A stretch of 64,000 nucleotides of DNA from Oceanisphaera avium (GTDB lineage Bacteria; Pseudomonadota; Gammaproteobacteria; Enterobacterales; Aeromonadaceae): NCBI RefSeq assembly GCF_002157875.1, contig NZ_CP021376.1:2054501-2118500 (forward strand), given 5' to 3'. The notes below the pieces were generated by a model, which worked only from the letters and a program-made list of their open reading frames with translations, was not told where the DNA came from and made no database searches. The translations under genes and the position numbers were made by a program. How positions within the stretch are numbered: position 1 is the stretch's first letter; the number at the start of each line of letters is the position of its first letter. Shown here piece after piece: positions 1-64,000 of the stretch.

Positions 1-1232
1 CTATTCCTAAAACCAACGGCTACCAGTCTTTGCACACTTCCTTAGTGGGCCCTCATGGCTTGCCAGTAGAAGTACAAATTCGTACCGAATATATGGATCA
101 AATGGCGGATAAGGGCGTAGCGGCACATTGGGCTTATAAAAACGACAGCGAGCGATCTAACACCACAGCCCAAGTGCGGGCCGAGCAATGGATGCAAAGC
201 TTATTAGAGCTACAGCAAAGTGCCGGCTCCTCCTTTGAGTTTATCGAAGGTGTTAAAACCGATCTCTTCCCCGATGAAATTTATGTCTTTACGCCCGAGG
301 GGCGAATTTTAGAGCTGCCCTCGGGCGCGACTGCCGTGGACTTTGCATATGCCGTTCATACCGACATTGGCCATGCCTGTGTAGGGGCGCGTGTTGATCG
401 CCAACCTTATTCACTGAGCCAGCGTTTGCACTCGGGGCAAACAATTGAAATTATTACCGCTCCTAGCGCCCGCCCCAATGCGGCTTGGCTAAACTTTGTA
501 GTGACCTCACGCGCGCGCACTAAAATTCGCCAGTTCTTAAAGAATCTGCGCACCGAAGAGTCGGTATTATTAGGAAAGCGCTTACTGAACCACGCCTTGG
601 GTGCCAAAAATCTTGAAGATATCGCGCCCGAGCGCATAGCGCAGGTGTTAAAAGATACTAAGCACACTGCTATCAATGGTTTGCTGGCCGATATTGGCCT
701 AGGCAATGCCATGAGTGTGGTAATTGCACGGCGTTTATTAGCCGATGCAAACGAAACGCAAATTGAGCCTAGCAAAGCCTTTAAGAAGATGCCGATTCGC
801 GGTGCCGACGACATGCTATTAAATTTTGCTAATTGTTGTCGCCCTATCCCCGGCGATCCCATAGTGGCCCACATCAGCCCAGGCCGAGGCTTAGTGGTGC
901 ATTTGGAGTCGTGCAAAAACATTCGCGGCTACAATAAAGAACAAGAAAAATACCTGCCTGTCCAGTGGGACATGGAGCAAGATTTTGGTTTTGAATTTAA
1001 AACCGAAATTGGTATCGAGCTGGTGAATCAACATGGTGCATTAGCCGCCTTAGCAAACGTTATTGCAGCGACCGGTGCCAATATCCATAATATTGCCACC
1101 GAAGAGAAAGATGGCCGCGTTTATTTAGTGGAGCTGCTAATCACCACTAAGAGCCGAGTGCATTTGGCTAATATTATGCGAAAAATCCGCGTCACCCCCA
1201 ATGTGTTAAAGGTATTTAGACTGCGTAAGTAA
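1..1232 (+). CDS. spoT: SpoT (bifunctional ppGpp synthetase/hydrolase), 3' part
   Basis: The reading frame is open from the left edge, so this is the C-terminal ~410 residues of a protein of about 700. It opens with the end of the ppGpp synthetase domain (IPKTNGYQSLHTS, then VEVQIRT and GVAAHWAYK). A TGS domain follows (DLFPDEIYVFTPEGR), then a helical linker, the zinc-finger/RIS segment with NCCRPIPGDP, and a C-terminal ACT domain ending in IMRKIRVTPNVLKVFRLRK. The wording of these blocks matches SpoT more closely than RelA. The HD hydrolase domain would lie upstream of the window. SpoT makes and degrades (p)ppGpp in the stringent response and acts in the cytoplasm. No clear terminator separates it from the next gene, 68 bases away. 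Confidence 0.95.
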   Translation, partial: IPKTNGYQSLHTSLVGPHGLPVEVQIRTEYMDQMADKGVAAHWAYKNDSERSNTTAQVRAEQWMQSLLELQQSAGSSFEFIEGVKTDLFPDEIYVFTPEGRILELPSGATAVDFAYAVHTDIGHACVGARVDRQPYSLSQRLHSGQTIEIITAPSARPNAAWLNFVVTSRARTKIRQFLKNLRTEESVLLGKRLLNHALGAKNLEDIAPERIAQVLKDTKHTAINGLLADIGLGNAMSVVIARRLLADANETQIEPSKAFKKMPIRGADDMLLNFANCCRPIPGDPIVAHISPGRGLVVHLESCKNIRGYNKEQEKYLPVQWDMEQDFGFEFKTEIGIELVNQHGALAALANVIAATGANIHNIATEEKDGRVYLVELLITTKSRVHLANIMRKIRVTPNVLKVFRLRK

Positions 1233-1300
1233 TTAGCGTGAGCGCTATGGCTAACTGCCACTCTAATAGCAATTTTTTCGTTGATTGATTGGAGCCTATT

Positions 1301-2362
1301 ATGCTCAACCGCCTGCTGCTGCTCGGGAGCTATTTATTTATGAATCTCGCCCTCGCCTCCCCGCAATTAACGACCACCGAGCAACTGGCAGAGCTAGGCT
1401 TAACCGGCTTAACAAACAAGTGGCAAGCACAAAGCGTTGAAGGGCATTTTAGTGGCTTTGATGGCTTAACTCTGCCTTATGCCAAGCTAGTCCATGCCCG
1501 CCATCAAAAAGCCATTGTACTAGTCAATGGGCGCACCGAGAGCTATTTAAAATACCAAGAGCTGGCTCTCGACCTCTTCCATAATGGTTATAACGTCTAT
1601 CTCTACGATCATCGAGGCCAAGGATTAGCGCCCCGTCAATTAGCTAACCCCTATTTAGGCTATGTAGAAAGCTTTGATGACTATGTCCAAGATCTTGAGC
1701 AGTTTGTACAACAAGTGGTGCTAGAAGCGCCAGTGGAACAACTGTATTTATTATCTCATTCTATGGGCGGCACCGTAGCAGCGCTTTGGCTTAGCGAAAC
1801 CCACGTGCGCCTACAAGCGGCGGCGTTAGCCTCACCCATGATCGGCATTTACTTTAAGCCACTTCCTAAATGGTTAGTTAGTGCCTTATTGAGCGTCTTT
1901 AATAAAGGCTGCGCTTGGCTAGATAAACCCGCTTGTTACGCCCCAGGGCAAAAAGATTATCAAGCACTGCCTTTTAAAGACAATGTGCTGACGCACAGCG
2001 AGCTGCGCTACCAATTACTAGTAGAGCTCTATCATCGCCACCCTCAAATACAATTAGGCGGCGTGAGTACGCACTGGCTCGAAGAAGCCATGCATGCCGG
2101 CGAGCAAGCCATAGCAAAAGCCCCGCGCATCACGACCCCCGTTTTAGTGTTACAAGCAGGCAAAGATGTAGTGGTAGATAACAAGGCACAAGATGCATTT
2201 TGCAACGCCTTGCCAGCATGTGCTGGCGGCCAACCCAAGCGGATTAACACGGCGGCCCATGAGCTATTTTTAGAGCGCGATAATGCCCGCCGTCCTGCCT
2301 TAGAAGCCGTATTATCTTTCTTTGCCCAGCATCCTCCTAAGCTCACAGTTAATCCCTCTTAA
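1301..2362 (+). CDS. Secreted alpha/beta hydrolase, lysophospholipase (PldB)-like
   Basis: This is a 353-residue serine hydrolase. The ATG at 1301 is preferred because GGAG lies at 1291-1294; an in-frame TTG at 1289 has no such site. The first ~19 residues form a signal peptide (MLNRLLLLGSYLFMNLALA). The nucleophile elbow is SHSMGG (Ser about 154), the acid is probably in LQAGKDVVVD, and the base in NTAAHELFLERD. The segment YLYDHRGQGLAPR is typical of the lysophospholipase/monoacylglycerol lipase group (Hydrolase_4). It probably hydrolyses a lysophospholipid or similar ester in the periplasm, but the substrate cannot be read from sequence. The family is well supported; specificity is not. 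Confidence 0.85.
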   Translation: MLNRLLLLGSYLFMNLALASPQLTTTEQLAELGLTGLTNKWQAQSVEGHFSGFDGLTLPYAKLVHARHQKAIVLVNGRTESYLKYQELALDLFHNGYNVYLYDHRGQGLAPRQLANPYLGYVESFDDYVQDLEQFVQQVVLEAPVEQLYLLSHSMGGTVAALWLSETHVRLQAAALASPMIGIYFKPLPKWLVSALLSVFNKGCAWLDKPACYAPGQKDYQALPFKDNVLTHSELRYQLLVELYHRHPQIQLGGVSTHWLEEAMHAGEQAIAKAPRITTPVLVLQAGKDVVVDNKAQDAFCNALPACAGGQPKRINTAAHELFLERDNARRPALEAVLSFFAQHPPKLTVNPS

Positions 2363-2472
2363 TTAACATCAAAGAATGGGCGCAGGTTAAGTTTGCTTTG
2401 ATATTTTGCCGCAGACAGTTTACAACAAGGCTCATTATTTATAATCGCGCTTATCTTGCTCTGGAGTGTGTT

Positions 2473-2673
2473 ATGACTCATTTTGTTCGCGGTGTGGCCA
2501 TTAGTTTATGCATTAGTTTTGCGCTGAGCGCTTGTAGCACTCCCCCACTGACTCCGGCGCCCGTTAAGGCCGCCACTGTAAAAACACCTCAGCCTGTCGC
2601 GCCTAAACCTTATGAAAATGGCGTGATCAGCGTGCCTACCAGCCCAGTACAAACGCTACCGAGCGATTGGTAA
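2473..2673 (+). CDS. Small lipoprotein
   Basis: This 66-residue protein starts at ATG 2473, with CTGGAG at 2461-2466 as ribosome binding site. It has a classic lipoprotein signal: Thr-His-Phe-Val-Arg at the N-terminus, a hydrophobic stretch and the lipobox LSAC, so acylation is expected at Cys 21 or so. The mature part is rich in Pro, Thr and Val and has no recognisable domain. Its TAA stop overlaps the anmK start (TAATG), which suggests translational coupling. The function is unknown. Co-transcription with anmK hints at a cell-envelope role only by context. Confidence 0.7.
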   Translation: MTHFVRGVAISLCISFALSACSTPPLTPAPVKAATVKTPQPVAPKPYENGVISVPTSPVQTLPSDW

Positions 2674-3800
2674 TGAAGGAACTGAAACTTTATATTGGCA
2701 TTATGTCAGGTACCAGTTTAGATGGCATAGATGCAGTATTAATGGCCACAAACGGTACTCAGGTTGAGCTAAAAGAACGCTGCCATCACGCCTTTGCTAC
2801 ACCATTGCGCCATCGTTTACTGGCGTGTGCTAATGGCGAGCCACTGAGTGCTAAGTGCTGGGGAGAGCTAGATGTAGCGCTTGGCCAAGCCTACGCTGAG
2901 TTAGTGCGACAATTATTACATACAGCAAACACGCCCGCCTCTGAAGTGGCCGCCATTGGTTGCCATGGACAAACAGTATGGCACCAGCCAGATGCACCGC
3001 TGCCTTTTTCTGTGCAACTAGGAGATGGTCATCGCTTAGCCGCGCACACCAATATTGTCACTATCAATGATTTTCGCCGTAAAGATCTCGCATTAGGTGG
3101 CCAAGGCGCACCTTTAGTGCCCGCTTTTCATCAACAGGTATTAGCGGATGCACAGCGAGTACGGGTAGTCGTCAATATCGGCGGTATTGCTAATCTCACC
3201 CTCCTCGATCCTCAACAAGCGGTACTGGGTTTTGATGTGGGCCCGGGGAATATGCTAATGGATGCCTGGTGCCAACAGCAATGGGGTTCCCCTTTTGATG
3301 AAGACGCCGCTTTTGGTTTACAGGGGCAGGTAAATCAGGCGCTATTAGCCAGCTTATTAGCCGAGCCCTGGCTGGCTCAAGCGCCACCAAAGAGCACGGG
3401 GCGCGAGTTATTTAGTATGGGCTGGTTAGTGCAGCACTTAAGCGCCCAAGCTCAGCCGGTGAATGCCTTTGATGTGCAGGCCACCTTGGCCGAATTTAGC
3501 GCGCAGGCGATTGCTGAACAAGTGCAGCTATTAACTATTAGCCAGCAGCCTTTAAGTCCGCAATTACTCGTGTGCGGCGGCGGCGCTCATAATCCGCTAT
3601 TAATGCAGCGCTTAAGCGCACTGTTACCCCACTGGCATGTAAATACCACCAGCAGCGTGGGCGTGGACGCTGATGCTATGGAAGCGCTCGCTTTTGCTTG
3701 GCTGGCTCATCAAACCTTACAAGGTTTACCAGGTAATCTACCCGCGGTTACCGGCGCCAGTCGCCCTGCTATTTTAGGCGCCATCCATTTACCAGGCTAG
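2673..3800 (+). CDS. anmK: Anhydro-N-acetylmuramic acid kinase
   Basis: This 375-residue kinase converts 1,6-anhydro-MurNAc, released by lytic transglycosylases, into MurNAc-6-phosphate in the cytoplasm. The N-terminal signature IGIMSGTSLDGIDAVL is diagnostic of AnmK. Further family blocks are GCHGQTVWHQP, NIGGIANLTLL, GFDVGPGNMLMD and LVCGGGAHNPLLM near the C-terminus. Length matches E. coli AnmK (369). The ATG at 2673 overlaps the stop of the preceding lipoprotein gene. murQ, the next step of the pathway, follows after 160 bases, so the two act together in peptidoglycan recycling. Confidence 0.95.
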   Translation: MKELKLYIGIMSGTSLDGIDAVLMATNGTQVELKERCHHAFATPLRHRLLACANGEPLSAKCWGELDVALGQAYAELVRQLLHTANTPASEVAAIGCHGQTVWHQPDAPLPFSVQLGDGHRLAAHTNIVTINDFRRKDLALGGQGAPLVPAFHQQVLADAQRVRVVVNIGGIANLTLLDPQQAVLGFDVGPGNMLMDAWCQQQWGSPFDEDAAFGLQGQVNQALLASLLAEPWLAQAPPKSTGRELFSMGWLVQHLSAQAQPVNAFDVQATLAEFSAQAIAEQVQLLTISQQPLSPQLLVCGGGAHNPLLMQRLSALLPHWHVNTTSSVGVDADAMEALAFAWLAHQTLQGLPGNLPAVTGASRPAILGAIHLPG

Positions 3801-3960
3801 CACGAGCCTTGGCCAAGAATAAAAACTTAACAGAGCAAAACCTATTTTTGCCACGCAATACATGGAAAATAGCAAATAATATTAGTTATCCGATGTTACC
3901 AAACAATACTTTGGCTTTTGCGCGTATGCCGTGGCGAATAGGTTTTATGGAGAATTGATT

Positions 3961-4893
3961 ATGGACTCGACTAAAGTATCGACGTCAGACTTGCTTAACG
4001 ACTTAGCCAAGCTCGCCTCTGAGGGGCGCAACCCTGAGACACTGAATATTGATAAGCTAGATACGCTAGCACTGGTCACCACCATAAATGCCCAAGACCA
4101 ACAGGTGCCCTTAGCCGTAAAAAAAGTGCTGCCAGCTATCGCAAACGCCGTCGATGCCATAGAGAGGGCGTTACAAAATAATGGCCGTTTAATTTATATG
4201 GGCGCCGGCACCAGTGGGCGCCTTGGAGTATTAGACGCTGCGGAATGTCCGCCCACTTTTAGTGTCTCGCCCGACTTAGTTGTAGCATTAATTGCCGGCG
4301 GGCCCGATGCTATGTTTCGTGCCCAAGAAGGGGCAGAAGACAACAGCGCACTGGGGGCAAAGGATTTAGAACTGCTTAACTTAAGTGTACACGATGTAGT
4401 GGTCGGCATCGCAGCCAGTGGACGCACGCCCTATGTATTAGGAGGTTTGGCCTATGCTCGCACCCTAGGTGCAACGACAGTAGCACTGGCCTGTAATAGT
4501 GGCTCCGCCATCGGAGAGGTCGCCGATATTGCGATAGAGCCAGCGGTCGGTCCCGAAGTCATTACTGGCTCTACGCGCTTAAAATCTGGGACCGCCCAAA
4601 AGCTGGTGCTTAATATGCTCAGTACTGCCAGCATGATCCGCATCGGCAAAGTGTATCAAAATTTAATGGTCGATCTGCATGCGAGTAATTATAAGCTTGA
4701 AGCGCGCGCCCAGCGTATTGTTATGCAAGCTACGGATGCCACTTCTGCGCAGGCAAAAGCGGCGCTAGTTGCGGCCGATAATCAAGTAAAACTGGCTATC
4801 TTAATGCTGTTGTCAGGCTTAGATAAACACGCTGCCCAAGCGCAATTAACACAGCACAATGGCATCCTCAATAGCGCCTTAAATAAAGATTAA
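3961..4893 (+). CDS. murQ: N-acetylmuramic acid 6-phosphate etherase
   Basis: MurQ cleaves the D-lactyl ether of MurNAc-6-phosphate to give GlcNAc-6-phosphate, directly downstream of AnmK in peptidoglycan recycling. The 310-residue protein has the SIS-fold sugar-phosphate site ([15 protein letters not shown], with the catalytic Glu region AAECPPTF), [15 protein letters not shown] and [16 protein letters not shown]. The start is ATG 3961, preceded by TATGGAG at 3946-3952; an in-frame GTG at 3931 lacks a binding site. Because of the 160-base gap after anmK it may have its own promoter. Confidence 0.95.
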
Positions 4894-4921
4894 ATGGAGC
4901 GCTAGCCTAGGAAACAGGCGC

Positions 4922-5239
4922 TTAAGGCTCGGGGTCATCTATAAGCTGAGCCCGTAGCTTTTCTTCGGTTTTTTGATACCAGCTGGTTTTAAGCGCCGTC
5001 CACCAGTCGGCAGAGAGCTCGCCGCCAAAATCTTCTATTACGGCAATCACCCGCTCGAGCGTCAGCTGGCTAATATCATACTCAATATCTAGCCATTGCT
5101 TTCGCACGACCACCTTCACCACACCAGGCTCAGCGGAAAATTTTTCTGCTAGCAGCTCAATTTGTAGCTGGTTAAGATCCTCTAGCCGCAAATGGCGGCG
5201 TACCGGAGTAGGATTGTCAGCATTATCTTGAATCGTCAT
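4922..5239 (-). CDS. Uncharacterised 105-residue acidic protein
   Basis: I do not recognise a named family. The start is supported by AAGGC about 8 bases upstream of the ATG on the minus strand. The sequence reads as a central beta-alpha-beta-beta-alpha-beta pattern (VVKVVVRKQWLDIEYDI, then LERVIAVIEDFGGEL), resembling the ferredoxin-like fold of heavy-metal-associated domains, but it lacks the CxxC metal-binding pair and has no cysteine at all. The C-terminus is charged (KTEEKLRAQLIDDPEP). It is convergent with murQ. The fold is an inference; the gene itself is credible because codon use matches its neighbours. Confidence 0.65.
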   Translation of the reverse strand: MTIQDNADNPTPVRRHLRLEDLNQLQIELLAEKFSAEPGVVKVVVRKQWLDIEYDISQLTLERVIAVIEDFGGELSADWWTALKTSWYQKTEEKLRAQLIDDPEP

Positions 5240-5390
5240 AATAAAGCCTTATACCTTGCTAGATTTGTTATTATTTTAGATTAAATAGCATAGCAGTCAG
5301 TATAAAATCTAGCCGTATGCGCTATTAGCCCGCCGCTCTTTGGGGCGCCAGCGCTACTCATCACTCTTCTTAATTACGCCAGAGGTCTCT

Positions 5391-6266
5391 ATGGTTGCCA
5401 CTGTTACCCTTCCCGCCACCTCAACTGAAGAGGCTATTTCCTTACCTGCCATTGGCCAAGGCACTTGGTATATGGGGGAAGGATTAGCACCCCGCGCCGA
5501 TGAAGTGCGAGCGCTACAACAAGGCCTAGACTTAGGGCTAACATTGATTGATACCGCCGAGATGTATGGTGAAGGGGGCGCCGAAGAAGTGGTAGGGCAA
5601 GCGCTTAAAGGCCGACGAGAGCAAGCATTTTTAGTCTCTAAGGCCTACCCTTGGAATGCCGGTAAACACAGCGCCATTGCTGCCTGTGAAGCTAGCCTTA
5701 AGCGCCTTGGTACTGATCATCTAGATTTATATTTACTCCATTGGCCAGGTAGTGTTCCTCTAGAAGAAACGCTGGCCGCCTTTGAGCAACTACGCAGTGC
5801 GGGCAAAATTAAACGTTTTGGTGTGTCGAATTTTGACCTTAATGAGCTACAAGAGTGGCATAACTTAAGCGGGCAAGACACCGCCATCAACCAAGTACTG
5901 TATCATCTTGGCTCGCGCGGCATTGAGCACTCACTACGCCCTTGGCAACGTCGCCAACACATCCCCACTATGGGTTACTGCCCACTGGCGCAAGGCGGTA
6001 GTTTGCGCCGCGACTTACTAACTAATAGCGAGTTACAGGCGGTGGCTAATGAGCTTAATATCAGCGTGCCCCAGTTATTACTCGCATGGGCGATTCGCCC
6101 CATCGACGGTCAACGGGATTTAATCGCCATTCCTAAAGCAGTGCAGCCTCAGCATGTTGTGCAAAATGCCGCAGCACTGAATATTGAGCTCAGCGATGCA
6201 GTGTTAGCGCGCTTAGATAAAGCATTTCCAGCACCTACTCGCAAAACTCATTTAGATATTGTGTAA
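5391..6266 (+). CDS. Aldo/keto reductase
   Basis: This is a 291-residue NADPH-dependent TIM-barrel oxidoreductase. The ATG at 5391 is chosen over an in-frame upstream codon because AGAGGT lies at 5381-5386. Catalytic tetrad blocks are visible: the Asp and Tyr in DTAEMYGEG, Lys in LVSKAYPW and His in LYLLHWPG. The segment KRFGVSNFDLNELQEW and the late cofactor-binding segment AIPKAVQPQHVVQNAAAL are typical of the family. It likely reduces an aldehyde or ketone in the cytoplasm; the substrate is not readable. A GC-rich hairpin follows at 6278-6303. Confidence 0.88.
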   Translation: MVATVTLPATSTEEAISLPAIGQGTWYMGEGLAPRADEVRALQQGLDLGLTLIDTAEMYGEGGAEEVVGQALKGRREQAFLVSKAYPWNAGKHSAIAACEASLKRLGTDHLDLYLLHWPGSVPLEETLAAFEQLRSAGKIKRFGVSNFDLNELQEWHNLSGQDTAINQVLYHLGSRGIEHSLRPWQRRQHIPTMGYCPLAQGGSLRRDLLTNSELQAVANELNISVPQLLLAWAIRPIDGQRDLIAIPKAVQPQHVVQNAAALNIELSDAVLARLDKAFPAPTRKTHLDIV

Positions 6267-6277
6267 CCTGCACTTCA

Positions 6278-6303
6278 CCAAGCGTGCCTACGGGCGCGCT
6301 TGG
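6278..6303 (+). terminator. Hairpin after the aldo/keto reductase gene
   Basis: CCAAGCG at 6278-6284 pairs with CGCTTGG at 6297-6303 around a GC-rich loop. Only a weak T-rich stretch follows, so it could be a weak terminator or a processing hairpin. Confidence 0.4.
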
Positions 6304-6331
6304 CTTAGACTTCATCCTTTAAGGAGCGCTC

Positions 6332-7294
6332 ATGCCCCCCTTCTTTACTCGCGTGGCTTGGCTTTTTTGCCTGTTAATAAGTAGCGCGCACGCAGCCCCT
6401 TACGGACCTTTGCTAGAGGCGCCCGAATTAACGAGTGCCCTTAACACCCATGCCTCATTAACCTTGCTGGATATTCGAAGCAGCGAAGATTATCAAGCAG
6501 GTCATATTAACGGTGCTTTATCTGCGCCTTATGCACAGTGGCGAGGCCCTGCAGATAATCCGGGTAAGTTAGCGGAGGTCGCTTATTTTGAGCAACTCCT
6601 ACAGAAACTGGGGATCACTCAGCACGATGCCATAGTGGTGTACTCTAGTGGCAGCGATCAAACCGACTTTGGCGCCGCCGCACGAGTTTATTGGACACTA
6701 AAATACTTAGGACTCACTCAATTAAGTATTCTGAATGGTGGCTATGAATACTGGCAGCGTACCCAAGCTGCTAGCGCACTTAGCTCAGCCCCAGTGAATA
6801 ACCCGCCATCCAGTAATATTAAGGTGAAGCCGCAACACCAGTGGGTCATATTTAAAGAAGAGCTTCTTAATAAAATTACTCAGCAAGATAGCCAGTATCA
6901 ACTACTAGATGCTCGGCCCGAGGCGTTTTTTAACGGTGAAGTAAAAGCACCAACCGCCAGTACGCCAGGCACGATAGCTACCGCAAAAAGCCTGCCCTTT
7001 GCGCAGTGGTTTAATCAGCAAGATAACCGAATACGGCCGGTAAGCGAAATTAAGGCACTGGTGGGGGCCCAAGGCTTAAATAAGGCCGCGGAAACTGTGT
7101 CTTTTTGTAATACCGGCCACTGGGCGGCCACCAACTGGTTTGTGCTCTCTGAGCTGGCCAAGCTGCCCCAAGTACGACTGTATCCCGCTTCCTTAGCGGA
7201 GTGGACTCAAGACTCTACTCTCTTACCCATGGATAATACGCCCAGTCGTTTGCAGCAGATCAAAACGAAATTTTCTACTTTGGTAAATGAATAA
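6332..7294 (+). CDS. Periplasmic rhodanese-type sulfurtransferase
   Basis: This is a 320-residue two-domain rhodanese related to thiosulfate/3-mercaptopyruvate sulfurtransferases. Residues 1-21 are a signal peptide (CLLISSAHA), so it is probably periplasmic. The first domain (LLDIRSSEDYQAGHINGA) carries Ser-Ser-Gly at the active-site loop position and is probably inactive. The second domain has the catalytic loop SFCNTGHWAA, whose Cys would carry the persulfide. Its stop overlaps the start of the YeeE-like transporter gene by 8 bases (ATGAATAA), so the two are translationally coupled and probably process and import a sulfur compound together. Confidence 0.88.
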   Translation: MPPFFTRVAWLFCLLISSAHAAPYGPLLEAPELTSALNTHASLTLLDIRSSEDYQAGHINGALSAPYAQWRGPADNPGKLAEVAYFEQLLQKLGITQHDAIVVYSSGSDQTDFGAAARVYWTLKYLGLTQLSILNGGYEYWQRTQAASALSSAPVNNPPSSNIKVKPQHQWVIFKEELLNKITQQDSQYQLLDARPEAFFNGEVKAPTASTPGTIATAKSLPFAQWFNQQDNRIRPVSEIKALVGAQGLNKAAETVSFCNTGHWAATNWFVLSELAKLPQVRLYPASLAEWTQDSTLLPMDNTPSRLQQIKTKFSTLVNE

Positions 7295-8386
7295 CATGAA
7301 TAATCGTGTGGTGTTAGCCTTAGTTATTGCGGCCTTTACTATTTTTTTATGTTGGTCTGTTTCCATTAGACAAAGCTTATTATTTTTAGTGGGCATTGGC
7401 TTAGGCGCCACCTTAGCAGGCGCTCGATTTGGCTTTACTACAGGCTGGCGCCATTTAATTGAGCGCCGTGACGCCAGCGGTGTCTTTGCCCAACTCATAC
7501 TGATCGCAATTGCCGCCGCATTTTCACTCCCACTGCTGGCCATGTTTCCTAGCGAACTAAGTGCTGCGCTAGGCCCGCCTAGCATTAGTTTATTAATAGG
7601 TGCACTGGTGTTTGGTGCGGCCATGCAAATTGCCGATGGCTGTGGCTCGGGCACCTTATATAAAGCCGGCTTAGGGATCCCGCTTAATATGACGTTATTG
7701 CCAATATTTGCGTTAGGCAGTTTTCTTGGCTCGGCGCATTTAGGTTGGTGGTTAGAGCTGGGTCAAGTGCAACCCGTAAGCTTAGTAACAGAAGTGGGGT
7801 TAAGTGGCGCTTTAGGTGTTACTTATCTGGGGCTGTTGTTACTTGGATTAGCTGCTTGGGGCTGGTCAAAAACCGCGACTTTATCGACCGCTTTATTTAA
7901 TAAGCGCCTCTTACTGGGCGCGCTGTTTATTGCGCTATTAGCGGTACTTAACTTAATCATTGCCGGCCAACCTTGGGGCGTGGTGTACGGCTTTGGATTA
8001 TGGGTGGCAAAAATTGCCCAAGCAGCCGATATATTTGAGCCGGCCAGCAATGTCTTTTGGAGCCAACCCGTTAATGCTAACGCACTAACCCAATCGCTAT
8101 TTTTAGATATTACCTCCATCACTAATATCGGTATATTAGCCGGCGCCTTATGGATATTTGCCCGCCATAAAACCCCCCCTCACAGCCGCTTAGTGCAAAA
8201 CAATGGTTAGTCGGCATTGTTGCGGGCTTTTTATTAGGTTACAGCTCGCGCTTGGCATTTGGCTGTAATGTGGGTGCCATGATCAGCGGCATTTCTACAG
8301 GCAGTATTCATGGCTGGATTTGGGTGGTGATGGCGTTTTTAGGCTCACTAGTGGGCGTGCGGATCCGCCGCCACTTTAATTATTAA
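7287..8386 (+). pseudogene. YeeE/YedE (TsuA-type) sulfur transporter, frameshifted
   Basis: This is a multi-pass membrane protein of the YeeE/YedE family, whose members import thiosulfate. It shows about nine hydrophobic segments and a conserved Cys motif in each half: DGCGSGTLYKAG and, after the frameshift, AFGCNVGAMISGI. The first frame runs from ATG 7287 to TAG 8208-8210. The remainder continues one frame away as SQPLSAKQWLVGIVAGFLL up to TAA at 8384-8386. The break is at a run of seven C at 8173-8179; an eighth C would join both parts into a protein of usual family length. It is either a real lesion, a phase-variable tract, or a sequencing error (see findings). It overlaps the upstream sulfurtransferase gene, which supports a shared sulfur-uptake role. 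Confidence 0.8.
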
Positions 8387-8397
8387 AGGGGCTCGCT

Positions 8398-8565
8398 ATG
8401 AAAAAGCTAACTCATCTGCGCATGCTAGTATTTTGGGGTTGTCTCATTGGATTTTTTATCTGGGATTGGCAACACTCAGCCACTATTAACCTAAGACTGG
8501 AAGCACCTATTATCGCCATCGGCTCTGGCCAGGCTCCCAGTGGCGGGCACTGCGCCGTTTTTTAA
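8398..8565 (+). CDS. Small single-span membrane peptide ending in a Cys motif
   Basis: This is a 55-residue ORF, preceded by AAAGGGG about 8 bases before the ATG and lying 11 bases after the YeeE-like gene. It has a Lys/His/Arg-rich N-terminus, one hydrophobic segment (MLVFWGCLIGFFIWDW) and a polar tail that ends GSGQAPSGGHCAVF. The position, binding site and the Cys near the C-terminus suggest an accessory to the sulfur transporter or sulfurtransferase. I do not recognise a family, so the function is inferred from context only. Confidence 0.5.
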   Translation: MKKLTHLRMLVFWGCLIGFFIWDWQHSATINLRLEAPIIAIGSGQAPSGGHCAVF

Positions 8566-8591
8566 ATCAAGAGAAACCCCTGTTTTATAAA

Positions 8592-8620
8592 AATAAGGCG
8601 AGCCGTTAGGTCGCCTTATT
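8592..8620 (-). terminator. Rho-independent terminator of the flavoprotein gene
   Basis: AATAAGGCGA at 8592-8601 pairs perfectly with TCGCCTTATT at 8611-8620 (10-bp stem, 9-base loop). Read on the minus strand the stem is followed by a T-rich run (TTATTTTTAT), so it ends transcription of the 8627-9829 gene; it may also work weakly in the plus direction. Confidence 0.75.
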
Positions 8621-8626
8621 AGCGCA

Positions 8627-9829
8627 CTACACTACTTGGCCGGCACACCAGCCGCTACTCCACGCCCACTGAAAGTTATAGCCCCCTAGCCAACCTGTTA
8701 CATCCATCACTTCGCCAATAAAATAAAGGTTAGGTACTCTTTTCGCCATCATGGTTTTAGAGGAGAGCTCATCAGTGTTCACCCCACCCAACGTCACTTC
8801 AGCGGTGCGATAACCCTCAGTACCACCAGGCTTAATAGCCCAGGCGCTAATAATAGCTTCAATGGCGGCAATTTCTTTAGGCACATATTGCTTTAGTGGC
8901 TTATTAGCAATATTAGCTTGCTGCCATTCGGTTCTTAAAAATAAGGCTTCGACTAAGCGTTTAGGTAATTGATGAGTTAACCAAGTTTTGAGTTCTTGGT
9001 TAGGGTGTTCATTAATGCCTTGCGCTAACGCGCCAGCGGGCAATAATTCAAAATGAATAGCCTCTCCCGCTTGCCAGTAAGAGGATATTTGTAATACCGC
9101 AGGCCCTGATAAGCCTCGATGGGTAAATAGCAGGTTTTCGCTAAAACGGGTGCCATCGACACTGCTCGCCACCACAGGTAACGACACCCCGGCTAAGGGC
9201 TCAAGTGTGGCCTTATCTTCTGGCTGTAAGGTAAAAGGAACCAATCCCGCACGAGTAGGTAATACTTCTAAGCCAAATTGCTCAGCCAGCTGATAGCCAA
9301 AAGGGGTCGCGCCTAGTTTAGGCATAGATAAGCCACCGGTAGCCACGACCAGTGCTTGGCAGTGGTAAGTTTCACCTGAACTATTTACGCTAAAGCCATC
9401 ATTAATCTCATCATCAGCAAGGCACTCCACTTTAGTAATGGCCACGCGCGACTTAATAGTTACCCCCGCAGCCTTGCTCTCTTTTAACAACATATCAATG
9501 ATATCTTGTGCCGTGTTATCGCAAAACAGCTGACCTAGCGTTTTTTCATGATAAGGAATGCCGTGCTTTTCAACTAAGCCAATAAAATCCCATTGGCTGT
9601 AACGGGCCAGCGCCGATTTAACAAAGTGCGGGTTTTGACAAAGATAGGCAGTGGGCTCGATATAATAGTTAGTAAAGTTACAGCGTCCACCGCCCGACAT
9701 TAAAATTTTGCCGCCTAAGCGCTTAGCATGATCCAACACTAAGACTCGGCGCCCGCGTTTCGCCGCCTCTATGGCACACATTAAACCGGCAGCGCCTGCC
9801 CCTAAAACGATAACATCCCAGCTTTTCAT
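8627..9829 (-). CDS. HI0933/YhiN-family FAD-binding oxidoreductase
   Basis: This is a 400-residue flavoprotein of the HI0933-like (YhiN, BaiN) family. The N-terminal dinucleotide-binding motif is VIVLGAGAAGLMCAIEAA, followed by the family-specific GGKILMSGGGRCNFTN. A second nucleotide-contact block is VVATGGLSMPKLGATPFG, and the C-terminus has GEVMDVTGWLGGYNFQWAWS, which closes the FAD site. Family members are cytoplasmic and mostly uncharacterised, so the substrate is unknown. It is a single-gene unit with its own terminator at 8592-8620. Confidence 0.9.
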   Translation of the reverse strand: MKSWDVIVLGAGAAGLMCAIEAAKRGRRVLVLDHAKRLGGKILMSGGGRCNFTNYYIEPTAYLCQNPHFVKSALARYSQWDFIGLVEKHGIPYHEKTLGQLFCDNTAQDIIDMLLKESKAAGVTIKSRVAITKVECLADDEINDGFSVNSSGETYHCQALVVATGGLSMPKLGATPFGYQLAEQFGLEVLPTRAGLVPFTLQPEDKATLEPLAGVSLPVVASSVDGTRFSENLLFTHRGLSGPAVLQISSYWQAGEAIHFELLPAGALAQGINEHPNQELKTWLTHQLPKRLVEALFLRTEWQQANIANKPLKQYVPKEIAAIEAIISAWAIKPGGTEGYRTAEVTLGGVNTDELSSKTMMAKRVPNLYFIGEVMDVTGWLGGYNFQWAWSSGWCAGQVV

Positions 9830-10050
9830 GACTTTTCCACGGCAGCAATTAGCAAAAGCGCTATTCTACCGATACCTTAAGGTGGCGGCTATATGGGGGC
9901 GCAATCAATAAATAACAGGCAAAAAATCCACCGCTGGCCGCTTTTATTTTCCTCTTCTGCTGGGCGTTTATGGCACACTCTTCTTAGAGATTAGGTAATT
10001 TAGCGCACACCTAATACAAGCGCTATGAGCACAAGGCGATAAACCGCATT

Positions 10051-11259
10051 ATGAGTATCTTTAGTCACCAGTTTCACCACCTTAGCCAGCTACTTGAGCG
10101 CGCACGTCACGACTGGCAGCACACCCCCTTTAGCTGTACTCACTTGCCTTGGGCTGATTTGGCGCCCCCCTTATTAGCCATGAATGAAGAAGAGCTAGAT
10201 GAGCTTGATGAAAACGACCATCGTGCCCTAGCATGGTTAGGCCAATGGCGCCCTGCGCTCTTAACCCCTTACTTTCAGCCATTGCCAGAGCTAAATCGCG
10301 CCAGCGATTACCACACGCCCCATTGGAGTAGTGGCATAGGGGGGCGAAAATGGGCGCAGATTAAAGACTTTGCCGCCAATATCACCGCCTTTGGCTCTCA
10401 ACTTGCCAAAAACCCTACTTTGCCCATTTTGGAGTGGTGCGCGGGTAAAGGGCACTTAGGTCGCTTACTTGCTCAACAAGGTGCCAACATCACCAGCTTA
10501 GAATGGTCAGCCGAGCTGTGCGCCCAAGGGCAAGCATTAGCCGAGCAATTACAGCTAAATCATACCTTTATTTGTACCGACGCCCTTAGTGAGAGCGCCG
10601 CCACTCTTTTTAAAGCTCAACAATGTGGCGTGGCTTTACATGCTTGTGGTGAGCTGCATTTGCGTTTTCTTCAGCATGCTGCTCAGGCCGGCACCCAGGA
10701 ATTAGCACTTTCACCTTGTTGCTACCATCTTATTAGTGGCGAGTGTTATCAGCCGCTATCTAAGTTAGGTCAAGCGCATGATCTAAAGCTGGATCGCCAA
10801 AGCTTGCGCCTCCCCTTACAACGCCAAATCACAGGGGGAGAGCGCGTGCGCAAACTGCGCCACCTCGAGTTAACTTGGCGCTTAGCCTTTGATGAACTGC
10901 AGCGCACCCTGACTAAAAATAACAGTTACTTGCCCTTGCCCAGCTTTCCTAAAGCGTTATTAAGCGGCTCTTTTAGCGAGTTTGTAGGCTGGGCGTGTAA
11001 TAAAAAAGGTTTAGTAGCGCCCTTAACGATCGACAGCTCCCACTGGCTCGCCTTAGCAGAGCAGCGGCGTTTGTTAGTAAAGCGTATTGAGTTAGTACGC
11101 CATCGCTACCGTTATGGCTTAGAGTTATGGCTATTGCTGGATAAGGCGTTATTTTTAGAAGAGCAAGGCTATCAGGTACAGCTAGGTACCTTTACTAACT
11201 TAGCTAATACGCCGCGGCGTTATTTAATTCAAGCTAAGCGGCCTCTTCCTGTTACCTAA
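10051..11259 (+). CDS. SAM-dependent methyltransferase (METTL25/GSTCD-like)
   Basis: This 402-residue protein has a Rossmann methyltransferase core in the middle: motif I is ILEWCAGKGHLGRLLA, motif II acidic LEWSAEL, then CTDAL. The later blocks GVALHACGELHLRFL and LALSPCCYHLISG are characteristic of the Methyltransf_32 group. The N-terminal ~110 residues and the C-terminal ~130 residues are extra helical regions. The true substrate (protein, RNA or small molecule) is unknown. No strong ribosome binding site sits directly before the ATG; AAGGCG lies about 13 bases upstream. Confidence 0.75.
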   Translation: MSIFSHQFHHLSQLLERARHDWQHTPFSCTHLPWADLAPPLLAMNEEELDELDENDHRALAWLGQWRPALLTPYFQPLPELNRASDYHTPHWSSGIGGRKWAQIKDFAANITAFGSQLAKNPTLPILEWCAGKGHLGRLLAQQGANITSLEWSAELCAQGQALAEQLQLNHTFICTDALSESAATLFKAQQCGVALHACGELHLRFLQHAAQAGTQELALSPCCYHLISGECYQPLSKLGQAHDLKLDRQSLRLPLQRQITGGERVRKLRHLELTWRLAFDELQRTLTKNNSYLPLPSFPKALLSGSFSEFVGWACNKKGLVAPLTIDSSHWLALAEQRRLLVKRIELVRHRYRYGLELWLLLDKALFLEEQGYQVQLGTFTNLANTPRRYLIQAKRPLPVT

Positions 11260-11286
11260 ACTTATCTCACACGCCTAGGAGCTACT

Positions 11287-12069
11287 GTGAAACCAGCTGT
11301 ACGAATACTGCCACCCAGCGCCTTTGAAATCGTGATGATGGTGTTGTCTATTATCTCGGTCATTATTATTGTGCTGCATCAATTTGGCCCCTTTAATGCG
11401 ACCGAAAAAGAGCTATTGCTTAAGCTGGATACGGGAATTTGTTTGGTATTGCTTAGCCATTTTTTTTATGGCTTATTTCGTGCTCATAATAAGGGGCAAT
11501 TTTTGCGAGTACACTGGATAGACTTTATTGCTTCTATTCCAGCAATAGATATTTTTCGCTATGGCCGAATTTTTCAAGTACTGCGGGTATTGCGGATGTT
11601 GCGCGTCGCCAATCAGGTGATCCGCCATCTATTAAAAAACACCGGCAGTACTATGTTGGCCTCTATGTTATTAGTGCTACTGGTAGTGTTAGGCGGCAGT
11701 GCCATCGCGATTTTAATGACAGAGGCGGGTAATCCTGGCTCTAATATTGAAACGGCAGAAGATGCCATTTGGTGGGCGCTGGTAACTATTTCCACCGTAG
11801 GCTATGGTGATTACTACCCTATTACTACGGCGGGACGTGTTATTTCTGCCATCGTTATCTTAACGGGCGTGTCTATTTTTGCGGGTATTTCAGGCTTAGT
11901 GGCATCCAGCTTATTAACACCTAAAAATGAAGATGCCGAGCGCCAGCAACAAGCTAACGATAACCAACAACATCTTGAGTTAAAAAACCACTTAACTAGC
12001 CTACAACAAGAAGTGGCTGAGCTAAGAGACGAGATAAACGTATTAACAACCTTACTTAAACAACAATAA
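11287..12069 (+). CDS. Voltage-gated-type potassium channel
   Basis: This is a 260-residue six-transmembrane ion channel. It begins at GTG 11287 with AGGAG at 11277-11281. Segment S4 is clear, with arginines at every third position (RYGRIFQVLRVLRMLRV). The pore helix and selectivity filter are ALVTISTVGYGDYYP, the K+ signature TVGYGD. A predicted coiled coil ends the protein (LQQEVAELRDEINVLTTLL), probably a tetramerisation domain. It sits in the inner membrane and conducts K+. Confidence 0.9.
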   Translation: MKPAVRILPPSAFEIVMMVLSIISVIIIVLHQFGPFNATEKELLLKLDTGICLVLLSHFFYGLFRAHNKGQFLRVHWIDFIASIPAIDIFRYGRIFQVLRVLRMLRVANQVIRHLLKNTGSTMLASMLLVLLVVLGGSAIAILMTEAGNPGSNIETAEDAIWWALVTISTVGYGDYYPITTAGRVISAIVILTGVSIFAGISGLVASSLLTPKNEDAERQQQANDNQQHLELKNHLTSLQQEVAELRDEINVLTTLLKQQ

Positions 12070-12241
12070 CTCAGCGCTACTAGTCAAAATACACGGATCC
12101 GCAACTCTACGACCTTTAGACTAGGGGCGGCGCTTGTATCGCTACCAAGTGTTGGCCTATGCTGGCAAAGGTGTGAAATTCTAAGTAACTCACGTTTTAT
12201 CTACTAACGGATTGATAGAGTTATGAAAAAGGAGAAGTGCC

Positions 12242-12688
12242 ATGACAGAACCCTATAAATACCAACATATCTTGGCGGCGGTTGATATGACCGAAAATAA
12301 CCGCAAAGTCATTACTAAAGCTGTGGATAGAGCACGCGCTAACAATGCCAAATTGTCAGTGATCCACGTGGATGTGGACTTAAAAGACCTATATACCGAG
12401 ATGATCGATATCGACATCGATAATATTCAAGACCAAGTGGTCGCCGATGCAAAACAACGCCTTGAAAACTACATCGGCGTCATCGACTATCCTATCGAGA
12501 AAAAGCTAGTCATTTGTGGCGATTTGGCACTTAAAGTGAACGAAGCCGTCGATATTCACGGCATCGACTTGTTAGTTTGTGGCCATGAGCAAAGTTTTTG
12601 GAGTCTCCTCACTTCTTCAGCTCGCCAGCTAATGAACACAGTCCCCTGTGATCTATTAGTAGTGCCCTTACCTAAAAATAAAAAATAA
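12242..12688 (+). CDS. uspA: Universal stress protein UspA
   Basis: This is a 148-residue single-domain Usp protein. The start ATG 12242 is preceded by AAAGGAG at 12229-12235. The N-terminus (YQHILAAVDMTENNRKVI) and the C-terminal block CGHEQSFWSLLTSSARQLMN match the UspA branch closely. This branch lacks the G-2x-G-9x-G(S/T) ATP-binding loop of the MJ0577 type, so it is expected not to bind ATP. It is a cytoplasmic dimer induced in stasis and stress. It is convergent with the LysR gene, only 7 bases away. Confidence 0.92.
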   Translation: MTEPYKYQHILAAVDMTENNRKVITKAVDRARANNAKLSVIHVDVDLKDLYTEMIDIDIDNIQDQVVADAKQRLENYIGVIDYPIEKKLVICGDLALKVNEAVDIHGIDLLVCGHEQSFWSLLTSSARQLMNTVPCDLLVVPLPKNKK

Positions 12689-12695
12689 AAAGTAA

Positions 12696-13619
12696 TTAAG
12701 GCGATGAACGCAGTTGATCGCCTATCTCATCAAGCAACTGGCGAAACCAAATCAGCGCCGGATCAAATTCAGTTAAGGGGTGTTGCGCTATGACATAAGT
12801 ACTGCGCAGTGGCTCACTTAATACGTGTTGTTGCAAAGGATAGTAATGACAAAAATCCCGCGCAATCAGCTCAGGCACCATGGCCAAGTAACGTCCGGTT
12901 GCCAACAGTTTAGGTAGCGCCTCAAAGCTGGGTACCCACACCGCAATGGGGCGCTCTAATCCTTTCTTCTTTAGCCAGTTTTCTACCAAGGTTTGGTTAT
13001 GTCCCCAGGTAGAGGTAGAAACATGGCTCCAGCTCACTAACTGCTCGGCACTTAATTGGGCAGGCAAATCGCTTTCTTTGGCCGATAAACACACCATGGC
13101 ATTATCAAACCAAGGGCTAATCTTTAACCGTGGTGAGAGGTGATCGCCACTGGCAAACGCCACCACCAAATCCATACCGCCGCGAGAAAGATTATCTTCA
13201 TAATCAGAGTGCACTAACTCGGTGACCGCCAGTCGACAGGCAGGCGCACGCTGATGTAATAAGTCCACTAATAGCGGTACGGCGCCATGCTCAATGGATG
13301 AAGGGACGGCAATACGAAAGGTGCGCGCCGATACTTTAGGGTCAAAACTTGCTGATTGGCGGATCCCTTGTTCAATGAGCATTAATGATTGGCGTACGGG
13401 CGCCGCCAACGCCAACGCTCTTTGGGTGGGGCGCATCTCTTTACGAGTCATCACAAATAAGGGATCGTCCAGCGCTTGGCGCAAGCGCGCCAAAGCATGG
13501 CTTACCGTAGATTGAGACAAATTAAGCTGCTCGGCGGCGCGGGTAACATTGCGACTATTCATTAGCACATCAAACACGCGCAACAAATTTAAGTCGAGGC
13601 GTTGATATAAATTATCCAT
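12696..13619 (-). CDS. LysR-family transcriptional regulator
   Basis: This is a 307-residue regulator. The N-terminal winged helix-turn-helix is clear (NVTRAAEQLNLSQSTVSHAL, then LRQALDDPLFV). The rest is a LysR effector-binding domain, roughly residues 90-300. Its target is unknown; upstream, transcribed divergently, lie the structured intergenic region and the DMT-type exporter gene at 14148, the most likely candidate by the usual LysR arrangement. The minus-strand start is ATG at 13619. Confidence 0.88.
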   Translation of the reverse strand: MDNLYQRLDLNLLRVFDVLMNSRNVTRAAEQLNLSQSTVSHALARLRQALDDPLFVMTRKEMRPTQRALALAAPVRQSLMLIEQGIRQSASFDPKVSARTFRIAVPSSIEHGAVPLLVDLLHQRAPACRLAVTELVHSDYEDNLSRGGMDLVVAFASGDHLSPRLKISPWFDNAMVCLSAKESDLPAQLSAEQLVSWSHVSTSTWGHNQTLVENWLKKKGLERPIAVWVPSFEALPKLLATGRYLAMVPELIARDFCHYYPLQQHVLSEPLRSTYVIAQHPLTEFDPALIWFRQLLDEIGDQLRSSP

Positions 13620-13699
13620 CGATATAGACCATAGCTTTATGCTTATAATTCATTTTTTACATGGCTTATATCACCATAGAATGCCCCCGTTAAACAAGT

Positions 13700-13987
13700 T
13701 AATCGTCGGCGTGATGAAGTAATTTATCTGGCATTGAACTAACTGCTTCTGGGCATGGTGGCATCATGGGGGGTACTGCCTGTCTATTGCGCTTAACGAA
13801 TTATTCGAGGTAATTCGATAACTGCAATAACAACAGAGTACTTAGCGAGTGCCTAAGTAATCATGCTGACAACCTTTAAGGACTTAGGTCCCTATTTCTG
13901 CGTGTGGTATTAACCACCTTGTTTGGGATGTCGTTTTTTTGACACACCTTAGTGATTCCCGGCCGATGCTTTGCATCGGCTTTTTTT
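13700..13987 (+). ncRNA. Candidate structured RNA or leader with terminator
   Basis: No credible ORF occupies the 528 bases between the LysR gene and the DMT gene. The stretch holds a series of short perfect hairpins on the plus strand: CGAATTA with TAATTCG (about 13797-13817), TACTTAG with CTAAGTA (about 13839-13859), GGAC with GTCC, and GTGGT with ACCAC (about 13906-13919). It ends in a strong intrinsic terminator at 13962-13987. That layout suits a small RNA or a riboswitch/attenuator in front of the exporter gene. I cannot match it to a known class, and the 5' end is a guess. Confidence 0.4.
13962..13987 (+). terminator. Strong intrinsic terminator inside the intergenic region
   Basis: GCCGATGC at 13962-13969 pairs with GCATCGGC at 13973-13980 around a three-T loop, followed by seven T at 13981-13987. 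It terminates a plus-strand transcript that contains no gene upstream, which is why an RNA is suspected. Confidence 0.85.
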
Positions 13988-14005
13988 ATGCCTTTTTTGA
14001 CTAGG

Positions 14006-14075
14006 GCTTTACGCTGACCGTTAACCACAAATACCGCCTCCTATGAGCAGAGGGTCTGAACCTAGGGCGTAAAGC
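14006..14075 (+). repeat. Inverted repeat upstream of the DMT exporter gene
   Basis: GCTTTACGC at 14006-14014 is the reverse complement of GCGTAAAGC at 14067-14075, 52 bases apart. It could be a regulatory hairpin in the 5' leader of the 14148 gene or two half-sites for a regulator. The function is unproven. Confidence 0.4.
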
Positions 14076-14147
14076 GCACAGCTTACAGCTGCTGCTCGTC
14101 TTTTTTGCTATTATTGCGCCTATCTTTCGCCACTTCAGTCTGTTTTC

Positions 14148-15011
14148 ATGCCTTATCTTGTTGTCGTTACCTTACTTTGGGCTTTTTCTTTTAGCTTTAT
14201 TGGCGTTTATTTAGCGGGCAACGTTGATAGCTACTTTTCTGTACTAAGCCGAGTGGGATTAGCCAGCTTGCTGTTTTTACCTTGGCTGTCGTGGCGCCAG
14301 CCTCCTCGCCTTGCTCTAGGGATAATGGCGTGCGGGGCACTGCAACTTGGCGTCATGTATTTGTTTTATTATCAGTCTTTTTTATTACTCAGTGTGCCCG
14401 AAGTGCTGATTTTTACGGTGCTCACCCCTATTTATGTCACGCTGATTTATGACCTCTTACATCGGCGCTTTAACCCAGGTTACTTACTTACCGCTCTTTT
14501 AGCGGTATTAGGCGCCTTAGTGATCCGTTTTAATGGTCTTAATAGTGACTATTGGCTGGGATTTATGGTGGTACAAGGCGCAAACTTATCTTTTGCACTT
14601 GGCCAAGTCGGCTATAAAGTCTTGCTTGAGCGCTACCAACCTAGTGCAGCGCAACATAAATTATTTGGCTATTTCTATTTAGGTGCGCTGGCGGTAGCAC
14701 TGCCCGCATGGTGGCTGTTAGGCAGTGCTCTTTATCCAAGTACTCAGCTGCAATGGGGCATTTTATTATGGCTAGGCTTAGGCGCCTCAGGCTTAGGTTA
14801 TTTTTTATGGAATAAAGGCGCCACCCTAGTTAACGCCGGCGCTCTCGCCATTATGAACAATGCCCTCGTCCCCGCCGGCTTGCTCGTCAATTTACTGCTT
14901 TGGAACCGTGAAGCAGACTTAGTGCGCCTAAGTTTAGGCGGTGCTTTGCTGCTCGCTTCATTAGCACTCAATCAAGTCTGGCTAAAACCTAAGACTCAGC
15001 TCACGAACTAA
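14148..15011 (+). CDS. DMT-family (EamA) exporter
   Basis: This is a 287-residue inner-membrane protein of the drug/metabolite transporter superfamily with ten hydrophobic segments in two EamA halves. The N-terminal half opens LVVVTLLWAFSFSFIGVYLA and the second half contains GLGASGLGYFLWNKGATLVN, a region typical of EamA proteins, then NNALVPAGLLVNL. Members export amino acids or other metabolites; the substrate here is unknown. No strong ribosome binding site precedes ATG 14148. It stands divergent from a LysR gene and behind the structured leader at 13700-13987. Confidence 0.85.
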   Translation: MPYLVVVTLLWAFSFSFIGVYLAGNVDSYFSVLSRVGLASLLFLPWLSWRQPPRLALGIMACGALQLGVMYLFYYQSFLLLSVPEVLIFTVLTPIYVTLIYDLLHRRFNPGYLLTALLAVLGALVIRFNGLNSDYWLGFMVVQGANLSFALGQVGYKVLLERYQPSAAQHKLFGYFYLGALAVALPAWWLLGSALYPSTQLQWGILLWLGLGASGLGYFLWNKGATLVNAGALAIMNNALVPAGLLVNLLLWNREADLVRLSLGGALLLASLALNQVWLKPKTQLTN

Positions 15012-15112
15012 GCTTTTAAATACCTTAAAAGCGCAAAATTGCGCACTGCAACATGGCATTAACGCTCACAACCCTTACACTTACTACACGCCATTATGCG
15101 AGGAGGTAAGCC

Positions 15113-16087
15113 ATGTTTAATGCTTTGTTATTAGAAGAGTCAGGTAAAGACACCTTAGCTCGCGTGCAGCGTTTAGACGTAAACCAGCTCACTGAAGGTG
15201 ATGTATTAGTACGCGTGGATTATTCCAGCCTTAACTACAAAGATGCACTGGCCATCACCGGTAAGGGCAAAATAGTACGCCATTGGCCCATGGTGCCCGG
15301 CGTCGATTTTGCCGGTACCGTGCTCGCTTCAGACCATGCTGATCATAAAATTGGTGATGAAGTCTTGCTTACCGGCTGGGGGGTAGGCGAAAAAACTTGG
15401 GGCGGCATGGCAGAAAAAGTGCGGGTAAATGGCGATTGGTTACAGTCTCTACCCGGTAATATGTCCCCCAAACGCGCCATGGCTATTGGTACTGCAGGTC
15501 TTACGGCTATGTTATCAGTAATGGCGCTAGAGCACGCCGGCATCACCCCCAACCAAGGCCCTATTTTAGTGACCGGTGCTACGGGTGGCGTGGGCTCTAC
15601 GGCACTGCAGCTATTAGCCAAAGCCGGCTTTGAAGTGCATGCCGCCACGGGTCGCTCAGCTCACAAAGAATGGCTAACTCGCCTTGGCGCCAGCCAAGTG
15701 ATTGATCGCAACGAGTTCTTACAAGAACCCGCCCCGCTCGCTAGCCAAGTGTGGGCCGGCGCTATTGATGCAGTAGGAGGGCGAACGTTAGCTAATATTT
15801 TAAGCCAAACCAAGATGCGCGGCGCAATCGCCGCCTGCGGACTAGCAGGAGGAGTGGCATTAAATACCACCGTCATGCCTTTTATTTTACGTGGTGTACA
15901 ACTGCTTGGCATCGACTCTGTCTATGCCCCTATCGCTACTCGGGAAATCGCTTGGCAACGGCTTGAAGAGACTTTACCAGTGGATTTTGAAGAGCAATGT
16001 GAGGTTTACACCCTAGAGCAAAGCATTCAAGCGGCACACGACTTATTAGCCGGTAAGCTAAAAGGCCGTGCACTGATACAGCCTTAA
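15113..16087 (+). CDS. acuI: Acrylyl-CoA reductase AcuI/YhdH
   Basis: This is a 324-residue zinc-free medium-chain dehydrogenase/reductase. A strong AGGAGGT at 15100-15106 precedes ATG 15113. The N-terminal block YSSLNYKDALAITGKGKIVR and the Rossmann motif VTGATGGVGSTALQLLAK are characteristic of the YhdH/AcuI subfamily, which reduces acryloyl-CoA to propionyl-CoA with NADPH. In marine bacteria this step detoxifies acryloyl-CoA from DMSP breakdown; in others it protects from stray acryloyl-CoA. No DMSP gene is visible nearby, so the second role is as likely. Confidence 0.9.
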   Translation: MFNALLLEESGKDTLARVQRLDVNQLTEGDVLVRVDYSSLNYKDALAITGKGKIVRHWPMVPGVDFAGTVLASDHADHKIGDEVLLTGWGVGEKTWGGMAEKVRVNGDWLQSLPGNMSPKRAMAIGTAGLTAMLSVMALEHAGITPNQGPILVTGATGGVGSTALQLLAKAGFEVHAATGRSAHKEWLTRLGASQVIDRNEFLQEPAPLASQVWAGAIDAVGGRTLANILSQTKMRGAIAACGLAGGVALNTTVMPFILRGVQLLGIDSVYAPIATREIAWQRLEETLPVDFEEQCEVYTLEQSIQAAHDLLAGKLKGRALIQP

Positions 16088-16164
16088 CTGACAAGCCCAA
16101 GCACTTAGCTAGAGACTCAATAGCTGCGCTAAATAAAAACGCGATAGCGAGCCACCTTAACCCT

Positions 16165-16372
16165 CGTCATACCGGGCTTGCCCGGTATCTCATTTCCCTA
16201 GTTAAGTCCTAACGACTAAACCGAGATCCTGACTTGCGTCAGGATGACGGCTAAACAATACACAACGCTTAGTTATTTGCCGTCATACCGAGCTTGCCCC
16301 GGTATCTCGTTTTTTTGGTTGAGTATTAAAGACTAAACCGAAATTCTGGCCTGCGTCAGGATGACGGCTAAA
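16165..16372. repeat. Two tandem copies of a dispersed palindromic repeat
   Basis: Two similar units of about 90 bases lie at 16165-16255 and 16281-16372. Each starts CGTCATACC, has a short hairpin (GGGCTTGCCCGG in the first), and ends TGCGTCAGGATGACGGCTAA; the outer arms CGTCAT and ATGACG pair. They fill most of the 375-base gap between acuI and the CobW gene. Sequences of this type are dispersed intergenic repeats in many gammaproteobacteria and may fold as long hairpins in RNA. No gene is visible here. Confidence 0.75.
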
Positions 16373-16462
16373 TAAGATAGCTTGGCGCTAGCTTTGAATT
16401 TGTATAACACATTTAGGCCAGCGGTTATAAGATAAGCCTATCATTTTACTGTGGAGCTCAGC

Positions 16463-17491
16463 ATGAGCACTCCTGTTATCACTCACTTGGTGATGGGCTT
16501 TTTAGGCAGCGGAAAAACCACCTTATTACGTCATTTACTTGCCAATAAGCCCGAGCATGAGCGTTGGGCCATTTTAGTCAACGAATTTGGTGAAGTAGGC
16601 ATAGACGGTGCTTTATTAACTGAACAAGGCGCCATGATCAAAGAAGTACCGGGCGGCTGTTTATGTTGTGTGTCTGGCTTGCCCTTTCAAATTGGTTTAA
16701 ATGCTCTACTGCATAAAGCTAAGCCGGATCGCTTGTTTATTGAGCCCAGTGGTTTAGGACATCCGAGCCAAATTTTAAAAACGCTAACTAATGAGCATTA
16801 TCAAGACGTACTGCAATTAGGCGCCACTTTTTGTGTAGTCGACCCTCGCCAGTGGGCAGACAAACGCTACCAAGCTCATGAGACTTACCAAGACCAGTTA
16901 GCTCTAGCCGATGTGTTAGTGCTGAATAAGTCTGATTTAAGCACGCCTGAACAAGTAACAAATTTAATCGCGGCTATTGAGCAAGGTTACTTAGCTAAAC
17001 CTTTAACATCTCAAGCTTTAGCATCCAAGTCGGCGCCCCAGCAATATGTCACCGTTAGCCAAGGGCAGCTAGATATTGGCTGGTTAAACACCGCCCATAA
17101 TAGCGAGCGTCACGCCGCTCACCCTCAAGCCCATGCCAGTAATGCCCCACGCCCCTTAGTTGCCCAGTCTGAACCTCGCTTAAGTCGTGCTCAGCCATGG
17201 CGCAGGTACAGTAATCTTGGCCAAGATCATTACTCGGTGGGTTGGCGCTTTCTCGATGAAGTCTGTTTTGATTTAAGTAAAGTCGATACTTTTTGCCGCT
17301 CACTTAAGGTTGCCAGACTTAAAGCGGTATTACCTACCACAGATGGCTGGTGGGCTTTTAATATGGTGGATGAGCAGTTAGCTGTGTATCGCATAGCGCC
17401 CCAAACAGAAGGACGTTTAGAGTTAATCGACCTCGAGCCCTTGCCCGCACAAGCGCTACAAAAACAGCTGTTAGCGAGCCGAGCCGAGTGA
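16463..17491 (+). CDS. CobW/P47K-family (G3E) GTPase, metal chaperone-like
   Basis: This 342-residue GTPase starts at ATG 16463 (GGAG at 16452-16455); an in-frame GTG at 16451 is part of that binding site. The P-loop is GFLGSGKTTLLRHLL. The metal-binding CxCC motif is in GGCLCCVSGLPFQ, followed by the Walker B/switch region LFIEPSGLGHP and the guanine-specificity motif VLNKSDL. The C-terminal ~110 residues form a CobW_C domain. Members deliver zinc or another metal to target enzymes, using GTP. A His-rich insert (residues ~215-230) may bind metal. Regulation by Zur cannot be judged here. Confidence 0.9.
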   Translation: MSTPVITHLVMGFLGSGKTTLLRHLLANKPEHERWAILVNEFGEVGIDGALLTEQGAMIKEVPGGCLCCVSGLPFQIGLNALLHKAKPDRLFIEPSGLGHPSQILKTLTNEHYQDVLQLGATFCVVDPRQWADKRYQAHETYQDQLALADVLVLNKSDLSTPEQVTNLIAAIEQGYLAKPLTSQALASKSAPQQYVTVSQGQLDIGWLNTAHNSERHAAHPQAHASNAPRPLVAQSEPRLSRAQPWRRYSNLGQDHYSVGWRFLDEVCFDLSKVDTFCRSLKVARLKAVLPTTDGWWAFNMVDEQLAVYRIAPQTEGRLELIDLEPLPAQALQKQLLASRAE

Positions 17492-17547
17492 TACTAAAAG
17501 CACCGAGCCCTCACAAAAATTAAGCCAAGCTAGGATCAACGAAAAAT

Positions 17548-17618
17548 AAGTGCTTGTTAATGAAAAAAGCTCCTCACCTTTAGGTTGAGTGTTTGGCGCT
17601 GACCATTAACAAGCACTT
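17548..17618. repeat. Perfect 15-bp inverted repeat with inner hairpin
   Basis: AAGTGCTTGTTAATG at 17548-17562 is exactly repeated in reverse complement at 17604-17618, with 41 bases between. The inner part can form a further imperfect hairpin (CTCACCT with AGGTTGAG). It lies between the convergent CobW and dps genes. It has no T-run typical of a terminator and may be a small mobile hairpin element. Confidence 0.55.
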
Positions 17619-17712
17619 TCAAATTTACTCACTACTTTTCTGTGTTATTGCGTGGCGAATAGTTTCAGCCTTTCATGCCTAGAATCAGCTCCTGAGCGGA
17701 AGTGAGTAAAAA

Positions 17713-17738
17713 AATGCCAAAGCATGAGCTTTGGCATT
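17713..17738 (-). terminator. dps terminator
   Basis: An 11-bp perfect stem (AATGCCAAAGC with GCTTTGGCATT, loop ATGA) is followed on the minus strand by a run of T. Confidence 0.85.
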
Positions 17739-17777
17739 ATTGACAATTAGCAGTGTGTAAACCGCTCTAGTAGGCGT

Positions 17778-18254
17778 TTATTTAGCATTAGCACCAATAA
17801 ACCAGGCATCTTTATCGATAATACGGCTGGCTTCGGTAAATAAGTCGGCAGTATCTTCATCTCCCGCCTCACCCGCTGCTTCAATGGCTTCACGCAGCGT
17901 TTCGGCCACTTTTTTATAACGCTCGGTCAGTGCTTTAACGTGATCATTTACCGCAGTAATACCGGTTGGGTAAGGCTTAAGTACCGTATCTTTAGCCACG
18001 CGGCTGGCCAAGCCATTAGGCTCACCACCTAAAATGACGACGCGCTCGGCAATAGTGTCAGAGATTTCAAGAATTCGGGCAGTGGTTTCATCTAATAGCT
18101 GATGCACGCCAATAAAGCCGGCACCTTGTAAGTTCCAGTGGCACTGCTTGCCAGATAAGGTTAAGTCGATGACGTTAGCCAAATTGGCATTTAATAGCTC
18201 GATCATTTTCTTGGCAGTGTTGTCGTCCAGTCCGCTTGCGTAACGTTCTCTCAT
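17778..18254 (-). CDS. dps: Dps-family DNA-binding ferritin-like protein
   Basis: This is a 158-residue Dps protein, which forms a dodecamer that binds DNA and oxidises and stores iron using hydrogen peroxide. The ferroxidase residues appear in CHWNLQGAGFIGVHQLLDE (His, then His, Asp and Glu of the inter-subunit site). GLASRVAKDTVLKPYP is the usual central block. The short basic N-terminus (MRERY) is less lysine-rich than in E. coli, so DNA binding could be weaker. It is a monocistronic unit with a clear terminator at 17713-17738. Confidence 0.92.
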   Translation of the reverse strand: MRERYASGLDDNTAKKMIELLNANLANVIDLTLSGKQCHWNLQGAGFIGVHQLLDETTARILEISDTIAERVVILGGEPNGLASRVAKDTVLKPYPTGITAVNDHVKALTERYKKVAETLREAIEAAGEAGDEDTADLFTEASRIIDKDAWFIGANAK

Positions 18255-18610
18255 TTTTACACTCCGTATGATGAATTATAGTGATGAAACTTATTGCGTT
18301 AGCTGTTCTACCTTTAGTGAAATTAGAAATGATTGTAAGCCTGAATCAAGCAGAACTTAGTAGGCACCTATTGATACTAGCAGCTTAAACTCTGCTGTTA
18401 ACCCCTAGCATACAAATAATGTGATCCTTATGTCAGACTCAGTCGCAACCATTAAAACAAAGCCGTACGCCTTACGCTGTACGCCGTTAGTTAAAGACAA
18501 AGCTTGCCCTGCTGATAAACATTAAGGTTTCGTTTTTGAGGCGAGCCCTCAAAGCAACCTGCGGGGACAAGCCCGCTAAGGCCTGTGTTTTACGTACCGC
18601 GTAAGGCTTA
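18255..18610. other. Intergenic region between dps and rsmJ
   Basis: No ORF with a credible start is seen. The half nearest dps must hold its promoter. Between about 18460 and 18640 short GC-rich motifs recur (TACGCCTTACGC, GTACGCCGT, GTACCGCGTAAGGC, ACGTACGGC), which looks like decayed repeat sequence. No tRNA or clear terminator is visible. Confidence 0.5.
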
Positions 18611-19420
18611 TCACGTACGGCTGCCCGCAGGGCTTAGTGCTTGGTTAATATATAAATCAAAACGATTATTTTTGGTGGCTATTTGTGTTGCAGGCGCGCT
18701 GTTATTTAAAAAACCCGCGTAACTGGGGCGCTTTACTACGACCCTGGCTTGGGCTAATTGCAGCGCTTGGGGCAATAAAGTATCGGCGTCTAAGTCGGGG
18801 CCCACTAGCGAGTGAAACACGCGCATTTCTTTTTTTACTAACGCGGCTTTCTTCTTATGGGGAAACATGGGGTCTAAATACACCACCTCTATCGACTCTT
18901 TAAGCAGCGTACTTATCTCAGCTAACTTAGTCCCTAGAGGTAGCAGCTGCATCCGCTCAGCTACCCAATCCCCTATTTCTGCATCTTGGCGAGCGCGGCG
19001 CAAGCCATCGGCTAACAGCGCATGCACCACTGGGTGGCGCTCGCACAGCCAAACTGTGCAACCAAGAGAGGCTAAAACAAAGGCATCTCGTCCTAAGCCG
19101 GCGGTGCCATCCACTACGGTGGGGTTTTGGCCTTTCTTTAAGCCCACAGCTTTAGCAATCGATTGTCCACGTCCACCACCAAACTTGCGTCTATGAGCGA
19201 CCGCACCCTCGGCAAGATCCACATAGATACCGCTGAGTTTGGGCTCATCAAGCTTTTGCAGCTCCAATCGGCCATCAATAAACACCAGAGCAAAGGGAGC
19301 GGCGGGCGTAACACCGCTTAAGGTCTCAGCCAAGAGCGCGGCATTGCTTTGCAACTCGATGTCTTTTACCACAATTTGTACGGGGTAGTGAGTGGCTAAC
19401 GGATGTTGAACGTCTGTCAT
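18611..19420 (-). CDS. rsmJ: 16S rRNA (guanine1516-N2)-methyltransferase
   Basis: RsmJ methylates G1516 of 16S rRNA using SAM. The 269-residue protein carries the N-terminal block [23 protein letters not shown]-binding motif [19 protein letters not shown] and the catalytic-site motif [13 protein letters not shown], all diagnostic for RsmJ (YhiQ). It lies just downstream of prlC on the same strand, the arrangement also seen in E. coli. A hairpin with a short T-run between them (19439-19461) may reduce read-through. Confidence 0.95.
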
Positions 19421-19438
19421 TAAGGGTTACCATCAAAA

Positions 19439-19461
19439 ACGGCTGGCACGCAGCCAGCCGT
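19439..19461 (-). terminator. Hairpin between prlC and rsmJ
   Basis: ACGGCTGGC (19439-19447) pairs with GCCAGCCGT (19453-19461); on the minus strand it is followed by four to five T, then rsmJ. It probably acts as an attenuator or partial terminator. Confidence 0.6.
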
Positions 19462-19526
19462 CATTTAAAATATATTCGCAACACTTGGCGCCACTACATT
19501 ATGCCGCTAAGGTTAAACAAGCGCTA

Positions 19527-21575
19527 TTAAGCAGTAATGCCAGAGTGGCGCAACAGCGCATCGGTATTTGGCTCGCGACCGCGGAATTGCTTAAACAGCT
19601 CCATGGGCTCTTTAGCACCGCCCTGCTCCAAAATGGCATGCAAGAAATCACGGCCAGTTTTGGCACAAAAGATACCTTCTTCTTCAAAGCGCGAAAAGGC
19701 ATCGCTCGACAACACTTCTGCCCACTTATAGCTGTAATATCCCGCGGCATAACCGCCAGCAAAGATATGAGCAAAGCCATGCTGAAAGCGATTAAAGCTC
19801 GGCGGTGTGATCACAGCTACCGACTGTCTTACTTCATCTAGGATAGCTTGCACTTGGCCGGGCTTAGCACTGTCTTTATTCATGTGCAGTTTAAAATCAA
19901 ACAACGCAAACTCTAATTGGCGCAGCATCATCAAGGCCGAGTGATAATTACGCGCCGCTAACATGCGCTCTAATAAATCGGCAGGCAAGGGTGCACCGGT
20001 TTCATAATGGCCGGAGATAAAGGCCAACGCCTCTGGCTGCCAGCACCAGTTTTCTAAGAACTGACTAGGTAACTCAACCGCATCCCAAGGCACACCGTTA
20101 ATACCCGACACCCCTGCCACATCGACTTTCGTGAGCATGTGGTGAATGCCGTGCCCAAACTCATGAAATAATGTTTCTACTTCGCCGTGGGTAAACAGCG
20201 CCGGCTGATCGCCAACGGGGCCATTAAAGTTACAAGTAAGATAGGCCACTGGCTTTTGCAAGCTGCCATCTTCACGGTAACGACGACCCATACAATCATC
20301 CATCCAAGCACCGCCGCGCTTATTAGCACGGGCATACAGGTCTAAGTAAAAACTACCGCGCAGCTCGCCATCTTCACCGAAAATATCAAAAAAGCGCACA
20401 TCAGGATGCCATACTTCCACGCCAAAGCGCTCGGTGACTTTTACGCCAAATAAGCGTTTTACGGTTTCAAATAAACCATGCACTACTTTATTAGCAGGGA
20501 AATAAGGGCGCAGCTCTTCATCAGAAATGGTGTATTTATGCTGCTTAAGCTTTTCACCGTAATAGGTCACATCCCAGGCATTAAGTTGTTCTATACCGTG
20601 ATGTTCATGAGCAAACTCTGTAAGCTCTGCCAGATCCGCTTGGCCTTGAGGATAGGAGCGCTCGGCGAGCTCACCTAAAAAGTCCAACACCTGCTGTTCG
20701 CTTTCAGCCATTTTGGTCGACAACGATAACTGAGCGTAATTTTCAAAGCCCAGTAGCTCGGCCAGCTCTTGCTTAAGCGCCAGCGTTTCTTCAATCACTT
20801 GAGTGTTATCAAACTCACCGGCGTTAGGCCCTTGGTCTGAGGCGCGAGTGGAGTAGGCGCGGTACAACTCTTCTCGCAAGGCTGCATCATCGGCATACAT
20901 CATCACCGGTAAATAAGAGGGAATATCAAGTGTAAACACCCAGCCCTCTAATTCGCGCGCTTGAGCTTGGGCTTGAGCGGCGGCTTTGGCAGAGTCGGGC
21001 AAACCAGCCAACTGAGCATCATCGGTAATGTGTTTAATCCACGCTTGAGTAGCATCTAGTACTTGGTTAGAAAACTGCGAGCCTAAATCAGACAGACGAG
21101 ATTTAATTTCACCAAAGCGCTGTTTTTGACCCGCCTCGAGAGCGATGCCCGATAAGCGAAAATCACGCAGCGTGTTATTGACTTCTTTTTGCTGAGCTAG
21201 GCTCAACTTTTTAAAGTTATCGCGCTTAGCGAGGCTTTGATAAGCATCGAACAAGCCCTGATGTTGCCCCATCCAAGTGCTGTATTCAGAAAGTAGCGGT
21301 AGGCACTCTTCATAAGCTAAGCGTAATTCTTCGCTATTGAGCACACTGTTTAAATGACTGGCCGGCGACCAAATACGCGATAGCCGATCTCCTACTTCTT
21401 CTAATGGCGCAACCAAGTTGTCCCACGTAAAGTTTTCATCATCGTCACGGCCTAACACCAGCTCCACGCGTTTTTTACAATCATTAATAGCATGCTCGAG
21501 CGCCGGCTTAATATGCTCTGGCTTAATCTGACTAAACGGCGGCAAGCCGTCCATGGTCAGTAATGGATTAGTCAT
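19527..21575 (-). CDS. prlC: Oligopeptidase A (M3 metallopeptidase)
   Basis: This is a 682-residue cytoplasmic zinc oligopeptidase that degrades short peptides, including cleaved signal peptides. The zinc site HExxH is in ETLFHEFGHGIHHML, with the third ligand Glu in the following helix region (GVPWDAVELPSQFLENW). The ATG at 21575 is preferred over an upstream in-frame start at 21620 because AGAGGT lies before it and it gives MTNPLL, the usual family N-terminus. rsmJ follows and gor is divergent, matching the E. coli neighbourhood. Confidence 0.95.
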   Translation of the reverse strand: MTNPLLTMDGLPPFSQIKPEHIKPALEHAINDCKKRVELVLGRDDDENFTWDNLVAPLEEVGDRLSRIWSPASHLNSVLNSEELRLAYEECLPLLSEYSTWMGQHQGLFDAYQSLAKRDNFKKLSLAQQKEVNNTLRDFRLSGIALEAGQKQRFGEIKSRLSDLGSQFSNQVLDATQAWIKHITDDAQLAGLPDSAKAAAQAQAQARELEGWVFTLDIPSYLPVMMYADDAALREELYRAYSTRASDQGPNAGEFDNTQVIEETLALKQELAELLGFENYAQLSLSTKMAESEQQVLDFLGELAERSYPQGQADLAELTEFAHEHHGIEQLNAWDVTYYGEKLKQHKYTISDEELRPYFPANKVVHGLFETVKRLFGVKVTERFGVEVWHPDVRFFDIFGEDGELRGSFYLDLYARANKRGGAWMDDCMGRRYREDGSLQKPVAYLTCNFNGPVGDQPALFTHGEVETLFHEFGHGIHHMLTKVDVAGVSGINGVPWDAVELPSQFLENWCWQPEALAFISGHYETGAPLPADLLERMLAARNYHSALMMLRQLEFALFDFKLHMNKDSAKPGQVQAILDEVRQSVAVITPPSFNRFQHGFAHIFAGGYAAGYYSYKWAEVLSSDAFSRFEEEGIFCAKTGRDFLHAILEQGGAKEPMELFKQFRGREPNTDALLRHSGITA

Positions 21576-21814
21576 TTGGGTACCTCTGGATGTTTTGGCC
21601 TTCGACTTGCTCAATCGCAATCGAGGAATACCTCTAACATGGTGCTCTCAAGAGCAATGTTCAAGCTTTTACTGGCGATAAGGGTCAATTTTCGGCAATA
21701 ACGCCTAGATAGTGAGCAGTTTATTCATCAAGTCTTGGTGTACAATCGTTGATGGCTTAGGCTAGGTATCACTTTGGCCTTAGAATTTCTTATCTTCTCA
21801 TTAGGAGCGTATAC

Positions 21815-23170
21815 ATGGCACAGCATTTTGATTACATCGCCATCGGCGGCGGCAGTGGCGGGATTGCCTCAGCAAACCGCGCTGCTATGCACGGTAAAAA
21901 AGTCGCCTTAATTGAAGCCAAAGACTTAGGTGGCACTTGTGTCAACGTAGGTTGCGTGCCTAAAAAGGTGATGTGGTATGGGGCACAAGTGGCCGATGCC
22001 ATTAAGTTATATGCTAAAGATTATGGCTTTGACGTGGATCTAAAAGGCCACAGCTGGAGCAAGTTAATTGAAAGCCGCCAAGCCTATATTGGTCGAATTC
22101 ATGACTCTTATGATCGGGTGCTAGGTAATAATAAAATAACCGTGATTAAGGGCTTTGCCCGCTTTAAAGATGCCAATACCCTAGTAGTGAACGGCGAAGA
22201 ATATACCGCCGACCATATTGCTATTGCCACTGGCGGCGAGCCGGTTATTCCACAGATCCCTGGAGCTGAATATGGCATCGACTCCGACGGCTTTTTTGCA
22301 CTCACCGAACAACCTAAGCGTGTAGCGGTAGTGGGTGCCGGTTATATTGCTGTAGAGCTGGCAGGAGTGATGAATGCACTGGGCTCTGAAACGCATTTAT
22401 TAGTGCGCAAGCAATCCCCTCTTCGCGAATTTGATCCCCTTTTAGTTGAAACCCTAGTAGAGGCCATGAACAGCGAAGGGCCAACATTACACACCGAGTC
22501 GGTTCCTAAAAGCGTTGAAAAAAATAGCGATGGCAGCTTAACGCTGCATTTAGAAAACGCAAAGCAAGTGACCGTCGATTGCTTAATTTGGGCTATTGGC
22601 CGTCGTCCATTAACGGACCAACTCAACCTAGAAGCCGCCGGCGTTGAAACAGATGCGAGGGGCTACATCAAAGTTGATAAATACCAAAACACCAGCGCTA
22701 AGGGTGTTTATGCTCTTGGCGATAACATTGGCTATGTTGAGCTAACGCCAGTGGCAGTGAAAGCGGGCCGTTTGTTATCAGAGCGCTTATTCAACGGCCA
22801 AACTAACGCCCAAATGGATTATGACATGGTACCGACAGTGGTATTTAGTCACCCGCCTATTGGCACCTTAGGCCTCACCGAGCCCCAAGCTAAAGAGCAA
22901 CATGGCGATGAGCAAGTGAAAGTCTATACCTCTACTTTTACCTCTATGTATACCGCAGTAACAGCCCACCGCCAGCCTTGCAAAATGAAGCTAGTGTGTG
23001 TGGGTAAAGATGAAAAAGTAGTAGGCGTACACGGCATTGGTTTTGGCATGGATGAAATCTTGCAAGGCTTCGCAGTCGCCGTGAAAATGGGCGCCACTAA
23101 AGCAGATTTTGATGCCTGCGTGGCCATTCATCCCACGGGCGCGGAAGAGTTTGTGACTATGAGGGGTTAA
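21815..23170 (+). CDS. gorA: Glutathione-disulfide reductase
   Basis: This is a 451-residue FAD flavoprotein that reduces oxidised glutathione with NADPH in the cytoplasm. The FAD motif is [18 protein letters not shown], the redox-active disulfide [16 protein letters not shown], the NADPH fold [17 protein letters not shown], and the C-terminal His-Glu pair is in [13 protein letters not shown]. Length matches the family. TTAGGAG precedes ATG 21815. A terminator at 23216-23244 ends the transcript, and the foreign island starts just after it. Confidence 0.96.
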
Positions 23171-23215
23171 TGTAGAAAACCCACCTACACACGTTCGTAC
23201 TGTAGAAAAACTAAT

Positions 23216-23244
23216 AGGCCAGAGCCTCGTTCTCTGGCCTTTAT
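23216..23244 (+). terminator. gorA terminator
   Basis: AGGCCAGA (23216-23223) pairs with TCTGGCCT (23233-23240), followed by TTTATT. It marks the last host sequence before the island. Confidence 0.8.
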
Positions 23245-23313
23245 TGACTCATCGATACACTGCCTTTCCTAAAACGTTTATGCCCCAAAATGAGTTAACA
23301 AGTAGACGCTGGA

Positions 23314-23631
23314 TCAGTAACGAGCAGGTAGTCCTCCTGGAAACGAAAGGTCGTCGATGGTCACGGACAGATACTCCCGTCCGGCTTCGCTAATTTTCTT
23401 CCAGGCAGCACCAATGTCGTAGCTTGCCGCCTGCACGCGGAAGTCAGGGGCGCTTTCGTTGTTGCCCTTGTCGTTGGGAACGAGTTTGACCTTGAGATTC
23501 AGGGCCAGAGTGTGGAGCTGACCCCCTTGAAGCGTGGCTTGGACGCTCCATGGCAAGACCAAGCTGTGTGTTTGTGGCTTTGCCTTTGTGACATAATGGA
23601 CAACAAGCTGCCAACGCTGAGGGTGACACAC
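23314..23631 (-). pseudogene. DUF736-family remnant
   Basis: The C-terminal ~70 residues of this frame read like a DUF736 protein, a small family common on conjugative plasmids and ICEs: HTLALNLKVKLVPND, APDFRV, IGAAWKKISEAGREYLSVTI and DDLSFPGGLPARY. The usual N-terminus (MANIGTFT-like) is missing; residues 1-30 look like unrelated sequence, and the C-terminus ends soon after DDLSFP, earlier than usual. I read it as a decayed fragment of a mobile element. Composition is more GC-rich than the host genes, as in the helicase gene next to it, from which it is divergent. Confidence 0.6.
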
Positions 23632-23806
23632 GGTTATTCAACGTCCAACCAGCCATGATGAGCTAGCCCCCCCGTAATCACGACGGCATGCCATCACGTG
23701 AGGGGCACTGGGCACCGAGAAGACGGAACTATGTGTGAAATGCGTTGGGCCATACCAACAGTAAGAAGAAGGAAAGAACAAGATTGGCTATCGCAAGGGA
23801 AGAGTT

Positions 23807-26800
23807 TTGACTAAGCAAGAGAACATTGTCCGTTATTGGCATGCCATTGAGTTACTGCAGCCGCAATCCGCCCCCAAGTTGAAGAAGCGCAGCAGCCCCT
23901 ACGGTGCGTTCATTCACGACACACCTATTGGGCAAACTATCCCGCCATGGTCGGCAGCCAGTATTGTTTCAAGGCAGCATTTGCCCAAGCGGCGCGTCTG
24001 GAGCCACACGCTCTTTGCCCATATCTATGACAGTCGGCGTGTTGCTGAACAGCTCAAGGAGGTTTATGGCGCTGACCAGGGCTATCGAGAACCGCAGTAT
24101 CGAGAATCAGCACTTTTCGCTGCGAAATTCACCATGGCGGGCCAGTTGGTCGATGACAGTTTCGTTCTATCCAGTGAGGCATGGTTTCTGGGGCGTGTGT
24201 TGGCGGGGCAGGATTGGACCTGTGGTTTCGAGGATGATCAAAGGGCTATCGGCGATAAGGCAAAGGTGCTGTTCGAGGGGCAGGTATCCGGCGACGCGCT
24301 GCGTGAGCTGACCCGCTGGATTCTCCAATACCTCGGCCTAGCGGGTTTCTTTGGCGACACTGATGGCCAGGTATTTCGTTTCCGCTCTCAGCCCGTCAAT
24401 CCCAATAAGCCTGAATCGGAAGACGACCCGCTCAATAGCTTCCTGCTCGACGATCTTGCTGCCGTCGCCAACAGCATCGGTAACGACCGGAAAAGCGAAC
24501 CGCTGGATCACTATCTACGCCAACACGATACTCGTCATCGTCTGCATGTAGACGATGACGGCGCATCGCTGTCGCTGATCGATCGCCTGATGCCCGACGC
24601 CTATGCTATGAGCTGCTGGCCTTCGGAGCGGCATTTGGGACTGGTACATTCCCAACAACTAGCCGTCAATACGATCCTAGCCACACTTGGCAATGCCCAA
24701 GGGCTGTTAGGTATCAACGGCCCCCCTGGCACAGGCAAAACGACACTGCTGCGCGACTTGATTGCCGCCATTGTGACCGGCCGGGCAGATGCGCTCTCCA
24801 AGCTACGCCGCGCCTCCGATGGGTTCGTCAGTAACGGGCGCGAAGCGGCCAACGACGGCGGCAAGCAACAGGCTTGCTTCAAACTCAATCCAGCACTGTA
24901 TGGTTTCGAGATCGTCGTGGCGTCGTCCAATAATGGCGCTGTGGAAAACGTCACGCTCGAATTACCCCAGCGCGACAAGATCGACGAGAGCTGGCTGCCC
25001 GAGGCGGAGTATTTTGCCGAGCTGGGCGAACTGGTGAGTGGGAAACCTGCGTGGGGATTGATTTCAGGTGCGTTGGGCAGCAAGGCGAGGCGAACCAAGT
25101 TCGTGGAGCGCTACTTCTATGGTCAGCGCCCGTTCGGCAGCGACAACAAGGCGGACTCAGAAGCCGAAGATGAAGCTGAGTTAGACGATGAATTTGGCGA
25201 CACTTTGAACGTCATGTTTTCTACGCCCTCCACGGAGGAAGAAAATCCTGGTACAAACGAAGACCACGCAGGCGCACCGGCAGAACAGGAAGATGGACCG
25301 AAAGGCTTTCTCGGATGGCTCAATGCATGCGCAGAGGTCAACAAGGCACGCTCTCCGGAACAACGCCAAGATTTGTGGCAGCAAGCCATCGCCGAGTACG
25401 AGGCCGCCAAAACAGAGGTGCGCAAGGCGCATGCCGCTACCAATCGCATCCGCGAGCTGATCCAAGCCCGCTGCAAGACAATAAAGCAGGTCGAGGATCA
25501 ATCTGAAGCGCTACGCGCTCTCGAAAAGAAGCTAGAAGATGCGGTCAATCAACTCTATCGCCTGGATGCCGAAGAGAGCCGCCCTGCCAGCCTGACGCTC
25601 AAGCACTGCTTGGATGCACTTGAAGAACATCAAGCGCGCAAGCCGGGATTTTGGGCAAAAATTTTCAGTTTATGGGGTGTGCAGCGAGACTGGGATGCCA
25701 AGCGGAAACGGCTCGAAGGCCAGCACGACTTGGCAAAAGCCGACTTCAGCCGGATAGTACGCCTCACCAAGCAGTTGGATGCCTCGCGGGAGAGTCTAGA
25801 AAAGCAGACCGCCAATACTCGACGTGAGCTTCAGTGCTTGCGTGATCAATTCCAAGCGCACACTCAAGATGCTATCAACGTGGCAAGGGACGGCCAAGCC
25901 GATCACCTGCTTGCCTGGCTACAAAATGGCGCTATCGGTCGCGGCGATGCCATCGAACTAGCCGAGCCTTGGTGTATTGATGGCTGGCGCCAAGCTCGCG
26001 CTCGTGTCTTCATTCAGGCACTCAAACTTCATCGTGTGTTCTTTGAGTTGGAAGCATCCCGAATGCGCTCCAATCTGTTCCTCATCAATGGAATGTTGAC
26101 AGGCACCCGCTACCAAGGCTTTTCGCGTGACGCCATTCGTTCGGCCTGGGCGTCGCTGTTCATGGTCGTGCCGGTATTAAGTAGCACCTTCGCATCGTTT
26201 GCGCGCTCATTCGGCTCGTTGGGGGCCGGCGAGATTGGTTGGCTGCTGGTGGACGAGGCAGGCCAGGCCGCACCCCAGGCAGCGGTCGGCGCATTATGGC
26301 GCTCCCGGCGTGCATTGATGGTGGGCGATCCTCTGCAACTCAAGCCGATCGTCACCGTCTCCGACGCCGTGCTCGAACACATGCGCACGCGCTACCAGGT
26401 CGATACCCATTGGCTCCCCAATCGACAATCCGCACAGACGCTCGCCGATGAAGCCACCAGTTGGGGACGCATGGCGGGACCTACTGACGGCAAGACCTGG
26501 GTAGGTTTGCCTCTGGTCGTGCACCGCCGCTGCGACAAACCTATGCACGCTCTGGCTAACCGCATTGCCTATGACGGAGCAATGGTGTATGGAACGCTTG
26601 CACCGCGGCATGATAAAGAAACGCCAGCCAGTCTCCCGACAGGATGGATTCAAGCCAGCGGGAAGTCACAAGGCAACTGGGTACCTGCTGATGGCAAAGC
26701 TCTTCAGGAACTGCTTGCACTACTGTATCAGGATGGCGTGGAGGCTAAAGATATTTCGGTCATCACGCCCTTTAAAGCCGTCCAAGAAAATCTCAAGCGC

Positions 26801-27091
26801 ATGCTCCGTGACAAGATGGTGTCTGGCACGATCCATACCATGCAGGGTAAGGAAGCATCCATCGTCATCATGGTGCTGGGTGGCAATACTGAGGGCTCAG
26901 GAGCCCGTAACTGGGCGGTCTCGGAGCCGAATCTCTTGAACGTGGCGGCAACACGAGCCAAACGGCGCTTCTACGTGATTGGTGATAGAGACGATTGGAA
27001 GCACAGAGCGTTGTTCTGTGACGTCATGGACTTGCTGCCATTGCAGACCATTCCTGTGCGAGAACAGGAAAAAGTGCTATTCACTCGATAG
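23807..27091 (+). CDS. Superfamily 1 (UPF1/DNA2-like) helicase, island-borne
   Basis: This is a 1094-residue ATP-dependent helicase. Walker A is INGPPGTGKTTLLRDL near residue 305; motif Ia is VVASSNNGAVENV; Walker B and motif III lie near residues 810-845 (WLLVDEAGQAAPQA, MVGDPLQLKPIV); motif IV is VITPFKAVQENL; motif V is GTIHTMQGKEASIVI and motif VI VAATRAKRRFYVIGD near 1045. Residues ~515-700 are charged and probably coiled coil, splitting the two RecA folds. No nuclease domain is seen. The start is TTG 23807 with AAGGGAAG just upstream; no ATG alternative fits. Base composition is clearly GC-richer than both the host and the AT-rich part of the island. Lone helicases of this type occur in mobile islands and could serve defence or element maintenance; this is not proven. 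Confidence 0.85.
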   Translation: MTKQENIVRYWHAIELLQPQSAPKLKKRSSPYGAFIHDTPIGQTIPPWSAASIVSRQHLPKRRVWSHTLFAHIYDSRRVAEQLKEVYGADQGYREPQYRESALFAAKFTMAGQLVDDSFVLSSEAWFLGRVLAGQDWTCGFEDDQRAIGDKAKVLFEGQVSGDALRELTRWILQYLGLAGFFGDTDGQVFRFRSQPVNPNKPESEDDPLNSFLLDDLAAVANSIGNDRKSEPLDHYLRQHDTRHRLHVDDDGASLSLIDRLMPDAYAMSCWPSERHLGLVHSQQLAVNTILATLGNAQGLLGINGPPGTGKTTLLRDLIAAIVTGRADALSKLRRASDGFVSNGREAANDGGKQQACFKLNPALYGFEIVVASSNNGAVENVTLELPQRDKIDESWLPEAEYFAELGELVSGKPAWGLISGALGSKARRTKFVERYFYGQRPFGSDNKADSEAEDEAELDDEFGDTLNVMFSTPSTEEENPGTNEDHAGAPAEQEDGPKGFLGWLNACAEVNKARSPEQRQDLWQQAIAEYEAAKTEVRKAHAATNRIRELIQARCKTIKQVEDQSEALRALEKKLEDAVNQLYRLDAEESRPASLTLKHCLDALEEHQARKPGFWAKIFSLWGVQRDWDAKRKRLEGQHDLAKADFSRIVRLTKQLDASRESLEKQTANTRRELQCLRDQFQAHTQDAINVARDGQADHLLAWLQNGAIGRGDAIELAEPWCIDGWRQARARVFIQALKLHRVFFELEASRMRSNLFLINGMLTGTRYQGFSRDAIRSAWASLFMVVPVLSSTFASFARSFGSLGAGEIGWLLVDEAGQAAPQAAVGALWRSRRALMVGDPLQLKPIVTVSDAVLEHMRTRYQVDTHWLPNRQSAQTLADEATSWGRMAGPTDGKTWVGLPLVVHRRCDKPMHALANRIAYDGAMVYGTLAPRHDKETPASLPTGWIQASGKSQGNWVPADGKALQELLALLYQDGVEAKDISVITPFKAVQENLKRMLRDKMVSGTIHTMQGKEASIVIMVLGGNTEGSGARNWAVSEPNLLNVAATRAKRRFYVIGDRDDWKHRALFCDVMDLLPLQTIPVREQEKVLFTR

Positions 27092-27561
27092 CTGCCCATT
27101 GGACTTGATAACGCCCGGTTATGGCTCTTTTTGCGCCGAGGATGAATAGGACTAGTTTGACCAGGCCGTACAGTCGGTGCCCTATACTATGAAAACTAGT
27201 TAAGATAATTTTTTAAATTCGTTTAAGAAAGAGTAGAACCAAATATGTCTTACATTTCTAATCCGAACAGAATAAAAAGTGCCCCTGTTCCTAGCTATCT
27301 TTCGTCTCAACCTGAGCTACAGCTAGAATGATAATTTAATACTCAGCTGTGGCCAGACTCAGATAGGATGTCCACTGCTAGTGTGAACCTATATCTTTTT
27401 CCTACAAATATCCCCAAAAACTTTCACATGTGAAAGTTCTAACAGCGTTATCTAATCACCGCAAGCGCTCAAGCTGCCCAAATTAGTACATTACAGGCCT
27501 TAGGATCTCGATAGCAGTAGCAGATACTGGATGAACCAACGGTTATTACAAAGTTCACCCT
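27092..27561. other. Island intergenic region before the recombinase
   Basis: Composition drops abruptly from GC-rich to AT-rich here, marking a junction inside the island. A short ORF at 27245-27331 (28 residues, MSYISNPNRIKSAPVPSYLS...) could be the start of a lost gene. The perfect 20-bp palindrome at 27419-27438 is the only other clear structure. I see no full gene. Confidence 0.5.
27419..27438. promoter_or_regulatory. 20-bp perfect palindrome upstream of the recombinase gene
   Basis: AACTTTCACATGTGAAAGTT is its own reverse complement. Its 14-bp core TTTCACATGTGAAA recurs at 29971-29984, on the other side of the recombinase/IS block. It is a candidate operator of an element-encoded repressor or a recombination core site. 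Confidence 0.55.
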
Positions 27562-28555
27562 GTGGCTTACTTGATCAAATCAGACGATGTACATATAGGT
27601 GGTGAAATCATCACCGAAACAGACCCTATAGAGTTTCTGAATGGCCGAAATCTAGGGTCATTGCCTACTATTTATGACCAAAACTGGGGATATGTCGCAC
27701 CAGTAAACCACTGGTTCATTCATCTTAAAGCGAACAAACGGCTTGAAAATCTAAGTTCCTACGCAAGAGCGCTTTTGCATTATTGGAATTTCCTAGAATC
27801 AGAAAAGTTAACCTGGGACGTTCTCCCCTTAGCAAAAGGTTTAAAGCCGACATATCGATATAGAAATGACAAACTTCTCAAGAGTGTTAAAGCTGGTGAG
27901 CTCGCATACTCAACTGCCAACACGTATATGACACATGTCGTCCAGTTTTATTTATGGGCAGCACATGAACGTTATTACCACATCAACGAGAAACACAAAC
28001 CCTTCGAAATCGAATTTGTAAGAATACAGAGAAGCGACATGCTGGCTCATATGATGCCTAAATTTCTGGTTCAAACTACAGACTTGCGCATCAGAACGCC
28101 GAGGGATGCAACCAGTAAGAATATTCGGGGGCTAAAGCCCTTAACTCAAATTGCACTCACTCATTTAGCTCTACATTTACGTAATGTGCCTTGCGAATTT
28201 AGGCTGATCTGTTTGCTCGCAGCTCAATCCGGCTTACGTATTCAAGAAGCGTCAGGATTGACTTTGGCCGCACTAGAACAATCGGTTCAACGCTCAGGTT
28301 CTATAACTCATTTCGAGCTAACAATAGGACCAAGTAATGGTGTACCTACAAAATACAATAAAACTCGAACTATTGAGATAACAAGCCGCCTTTTATCAGA
28401 TTTGAAAACTTATGCCATTAGTGAGCGACGAATGTGCCGACTTGACAAACTTCTTAGCAGAATTGAGTTACACAAAGGCATCAATGACATAAAAAAATCC
28501 CACTCTGTTCATGTCTCAAAGGAAAAACTCGACGCCCTGACCACAGCCCAGCGAT

Positions 28556-28560
<5 letters not shown>
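27562..28560 (+). pseudogene. Tyrosine recombinase (integrase), truncated by IS
   Basis: This frame has about 331 native residues followed by a stop created by the IS end. It starts at GTG 27562. The N-terminal SAM-like/core-binding region (LENLSSYARALLHYWNFLE) and the first half of the catalytic domain are present: the first catalytic Arg is in AQSGLRIQEASGLTL and the Lys region in TKYNKTRTIEITSRLL. The His-x-x-Arg box and the nucleophilic Tyr are absent, because the IS3-family element begins at 28556. Sequence right of the IS does not continue the catalytic domain, so the 3' end was lost. Strongly AT-rich. It marks the low-GC part of the island as a former integrative element and should be inactive. 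Confidence 0.8.
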
Positions 28561-29816
<1,256 letters not shown>

Positions 29817-29970
29817 TATCGGTGCTGATGCAGGTTTCCAAATTGATAGCTGTACGGTCGATGGCCTACACCAGTTGAAACAAATTGTTGAATCAGGCGG
29901 AGGAAAGCTCCACCTTCATGTTGACCTATCTGACGGCTCACATCACGGTTTTAGGCTTTGACGCTTGCAC

Positions 29971-29984
29971 TTTCACATGTGAAA
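29971..29984. promoter_or_regulatory. Second copy of the TTTCACATGTGAAA palindrome
   Basis: This is a perfect 14-bp palindrome, identical to the core of the 20-bp palindrome at 27419-27438. It lies about 90 bases before the small ORF and 270 before the nuclease/NTPase gene, so it could be an operator shared by both flanks of the recombinase block. Confidence 0.5.
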
Positions 29985-30061
29985 ATTACCAAGGGTGAGC
30001 CAAACCATTTTCAAAATTAGCTAATTTTGCTAACAGTGCGACAAGAGGCTAAGAAGTACAG

Positions 30062-30208
30062 ATGAAAGAGCATAAATTTCTGGCAATTCGCCAGGCTCTG
30101 GTTCGAGCTCCCCGCAACCATTGTATGGCTGAGGCGCATCTGCAAATGATTAAATACGCTGACGATCTTAAAAATATTACAGCGAAAGAGTTTTGCGAAG
30201 AGGTTTAA
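30062..30208 (+). CDS. Small 48-residue protein upstream of the defence-like genes
   Basis: ATG 30062 has AAGAGGCTAAG about 12 bases upstream. The product (MKEHKFLAIRQALVRAPRNH..., ending KNITAKEFCEEV) is helical and reminiscent of short HTH-like proteins found next to defence and restriction genes. It stops where such proteins would continue with their second helix, so it may be truncated. It lies 31 bases before the nuclease/NTPase start and may be a regulator. The family assignment is from memory and weak. Confidence 0.4.
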   Translation: MKEHKFLAIRQALVRAPRNHCMAEAHLQMIKYADDLKNITAKEFCEEV

Positions 30209-30239
30209 ATCCTATACTAATTCCAAGGTGAGGAACAGT

Positions 30240-31817
30240 TTGAGCTTAAATAATGCGCATGAAGGATATGATTACCAAGATCTGATATCTAGCTATTTCA
30301 TACTAGAAGAGATACTCAACGGCAATCGAGAAAGCATATTCTCTATAGACAAGAAGCATACGAAAGGTGATACCCCGGATAGATTCGATGACTTAGTAAT
30401 AACTAACGGGGATAAAATACAACGTAAGCAAATAAAATATAGTAATGAACAGACATCTGTCAGGCTAACCAAAGATTACCTTTCTGCCGATAGCCACTAT
30501 AAGATAGCGTTACATAAGCTATATGAATCATGGAAAGCTCTTAACACTACTCATTCTGAATTTAGGTTATGTTTAGCTTGGGATGAGCCTGCTGAAGAAA
30601 ACCTTCTAAAGGTATTAAACCTTCAGCCTTCAAATCTATCGTCGTTCGACTCATTTTCAACTAAAGTCTTTAAAATTGACATAAACAAACTTTGGGAAAT
30701 TGAACCTGAGAATTTCAACCGTTGGGATAGCCTAAAACAATATGTAAAAGAAAATAATATTGATAGAGATGAGTTCCAAACCTTCTGTGAATGCCTCTTA
30801 ATTGAAGTTAGCCTTCCAAAAGCCAGTTTACAATTTAACTCCCCTAATGAACTAGAAGAAATTTTAATCTCGCAAGCCGCGCGACTAGGGGTTGGGCAAT
30901 ATCCAAACGATGATGTTAACATCATTGATTTTTTAGTAAGACTTGTTAAACAGGTTGGAAATTATAGAACGAGTTCTGCTGTTGTAACAACTTCAGATGT
31001 ATTAAAAGATCTACGCATTAAAACTGATTTTGGAGAACTTCAGCAAAAGTTTGAAATCGATCAGAGTAAAAACGTTAAGTCAGATTGTAAATATAGTTCA
31101 TTCTATAATTTTGCTGTGAGTAGCAAGAAAGTAATATTGTCAGGTGAGCCAGGATCTGGTAAGTCATGGTTTCTAACCAATTTAATAGATTATTTAGAAC
31201 GTAATAAAACAACTGTTCTTCGCCATTATTGCTTCACAAGTACTGAAGATGAATTTATAGAGAAAAGAGTCAGTTCTAACACATTTTTTGGAAATATAAT
31301 AAGTGGTATAGAAAAAGCATTTCCAATGCTCACTAAAGTAAAAAATCAGATTTTTGCGGCTAACCTAGATGAATTAAACCTGCTTCTGCAAAATATAGAA
31401 GAGCCGCTAGTAATAATAGTTGATGGCTTAGACCATATTAATAGGGTTTTAAGTTCATCTATTAGCTTATCTAAAGAAAAAACCCAAATCCTAGAAAATA
31501 TATCTCAGATAAACACTCCTGATAACGTAACAATAATATTAGGTTCTCAGCCAGTTGATGAGTTAAATTTCCTTAAAAATGATTTCAGTTATAGAGAACA
31601 CCAATTGCCAGCCTGGAATATTCAGGATACTAAAGAGTTGGTAATAAAACATGGAATAACACAAGTAGATTGCAATGATGAAGATCTCATCACGTTAATT
31701 CATGAAAAGAGTGAGGGCAATCCACTTTATTTAACTTATATATTGTTAACACTAGAAAATAGCAAAGTAGTAAGTAATGATCTCATACATTCCCTCCCCC
31801 TTATGATTTCAATCTAA
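30240..31817 (+). CDS. Nuclease-STAND NTPase, N-terminal part (split by frameshift)
   Basis: About 525 residues. The start is uncertain: TTG 30240 has AGGTGA at 30226-30231 with good spacing, while an in-frame GTG at 30228 has none. Residues ~10-75 show a PD-(D/E)xK-type restriction fold like Cap4/DUF4297 (EGYDYQDLISSYFILEEIL, then DRFDDLVI and the QxK core IQRKQIKYS). A STAND-type P-loop NTPase follows: Walker A VILSGEPGSGKSWFL near residue 300, Walker B LVIIVDGLDHINRV near 390, sensor VTIILGSQP, and the STAND-specific GNPLYLTYIL. The frame ends at TAA 31815-31817; the protein continues one frame away, rejoined by adding one C to the run 31796-31800. AT-rich, unlike host genes. The architecture matches Avs-like antiviral NTPases. 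Confidence 0.75.
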   Translation: MSLNNAHEGYDYQDLISSYFILEEILNGNRESIFSIDKKHTKGDTPDRFDDLVITNGDKIQRKQIKYSNEQTSVRLTKDYLSADSHYKIALHKLYESWKALNTTHSEFRLCLAWDEPAEENLLKVLNLQPSNLSSFDSFSTKVFKIDINKLWEIEPENFNRWDSLKQYVKENNIDRDEFQTFCECLLIEVSLPKASLQFNSPNELEEILISQAARLGVGQYPNDDVNIIDFLVRLVKQVGNYRTSSAVVTTSDVLKDLRIKTDFGELQQKFEIDQSKNVKSDCKYSSFYNFAVSSKKVILSGEPGSGKSWFLTNLIDYLERNKTTVLRHYCFTSTEDEFIEKRVSSNTFFGNIISGIEKAFPMLTKVKNQIFAANLDELNLLLQNIEEPLVIIVDGLDHINRVLSSSISLSKEKTQILENISQINTPDNVTIILGSQPVDELNFLKNDFSYREHQLPAWNIQDTKELVIKHGITQVDCNDEDLITLIHEKSEGNPLYLTYILLTLENSKVVSNDLIHSLPLMISI

Positions 31818-34800
31818 AGAGATACTACGAATACTTAACAAATAAAATTGAAAATAACACAACAGCGGAGATCTTATCTTGCCTCGACTTTTCTGTAACC
31901 AGAAAAGAGCTTCAAGAGATAATTCCGGTGAAGCACCATTTCAATTCTAGTATGAAAGTACTGTCTCCTGTCATTTCTGAAAATACAGCTAGAGGTGGAA
32001 TAAGGCTTTACCATGATAGTTTCAGGCGATTTAACATGGAAAAGTTGGCTGATATCGAAGCTCTAGATACCATGAATGAATTCATTATAAACTGGCTAAA
32101 TCGTGACTGCTTTTTTGAAAGTGACAAATCTTACCGTTATTTATTTAGTTACCTAATGCGGACAAAGAAGTATGAGGATATTAGTAGCTATGCATCAAAC
32201 AAGTTCCTACCAAATAGCTTGTATTATGCTCACCCAGAAGCATTGATTCGAAGAAACTACGAAAGCTTTCTAAGCGTCGCTAAAAAAACACAAAACTGGT
32301 CTCTATTCATTTATGCCAGTGAACTGAATAGGGCTATTAATACAACTAGTTCAGAAGAGCATCACAGTCAGTTTTTAGATAATTTTGAACTATATTTTGA
32401 GGCTATTTGTTTGATCTATGGAGTAGAAAAAGCAAATGCACTTTTATATTTTAATGGCGAAAAGAACCATAGCGATTCTGTTACAGCGCAAGCATTTAGA
32501 ATATTAGAAAAGCAGGGCTATTCTCCCAAATGGGAGGATGTAAATGGGCTATTTTTAGGGAAAGTAAAGCAAGATGACTTCAAATACTACATTAGCTTTT
32601 TAAACCAAAAGAATGATGATTTTCTAGCGTTTCTAAAAAAAGTCATATATCACGAAGATAAAACCTATCTTAGAATTTTTTTAGATGAGATATTCAGACT
32701 AAAAGGCAGTGACTTTTTAATTTATCTACATAGCAAACTTACCGACATTGAAAAAGAGTCAACGGGACTTATCATCAATAACCTTTTCGAAAGAGAGAGT
32801 TGTTCTGCAAGAATACCAATAAGGGTAGAGACTAATGTGACTCTGGAGCTCTTATCTTTACCACTCATCAGCGAAAATGTAGATAACGACGAACTAGATA
32901 GGTTTTGTAGCCAATTAGAATTGTATTCAGATAACGATTTAAATAGTTTGATCTGCTTCGAAAAAACCATTACTTCTGATTTCATCGTTCACAGTTGGAT
33001 AAAGTTTTTTATACGGAATCTTATCATAGGCAAGACCTGCAATGGCTCCTCATTAGAAGAAGGCATAATTCAAAGCTTCGCGTTATTAGCAGATGACATG
33101 ATTAACTTTCCTAGAGCTAGGTATTCTAGTTTTCTCTTTGATAACCGAGGCTTGATTGATAGAAGCTTTGAGCAAGCATTGGTGCATATCAACTCACAAT
33201 TGGCATGGAAGACGATATTTGATATCAGAAGAAAAATTGTATTTCCTATTCTCCCAACGATAGAGAATCGATTCCTCAATGAAAATAATATCAACTTCGT
33301 AATAAAGGCTTATGATAGCTTCGATGAAGAAGACTGTGATTACTATGAACACTCACAGCATTCATTCAAAAAAGCAATTTACTATGCAAAAGTAGGAGAT
33401 ATAGAAAAAGCCAAGTTAGAGTTGAAAAAAGCGATTCACTTAACGACTAGTTACACTTCTCGAAAAGACAGAAATTTAGCTGAAGTAATTGAGCCACTCC
33501 CTTCGATAAACAACATAAATCCTAGTTTTGCTAAAGAATACACTAAAAAGCTTAAATACCTCACTGATGCGGTGATGAAACATACTGAAGATGGCAAAGA
33601 TACCAGATGGTTAACTATAGAATGGTTTGAAGTATTCATAAAAATTGATTTCGAACAAGCTACGAAATATTTAATCAATCAAATGTTGACCAATGGATAT
33701 TTTTGGAAATTAGATTTTATGTTTGTGGATCTATTGCAACATAGCGATAACGTCGAGCCCAGTATTTTAAATTTTCTCTATAAATTATCTCCAACAAACA
33801 TTAAAGATACATATCTCAATGATTTTCTGGAGGTAATTGAGCGTTTAGAAAAGAACGACGATAAGTTAGCCAAGGCATCTATGGTTAATCTATCCGCAAG
33901 AGACTGGAATGATTCTTATGACACATTGAGTCAAAAAACTGTTCACAAATACAATAATATTGCTCACAAATTAGGACTTAACTTACATTTAGAGGAAAGT
34001 AAAGAAAAAAGCACTGGAGTTCACCGCTCATTTGGCAATGAAAAGTTATCCATAAAACTGACTACGAAGTTATGTAAAGAAGATAGCTTAAGGAGCAAAT
34101 TGACACCGGACCTTGTCGATTATTTAGTTTCTCAAGAAGTCTTGGGGAACGACAATCTCAATTACTTATATTTCTTCTTTAAAGAGGAAAACAATACAGA
34201 ATTGGCAAATGAAATACTTCTGCCACTTATCCGAAAAAGATTCCCAAGAGGACAAGAATATTTTACAAATCTGCGGATGTTGATTCAAGGAATCACCATC
34301 TCAGATAGAGATAAAGTTTTTCTATTGGTCAACAATTTCGTCTACTCAAAAGACGGGTGGTTTTCTAGTTTTGTCGACAGGGAATCATTACTCCAAGCTG
34401 TTATGATTGATAGAGATATTACGCAAAACTGTTTAGCATCAGCTCTATATACTTTTTCCAAAAACATGGATTATTCATCTAAGACAACGGCTAACCTAAT
34501 TATTGCGTTCGAATACGTGGGTTTTGATGAACAGACTATTTTATCAATGTATGAAACAGGTTTTGATTTCATCAAAAGTAGACTACCAGACGAAAATGAA
34601 TTTGAATGGGAAAGTTTAAATTACATTGAAATATCTGAAATGAATGATGATGAAAGAGCAATTACATTACTCCTTAGTAAAGCAAACAACCTAGATTCAT
34701 TAGTTCAACGAGAGATTATTTGTGCGCTAAGTTACTTGGTGAAGAATTACACTAACCTTTTAATTAAACCTCTTAATTGGTTTTTCAATAACTTTCATCT

Positions 34801-34972
34801 GTTCCATCACTCAACTATCGCTTCAATCCTTGAGCTTATATCGATTGAAATCGAGCAGCTTAAACCATTATTGCTAGAGATAAAGCCATCTATTGGAAAA
34901 CTCATAGGGGTGCAAAATTTGTACATACATAATGTAGTCGAGAGTATTTTTTGCGAGCTAAGTAATGAATAG
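31802..34972 (+). CDS. Nuclease-STAND NTPase, C-terminal helical sensor part
   Basis: This is the continuation of the gene starting at 30240. The frame is open from 31802 (YDFNLKRYYEYLTNKIEN...) and, if used alone, could only start at GTG 31928 with no ribosome binding site, so independent expression is unlikely. It adds about 1,055 residues. The first ~100 look like the winged-helix end of a STAND module (ARGGIRLYHDSFRRFNM). The rest is long alpha-helical repeat sequence resembling TPR/HEAT-type solenoids (for example AIYYAKVGDIEKAKLELKKA). In Avs proteins this region recognises a viral protein and triggers oligomerisation. Reconstructed total is about 1,580 residues. The stop overlaps the next gene by 8 bases. 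Confidence 0.7.
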   Translation, partial: YDFNLKRYYEYLTNKIENNTTAEILSCLDFSVTRKELQEIIPVKHHFNSSMKVLSPVISENTARGGIRLYHDSFRRFNMEKLADIEALDTMNEFIINWLNRDCFFESDKSYRYLFSYLMRTKKYEDISSYASNKFLPNSLYYAHPEALIRRNYESFLSVAKKTQNWSLFIYASELNRAINTTSSEEHHSQFLDNFELYFEAICLIYGVEKANALLYFNGEKNHSDSVTAQAFRILEKQGYSPKWEDVNGLFLGKVKQDDFKYYISFLNQKNDDFLAFLKKVIYHEDKTYLRIFLDEIFRLKGSDFLIYLHSKLTDIEKESTGLIINNLFERESCSARIPIRVETNVTLELLSLPLISENVDNDELDRFCSQLELYSDNDLNSLICFEKTITSDFIVHSWIKFFIRNLIIGKTCNGSSLEEGIIQSFALLADDMINFPRARYSSFLFDNRGLIDRSFEQALVHINSQLAWKTIFDIRRKIVFPILPTIENRFLNENNINFVIKAYDSFDEEDCDYYEHSQHSFKKAIYYAKVGDIEKAKLELKKAIHLTTSYTSRKDRNLAEVIEPLPSINNINPSFAKEYTKKLKYLTDAVMKHTEDGKDTRWLTIEWFEVFIKIDFEQATKYLINQMLTNGYFWKLDFMFVDLLQHSDNVEPSILNFLYKLSPTNIKDTYLNDFLEVIERLEKNDDKLAKASMVNLSARDWNDSYDTLSQKTVHKYNNIAHKLGLNLHLEESKEKSTGVHRSFGNEKLSIKLTTKLCKEDSLRSKLTPDLVDYLVSQEVLGNDNLNYLYFFFKEENNTELANEILLPLIRKRFPRGQEYFTNLRMLIQGITISDRDKVFLLVNNFVYSKDGWFSSFVDRESLLQAVMIDRDITQNCLASALYTFSKNMDYSSKTTANLIIAFEYVGFDEQTILSMYETGFDFIKSRLPDENEFEWESLNYIEISEMNDDERAITLLLSKANNLDSLVQREIICALSYLVKNYTNLLIKPLNWFFNNFHLFHHSTIASILELISIEIEQLKPLLLEIKPSIGKLIGVQNLYIHNVVESIFCELSNE

Positions 34973-35828
34973 CAACATCATAAACTTAATCAACAACTCC
35001 AAATTCATCAGATATTTAGGGGACTTAGGAATTGATAAGAATGACGTAAATAAAGCAATAATGCAGGATTTTAATAAAGATGAATTTGATAACTTTGTTA
35101 ATAGTTCCTGCGGTATGCTTTCTCCGAACACCTATATCTATGATTTAGTTTTTAAGCATGTAAATGAATTTTTATATCAACACTATAGGGAATCGGTCAT
35201 TTCTGAAGGTGACGGAAAAATAGATGTTAAAACAATGATTGCAACATCTAACTCTCTAATTAGTAGACCCAACTTAGTAAAACCGATTGATAAATCAACT
35301 GGATTTAGGGCTCCTGATGAATTAGACGACTTTGTTGTCATTGCTAGATTTGAGCGCCAATTTGAAGTTAAGGATTATGGCCGCAACACTAAAGGCAATC
35401 ACACAATAGTATGTGAAGGTTGTCTACCTATGAAAATTAAAATGAACCCCCTGAAAATTTTTCCGCATACTCAAGATATTTGGAAAGATGAATACTGTTA
35501 CGGAACCCCTGCTATCCAAGGGTTTTGTATTAATGACAATAGTTTAGAGGCTGCGCAAGTTATTTGGATGAATGGTGAACTGCTGAGTATGTTAGGCCTG
35601 ATTCTAGATTGTTATGATAACGGACTTAGAGCCCTAAATGAAAATGGTGAAGCAGTTTTGATATATCGATGCTGGAGAGAAAGTTTAATCGGAAAAGGGG
35701 CTTCCTTTGTTGGCTTAGACTCCAATATTTCAAGGCTAGAAGGTTGTGATTTAATATTAAGAAAAGACTTTTATGGAAAGTTAAAGACCTTTATTCCAAA
35801 TATTGCTTTCTATACACAAATAATCTAG
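34965..35828 (+). CDS. Unknown partner protein of the nuclease-STAND gene
   Basis: This 287-residue protein starts inside the end of the NTPase gene (ATGAATAG, 8-base overlap), so translation is coupled and the two products probably work together. I do not recognise a family. It appears soluble: no signal peptide or membrane segment. The N-terminal ~90 residues are helical and acidic (NDVNKAIMQDFNKDEFDNFV). The rest looks like mixed alpha/beta with several Cys (IVCEGCLPMKI, CYGTPAIQGFCI) and a C-terminal part with conserved-looking WRESLIGKGASFVGLD. Possible roles are a target sensor, an inhibitor holding the nuclease in check, or a second effector. Its last two codons begin the 298-bp repeat. 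Confidence 0.7.
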   Translation: MNSNIINLINNSKFIRYLGDLGIDKNDVNKAIMQDFNKDEFDNFVNSSCGMLSPNTYIYDLVFKHVNEFLYQHYRESVISEGDGKIDVKTMIATSNSLISRPNLVKPIDKSTGFRAPDELDDFVVIARFERQFEVKDYGRNTKGNHTIVCEGCLPMKIKMNPLKIFPHTQDIWKDEYCYGTPAIQGFCINDNSLEAAQVIWMNGELLSMLGLILDCYDNGLRALNENGEAVLIYRCWRESLIGKGASFVGLDSNISRLEGCDLILRKDFYGKLKTFIPNIAFYTQII

Positions 35829-36121
35829 CTAAATGCTCTTCATTAGTAAATTATCTTATTAAGCCGTTCAGGACCAACCCAAAAGCAAATAGTAAGATTT
35901 ATCAAGTTACAGTCGAAAAATTCGTCAAAATATTTGAGGGCATAGTTCAACTAGACTTACGACAAAATGGATGAAAACTCTGGAAAGTGGTATACTCAGG
36001 ATTACTTTTTTAGGAAAAGCAGTGGTGTTCGCCAGCTTTTCTGGAAAAGACTACCAAGCCGCGTTAAATAGACTTTTCCAGATTTATTTCAGAACTCAGT
36101 TGTGTAAGTAAGCCAGGACTA
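35824..36121. repeat. 298-bp direct repeat, left copy
   Basis: This segment is identical over its whole length, as far as I could align it, to 37383-37680 (offset 1559). It begins in the last codons of the partner gene and ends exactly where IS copy 2 begins. It has no ORF of note. It carries a series of TTTT...GGAAAAG motifs: 36005-36019, 36036-36049, and the reverse arm CTTTTCCAGA at 36073-36082, which pairs with TCTGGAAAAG at 36040-36049. It might contain the terminus or attachment region of the integrative element. Confidence 0.85.
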
Positions 36122-37382
<1,261 letters not shown>

Positions 37383-37680
37383 TCTAGCTAAATGCTCTTC
37401 ATTAGTAAATTATCTTATTAAGCCGTTCAGGACCAACCCAAAAGCAAATAGTAAGATTTATCAAGTTACAGTCGAAAAATTCGTCAAAATATTTGAGGGC
37501 ATAGTTCAACTAGACTTACGACAAAATGGATGAAAACTCTGGAAAGTGGTATACTCAGGATTACTTTTTTAGGAAAAGCAGTGGTGTTCGCCAGCTTTTC
37601 TGGAAAAGACTACCAAGCCGCGTTAAATAGACTTTTCCAGATTTATTTCAGAACTCAGTTGTGTAAGTAAGCCAGGACTA
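37383..37680. repeat. 298-bp direct repeat, right copy
   Basis: Duplicate of 35824-36121, directly after IS copy 2. Immediately right of it (from 37681) the sequence becomes host-like, leading into the terminator and lipoprotein gene, so it also marks the right border of the island. Confidence 0.85.
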
Positions 37681-37713
37681 TGCGTTAATGACTATTAACA
37701 TCGAGCACCAATA

Positions 37714-37742
37714 AATAAGGCCGAGCATTGCTTGGCCTTATT
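37714..37742 (-). terminator. Terminator of the lipoprotein gene
   Basis: AATAAGGCC (37714-37722) pairs with GGCCTTATT (37734-37742). It sits just after the stop of the minus-strand gene 37754-38116. It is the first host feature right of the island. Confidence 0.7.
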
Positions 37743-37753
37743 GTTACTCACGG

Positions 37754-38116
37754 TTAGCGAATGACTTTCCACTCACCGGCTTGGTTTTTCTTAAAACTAA
37801 ATTCTTGCATATTAGTGTTAGACACACCCATTACGGTCACGGTGGACTCTACCGTACAGTTATAAATATCGTTGCCCGCGGCTTCACAACCTTGAGGCGA
37901 GATATTATCAATTTTAGGCATCATGCTCTCGGCCATCTCTTCAAACTTAGGACCGGCTAAACCCGAGATCCCAGACACTTGCTTAAGGTCTTGTTGAATT
38001 TGGGCTTCTAGCGCTTGGCGCACTTGTGCATCGGAGGGCGCACCATTACAAGCAGTCAGTAGTGTCGCTAACGCCAAGAGGGCGCCTAATTTTGCTACCT
38101 TAGAGGGGATGGTCAT
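37754..38116 (-). CDS. Lipoprotein with DUF4878-like C-terminal region
   Basis: This is a 120-residue lipoprotein. The ATG at 38116 has AAGGAA eight bases upstream; an upstream in-frame start at 38134 is less likely. The signal ends in the lipobox LLTAC, so the mature protein starts at Cys ~23. The mature part begins with an acidic helix (SDAQVRQALEAQIQQDLKQV) and ends with a small beta region with two Cys (GCEAAGNDIYNC) and FKKNQAGEWKVIR, the latter typical of small NTF2-like periplasmic proteins. The function is unknown. It is host-like in composition. Confidence 0.7.
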   Translation of the reverse strand: MTIPSKVAKLGALLALATLLTACNGAPSDAQVRQALEAQIQQDLKQVSGISGLAGPKFEEMAESMMPKIDNISPQGCEAAGNDIYNCTVESTVTVMGVSNTNMQEFSFKKNQAGEWKVIR

Positions 38117-38334
38117 TATTATTCCTTTGAACATGATTAAGCGTCATAAACAGCCATAGTAAACGGCCTCGAGCATAAGCACTTCATCTGCGCCATTCAA
38201 CTGCTATTAGCCAAGGCACAGCGCTTAACTTAATTACTCCATCTGGCGGCGGCATTTTAAGTAGCCGCTGTAGAAAGTTGGCGCTTTAGCGCCATTTTTG
38301 TTATTCATCGCGTATTCTCAGGCACAATAGTGCT

Positions 38335-39789
38335 ATGACTGCAAACCATGGATTGCTTGTGACTGACTCTGCTGTTGACCCTAATTCACGCCTACACACC
38401 CTCTGGCTCTGCGAAGCGGTGCGCCTGCGCGAAGAGCACACCGGCCTATTAGAAGATAATGAGGCCTGTCGCAAGGCGCGGGCCATAAAAGGTTCGCTTG
38501 CCGAACGCTTGCAAGTGCGCGGCTTATTTTTAGCGAAGCGCGATGGTTTAACAACGGCACTGCAGCACTGGCTACAAGGGGCTAAATTGGCCTTCTGGCT
38601 CTTAATGGTTAGCGCCATTATCTCGGGTGTAGTACTCGCTAACACCGCCCTGAGCGGCAATGCAGAAGCCATTAATATCTTTTGGGCATTATCGGGCTTA
38701 ATTGGTTTAAACCTGCTGAGCCTCTTAGCCTGGTGCGGTAGTTTATTGTTCACTAAACAAACCAGCTCGCCCCTTAGCCATGCTTGGCTGTGGCTCAGTA
38801 ATAAATTAGCTCGTGATGCTAAGACGGTACAGTTAGCACCCGCACTATTAGTGTTATTACAACGCCATAAGCTGCTGCGCTGGAGTTTAGGACGCATCTT
38901 AAATGGCTGGTGGCTGCTCACCTTAACCACCGCCCTACTGAGCTTAATTGCCCTGCTCGCCACTCGCCGCTACGGCTTTGTGTGGGAGTCCACCATAGTG
39001 GCCAGTGATAGCTTTATTTTTTTGGTGAATACCTTAGGCCAGCCCGGCGCTTGGCTCGGTTTTGGTTTGCCAAATCAAGAGCTCATCCAAAATAGCGGCC
39101 TGCAAGCTTTAACCGATGAGCAAGCACGGCAAGTGTGGGCCAGCTGGTTATTGGGTATGTTATTCATTTATGGCGTACTGCCACGGTTAGTATGCAGCTT
39201 ATTATGCGAATGGCGCTGGCGCACTGGCATTAAGCAGCTTGAATTTAGTGCCGAGGATCCGGTGTGGCAGCCCTTACATGAGCGAGTACAACCTAGCAGC
39301 GAGCGCTTAGGGGTGATAGATAAAGCGCCAACAACGCTGCCTAGTAGCCAAGCCGGCGCATACAGCTCGGGCCATAATGCCGTGCTAGTGGGGATTGAAT
39401 TAGCAGACAGCATCAGCTGGCCACCGTCGCAGTTAGCCACCACAGTAAGCGTAGGCAAGACACAAATTCTCGATGCAGGCGTTATTGATAGCCGCGAGCA
39501 ACGCCGCCATATTTTAGAGCAACTGACGACTCAGCCGCCGGCTCGGTTATTAATTGTTTGTAATCCACAGCGTTCGCCAGATCGCGGCACCTTACATTTA
39601 ATTGCCGAGCTCTCACGTACTGCCGTTGCCACTCAAGTATGGTTATTAGATGTGGCCGCTCCTGATGAGCGACTCAGTGTGTGGCAAGAAAAGTTAGATG
39701 AACTCAAGCTAGCTCATAGCCGCACTGCCCCTTGGGACTGGCTCCAAGGGGAGCAAGATAAAGAATATGAGGACCCTGGTCATGACTGA
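38335..39789 (+). CDS. DUF2868 membrane protein
   Basis: This is a 484-residue protein with an N-terminal basic/helical region (LWLCEAVRLREEHTGLLED), then two pairs of membrane segments (AFWLLMVSAIISGVVLA, INIFWALSGLIGLNLLSLLA, and later LLTLTTALLSLIALLATRRY and LLGMLFIYGVLPRLV). The cytosolic C-terminal half has an alternating beta-alpha pattern (ILDAGVIDSREQRRHILEQL). The order and partner identify it as a DUF2868 protein. Its stop overlaps the start of the DUF3482 GTPase gene (ATGACTGA), so the pair is translationally coupled. The role is unknown. Confidence 0.85.
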   Translation: MTANHGLLVTDSAVDPNSRLHTLWLCEAVRLREEHTGLLEDNEACRKARAIKGSLAERLQVRGLFLAKRDGLTTALQHWLQGAKLAFWLLMVSAIISGVVLANTALSGNAEAINIFWALSGLIGLNLLSLLAWCGSLLFTKQTSSPLSHAWLWLSNKLARDAKTVQLAPALLVLLQRHKLLRWSLGRILNGWWLLTLTTALLSLIALLATRRYGFVWESTIVASDSFIFLVNTLGQPGAWLGFGLPNQELIQNSGLQALTDEQARQVWASWLLGMLFIYGVLPRLVCSLLCEWRWRTGIKQLEFSAEDPVWQPLHERVQPSSERLGVIDKAPTTLPSSQAGAYSSGHNAVLVGIELADSISWPPSQLATTVSVGKTQILDAGVIDSREQRRHILEQLTTQPPARLLIVCNPQRSPDRGTLHLIAELSRTAVATQVWLLDVAAPDERLSVWQEKLDELKLAHSRTAPWDWLQGEQDKEYEDPGHD

Positions 39790-41154
39790 GCATACTCCCC
39801 CTTAACTTTGGCAGTGGTGGGCCACACCAATGTGGGTAAAACCTCATTACTGCGCACCCTTACTCGCGACGTGGGCTTTGGCGCTATCTCGCATAAGCCC
39901 AGTACCACCCAGCATGTGGAAGGCGCGCGGCTTTCAGTGGATGGCGAAGCATTAATTGAATTGTATGACACACCTGGCTTTGAAGATGCGGTGGCACTTT
40001 ATGAATACATAGAGCAATTACCTGCCAGTGGTGAGCGCTTGGATGGCCCAGAGCAAGTCAGCCGCTTTTTACAAACCAGTGAGGCAGCTCAGCGTTTTGA
40101 GCAAGAAGCTAAAGTGCTACGCCAGCTCCTAAAATCCGATGCCGGTTTTTATGTCATCGATGCCAGAGAGCCCGTACTGGCTAAATACCGTGATGAGCTG
40201 GCGATTTTAGCCATGTGTGGCAAACCGCTCTTGCCGGTGCTGAACTTTGTCAATGCGCCCGAGCAGCGTGAAGCAGACTGGCGAGAAGTATTAGCGCGCC
40301 TAGGTCTGCATGCCATAGTGCGCTTTGATAGCGTGGCGCCGCCTGCTGATGGTGAGCAGCGTTTATATGAAAACTTAAGCCTAGTACTAGATAGCCAGCG
40401 CTCTCGATTACAGCGCTTAGTGGATTATAACCTTGCCCAAGTAACCGTGCGCCGCCAAGCGGGTTTGCGCTTAATTGCCGAACTATTAGTAGAGGTGAGT
40501 GCCACTCGGCGCAGCGTAGCGCCTCAGCAGTTAGACGCCTCAATTCAAGAGCTACACGACGATGTGCGAAAACGTGAACAACAGTGTGTAGAAGCGCTAC
40601 TTAAGCTATATGCCTTTCGCAAAGAGGATGCCGAGGCTCAAGACTTACCACTAGCAGAAGGTCGCTGGGGCGAAGACTTATTTAATCCCGCCACCATGAA
40701 ACAGCTTGGCGTAAAACTTGGCGGCGGCATGGCCGCGGGTGCAGCCACCGGTGCCGGTATCGACTTACTTACCGGCGGGCTAAGTTTAGGGGCGGCCACC
40801 ATGCTCGGCGCTGCCGTGGGCGGATTTACACAAACCTTTCGCAGCTACGGCGAGCGCATTAAAGGCAAATGGCGCGGCGAACGCGAGCTTACCGTCAACG
40901 ACGCTACGCTGCGTTTACTCGCTATTCGCCAGCAACGTTTATTACATGCCCTAGAGCTTCGTGGTCATGCCGCCCAAGAACGTATTCAAATGGACAATCC
41001 TCAAGAGCAACACTGGCGCCAAGGTGAGCTGGCTGAGCCTTTAATTACCGCTCGCGCTTACCCTGAGTGGTCAGGCTTAAATGGTCGCAAACCTAAGGCA
41101 GATTATGAGCGTAGCCAAGCCATAGCTCGCTTAGCAGCCAGTTTAGGCAAATAG
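39782..41154 (+). CDS. DUF3482 GTPase (start region frameshifted)
   Basis: This is a GTP-binding protein of about 457 residues when reconstructed. The G1 loop is VVGHTNVGKTSLLRTL, G3 is ELYDTPGFEDAV, and a guanine-specificity NxxD motif is not obvious. Two hydrophobic glycine-rich segments near residues 310-340 (GGGMAAGAATGAGIDLL, GAATMLGAAVGGF) could touch membrane. The expected start ATG 39782 overlaps the DUF2868 stop, but its frame hits TAA after seven codons; adding one C to the run 39797-39801 gives MTEHTPPLTLAVVGHTNVGK in one frame. Otherwise the first usable start is TTG 39808. The third such C-run lesion in the window. Confidence 0.8.
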
Positions 41155-41542
41155 CGCTGCTGGTATAGCTAACGATAACGTCGTTAATTACTTTCGCGAA
41201 CTAACAATAATTATTTAAATAACATTAAAGCACCCTTAACTCTGCTTTAATGTAAGTAACTGAATAGCTTCACCTATTGGCGTGACAATTTAGGCCGGTG
41301 AGCCTATTAGGAAATTTTATATGGACTTAAACGACCAGCAAGCGCTCAATCAGCTGTTTGATAATTAATTAAGAAGCTATGCTAGGGGCGAGCAACAAGA
41401 CTTAGCACTCTTTAGTGAGAACTTCGCGGGCTTTGTCGATGATGAGCATGGGCTGATCACCGATATCAGCCATTGGTTAAGTGCCAGCCGTCACGCGTTC
41501 GCTAAGCAGTCATCTTCACTGCGCATTGAGTTAACTGAGCGC

Positions 41543-42796
41543 ATGAGTCAGTCGCTTTCTGCTAGGGTAGCCACTATTTTTGCTGCACTTATTATTCACC
41601 GGCCCGAACCTAGCGCTACTAATGCGCCAGAGTTAGCTCATTTAGTATTAGTTTTTCATAAAGAAGCTAAAGGCTGGAAAATTGCCAACGCCAGTATGTC
41701 CGTGCTGTCTCGCTTTAGACTGCCTAATCAACTGCTAGAAACTCAGCTGGCTCAGCGTACTCAACAACTCTTTAGTGCTAACCAACAACTCAAAATAAGT
41801 CAGGAGCAGTTGGCGCAAGCGATTGCAGATCATAAACGCATTACCGATACGTTGCGCAAAAGTGAGCAGCATTTTCGCACTATGACCGAGCGCTCGGTCG
41901 ATGCGGTGTGGAAGCTAGATGATAAATATCATTTCACTTATATCAGTCCTTCCGATGAAAAGCACCGTGGTTACCCAGCGAAAGAAGTATTGGGACAACA
42001 TGTGTTTGAGCTACTCGATGAGCAAGGCGTCAATGCTGTAGTAGCGGCTAAAATAGAAAGAGAAGAAGCAGAGCGTAGAGGCGAGTTATTAACCGATAGA
42101 TCCTTTGAAGCTAAGCTAAAATGTAAAGACGGCAGCTGGATATGGGGAGAAATTATTTATACTCCCGAACTTGATGCCCAAGGCAAGGTGATTGGTTTTT
42201 ACGGTACTTCTCGTGAAATCACCGAGCGCAAACAGATGCAAGAACAAATTCACCAACTGGCGTTCTACGGTCCTCTGACTCAACTACCAAATCGCCACTT
42301 ACTAAATGAGCGTATAAACCAAGCGCTGGCGCTAAGTAAGAGAAAAAACTGTTATGGCGCGCTTATGTTCGTAGACTTAGATAACTTTAAGCCTATTAAT
42401 GACTCTCATGGTCACCTCGCTGGGGATTTGCTACTGGTGACGGTAGGTGAAAGACTAAAAGCAGGCATACGCGAAATAGATACCGTCGCCCGCTTTGGCG
42501 GGGATGAATTTATTGTGGTCATTAATGAGCTAAGTAGTGAGGCCAACACCGCTCGCCAACACGCCTACCAAGTGGCAGAAAAGCTACGGCTGAGCCTCGC
42601 TAAGCGCTACCAATTAAACGTTAATTACCAAGACCAAACGCATAAGTATGTTGAGTACTGTTGCACGGCGAGCATAGGCGTGGTGCTATTTCTTGGCGAG
42701 CACGCCAGTATGGACGATCTTTTAAAACAGGCTGACCAAGCGATGTATCAGGCAAAAGAAGCGGGTCGCAACACTATTCGCTTTTATAACGCTTAA
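41543..42796 (+). CDS. PAS-GGDEF diguanylate cyclase, possibly N-terminally truncated
   Basis: About 417 residues from ATG 41543. It has a PAS domain with PAC (FRTMTERSVDAVWKLDDKYH ... VIGFYGTSREITERKQ) and a GGDEF domain with intact active site ARFGGDEFIVVINEL, so it should make cyclic di-GMP. The same frame is open upstream to ATG 41321 (MDLNDQQALNQLFDN) except for one TAA at 41366-41368; reading through that stop gives an NTF2-like domain (RSYARGEQQDLALFSENFAG). The full-length gene was therefore probably 41321-42796 and is now broken by a nonsense change, with restart possible at 41543. AGGAAA precedes 41321. Confidence 0.8.
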   Translation: MSQSLSARVATIFAALIIHRPEPSATNAPELAHLVLVFHKEAKGWKIANASMSVLSRFRLPNQLLETQLAQRTQQLFSANQQLKISQEQLAQAIADHKRITDTLRKSEQHFRTMTERSVDAVWKLDDKYHFTYISPSDEKHRGYPAKEVLGQHVFELLDEQGVNAVVAAKIEREEAERRGELLTDRSFEAKLKCKDGSWIWGEIIYTPELDAQGKVIGFYGTSREITERKQMQEQIHQLAFYGPLTQLPNRHLLNERINQALALSKRKNCYGALMFVDLDNFKPINDSHGHLAGDLLLVTVGERLKAGIREIDTVARFGGDEFIVVINELSSEANTARQHAYQVAEKLRLSLAKRYQLNVNYQDQTHKYVEYCCTASIGVVLFLGEHASMDDLLKQADQAMYQAKEAGRNTIRFYNA

Positions 42797-42856
42797 CACC
42801 CTCGCTATCTTAAATGACGTTTTGGCTAAGCACCTTCACTCGCAATTGGAGAAAGT

Positions 42857-43852
42857 ATGACTTATTCACCGACGGTGATACTGAGCACTGTGTTGCTGCT
42901 CAGTGCCCCCTTAGCAATGGCTGCCGAGCAGTCTGTTACCCCTGCACAGATGATTAGCGCCTTTGAAAGTGTCTTTGGTGCGCATAAAGGTGAGCGACGT
43001 AATCATACTAAAGGCAGTTGTGCCACGGGTGAGTTTGTGGGCTTAGCCGCGGCTAAACCTTATACTCGCGCTGCGCTTTTTTCTGGAGAAAAAATACCGG
43101 TTATTGCCCGTTTTTCCTTAGGCGGCGGCACCCCTAATGCGCCCGATACCGCTAAGTCTGCGCGTAGCATGTCGTTACAATTCCACTTACCTGAAAATAA
43201 ATTGCATCATATGGCGATGCTAAACATTCCTATGTCTGGCGCCGCGACCCCACAAACTTTTTTTGATGAGCTAGTCGCCAAAACGCCTAATGCCACTACG
43301 GGTCAGCCTGATCCTAAAAAGATAAAGGCATTTAAAGCGACTCATCCCGATAGCCAGCCATTAGCTGACTACCTTACCACTTACCTGCCTCCGTCCAGCT
43401 TTGCTAACAGTCGCTATTTTGGCGTACACACCTTTAAATTTATTAATAATGAGGACGAGACCTCCTTAGTACGCTGGCGCTTTGAGCCACAAGATGGCGT
43501 ACAAGACTTGACTGAAGCAGAGCTTAAGCAGTTACCTGATAATTTTCTTGAACAAAGATTAATTGCGCGCCTTGAACAAGGTCCAGTGCGCTGGGACATG
43601 ATATTAAGCTTAGGGAAAGACGGCGATCCCGAGACTAACTCCACCTTGCTTTGGCCAAGCGATCGTGAAGAAGTGACAGTCGGCACACTCACGCTTAACG
43701 CCGCTACGTCACAAGAAGAGGGGGCCTGTGAAAAAATTAACTTCGATCCCTTAGTTATGGTAGATGGTATCGCGCCCACCGACGATCCTGTGCTGTTATT
43801 TCGCTCGCCCGCTTATGCCGTCTCCTTTGGTAAACGACTTAGTGGTCAGTAA
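42857..43852 (+). CDS. Catalase-related (SrpA-like) heme peroxidase, exported
   Basis: This is a 331-residue protein of the catalase-like peroxidase group, much shorter than true catalases. A signal peptide (SAPLAMAAE) predicts export. Family blocks: NHTKGSCATGEFVG (distal His region; the heme-side His is in HTKG), PVIARFSLGGGTPNAPDTAKS, and SMSLQFHLPENKLHHMAMLN. The C-terminal RSPAYAVSFGKRL carries the Tyr region of the proximal heme ligand. It probably removes peroxides in the periplasm. GGAGAAAG precedes the ATG. Confidence 0.88.
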   Translation: MTYSPTVILSTVLLLSAPLAMAAEQSVTPAQMISAFESVFGAHKGERRNHTKGSCATGEFVGLAAAKPYTRAALFSGEKIPVIARFSLGGGTPNAPDTAKSARSMSLQFHLPENKLHHMAMLNIPMSGAATPQTFFDELVAKTPNATTGQPDPKKIKAFKATHPDSQPLADYLTTYLPPSSFANSRYFGVHTFKFINNEDETSLVRWRFEPQDGVQDLTEAELKQLPDNFLEQRLIARLEQGPVRWDMILSLGKDGDPETNSTLLWPSDREEVTVGTLTLNAATSQEEGACEKINFDPLVMVDGIAPTDDPVLLFRSPAYAVSFGKRLSGQ

Positions 43853-44095
43853 TAAACATCATCGATGACGCCTTTATTATTGAGCTCAATAGCAGGCTAC
43901 AGACTGTTAACTGGGCGCAGCGCTTGCACAAAACGGTAACTTAACTATCGCTATCCCCTCTCAATTGGATACAGATCAAAGAGTAGGCGACTTTTTATAA
44001 CAAAGCAGGCACTTAAAATAAGAAACGGGTAAGCTGATTATCTCTTATCCGTATCGCATTTTTAATGCGGTTCCTCATCACAGGGTAGAACGCCT

Positions 44096-44539
44096 ATGCA
44101 TGGCTTATTGTTATTGCTTCACTTATTAGGCGCCACCATCTGGACCGGCGGCCATCTCATTTTGTGTTTAACGGTGTTACCTAAGGTGCTAAAAGAGCGC
44201 TCGGTGCAGCGCTTGTTAGATTTTGAGTCGGCGTTTGAAAAAGTGGGGATGCCAGCCATTGCCTTACAAGTGATTACCGGCTTAATGCTGGCTTATCGCT
44301 TAGTGCCGGATGTGGGACAGTGGTTTAATATGGCCAACCCATTAGCACACGGCATTGCAGCAAAATTATTGCTACTAACGTTAACTGTGGCATTTGCTCT
44401 GCATGCCAGATTTAGAGTCATCCCGCATTTAAGTGAGAAATCACTCACCTTAATGGCTTGGCACATTATACCAGTGACGATATTGTCAATATTATTTGTA
44501 GTAGTAGGCGCTTCGTTTCGTACCGGTTGGCTTTATTAA
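44096..44539 (+). CDS. CopD-family membrane protein
   Basis: This is a 147-residue protein with four hydrophobic segments. The N-terminal LLLLHLLGATIWTGGHLIL with its His, and HGIAAKLLLLTLTVAFALHARF and AWHIIPVTILSILFVVVGASF, match CopD/CopC-associated copper-resistance membrane proteins; conserved His residues in the membrane would bind copper or heme. No copC is visible next to it. No terminator is visible directly after the gene. Confidence 0.8.
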   Translation: MHGLLLLLHLLGATIWTGGHLILCLTVLPKVLKERSVQRLLDFESAFEKVGMPAIALQVITGLMLAYRLVPDVGQWFNMANPLAHGIAAKLLLLTLTVAFALHARFRVIPHLSEKSLTLMAWHIIPVTILSILFVVVGASFRTGWLY

Positions 44540-44752
44540 GTCACCTAAGTTAATCCGTGAGCGGTGAATGTCTCTTAACAGAGCTATCACTCGAACATTA
44601 ACCGCTCCTGCCCTTTACCGCTCAACCCGCCAAGATGGCTTAATAGCCACATAGAGTTATCAATAATTTAGCGCTACTCTAAAAGGCAAAGTAGTAGCTA
44701 ATGACACGGCGCCCATATTGGTAGGCCGGTGAATTGTTAAAAGGACATAACG

Positions 44753-45487
44753 ATGAAGACTCTGATAACTTTTACGTCGAAAGCGAAATTTTTACCGCTG
44801 GCCGCCTTAAGTTTATTATTGCCAACACTAGCATTGGCCGGTGGCAAAGCCACTCTGGTCACCACAGACCAGCCGATGCAAATGGAAGGTCAAGCAAGGG
44901 GTCCCTCTACCATGACCCTCACTTGGCGCGATGCGAAGACCCTGCGCATGGACGTCAGTGAGGCTGGTGGTGGCACCTATCTTATTATGCGCGATGGCAA
45001 AACTTATTCCGTAAGCCAAAATAATGGTCAGCCCATAGTCATGGATATGTCCGCCATGGGCGGTTTAGTAAAAAGCATGCTGCCTAAAGGCGGTGACCGC
45101 GACCACCCCTTTGGCAGCATAGATTCCATTAAAGACACTAACACTAAAGAAACCGTGGCCGGTATTGAAGGTAAGGTGTATCAAATGCAATGGACGGATC
45201 CTGATGGCAGCAAGCAAGCTGGCGAAGCCGTGCTAACCGATGATCCGGTGGTGGTAGAAATGACTCATGCCTATCTTGGCGCCATGAGTGCCATGGTGGG
45301 TGATGAATATACTCGTGTTTATCAAGATGCCATGCCTAAGGATAATAAGGGCTTATTAAAAGTAGGCGAGCAGTTTTATGTGGAGTCTATTAGCTCAGCA
45401 GAGCCGCCAGCGTCCAGTTTTGAGCTGCCCGCCGAACCCATGGATATGCGCAACTTAATGGAGCAGATGGGCAAAATGGCACAATAA
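44753..45487 (+). CDS. Exported DUF4412-like protein
   Basis: This is a 244-residue protein with a signal peptide (LPLAALSLLLPTLALA). The mature part is mainly beta strands, with repeated short Met-rich segments (VMDMSAMGGLVKSMLP; C-terminal PMDMRNLMEQMGKMAQ). Such Met-rich motifs can bind copper, and the CopD-like gene lies just upstream, so a copper link is possible but speculative. Wording such as LRMDVSEAGGGTYLIMRDGK resembles DUF4412 proteins, which appear as periplasmic beta proteins of unknown function. AAAGGA precedes ATG 44753. Confidence 0.65.
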   Translation: MKTLITFTSKAKFLPLAALSLLLPTLALAGGKATLVTTDQPMQMEGQARGPSTMTLTWRDAKTLRMDVSEAGGGTYLIMRDGKTYSVSQNNGQPIVMDMSAMGGLVKSMLPKGGDRDHPFGSIDSIKDTNTKETVAGIEGKVYQMQWTDPDGSKQAGEAVLTDDPVVVEMTHAYLGAMSAMVGDEYTRVYQDAMPKDNKGLLKVGEQFYVESISSAEPPASSFELPAEPMDMRNLMEQMGKMAQ

Positions 45488-45608
45488 AATTGAGTCAATA
45501 AGTGCATATATTGGGATTTAGTTAGCAACAGATACCAAGGTAAGCCCAGTCTCACTGTATTTTAAAACTGATAGAGTTGATTTAAGTGGTCATTAATATT
45601 TTTTCATA

Positions 45609-45641
45609 AAAAGGCCGAGCAGATGCTCGGCCTTTTATTTT
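45609..45641. terminator. Bidirectional terminator between the DUF4412-like and SlyD-like genes
   Basis: AAAAGGCCGAGC (45609-45620) pairs with GCTCGGCCTTTT (45625-45636), loop AGAT, then ATTTTT. T-runs occur on both sides, suiting convergent genes. Confidence 0.85.
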
Positions 45642-45693
45642 TACCTTATGCTGAGCGCTTAAAGCTTACAGCGCCACTAAAAGCAGCACGCTG

Positions 45694-46176
45694 TTAGTGG
45701 TGATGACCACCTTCACCATGGGCGTGGCCATGCTCAAGCTCTTCTTCGGTGGCGGCGCGTACGCTCACCACTTCTAGATCGAAAATCAGCGTTAAACCAG
45801 CTAATGGATGGTTCATGTCAACATCGGCCATAAACTTACCCACTTTAGCTACCGTCACTTGGCGCTCCCCTTGTTCGGTATGCACGGTAGCCATCATGCC
45901 AGCGGACCACTTTTTTGCACCTTGTAGATGCTTAACGGGCACGCGCTGGATCATGTCTTCTTTGCGCTCGCCGTAAGCTTCTTCTGGGCTTAAGGTAATG
46001 CTAAAGCTTTCGCCTTCTTCTTTACCTGTTAGCGCATTTTCTATGCCTTCTAACATGCCATTGTGGCCATGCAAATAAGCCAGGGGCGCATTATTCACGT
46101 TGGTGTCTAGCACTTGGCTGTCTTCATCTTTTAGGGTGTACTTAAACTGTACCACTGTATCGTTGGCAACTTGCAT
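45694..46176 (-). CDS. SlyD-like FKBP-type peptidyl-prolyl isomerase
   Basis: This is a 160-residue protein. The N-terminal FKBP domain (QVANDTVVQFKYTLKDEDSQ, LAYLHGHNGMLEGIENAL) is interrupted by the insert-in-flap domain usual for SlyD (RVPVKHLQGAKKWSAGMMA). The C-terminus is His-rich (HGHAHGEGGHHH) and should bind nickel or other metals. It would act as folding catalyst and metallochaperone in the cytoplasm. The His tail is shorter than in E. coli SlyD. I leave the symbol empty because FKBP paralogues are hard to separate. Confidence 0.85.
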   Translation of the reverse strand: MQVANDTVVQFKYTLKDEDSQVLDTNVNNAPLAYLHGHNGMLEGIENALTGKEEGESFSITLSPEEAYGERKEDMIQRVPVKHLQGAKKWSAGMMATVHTEQGERQVTVAKVGKFMADVDMNHPLAGLTLIFDLEVVSVRAATEEELEHGHAHGEGGHHH

Positions 46177-46546
46177 CGAGGCGCTCTTCGGTTAGATAAA
46201 AAATTTAGAGAGAAAGAATAGCAGATGCCACTGTGAGGTTCACGACTTGAACACCACATATGCAGCTACTACCCTGAACAAGGGTGGCTTTTCGCCTTTG
46301 GTTTTAAAGTGTAAACACTACAAGGTTAGGTCGTGTGTTATAGCGCCACACCCTAAATAAATGGAATTAAGTCCATGATCAATCAATATTTTCGAGAAAG
46401 AGGTTATGCAGCAAACACTAAAATATTTATTCTTGCGATAAAAAATGCCGGCAATTTTCGGGTAGTACCTCCAGTTTAGGGGATATTATATATTGTGAGG
46501 AAAGGAAAAAAGCCAGCATATCTTCATTAATTTAAAGGTCTAATCA
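46177..46546. other. Intergenic region between slyD-like and VTT genes
   Basis: No credible gene is present. It holds the promoters of two divergent genes. One weak hairpin (CCCTGAACAAGGG, about 46271-46286) and a GTGTG...CACAC arm near 46335-46352 are visible; neither looks like a terminator. Confidence 0.5.
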
Positions 46547-47242
46547 ATGCTAAATACCATTCAAGCACAAGATAAGAGTGATAAAAGTAAATGGCCTTTA
46601 GCACTGTCTATAGTGTTGCTTCTCGCCCTGTTAGGGGCTTATTTTTTTATTCCTGAGGTAAAGGCGTTTTTTAATGAGGCGTGGTCAGTCTTAACCAGTG
46701 ATGATGAAAGTCGTATTAAATCTTGGGTAGACGGCTTTGGCTGGTTTGGTCCTGCGTTATTAGTGCTGGCAATGATTGCGCAAATGTTTCTGTTAGTGGT
46801 ACCAACGATTCTGCTTATGATTGTGTCAATTCTTGCCTATGGGCCAGAAGGGGGAAGTATCATCATCTTGGTTGCGGTTTTTGCAGCCTCCTCGGTGGGA
46901 TACATGATAGGCAGCTCGGTTAGTCACTCCCTTCTGGCGCGTATTATTGGCAAAGGTGCAGAAAATAAAATTATGGAATTTTTAGACAAATATGGTTTTT
47001 GGGCCATCATTGTTACTCGGATCAACCCTTTTTTGTCCAATGATGCCATCAGTTTTGTCGCTGGGCTGTTAAGAATGAGCTACTGGAAGTTTATAGCCGC
47101 TTCCTTAGTGGGCATTGCTCCACTCACGGTTTACCTTGCTGCTATGGGGCAAAGCACTGCAAGCTTGAAAACGGGCTTGCTTTGGGGCTCGCTAGTGAGT
47201 CTGGTGATTTTTGGTCTCTACGTATGGCAAGATAAAAAATAA
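46547..47242 (+). CDS. TVP38/TMEM64 (VTT) family membrane protein
   Basis: This is a 231-residue inner-membrane protein of the DedA/VTT superfamily, with six hydrophobic segments. The family signature is in FGWFGPALLVLAMIAQMFL and the later KYGFWAIIVTRINPFLSNDAIS followed by FVAGLLRMSYWKFI; the Arg and Asn-Pro in the latter are conserved. Members help flip or move lipids or small molecules across the membrane; the substrate here is unknown. Confidence 0.85.
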   Translation: MLNTIQAQDKSDKSKWPLALSIVLLLALLGAYFFIPEVKAFFNEAWSVLTSDDESRIKSWVDGFGWFGPALLVLAMIAQMFLLVVPTILLMIVSILAYGPEGGSIIILVAVFAASSVGYMIGSSVSHSLLARIIGKGAENKIMEFLDKYGFWAIIVTRINPFLSNDAISFVAGLLRMSYWKFIAASLVGIAPLTVYLAAMGQSTASLKTGLLWGSLVSLVIFGLYVWQDKK

Positions 47243-47406
47243 ACTACGGGTATCTGCCGATAATCTTAACATGTTCCTGCACTTTTAATCGCTAACAGCA
47301 AGCTATGAAGACGGCTAAACGCGCACACTGAGATCTGTCAAATTGAGCACTTTCTGCCTTTGAGATACACTGGTTGTCACAATAGACGGTTAAAAAGCTG
47401 GTTCGC

Positions 47407-47958
47407 ATGACAAAATCTCAAGACAACGTCCGCATTATTAAGAAGTATCCCAATCGTCGTTTATACGACAGCCATACCAGTAGTCATGTCACTTTGGTGG
47501 ATATTCGCCGTTTAGTGCAAGAGCAAGAGCCCTTTCAAGTGGTTGATGCTAAAAGCGGGGAAGACATTACCCGCAGTATTTTACTGCAAATTATTCAAGA
47601 AGCAGAAAGCGATGGTAACCCCATCTTCTCCAGCACTATGCTAAAAAACATCATCTGTTTTTATGGCCCTTTTCAAGGCGTACTGGGCAGTTATTTAGAT
47701 GAAAGCATTCAATCAGTTATTGATATTCAAGCTCAAGCGGGCTCGCAATCTACTCAAGCTTGGACTGAGTTTATGCAAGGGCAAGCGCCTATTATGCAAG
47801 ACATGATGCGTCAATATGTAGAGCAGTCTCGCGACTTATATATGAATACTCAAAATATGTTTGGTTTGTTTGGCGGCTTTAGCCATAGCAAAACCTCTTC
47901 CGATAAACCGTCTGATGAGATAAAGAGCGCAGCACAAAAAAAAGGCGATAAGGACTAA
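47407..47958 (+). CDS. phaR: PHA synthesis repressor PhaR
   Basis: This is a 183-residue protein. The N-terminal DNA-binding region RIIKKYPNRRLYDSHTSSHVTL followed by VDIRRLVQEQEPFQVVDAKS is diagnostic for PhaR, and a PHB_acc domain follows (ILLQIIQEAESDGNPIFSS). PhaR binds PHA granules and DNA, keeping phasin genes off until polymer forms. The convergent phasin gene 45 bases away is its expected target. The synthase genes are not in this window. Confidence 0.93.
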   Translation: MTKSQDNVRIIKKYPNRRLYDSHTSSHVTLVDIRRLVQEQEPFQVVDAKSGEDITRSILLQIIQEAESDGNPIFSSTMLKNIICFYGPFQGVLGSYLDESIQSVIDIQAQAGSQSTQAWTEFMQGQAPIMQDMMRQYVEQSRDLYMNTQNMFGLFGGFSHSKTSSDKPSDEIKSAAQKKGDKD

Positions 47959-47970
47959 ACCTTATCGCCT
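47943..47970 (-). terminator. Terminator shared by phaR and the phasin gene
   Basis: AGGCGATAAGG (47943-47953) pairs with CCTTATCGCCT (47960-47970). On the minus strand it is followed by eight T, so it is a strong terminator for the phasin gene; its stem overlaps the phaR stop codon. Confidence 0.85.
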
Positions 47971-48002
47971 AAAGAGTTACCGCTATTTTACAGGGAAACT
48001 AC

Positions 48003-48626
48003 TTATTTAGTGGTGCTACGTGCACCTTTAGCTTGCTGCTCGGTGGCCGCTTTAGCGGTAGCAATATTCTTTTCTGTGGTTTGTGCTACTTCACGGGCTG
48101 TTTTTTCAGTCTGCTCAGCCGCTTGTTTTACGGCTTGCTCAGCAATGGTAGACGCATTTTTAGCAGCAGCTTGCGCCTGACCAAACACCTGGTTGGCATT
48201 TGATACGGCTGATTTAAACGCAGTGACTGCTTGCTCGCTACCTGCAGGAGCCTGGCCCGCAAAGTGCTCAACTGCTTCATTAAACTGCTGGTTATTTTTT
48301 GCTAGTTGCTGCTCAGCAAACTGGCTTACTTGCTGCTGGCTGTCGCTTAATACCGCTACTACTTCACGGTTAAAGTTTAACTGTTGCTCTAGCACCGCGC
48401 TTGGGCTGAAAAACTCATTTTGTAAGTCAAACAGCTGCTGGGTATCGCGCACTGCAAAAAATTTGTTAGCCAATTCAAACTGCTTGCTCACTAACTGAGA
48501 AAAAGCATCTTGTTGCAATTTACCCAGCTTATTAGCGTTAGTGATCAGATTAGTAGTGAGATTTTGTGCTACCTGCAAACTTTCTTGATGAGTCGCTTGC
48601 AGCTTTTCGGTGTTGAATAATGACAT
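48003..48626 (-). CDS. phaP: Phasin family protein
   Basis: This is a 207-residue phasin, an amphipathic, helix-rich protein that coats polyhydroxyalkanoate granules. The first ~115 residues form the phasin_2 domain (LNFNREVVAVLSDSQQQVSQ, QFNEAVEHFAGQAP). The C-terminus is a low-complexity Ala/Lys/Thr tail (TAKAATEQQAKGARSTTK), as is common in these proteins. It is adjacent to and convergent with phaR, and its upstream region carries candidate PhaR boxes at 48721-48768. Confidence 0.9.
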   Translation of the reverse strand: MSLFNTEKLQATHQESLQVAQNLTTNLITNANKLGKLQQDAFSQLVSKQFELANKFFAVRDTQQLFDLQNEFFSPSAVLEQQLNFNREVVAVLSDSQQQVSQFAEQQLAKNNQQFNEAVEHFAGQAPAGSEQAVTAFKSAVSNANQVFGQAQAAAKNASTIAEQAVKQAAEQTEKTAREVAQTTEKNIATAKAATEQQAKGARSTTK

Positions 48627-48720
48627 TGTGTATCTCCAGAAGAATAGGGAGGCGTTAAGCCTGATACGCCTGCAAGAAAAACATCATTCGCTACTTTCTT
48701 GGCTGAGGCGTAAATTCATT

Positions 48721-48768
48721 TTGCACTGCAACATAAACTTTGGCAAGTATTTTTTGTGCGCTGCACAA
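48721..48768. promoter_or_regulatory. Candidate PhaR-binding dyads upstream of phaP
   Basis: TTGCACTGCAA (48721-48731) and TTGTGCGCTGCACAA (48754-48768) are imperfect palindromes of the TGCA type recognised by PhaR in other PHA producers. They lie about 95-140 bases before the phasin start. That they bind PhaR here is inferred. Confidence 0.5.
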
Positions 48769-49288
48769 TAAACACTTTTTGGCCTACCTGTTACTTCTAG
48801 CTCACGCCGCTATACAGCATAGTCATGATCTCGTTGCTTGCTAACAGCAGTGCAAAAAATGCCTTAGCCCAGCCACCTACACCTGGTACTTAGCCCTTAA
48901 TAAAAGACAGCGGCGCCAGAGCGCTGTCTTATAAAGTCATTAAAAATTAAAACTGTAGAAAGTGGCGCTTAGGCCAACAGTGTTCTATATCTGGCAAGCC
49001 CATTACGTTTATCTAATAAAGAAGTGCTTAAGGTTAGCGCTAAGTAGATAGTAGGCTGCTAAATTATAAAATTTGTTAAGCAGTTTGTTCACAAAGTTGT
49101 GACCAAAAAACGCTACTAATGTTTATTTACTGATATTATTGCTATGATATGCGCCGCAAGCTTTGCAAGCCCTCTGTATTTATCACTTAGTTTGTTTTTT
49201 TATTATGGGCATTAACTGCTTATTAAGAGGCGAATACTTGATACAAGACAGTCTCAGTCGCAAGGTGTTGCTCCAGAATTAATAACAT

Positions 49289-49394
49289 GATCATACAAGA
49301 GCGCGGTGATGAACCTTTGGAGCTGTTACAATTTCCACATTGTAAAAATCATTTCCAAAAATTGGTTGATCGTCACAGTATTTTTTGTATGATC
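49289..49394. promoter_or_regulatory. Inverted repeat and dyads upstream of gcl
   Basis: GATCATACAA (49289-49298) is repeated in reverse complement as TTGTATGATC (49385-49394). Between them lie CATTTCCAAAAATTGG-type dyads. This is a plausible control region for the gcl operon, possibly for the IclR regulator encoded at 57740-58549, but the binding sites are not proven. Confidence 0.4.
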
Positions 49395-49505
49395 TCGCTA
49401 AGGGTTACTGTGTTATCCCTCGCTCTCACTAGGCGAAACCAGTAACCACTACCCTAGATAATCAACAATGGTGCCGAGAGCACCTCAGATGAATGGATAC
49501 CGATT

Positions 49506-51284
49506 ATGGCTAAAATGAAAGCAATCGAGGCAGTCGCCAAAATCCTTGAGCTGGAAGGTGTAACTAAAGCCTTTGGCGTTCCCGGCGCCGCGATTAACCC
49601 TTTCTACGCAGCATTGCGTGGCTTGGGCTCAATTGAGCACGTACTGGCTCGCCACGTAGAAGGCGCGTCACACATGGCTGAAGGCTACACTCGTGCCAAC
49701 CCAGGCAACATTGGTATTTGTATTGGTACTTCTGGCCCTGCCGGTACCGATATGATCACTGGTTTGTACTCAGCCATGGCTGACTCCATTCCAATTTTGT
49801 GCATCACCGGTCAAGCACCACGTGCTCGCATGCACAAAGAAGACTTCCAAGCAGTTGACATTGAATCTATTGCTAAGCCAGTAACTAAGTGGGCTTCTAC
49901 CGTTCTTGAGCCAGCTCAGTTGATCGGTGCTTTCCAAAAAGCATTCCACATCATGCGCTCAGAGCGTCCAGGTCCTGTATTACTTGACCTGCCGTTCGAC
50001 GTACAGATGGCTGAAATTGAATTTGACGCCGAAGCTTACCAGCCAATGACTCCGTATAAGCCAGCAGCTAATCGTATCCAAATCGAAAAAGCGCTGACTA
50101 TGCTGAACGAAGCTGACAAGCCGTTGTTAGTAGCAGGTGGTGGTATTATTAATGCCAACGCTGACAAGCAACTGACTGAATTTGCCGAGCTGATCAACGT
50201 TCCAGTAATCCCAACACTGATGGGCTGGGGGACTATTCCAGACGATCACGAGTTGATGGCAGGTATGTGTGGTCTGCAGACTTCACACCGCTACGGTAAC
50301 GCTAACATGCTGGCATCTGACTTCGTGTTGGGTATCGGTAACCGTTGGGCAAACCGCCAAACTGGTTCTCTTGATGTGTTCACTAAGGGCCGTAAGTTCG
50401 TCCACGTAGACATCGAGCCTACTCAAATTGGTCGCGTATTCTGCCCAGACTTGGGTATCGTGTCTGATGCAGGCGCCGCTTTGGACTTGTTCTTAGAAGT
50501 GGCTAAAGAGTGGAAAGCTGCGGGCAAGTTGAAAGACCGTGCCGCTTGGGTTGCTGAGTGTAAAGAACGTAAGAGCACCATGCAGCGTAAGACCAACTTC
50601 GATAACACGCCAATTAAACCACAGCGTGTTTACCAAGAGATGAACAAAGTCTTTGGTCGCGATACCACTTATGTATCTACCATTGGTTTGTCACAAATTG
50701 CTGCCGCTCAGTTCTTGCACGTATACAGCGCACGTAACTGGATCAACTGTGGTCAAGCTGGTCCTCTGGGTTGGACTATCCCTGCTGCATTGGGTGTGGT
50801 TGCTGCCGATAAGAGCCGTAACGTTGTCGCCATCTCTGGTGACTACGACTTCCAGTTCATGATTGAAGAACTGGCTGTTGGTGCACAGTTTAAACTGCCG
50901 TACATCCACGTACTGGTAAACAACTCTTACTTGGGTCTGATCCGCCAAGCACAACGTGGCTTTGACATGGACTTCTGTGTTCAGTTGTCATTTGAAAACA
51001 TCAACTCTCCTGAGCTGGGTGAGTACGGTGTGGACCACGTTAAGGTTGTTGAAGGTTTGGGTTGTAAAGCCATCCGTGTTTACAAGCCAGAAGAAATCGC
51101 TCCTGCACTGGAACAAGCTAAGAAGTTGATGGCTGAATTCTCTGTACCAGTGGTAGTTGAAGTGATTCTTGAGCGTGTAACCAACGTTTCTATGGGCGTT
51201 GAAATTGACGCAGTTAACGAGTTTGAAGAATTAGCAGAAAAAGGCCAAGACGCCCCAACTGCTACTATCTCTTTGCTTGATTAA
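49506..51284 (+). CDS. gcl: Glyoxylate carboligase (tartronate-semialdehyde synthase)
   Basis: This 592-residue TPP-dependent enzyme condenses two glyoxylate to tartronate semialdehyde plus CO2. The family N-terminus ([20 protein letters not shown]), [13 protein letters not shown] (Gcl has Val in place of the usual catalytic Glu; [10 protein letters not shown] shows this), and the C-terminal TPP motif [15 protein letters not shown] are present. Codon use is that of a highly expressed gene: CTG/TTG for leucine, CGT and GGT, unlike the TTA-rich neighbours. A terminator-like hairpin follows at 51297-51325, so downstream genes may be expressed at a lower level. Confidence 0.95.
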
Positions 51285-51296
51285 TTACTACCTTAA

Positions 51297-51325
51297 AGCC
51301 CAGCCACTCGGCTGGGCTTATTTTT
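51297..51325 (+). terminator. Hairpin between gcl and hyi
   Basis: AGCCCAGCC (51297-51305) pairs with GGCTGGGCT (51310-51318), loop ACTC, followed by TATTTTT. It looks like a real intrinsic terminator inside the operon, so it likely sets the gcl to hyi expression ratio. Confidence 0.75.
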
Positions 51326-51352
51326 GCCCCCACATTAATGAAGGACATTGTT

Positions 51353-52138
51353 ATGCCTAAATTAGCTGCCAACTTGTCGATGCTGTTTACTGAAGTGGCC
51401 TTTATGGACCGCTTTGAAGCTGCCGCCAAGGCTGGCTTTAAGGGTGTAGAATATCTGTTCCCTTATGCAGAAACTGCTCAAGACATTAAAGCCAAACTGG
51501 ATGCCAATGGTCTGACTCAGGTGTTATTTAACCTGCCCGCTGGTAACTGGGACGGCGGCGAGCGTGGTATTGCTTGCCACCCAGACCGTGTTGAAGAATT
51601 TAAAGCCGGTGTTGATAAGGCGATTGAATACGCCAAAGTACTGGGCAACACCCAGATCAACTGCTTGGCCGGTATCCAACAAGATGGCGTGTCTTACGAC
51701 GAAGCAGAGGCGACCTTTGTTGCTAACTTGAAGTTTGCTGCTGACAAATTAGAAGCCGCAGGCATTAAGCTGGTTATGGAAGCAATCAACACCATTGATA
51801 TTCCTGGCTTCTTCTTGAACAACACCAAACAAGCACAATCTATCCGCGAAAAAGTGGGTAGCGCTAACCTGTATCTGCAGTATGACATTTACCACATGCA
51901 GATCATGGAAGGCGACTTGGCACGTACCGTTAAAAACAACCTGAGCAACATCAACCACGTACAGTTGGCTGATAACCCAGGTCGTAACGAGCCAGGTACC
52001 GGTGAGATCAACTACGAGTTCTTGTTTAAGTACTTGGACGAAGTAGGCTACGACGGTTGGATTGGCTGCGAATATAAGCCAGCGACTACCACCGAAGCCG
52101 GTCTGACTTGGTTGAATAACTACGCCAGCCTGAAATAA
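51353..52138 (+). CDS. hyi: Hydroxypyruvate isomerase
   Basis: This is a 261-residue TIM-barrel enzyme that interconverts hydroxypyruvate and tartronate semialdehyde. The start is ATG 51353, since AAGGA lies at 51341-51345; an upstream ATG at 51338 would place that site inside the gene. Family blocks: AANLSMLFTEVAFMDRFEAA, FNLPAGNWDGGERGIACHPD, LQYDIYHMQIMEGDL and DNPGRNEPGTGEINYEFL. The glutamates and His in these segments form the metal and active sites. Confidence 0.93.
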   Translation: MPKLAANLSMLFTEVAFMDRFEAAAKAGFKGVEYLFPYAETAQDIKAKLDANGLTQVLFNLPAGNWDGGERGIACHPDRVEEFKAGVDKAIEYAKVLGNTQINCLAGIQQDGVSYDEAEATFVANLKFAADKLEAAGIKLVMEAINTIDIPGFFLNNTKQAQSIREKVGSANLYLQYDIYHMQIMEGDLARTVKNNLSNINHVQLADNPGRNEPGTGEINYEFLFKYLDEVGYDGWIGCEYKPATTTEAGLTWLNNYASLK

Positions 52139-52238
52139 ACCTGATCTGTGCTGCTTGCAGCATGGCAATTCTTAAAGGTCTGAGATGTTGGTGATAAACC
52201 AACAGCTACTTACCCCAAAAGTTAATAAGGAATTTACG

Positions 52239-53126
52239 ATGAAAATAGGCTTTATCGGTACCGGTATCATGGGCAAGCCAATGGCTGAGAACCTGCAAAA
52301 AGCGGGTTACACCCTGTACTTCTCTGAGCACTTCAACAAGGCTCCTGCCGATCTGTTGGGTGACAAAGGTATTGCAGTAGCAACACCTAAAGCAGTTGCA
52401 GAAGCTGCAGACGTTATCATCACTATGGTACCCGATACCCCACAGGTTGAAGACGTACTGTTTGGTGAGAATGGTGTAGCTGAAGGTCTGTCTGCTGGCA
52501 AAATCGTAGTAGACATGTCTTCTATCTCTCCGATTGCGACTAAAGAAATCGCTAAGCGCGTTAACGAAACTGGCGCAGACTTCTTAGACGCTCCAGTATC
52601 TGGCGGCGAAGTAGGTGCCATCAACGCCACTTTGACCATCATGGTAGGTGGCGAGCAGTCAGTATTTGACAAGATTAAACCTTTGTTCGAAATCATGGGT
52701 AAGAACATTACTCTGGTAGGCGGTAACGGTGACGGTCAGACTACTAAAGTAGCGAACCAAATCATTGTTGCACTGAACATTGAAGCCGTTGCCGAAGCAC
52801 TGGTATTTGCTTCTAAAGCGGGTGCTGATCCTGCCAAAGTGCGTGAAGCACTGATGGGCGGTTTCGCTTCTTCTAAAATCTTAGAAGTACACGGCGAGCG
52901 TATGGTTAAGGGTACCTTTGACCCAGGTTTCCGTATCGCGTTACACCAGAAAGACCTGAACTTGGCTCTGACTGGCGCACGTGAACTGGGTGTTTCTCTG
53001 CCTAACACTGCTGGTGCACAAGAGTTGTTCAACACTTGTAACGCATTGGGCGGTTCAGGTTGGGACCACTCTGGTTTGATCAAAGCACTTGAGCACTTGG
53101 CTAACCACAACATCCGCGGCGAGTAA
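52239..53126 (+). CDS. glxR: Tartronate semialdehyde reductase
   Basis: This is a 295-residue beta-hydroxyacid dehydrogenase that reduces tartronate semialdehyde to D-glycerate with NAD(P)H. The N-terminal motif MKIGFIGTGIMGKPMAENL and the substrate-binding DAPVSGGEVGAINATLTIM are diagnostic. The start is ATG 52239, with AAGGA at 52227-52231. Together with gcl and hyi it completes glyoxylate assimilation to glycerate; the next enzyme, glycerate kinase, is not in the window. Codon bias is strong, as in gcl. Confidence 0.94.
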   Translation: MKIGFIGTGIMGKPMAENLQKAGYTLYFSEHFNKAPADLLGDKGIAVATPKAVAEAADVIITMVPDTPQVEDVLFGENGVAEGLSAGKIVVDMSSISPIATKEIAKRVNETGADFLDAPVSGGEVGAINATLTIMVGGEQSVFDKIKPLFEIMGKNITLVGGNGDGQTTKVANQIIVALNIEAVAEALVFASKAGADPAKVREALMGGFASSKILEVHGERMVKGTFDPGFRIALHQKDLNLALTGARELGVSLPNTAGAQELFNTCNALGGSGWDHSGLIKALEHLANHNIRGE

Positions 53127-53135
53127 TTGCTGCTT

Positions 53136-53164
53136 GCCCGCAAGCCTAAGCTTGCGGGCCTTTA
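53136..53164 (+). terminator. Terminator of the gcl-hyi-glxR operon
   Basis: GCCCGCAAGC (53136-53145) pairs perfectly with GCTTGCGGGC (53150-53159), loop CTAA, followed by CTTTA. It ends the glyoxylate operon. Confidence 0.85.
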
Positions 53165-53587
53165 AGAATCGGGGCAGGCAAAGATAAGTACGAGCTTTCA
53201 CTCAGGGGGCTTTGTGTAAGATCTTAATTATTGCTGTGCTGCCCCACCTTCTGCATCATTAGCTTATTTAGTTCCCCCTTCAGCTACTTTACCTTCCTTT
53301 TCTTTAGCACCCTCAGCTTACCAAAGTGACTTATTTATCAGCGATTTACTCTTTGCATAAGGACTGTTAAAAAGCCACCTCAAAAAATCAGTTTTAAAAC
53401 CTGGGTTCCAAATATCCTAAGTTCCTCTCTTTAATGTTGCCAATCTGTTAATAAATCTTATTAATAACTAAGAGCCATTCGTAACTATGTGGCTGTGCTA
53501 AAGAACTAGCCAACATTCATCACTACTCATCTGCTTTTAACGTAAACATGGTTTAACAGCTGTATTTGCTACAAGGAAGGGTAAATT
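53165..53587. other. Intergenic region before the YfcC-type transporter
   Basis: About 420 bases with no ORF of merit. It must contain the transporter promoter; the strand is rich in T and has no strong hairpin. AAGGAAGGG lies just before the ATG at 53588. Confidence 0.5.
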
Positions 53588-55039
53588 ATGGAACCAAAAG
53601 CTCACCAAAATCAGCTCGCTACGATACATAATACAAAAAAGAAAAAGCTATTCGAGATGCCCCATATTTATGTCATCTTATTTGTCTTTATTGCTATCGC
53701 TGCCGCTCTCACCTATGTCGTTCCTGCTGGGCAATATGAACGCGTGCCTGGCCCCGGTGGTCGAACGACAATCGATCCTAACTCTTACCAAGTTATTGAG
53801 TCGACTCCGGTTAGCGCTGTCGACTTTATGCTTGCGATCCCCAAAGGGTTAATGGATGCAGGCACAGTAGTATTTTTTACCTTTATGATTGGTGGGATGT
53901 TCATGGTACTGCGTCGTACTGGAATCATTGAGATAGGCGTAGATAAACTAACTCGGCGGTTCGCTAATAACACCATCATTATTATTCCCGTGCTAATGAC
54001 GACCTTTGCGGTGATCGCCACGCTTATTGGCACTCAAGAGCTCGCCTTGGTATATGTTCCTGTCATCTTGCCACTGATGATAGCGCTGCGCTTTGACTCC
54101 ATCACTGCAGCTGGAGTTGCGCTCTGTGCTACTACTGCTGGCTTTACAACGGGTATCCTAAATCCTATTAACACGGGTTTAGGCCAACAACTCTCCGACC
54201 TTCCTGTTTATTCAGGAATGCTGTTACGTACTGTGGCATTTATTCTTATTTTGCTAGTCGGTATTTTTTATGTCACTCGCTATGCGCTCAAAGTACGTAA
54301 TAATCCAGAGTTAAGCTTGATGGGTGATGACGTTAAAGAGCAGCAGAAACGAGAACGATATCTACACAGTGCTAACGAAAAAACGCTGGCCGCAACCAAA
54401 CGTCAACAATGGGCTTCTTTAGCAACCTTCGCCTTTTTCATTTTACTGGTGTGGGGCGTGATGACTCGCGGCTGGTTTATGATGGAGATGGCCGGTCTGT
54501 TTATTGTGATGGGCATAGTAGTCGGTCTGATTGCAGGTTTAAAAACTGAAGATATCAGTGAGGGCTTTAACGAAGGTTTCCGTGATGTGCTAGTCGGTGC
54601 CATGATCTGTGGTATTGCTCGAGCCGTAGCCGTAGTGCTAGAAGATGGCCAAATTATGGATACTCTGGTATATGCGCTAGGAAATCTGGTAGGTGAATTT
54701 CCGGCAATGTTCTCAGCCATTGGAATGTTTTTCGCCCAACTTGGCTTTAACTTTGTTATTCCCTCGGGCAGCGGACAAGCATTAGTAACTATGCCAATTA
54801 TGGCCCCCTTATCAGATTTAGTGGGCGTAACCCGCCAGACTGCTGTACTCGCTTTCCAGCTCGGAGACGGTATTGGAAATATCCTTTATCCTACTTCTGG
54901 CTATTTTATGGCAACACTCGCTTTAGCAGGTGTAACGTGGAATAAATGGGTTAAGTTTTTCCTGCCATTATTTACCATTTGGATTCTAATCGCGATGGGA
55001 TTCCTCATATTTGCACAAATGACACAGTGGGTAGGATAA
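53588..55039 (+). CDS. YfcC-family carboxylate/amino-acid transporter
   Basis: This is a 483-residue inner-membrane permease with about 12 hydrophobic segments. The N-terminal MPHIYVILFVFIAIAAALTY, VVPAGQYERVPGPGGRTTI, and the later GTQELALVYVPVILPLMIAL and FVIPSGSGQALVTMPIMAPL match the YfcC/C4-dicarboxylate anaerobic carrier family. The substrate is unknown. Placed between the glyoxylate genes and the polyamine pair and under a likely shared regulator, it may take up a nitrogen-containing carbon source or an intermediate. AAGGAAGGG gives a strong ribosome binding site. Confidence 0.88.
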   Translation: MEPKAHQNQLATIHNTKKKKLFEMPHIYVILFVFIAIAAALTYVVPAGQYERVPGPGGRTTIDPNSYQVIESTPVSAVDFMLAIPKGLMDAGTVVFFTFMIGGMFMVLRRTGIIEIGVDKLTRRFANNTIIIIPVLMTTFAVIATLIGTQELALVYVPVILPLMIALRFDSITAAGVALCATTAGFTTGILNPINTGLGQQLSDLPVYSGMLLRTVAFILILLVGIFYVTRYALKVRNNPELSLMGDDVKEQQKRERYLHSANEKTLAATKRQQWASLATFAFFILLVWGVMTRGWFMMEMAGLFIVMGIVVGLIAGLKTEDISEGFNEGFRDVLVGAMICGIARAVAVVLEDGQIMDTLVYALGNLVGEFPAMFSAIGMFFAQLGFNFVIPSGSGQALVTMPIMAPLSDLVGVTRQTAVLAFQLGDGIGNILYPTSGYFMATLALAGVTWNKWVKFFLPLFTIWILIAMGFLIFAQMTQWVG

Positions 55040-55062
55040 TGTTGCCTATCATTGATAATCGT

Positions 55063-55085
55063 AGGCTCCTTTCGGAGCCTTTTTA
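55063..55085 (+). terminator. Terminator after the YfcC-type transporter
   Basis: AGGCTCC (55063-55069) pairs with GGAGCCT (55074-55080), loop TTTC, followed by a T-run. It separates the transporter from nspC. Confidence 0.85.
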
Positions 55086-55230
55086 ATAGCTAGCTCGCAA
55101 ATTATAGGTCTTAGAAAAGCACGGCTGCCATTTGTGCTCGAAGCGGCTGGTCCTTTCTACTATAATTACGCGCTTCAAATTTCCCGTGCCATGACGGGTG
55201 GGCTATTACAGTCAAGAGGATATGATCTAG

Positions 55231-56334
55231 GTGATAAAAACGCCGTACTATCTCATCGATAAAGCTGCGCTGATGCGCAATATGGAAAAAATTGCCTATG
55301 TGCGCCAGCACTCAGGCGCAAAAGCATTGCTTGCTTTAAAGTGCTTTGCTACTTGGTCGGTGTTTGACTTAATGAGTCAATATATGGATGGCACCACTTC
55401 CTCTTCGCTGAATGAAGTCAAACTGGGCAAGCTGAAATTCCCCGGTGAAACTCATGCCTATAGTGTGGCGTATGCTGATGATGAAATTGGCGAAGTACTC
55501 GTCCACAGCGATAAAATTATCTTTAACTCCATCGGCCAGCTTAATCGCTTTGCTGAACAATCAGTTAATCATGTGCGCGGTTTGCGCTTAAATCCCGGCG
55601 TGTCTAGCTCCGCTTTTTTAATTGCCGATCCCTCACGGCCCTTTAGTCGTTTAGGCGAGTGGAATGCCGAAGAAATTAAGCCGGTACTAGAACAGATTTC
55701 TGGCTTTATGATCCATAACAACTGTGAGAACAACGATTTTTCTTTGTTCGATCACATGCTAAGTGACATAGAAACCAAGTTTGGCGACTTACTGGAGCAT
55801 TCTAATATCACTTGGGTGAGCTTAGGCGGCGGTATTCACTTTACTGGCGAAGGTTATCCGTTGGATCACTTCTGTGCTCGTTTAAAGGCCTTTAGTGAGC
55901 GCTACGGCGTGCAAGTTTATCTTGAGCCCGGTGAAGCATCCATTACGAATACCACTAGTTTAGAAGTGACAGTGTTGGACACCTTGTTTAATGGCAAGCA
56001 GTTAGCCATAGTGGACAGCTCTATTGAAGCACATATGCTAGATCTGCTTATTTACCGCGAATCGGCGAAGATGGCGCCTAATAGCGGCAAGTTGGAATAC
56101 ATGATTTGTGGTAAGTCATGTTTAGCCGGCGATATTTTTGGCGAATTTAATTTTGAGCAACCGCTCAAAGTAGGCGATCGACTCTCTTTTATCGATGCCG
56201 CTGGTTATACCATGGTAAAGAAAAATTGGTTTAATGGCGTTAATATGCCCGCCATCGCCATTCGCCAACTTGACGGTAGCGTGGAGTTGGTTAAGGAGTT
56301 TAGTTTCGACGACTTTGTAGGCAGCCTCTCCTGA
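55231..56334 (+). CDS. nspC: Carboxynorspermidine decarboxylase
   Basis: This is a 367-residue PLP-dependent fold-III decarboxylase that makes norspermidine (or spermidine from carboxyspermidine). The PLP Lys is in KALLALKCFATWSVFD; GGGIHFTGEGYP and EPGEASITNTTSLE bind the phosphate; the C-terminal active-site Cys/Asp region is YMICGKSCLAGDIFGEF. It starts at GTG 55231; AGAGGA lies 11 bases upstream. The dehydrogenase that supplies its substrate follows after 52 bases, in the reverse of the order seen in some vibrios. Confidence 0.93.
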   Translation: MIKTPYYLIDKAALMRNMEKIAYVRQHSGAKALLALKCFATWSVFDLMSQYMDGTTSSSLNEVKLGKLKFPGETHAYSVAYADDEIGEVLVHSDKIIFNSIGQLNRFAEQSVNHVRGLRLNPGVSSSAFLIADPSRPFSRLGEWNAEEIKPVLEQISGFMIHNNCENNDFSLFDHMLSDIETKFGDLLEHSNITWVSLGGGIHFTGEGYPLDHFCARLKAFSERYGVQVYLEPGEASITNTTSLEVTVLDTLFNGKQLAIVDSSIEAHMLDLLIYRESAKMAPNSGKLEYMICGKSCLAGDIFGEFNFEQPLKVGDRLSFIDAAGYTMVKKNWFNGVNMPAIAIRQLDGSVELVKEFSFDDFVGSLS

Positions 56335-56386
56335 GGCATGAATCAACTATAACAGAGCCTTTTGAAGGAGGCGGTTAGAGGAAAAA

Positions 56387-57628
56387 ATGAAAAGAAACGT
56401 TCTGATTATTGGTGCCGGTGGGGTTGCCCAAGTTGTGGCTCATAAATGCGCACAACATAATGATATTCTGGGTAACATCCACATCGCCTCGCGCACAGTC
56501 GAGAAGTGTCAACAGATTGTCGACAGCGTACAGGAAAAAGGCAGCTTAAAAACTGCCGGCGACTTGCAAGCTCACGCATTGGATGCGCTAGATATAGCAG
56601 CCACCAAGGCGTTAATTAATAAGACACAGTCGCAGATGGTGATCAATGTCGGTTCGCCTTTCATTAATATGTCAGTGCTTCAAGCCTGCATCGAAACCGG
56701 TGCTGCGTACATGGACACGGCTATCCACGAAGATCCGGACAAAATCTGTGAAAACCCACCTTGGTACGCTAACTACGAATGGCAGCGCAAACAATTGTGC
56801 GCCGATAACGGCGTAACCGCTATTTTAGGGGTGGGCTTTGATCCTGGCATGGTAAATACCTATGCCGCCGCTGCCGTTAAAGAAGATTACTTCGACCGCG
56901 TTGAGTCTATCGACATTATCGATATTAATGCCGGCAATCATGGCCACTATTTTGCTACCAACTTTGATCCTGAGATAAACTTTCGTGAATTTACCGGTCG
57001 CGTTTGGTCTTGGCAAAATAATGCGTGGGTCAAAAATAAGATGTTTGAAGTTAAGCGCACCGACGACTTACCGGTGGTGGGCATACAAACCAGCTACATG
57101 ACAGGGCATGATGAAATTCATTCGTTATCTCATCATTTAGATGTGCCTAACATCCGCTTTTGGATGGGCTTTGGTGAGCATTATATTAATGTATTTAATG
57201 TACTGAATAATTTAGGTTTATTGTCTGAGCAACCGGTTAAAACTGCCGAAGGCTTAGAAGTAGTGCCGCTTAAAGTAGTGAAAGCTATCTTGCCAGACCC
57301 TGCATCTTTAGCGCCTAACTATACAGGTAAAACCTGTATTGGTGATTTAGTAAAGGGCACTAAGAATGGTCAAGAGAAAGAAATTTTTATCTATAACATT
57401 AGCGATCACGAAGCCGCTTATGAGGAAGTGGGCAGCCAAGGTATTTCTTATACCGCAGGCGTGCCCCCCGTCGCCGCCGCCATTTTAATCGCCACTGGCG
57501 AGTGGGACGTGTCGCGCATGGTGAACGTAGAAGAGCTGCCACACCGCCCTTTCATTAATCTGCTCAATGATATGGGTCTGCCTACGCGCATTAAAGATGA
57601 AGACGGCGATCGCCCGCTGCACTTCTAA
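56387..57628 (+). CDS. Carboxynorspermidine synthase/dehydrogenase (saccharopine dehydrogenase family)
   Basis: This is a 413-residue NAD(P)-dependent enzyme that joins diaminopropane or putrescine with aspartate semialdehyde to give the carboxypolyamine for NspC. The Rossmann motif is VLIIGAGGVAQVVAHKCAQ; typical blocks are YMDTAIHEDPDK, GVGFDPGMVNTYAAAAV and SYTAGVPPVAAAILIATGEW. Two binding sites are possible before ATG 56387 (AAGGAGG at 56364-56370 and AGAGGA nearer). The convergent terminator at 57661-57690 closes the operon. Confidence 0.92.
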   Translation: MKRNVLIIGAGGVAQVVAHKCAQHNDILGNIHIASRTVEKCQQIVDSVQEKGSLKTAGDLQAHALDALDIAATKALINKTQSQMVINVGSPFINMSVLQACIETGAAYMDTAIHEDPDKICENPPWYANYEWQRKQLCADNGVTAILGVGFDPGMVNTYAAAAVKEDYFDRVESIDIIDINAGNHGHYFATNFDPEINFREFTGRVWSWQNNAWVKNKMFEVKRTDDLPVVGIQTSYMTGHDEIHSLSHHLDVPNIRFWMGFGEHYINVFNVLNNLGLLSEQPVKTAEGLEVVPLKVVKAILPDPASLAPNYTGKTCIGDLVKGTKNGQEKEIFIYNISDHEAAYEEVGSQGISYTAGVPPVAAAILIATGEWDVSRMVNVEELPHRPFINLLNDMGLPTRIKDEDGDRPLHF

Positions 57629-57660
57629 GCTAAGCAGTTAAGACAATTAAGCAAACTGCA

Positions 57661-57690
57661 AAAGGCCAGTCATCAGACTGGCCTTTTTTA
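57661..57690. terminator. Terminator between the polyamine operon and the IclR gene
   Basis: AAAGGCCAGT (57661-57670) pairs with ACTGGCCTTT (57677-57686), followed by TTTA; also T-rich on the opposite strand. It serves both convergent genes. Confidence 0.85.
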
Positions 57691-57739
57691 TAGTTAAATT
57701 TTTTCGCTCAACTTAGGGCGTCAAGCTTCTCGCTTACAG

Positions 57740-58549
57740 CTACCTTTGAGGTGTTTTCCCACCAATGGCCTGCGTTACCTCTTGGGCCGCATCCACTACC
57801 AGCTGGCTTAAGTGAGTTAAGCGCTCGCGCTTGACGCGTACCGCCGGCCCAGAAATGGAAATCGCTGCCACCGCTTCGCCGTACTCATTATAGATATTGG
57901 CGGCAATGCAGCGTAAGCCTTCAAATTGCTCTTCGTCGTCTAACGAGTAGCCTTGTTGCTTAATGTGCTGTAATTCAGCTGCGAACTGCTCGGCATCGGT
58001 AATGGTATGCTCGGTAAAAGCCACCATATCCGTTTGCTTAATCAATGCCATGGCATCTGCCACAGGCACCACAGACAACAACGCCTTGCCCACACCCGAG
58101 GCATGCAAAGGTGAGCTACTCCCTAAAGACACCACCATGCGCATGGTTTGTGCAGACTCAACCTGCCCTACATACACCACTCTGTCTTGCTCTAAAATCG
58201 CAAGATTGGAGGTTTCACCCGTCTCGGCTACTAAGCGTTTCATAAAGGGGCGCGACTGAGCAATCACATCACGTTTTTTTAAGTAAGCATTGCCTACTGC
58301 AAAAGCGTTAACGCCTATGCTCCATAAGCCTTGAGTGTCATCCACATCAACGAAGTCATGACTACGCAAGCTGTTTAATAAGCGGTGCGTGGTAGAGGGC
58401 GCAAGATCTAAACTATTAGCGACTTCGGTTAGCGACATCCCCATATCTGAGGCGGCCAAGCGCTCAAGTAGTAATAAGGCCCGTGAAAGCGATTGCACTT
58501 GGGTAGCACTGCTCGCTTTATTTTTTTTAACTTTTACTTCTTCGGTCAT
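57740..58549 (-). CDS. IclR-family regulator, AllR-like
   Basis: This is a 269-residue regulator with an N-terminal winged helix (SLTEVANSLDLAPSTTHRLL) and an IclR effector-binding domain (IGVNAFAVGNAYLKKRDVIA, SPLHASGVGKALLSV). The wording resembles AllR-type regulators, which respond to glyoxylate and allantoin-derived compounds and control gcl, hyi and glxR in other bacteria. Control of the glyoxylate genes here is inferred, as is control of the transporter and polyamine genes. The last residues (GGKTPQR) and start ATG 58549 are clear. Confidence 0.88.
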   Translation of the reverse strand: MTEEVKVKKNKASSATQVQSLSRALLLLERLAASDMGMSLTEVANSLDLAPSTTHRLLNSLRSHDFVDVDDTQGLWSIGVNAFAVGNAYLKKRDVIAQSRPFMKRLVAETGETSNLAILEQDRVVYVGQVESAQTMRMVVSLGSSSPLHASGVGKALLSVVPVADAMALIKQTDMVAFTEHTITDAEQFAAELQHIKQQGYSLDDEEQFEGLRCIAANIYNEYGEAVAAISISGPAVRVKRERLTHLSQLVVDAAQEVTQAIGGKTPQR

Positions 58550-58812
58550 GATATTGCCATGATCTACAGAGACTTATAGCCATTGTATGGCTATTTAGCC
58601 GCTAAGTCCTGTTTGCATTCGTGAAGAGTAAGGCGAGAAGAGAAGGCGTGGAGTTCTGCACAGCGTTTTTTCGTGTTACTGATGAAAATCAGGATCTCGC
58701 TGTTGATGTTAACGCTTAAGCAGAAGGGTGAGATACTTGGGCAAGCTCGGTAAGACAGCAGAGGTGCTTTGGGTTTTACTCTTTACGATCATCTGTTACT
58801 AAAATTCAGACG

Positions 58813-58836
58813 AAAAAAAACCAGTCATAAGACTGG
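58813..58836 (-). terminator. Terminator of the tRNA cluster
   Basis: CCAGTC (58821-58826) pairs with GACTGG (58831-58836), loop ATAA; on the minus strand it is followed by eight T. It lies downstream of the last, decayed tRNA-Pro unit. Confidence 0.8.
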
Positions 58837-58845
58837 CTTCTTAAT

Positions 58846-58941
58846 TGGTCGGCCACACAGACATAAGCAGGATTCGAACCTGCGAACACACTCTCTGGTC
58901 CGCTTATTCCTAAAACACGAGATGCGCTACCAAGCTAAATG
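58846..58941 (-). pseudogene. Decayed tRNA-Pro
   Basis: This unit keeps the 3' CCA, the T-arm (GCAGGTTCGAATCCTGC) and the D-arm block (AGCTTGGTAGCGCATCT), but has a disrupted anticodon arm with a long insertion, and no matching acceptor stem. It is therefore a broken copy of the tRNA-Pro genes at 59093 and 59228. A further fragment (CTACCAAGCTGCGC) lies at about 59009-59022. Confidence 0.6.
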
Positions 58942-59092
58942 CAATGTTGAATACTTAATGTTGAGTGTTTAATTAAAAACTAAACATTCAACACTATGTT
59001 GACCGCTACCAAGCTGCGCTATTTGGCTGTATTTCTGCAGAACCCTGAATTTTAAACAGAAAAAAGCCCGCTACTTGAGCTGGCTTCTTAAT

Positions 59093-59169
<77 letters not shown>

Positions 59170-59227
59170 TAAAACTGTGCTGTCTTTCTAAAATTAACCG
59201 TGAAGTCATCACGGTTAATTTTTTAAT

Positions 59228-59304
<77 letters not shown>

Positions 59305-59394
59305 AAATTTCTTCTTTACCTTAAGGCCTAAGCCTTACTTTTAATCTTATGTATCGTACTCCGATAAAGTACAATTACAAACTTATTGAAGTAG

Positions 59395-59478
59395 TGGTGC
59401 GAAGGGGGGACTTGAACCCCCACACCCGAAGGCACTAACACCTGAAGCTAGCGCGTCTACCAATTCCGCCACCCTCGC
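59395..59478 (-). tRNA. tRNA-Leu(CAG)
   Basis: 84 bases with encoded CCA and the long variable arm of leucine tRNAs (TGCCTTCGGGTG). The anticodon loop TTCAGGT gives CAG. Confidence 0.93.
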
Positions 59479-59512
59479 ACATTTTTACTACTTCCAGGCC
59501 ATAACCTGAAAT

Positions 59513-59589
59513 TGGGGTGACCGACGGGGCTCGAACCCGCGACAACCGGAATCACAATCCGGGACTCTACCAACTGAGCTACGATCACC
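59513..59589 (-). tRNA. tRNA-His(GTG)
   Basis: 77 bases with encoded CCA. It has the extra 5' G (position -1) opposite C73, an identity mark of tRNA-His, and anticodon GTG in loop TTGTGAT. Confidence 0.95.
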
Positions 59590-59655
59590 ATTATTTCTGA
59601 CTAACTTTCTTTTTACTGGGGCTTAGTCTACCAAGCTTTGTCCGAATGTACTAGA

Positions 59656-59732
<77 letters not shown>

Positions 59733-59882
59733 TCACATTTGGACGATGCGGATATTAAGACCCACGCCGCTGCTTGTCCAGCACTATTTAAAAATAAACA
59801 CGTGGTTGGTGCTTTTGTCGTCAGTCTGCTGCTTTTTTAGCGTGGTGCTAATAATGTCTTACTTAACTTGTCCGTTGAGCAA

Positions 59883-59938
59883 TTGACTTATGTTAGAAAA
59901 GACTTAAAATTCTTAAAAATGAATGAACGTTCATTCAT
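59883..59938 (+). promoter_or_regulatory. Promoter and TetR operator of the efflux operon
   Basis: A plausible -35 (TTGACT, 59883-59888) and -10 (TAAAAT, 59905-59910) with a 16-base spacer lie directly before a perfect 20-bp palindrome at 59919-59938, centred on GAACGTTC. This is the classical operator form of TetR-type efflux regulators and lies at the likely transcription start of the regulator gene, so autorepression is expected. Confidence 0.7.
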
Positions 59939-59964
59939 GGCTTTATTTTGTTAGCGGTGAGTTA

Positions 59965-60531
59965 ATGCCTGATAAACGCGAACGTATTTTAAACTCGGCC
60001 GAAGCCTTGATAGCTCAGCTGGGCTTTCACGGTATTTCAATGCAGCAAGTAGCTAAGCGAGCTAATGTTGCTACTGGAACTATCTATCGCTATTTTTCTG
60101 ATAAAGAAACGCTATTACGGTGTGTACACGAGGAAAGACTGCGTGATGCTTCTACCACCATTTTAAAAAACGTCAATGTAGCAGAACCTTGTTATTTGCA
60201 GTTTCGCCAACTTTGGCTAAATACCTTGCACTATTTACAGGCTAGTCCAGACAGCCTGTGTTATCGAGTGCAGTATGAAGCCTCGCCTTTGTTTAACCGC
60301 GAAGAAGAAAAACAAATGGACGAGCGATACTTTAAACCGGTGCATGAGTTTTTTGAATGTGGGCGCATTAACGGCTTATTTCGCGATATGCCTGCCGAAT
60401 TATTGGGCTTTTTAGCACTGGAAAACCTGATGTTATTGACTCAAAAATGCACTAAAGGCTGTATTGAGCTTGATGATGACTTATATGAACAACTGCTTGA
60501 TGCCAGTTGGAACTCTATTCTTAAACGTTAA
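59965..60531 (+). CDS. TetR/AcrR-family repressor of the efflux operon
   Basis: This is a 188-residue regulator. ATG 59965 is chosen over an in-frame ATG at 59923 because GGTGAG lies just before it and because the earlier start lies inside the operator. The TetR HTH is clear (ISMQQVAKRANVATGTIYRY, FSDKETLLRCVH). The C-terminal ligand-binding domain is helical. It is first in an operon with the membrane-fusion and RND pump genes (30-base gap), and probably represses all three. Confidence 0.9.
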   Translation: MPDKRERILNSAEALIAQLGFHGISMQQVAKRANVATGTIYRYFSDKETLLRCVHEERLRDASTTILKNVNVAEPCYLQFRQLWLNTLHYLQASPDSLCYRVQYEASPLFNREEEKQMDERYFKPVHEFFECGRINGLFRDMPAELLGFLALENLMLLTQKCTKGCIELDDDLYEQLLDASWNSILKR

Positions 60532-60561
60532 TATTTTATAAAAAGTTGCGGGAGCAAACGA

Positions 60562-61713
60562 ATGAAAAAGTGGACATTGTCCATGTTGTTGCTGGTAGTG
60601 CTAATTTTCGGCAGCGTCATCGGATTTAACTTATTTAAACAAAAGATGATGGGCGAATATTTCGCCAATATGCCGGTGCCTAGCTATCCAGTCACCACGA
60701 TGGAGGTGACTCCAAAAGACTGGACGCCGCGTATTGCTGCCATTGGTTTTATTGAACCTATTCAAGGCATTGATATCAGCAACGAGTCTTCAGGCATAGT
60801 GCGCGCTATTCACTTTGAGTCTGGGCAAAAAGTAAAAGCTGGAGATGTCTTGCTTGAGCTGGACGCAGATGTAGAAAAAGCCAACTTACGCAGTGCTCAA
60901 GGGCGGGTGCATTCGGTAGAAGCAAATTTAAAGCGTACCCGCCAGTTGCTTAATCGCGGCTCAGTTTCACAAGGTCAATTAGATGAAGCTCAAGCTAGTT
61001 ATCAAGAGCTAATCGGCCAAGTGGACTCTCTTAAAGCCACTATTGCTCGGCGCACCATTCGCGCGCCCTTTGATGGCGTGATGGGCATTCGTAATGCATT
61101 TTTAGGTCAGTATTTAAATGCCGGCACCGATATCGCGCGCTTAGAAGACAGCAGTCAATTTCGGATCCGCTTTACCATACCGCAAACGCGCATTGCCGAT
61201 ATTGCAGTAGGACAGGCGTTAAATATTTTTGTTGATGCCTATCCTGCCACCCCGTTTGAAGGTGAAGTCACTGCGATTGAACCGCAAGTTAATCCTGACT
61301 CCGGCGTCGTGCAGGTACAAGCCAGTATTCCAAACCAAGATGGCAAGTTACGCTCTGGCATGTTTGCCAAGCTAGACGTGCAGTTGCCAGTGCAACATGA
61401 ACAAATTTTGGTACCACAAACCGCCATTAACTTCACGCTGTATGGCCAAACGGTGTATGTCGTTAGCAAGCAGCAGCCAGAAGAAGGTAAAGAGAAAGAA
61501 AAACCCAACGCTGAGGATGAAACCGTATACATCGCTAAACAAAGAGTGATTGAAGTGGCTGAGCGCGAGGATGATTATGCGCGCGTAGTAAAAGGCCTCA
61601 AAGCGGGTGAAGTCATAGTGACCACCGGACAGGTGCGCTTGTCTAATGGCAGCCATGTAAAACTGGTTGAAGACGATGCCCTAGACACCCCAGAGTCAGC
61701 GCCCCAGCTGTAA
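60562..61713 (+). CDS. RND efflux periplasmic adaptor (membrane fusion protein)
   Basis: This is a 383-residue HlyD/AcrA-type protein. An N-terminal membrane anchor (LLLVVLIFGSVIGFNLF) precedes a lipoyl half (SSGIVRAIHFESGQKVKAGD), an alpha-hairpin (NLRSAQGRVHSVEANLKRT, LDEAQASYQELIGQVDSL), the second lipoyl half (RAPFDGVMGIRNAFLGQYL) and a beta-barrel domain. It links the inner-membrane pump to an outer-membrane channel, which is not encoded in the window. A charged insert (EEGKEKEKPNAEDE) near residue 312 is unusual. Confidence 0.93.
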   Translation: MKKWTLSMLLLVVLIFGSVIGFNLFKQKMMGEYFANMPVPSYPVTTMEVTPKDWTPRIAAIGFIEPIQGIDISNESSGIVRAIHFESGQKVKAGDVLLELDADVEKANLRSAQGRVHSVEANLKRTRQLLNRGSVSQGQLDEAQASYQELIGQVDSLKATIARRTIRAPFDGVMGIRNAFLGQYLNAGTDIARLEDSSQFRIRFTIPQTRIADIAVGQALNIFVDAYPATPFEGEVTAIEPQVNPDSGVVQVQASIPNQDGKLRSGMFAKLDVQLPVQHEQILVPQTAINFTLYGQTVYVVSKQQPEEGKEKEKPNAEDETVYIAKQRVIEVAEREDDYARVVKGLKAGEVIVTTGQVRLSNGSHVKLVEDDALDTPESAPQL

Positions 61714-61725
61714 GCGGAGAATCTG

Positions 61726-64000
61726 ATGCGTTTTACTGATATTTTTATTAAGCGCCCCGTACTGGCGGTGTCGATCAGTTTACTGATCGTGCTGCTGGGG
61801 CTGCAGGCCTTGCAAAAAATGCAAGTGCGCGAATACCCAGATATGACTAACACCGTGATCACCGTGAGTACCGGCTATTACGGTGCCAGTGCGGATTTAA
61901 TCCAAGGTTTTATTACTCAACCCTTAGAACAAGCCATAGCACAAGCGGATAATATTGATTATATGAGCTCCAGCAGTAGTAACGGCAGCTCCAGTATTAC
62001 CGTACAAATGAAGCTAAACACCGACTCTAATGCCGCCCTTTCCGATATTTTGGCCAGGGTAAACTCGGTGCGCTCGCAGCTCCCCAGAGAGGCAGAAGAC
62101 CCCAGTCTGGAAATGACCACAGGCGCTTCTACCTCCATTATGTATATCGCCTTTAGTAGTGATGATTTGAATGCACCTCAAATCAACGACTACTTAGAGC
62201 GCGTTATACGCCCACAATTCTACTCGGTAGACGGGGTTGCCAAGATTAACCTCTTTGGTGGTGCTAAGTTTGCGCTGCGCATTTGGTTAGATCCCCAGCG
62301 CATGGCGGCACATAAGCTCACCGCTCCCGAGGTATTGACCGTTTTACAAGCAAATAACTATCAAGCGGCGGCTGGTCAGGCCACGGGTTATTACATGCTG
62401 TATAACAGTGAAATCAATACCCAAATTGAAAATCCTGAAGAGCTAGAGTCTTTGGTGGTGGCCACTCGCGACGATGGCGTAGTGCGCCTGCGCGATATTG
62501 CCCAAGTGTCCTTGGAGAAAAGCCACGATGTAGTGCGCGCCTTAGCCGATGGCCAACCTGCGGTGGTGATTGGTGTGGATCCCACGCCCTCGGCTAACCC
62601 CTTGGATGTGGCCGATAATGTGCGCAACATGTTGCCTGACTTAGAACGCAACATGCCCGATAACATTAAGATGCAGCTGCTCTATGATGCGACCGATGCC
62701 ATTAATGAGTCTATTAGTGAGGTGGTTAAAACCATATTGGAAGCCTCATTAATCGTGGTGGTAGTTATTACGCTGTTCTTGGGTTCTTTTCGCGCCGTAT
62801 TAATCCCTATTGTTACTATTCCGCTGTCGCTCATTGGCGTGGCCATGCTGATGCAAGCTTTTGGTTTTAGTATTAACCTGATGACGCTACTGGCCATGGT
62901 ACTGGCAATTGGCTTGGTGGTAGATGACGCCATTGTGGTAGTAGAAAACGTCGACCGACATATCAAAGCGGGTGAAGAGCCTTATCGTGCCGCCATTATT
63001 GGTACCCGAGAAATTGCCGTGCCCGTTATTACCATGACCATCACCCTAGCAGCCGTGTATGCTCCTATCGCGTTAATGGACGGTATTACTGGCTCTTTGT
63101 TTAAAGAGTTTGCGCTAACTTTGGCGGGGGCGGTATTTATCTCTGGCATAGTGGCGCTCACGCTGTCACCTATGATGTGCTCTAAGTTATTAAAACCGCA
63201 CACTAATCCTAATCGTTTTGAACGTGGCGTAGAAAGTACCTTAGATAAGCTAACGCACAATTACTCGCGCATGCTGGATGCAGTATTGGCCAAGCGTGCG
63301 GTAGTCATTGCCTTTGCGGTATTAGTATTCGCTTCAATGCCGGTGTTATTTAGCTTTATTCCCAGCGAGTTAGCACCCAGTGAAGATAAAGGCGCGTTTT
63401 TGATGATGGCCAAGGCACCGAACTCGGCAAACCTAGACTACATCGAAAACAATATGCGCAAAGCCGTGGAGGTATTGAATAAAGAAGATGGCCTTGCCAC
63501 CTCGTTAACCATTGCCGGCGTGCCTAATCCCAACCAAGGGCTAGCAGTCGCCGTGCTTAAGCCATGGAGTCAGCGCGATAGCCAAAAAACGGTGATTGAC
63601 CGCCTTACCCCAGGTCTGGGCGCCATTCCTGCGGTGGCAATTACTGCCTTTGAGTTTCCTGAGTTACCCGGGGCGTCTAGTGGCTTACCGGTACAATATG
63701 TACTAACTACGCCAAATAGCTTTGAAAGCTTGTATGAAGTGGCAGCCGATGCCCTGAAAAAAATCAGCCAAAGCCCGCTGTTTGTTTATAGCGAACTGGA
63801 TCTGGCGTTTGACTCAGGGACCATGAAAATTGAGGTTAATCGCGATAAAGCCGGTGCCTACGGCGTCACCATGCAAGACATTGCTATTACTTTGTCGACC
63901 ATGATGAGTGACGGTTATGTAAACCGAGTGGATTTAGATGGCCGAAGCTATGAGGTGATCCCACAGGTGTATCGCAAAGACCGCCTCAACCCCGACTCCA
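61726..64000 (+). CDS. RND efflux pump permease, 5' part
   Basis: The first ~758 residues of an AcrB/MexF-type proton-driven pump (about 1,030 expected); the gene runs off the right edge with no stop. It begins MRFTDIFIKRPVLAVSISLL. The first porter domain has RDIAQVSLEKS; TM4 carries the proton-relay Asp pair in IGLVVDDAIVVVENVDRHI, and the region VPVITMTITLAAVYAPIALM is the next membrane helix. GCGGAG precedes ATG 61726, 12 bases after the adaptor stop. The pump forms a trimer in the inner membrane and expels drugs or solvents together with the adaptor. Confidence 0.95.
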   Translation, partial: MRFTDIFIKRPVLAVSISLLIVLLGLQALQKMQVREYPDMTNTVITVSTGYYGASADLIQGFITQPLEQAIAQADNIDYMSSSSSNGSSSITVQMKLNTDSNAALSDILARVNSVRSQLPREAEDPSLEMTTGASTSIMYIAFSSDDLNAPQINDYLERVIRPQFYSVDGVAKINLFGGAKFALRIWLDPQRMAAHKLTAPEVLTVLQANNYQAAAGQATGYYMLYNSEINTQIENPEELESLVVATRDDGVVRLRDIAQVSLEKSHDVVRALADGQPAVVIGVDPTPSANPLDVADNVRNMLPDLERNMPDNIKMQLLYDATDAINESISEVVKTILEASLIVVVVITLFLGSFRAVLIPIVTIPLSLIGVAMLMQAFGFSINLMTLLAMVLAIGLVVDDAIVVVENVDRHIKAGEEPYRAAIIGTREIAVPVITMTITLAAVYAPIALMDGITGSLFKEFALTLAGAVFISGIVALTLSPMMCSKLLKPHTNPNRFERGVESTLDKLTHNYSRMLDAVLAKRAVVIAFAVLVFASMPVLFSFIPSELAPSEDKGAFLMMAKAPNSANLDYIENNMRKAVEVLNKEDGLATSLTIAGVPNPNQGLAVAVLKPWSQRDSQKTVIDRLTPGLGAIPAVAITAFEFPELPGASSGLPVQYVLTTPNSFESLYEVAADALKKISQSPLFVYSELDLAFDSGTMKIEVNRDKAGAYGVTMQDIAITLSTMMSDGYVNRVDLDGRSYEVIPQVYRKDRLNPDS

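Follow-up and report, generated by a model that had tools for sequence, protein, structure and literature searches.

A STAND nuclease gene and its overlapping partner as a probable split form of Avs-like antiviral proteins

Within the 64,000-nucleotide stretch of the Oceanisphaera avium genome that we analysed (the window), a large nuclease-ATPase gene is followed by a small overlapping partner gene. We consider it likely that the pair represents a split Avs-like (STAND, bacterial NLR-like) antiviral nuclease, in which the partner is the detached C-terminal domain of the receptor. The observations on which this reading is based are the domain content of the two proteins, the conservation of the pair, and the existence of single-chain relatives that have both parts. 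If it is right, the sensing end of an Avs-type protein is physically separable from switch and nuclease, and in such a two-gene receptor the role of each part can therefore be tested by omitting one gene. It would also name a function for the partner family (126 members found), until now only "hypothetical protein", and add a defence system beyond the PADLOC 2023 and NCBIfam 2026 models.

Gene layout and domains of the large protein

The large gene is present on the plus strand as a 5' piece of 529 aa (30228..31817; relatives point to 30240 as an alternative start) and a 3' piece whose listed ORF is 1,014 aa long (31928..34972). The first frame meets a stop at 31817 and the second is open from 31781, so that both frames are open for 37 bases (31781..31817, plus strand); the break lies here, in a short C-rich run. 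In five relatives (L002-L006) a single unbroken ORF of 1,578–1,604 aa is collinear with both pieces, and we therefore treat them as one gene, in good agreement with the ~1,580 codons of the original prediction; in our searches, the pieces were used separately and the frame was left unrepaired. The partner gene (34965..35828, plus strand) encodes 287 aa, and its start codon lies inside the end of the large gene, so that the ORF coordinates give the same 8-base overlap as had been predicted.

At E <= 1e-3 we found 256 homologues of the large protein and 126 of the partner, and dN/dS against three relatives was 0.16–0.24 for all three pieces. The sequence signal of the locus, as judged by these numbers, exceeds chance. 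The low dN/dS of all three pieces also implies that the frame break is either recent or an artefact. A programmed or switchable break, by which ribosomal frameshifting or phase variation would control a dangerous protein, could make use of the C-rich run and the 37 bases open in both frames, but relatives are read without interruption and we saw no repeat tract as long as is usual for phase variation, and we regard this explanation as highly improbable.

The 5' piece matches Pfam NACHT and NPHP3_N, both over the cut-off, and its AlphaFold model (pLDDT 89.4) has fold matches to DUF4297, Cap4 and Avs3, the top PDB match being Avs3 (8dgc). These results support a predicted PD-(D/E)xK nuclease of the Cap4/DUF4297 type followed by a STAND/NACHT P-loop ATPase. 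The motifs FDDLVI, QIK, GEPGSGKS, VDGLDH and GNPLYL are all present in the window sequence. The nuclease motif consists of D54-D55 and Q68-x-K70 (30387..30437, plus strand), presumably the catalytic residues if the label of the Cap4/DUF4297 family is carried over, and its D, D, Q and K are kept in 25/25 relatives having the region (26 were aligned, one row without the N-terminus). In all 26, the GKS of Walker A (GEPGSGKS, 31143..31166, plus strand) and the D, G and D of Walker B (VDGLD, 31419..31433, plus strand) are invariant, and the key residues of the large protein are conserved apart from a few near-equivalent swaps. From the 3' piece we obtained a weak TPR-type match under the cut-off; this piece contains the remainder of the STAND region, followed by an extended C-terminal part that, by analogy with Avs proteins, probably consists of helical repeats. 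A sequence search of the large protein against solved structures gave no convincing match. The fold matches of the 5' piece, together with the profile matches and the conserved motifs, bear out the earlier proposal of a Cap4/DUF4297-type nuclease joined to a STAND NTPase of the Avs kind.

The partner and the C-termini of single-chain relatives

No family in Pfam, PADLOC, NCBIfam or PHROGs matched the partner below E 0.01, as anticipated from the sequence alone. Likewise, we found no match by sequence among solved structures, none among BFVD structures at E <= 0.001, none in 50,697 phage records, no viral relative among 25 pattern matches in IMG/VR, and no recognised catalytic motif. At the level of structure, the top fold match of the partner is the C-terminal end of Avs3, residues 1825–2044.

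The decisive evidence, which supports the partner as a putative detached C-terminal domain of the receptor, comes from the sequences of single-chain forms. A plasmid of Pseudanabaena sp. ABRG5-3 encodes a single protein of 2,005 aa, in which the large-protein profile extends over residues 1–1658 and the partner profile is found at 1791–1996; when compared with the whole large protein by hhalign, this chain scores 100%. With its C-terminal 356 residues as query we found six more single chains of 1,816–2,040 aa (P0243-P0248), among which P0243 is practically the query itself. In these proteins the large-protein part is followed by the partner domain, the same order as in the split pair. The profile of the partner, built from 121 sequences, matched all seven single chains with E values between 8.9e-12 and 3.8e-5 (calculated for 8 targets); for a chain in a further genome, G358, which is interrupted by an IS, the match reached only E 0.018. 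In profile-profile comparison, the partner matched the C-termini of the seven chains at 97.2% (E 2.9e-11; 97.9% with the G358 chain added), compared with 0.7% or less for fourteen controls (one reversed profile, eight windows of the large protein and five column shuffles). The matching part of the partner is residues 87–287 (35223..35825, plus strand), which correspond to the C-terminal domain of the single-chain homologues by hmmsearch and hhalign and to that of Avs3 by structure. The idea that the partner is a new, unrelated component is thus not upheld. The Amycolatopsis protein matches the ctd profile at E 1.1e-10 and the partner profile at E 3.3e-7 (15 targets); these separate values are used because its match to the joint model is circular, the protein being part of that model. 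We also compared the partner with the C-termini of Avs2 (3 proteins) and with plasmid STAND proteins of 1,907–2,051 aa, and found no significant match to either. A transposase-like ORF interrupts the G358 chain (L058 2668-9955) close to the N-terminus.

Small overlapping genes downstream of toxic nucleases often encode regulators. A partner with neither a recognised catalytic motif nor a family match could in principle be such a regulator, or an immunity-type protein that restrains the nuclease and lies outside the sensor. We find this unlikely, since in single-chain relatives the partner is the C-terminus of the receptor chain itself, a position in which an independent immunity function would be difficult to imagine, and since the sensor of STAND receptors is located C-terminally (PMC12931631).

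For the split receptor, we propose the following working, which concerns the family and not the window copy, and of which docking, phage sensing, the identity of the trigger, oligomerisation and DNA cutting are steps that we infer. The large protein would combine an N-terminal DNA nuclease, a STAND ATPase acting as the switch and an extended C-terminal part, and the partner, translated from the overlapping start, would be expected to dock back onto it. A phage protein (as for Avs1-4, one involved in packaging, for example terminase or portal) would then bind the C-terminal part plus partner, whereupon the ATPase would switch and the complex oligomerise. This would allow the nuclease domains to pair and cut DNA, and the infected cell would die or the phage be cleared. 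Two papers describe comparable events: in SeAvs3, a viral protein on the sensor domain leads to tetramerisation, which brings the nuclease domains together for DNA cutting (PMC11291478), and the triggers recognised by Avs1-Avs4 are terminase, portal or some other phage protein (PMC12931631). By homology, the split system would be expected to behave likewise, with the partner completing the C-terminal sensing end. The partner may contact the phage protein, or its role may be to lock or brace the complex.

A further idea, which we hold to be possible but doubtful, is that the partner is a separable and exchangeable recognition subunit, the phage-reading end of a bacterial NLR-like receptor in the form of a free protein. 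Different small sensors could then direct one and the same nuclease-ATPase chassis. A similar arrangement may exist in loci with a STAND nuclease of ~1,480 aa and a downstream protein of ~460–480 aa. Three plasmid loci of this kind (L029 5863-11789, L031 5338-11201 and L034 4709-10572) encode STAND nucleases of ~1,473–1,494 aa, each followed by a protein of 458–480 aa, two of which are annotated as transporter permease. These downstream proteins have no sequence link to the partner, with which they gave no significant match, and the group is possibly an independent split form.

Occurrence of the pair and its relation to known systems

A search of species genomes with the partner returned seven loci, and in 7/7 a relative of the large protein lies directly upstream (one locus, L007, is truncated by the contig end, and another, L008 from Amycolatopsis, is only distantly related). 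With the large protein as query, six of 394 genomes from the same order gave matches, the window's own included: three (G348, G420, G535) have an intact adjoining partner, in G561 the partner is broken into two ORFs, and G358 holds the single-chain form described above. G348 is probably the same record as L007. Among 39 plasmid records matched by the large protein, two are full-length matches, both with the partner, and one is the single-chain Pseudanabaena form, while 36 cover at most 27% of the query, with E up to 1, and represent other STAND proteins. Of 13 distinct loci (L057, a duplicate of L007, was left out), 9 show the 8-base overlap between the two genes; in the others they overlap by 4 bases or 1 base, or lie one base apart. 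The proposed check of co-occurrence in other genomes shows the pair conserved in Gammaproteobacteria and Campylobacterota, and in a more distant form in an actinomycete.

Partner distances follow large-protein distances with a rank correlation of 0.71–0.85 that peaks at residues ~620–1100, and the partner diverges about as fast as the C-terminal half of the large protein and faster than the nuclease (nine loci, 36 pairs; relatedness inflates these figures). A Rhodococcus koreensis plasmid (L028 8001-9047) contains an unannotated partner-like stretch, 41.6% to the Amycolatopsis partner, with no large gene in the stretch; it speaks against strict pairing and may be an orphan or a remnant. On the plasmid pMEGA (L025 1-2560), a type I restriction endonuclease subunit is encoded near the pair, which fits a defence neighbourhood.

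By sequence, the central STAND NTPase belongs to the Avs clade, as indicated by the Pfam NACHT/NPHP3_N matches and by profile matches to Avs1b (98.0%), Avs3a (94.5%) and Avs2 (23.3%). Of the family models, PDLC02167 is Avs3a, PDLC02162, 02163 and 02165 are Avs2, and NF041812 is an unrelated family. Among the Avs types tested, Avs1b (AVAST type 1) has the closest STAND ATPase by sequence (PADLOC E 1.4e-6), but the nuclease domain of the large protein is not common to Avs1b (0.2%). Avs1 comprises three genes, with MBL-fold Avs1a, protease Avs1b, and Avs1c, and this set was not found at the locus, where NCBIfam Avs1b reaches 11.6 bits against a cut-off of 1500 and the neighbours are IS elements. 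A search for the Avs5 family in 61 genomes gave one weak match under the cut-off. The Cap4, HerA-DUF4297 and LmuA nucleases are without a STAND ATPase, unlike the large protein, and the single-chain homologues (Pseudanabaena and P0243-P0248) have in one gene what is here in two.

Avs3 (AVAST type 3; Avs3a SeAvs3, PDB 8dgc) is the best fold match of the large protein, and the C-terminal end of Avs3 is that of the partner. Avs3 is annotated in plasmids as two genes, Avs3a and a downstream overlapping Avs3b; with this, and with Avs1b accompanied by Avs1a and Avs1c, the original notion that the known Avs types are single-gene does not stand. Position and overlap would suit a diverged Avs3 with the partner as counterpart of Avs3b, yet in profile comparison with 8 Avs3b proteins the partner scored 0.1% at the sequence level, and its fold match falls in Avs3a and not in Avs3b (Avs3b compared by sequence only). 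The 11 Avs3a chains taken are 2,017–2,211 aa long, compared with ~1,580 aa for the large protein in relatives, and therefore retain a C-terminal part of their own; the domain that Avs3 holds within the Avs3a chain is here in the second gene. We consequently judge the Avs3b explanation to be quite improbable, and the partner, by its sequence, differs from Avs3b. The C-termini of 11 Avs3a proteins likewise gave no sequence signal with the partner. The Avs3 family was absent from the PADLOC matches at E <= 1 of the window pieces and of the L004, L005 and L008 proteins, and from the NCBIfam matches of the window pieces. In our classification the locus belongs with the Avs-like STAND nucleases, as a split variant, and is not assigned to Avs3. 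A survey of titles and abstract openings found no publication describing the pair, which is weak evidence of novelty.

State and surroundings of the window copy

Because its large gene is broken, the window copy is probably inactive. We lean towards regarding the locus in the Oceanisphaera avium genome as debris, that is, an IS-flanked broken import without present function, and this is compatible with the split receptor proposed for the family. Besides the frame break, such an origin is suggested by a G+C content of 0.33–0.35 at the locus compared with ~0.45–0.50 around it, by the finding of the partner in only one of 100 related genomes searched, namely the window's own, and by the two almost identical IS elements together with a duplication of 301 bp on the 3' side. 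On the other hand, with dN/dS low in all three pieces the break can at most be a recent one, and a sequencing error or a programmed shift could also be its source.

The two IS3-type insertion sequences (family assigned by eye) are both on the plus strand, at 28556..29816, where two transposase-like ORFs are seen, and at 36122..37382, and they differ by one mismatch when compared in 100-base blocks from 28600 to 29799. The 301-bp segment is identical at 35823-36123 and 37382-37682, on either side of the downstream IS; its first six bases are the final six of the partner gene, and it is far longer than an ordinary target duplication. Upstream of the pair, 23807-27091 encodes a superfamily 1 helicase of 1,094 aa, residues 278–1062 of which strongly match PADLOC MkoC (Mokosh; E 5.6e-67); by its sequence it is a possible second defence gene. 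An integrase-like protein (27562-28560; PHROG integrase, E 6.1e-8) was probably cut by the upstream IS, since its frame ends within the left end of that copy. Lastly, five tRNA genes (Pro, Pro, Leu, His, Arg) are clustered at 59093-59732.
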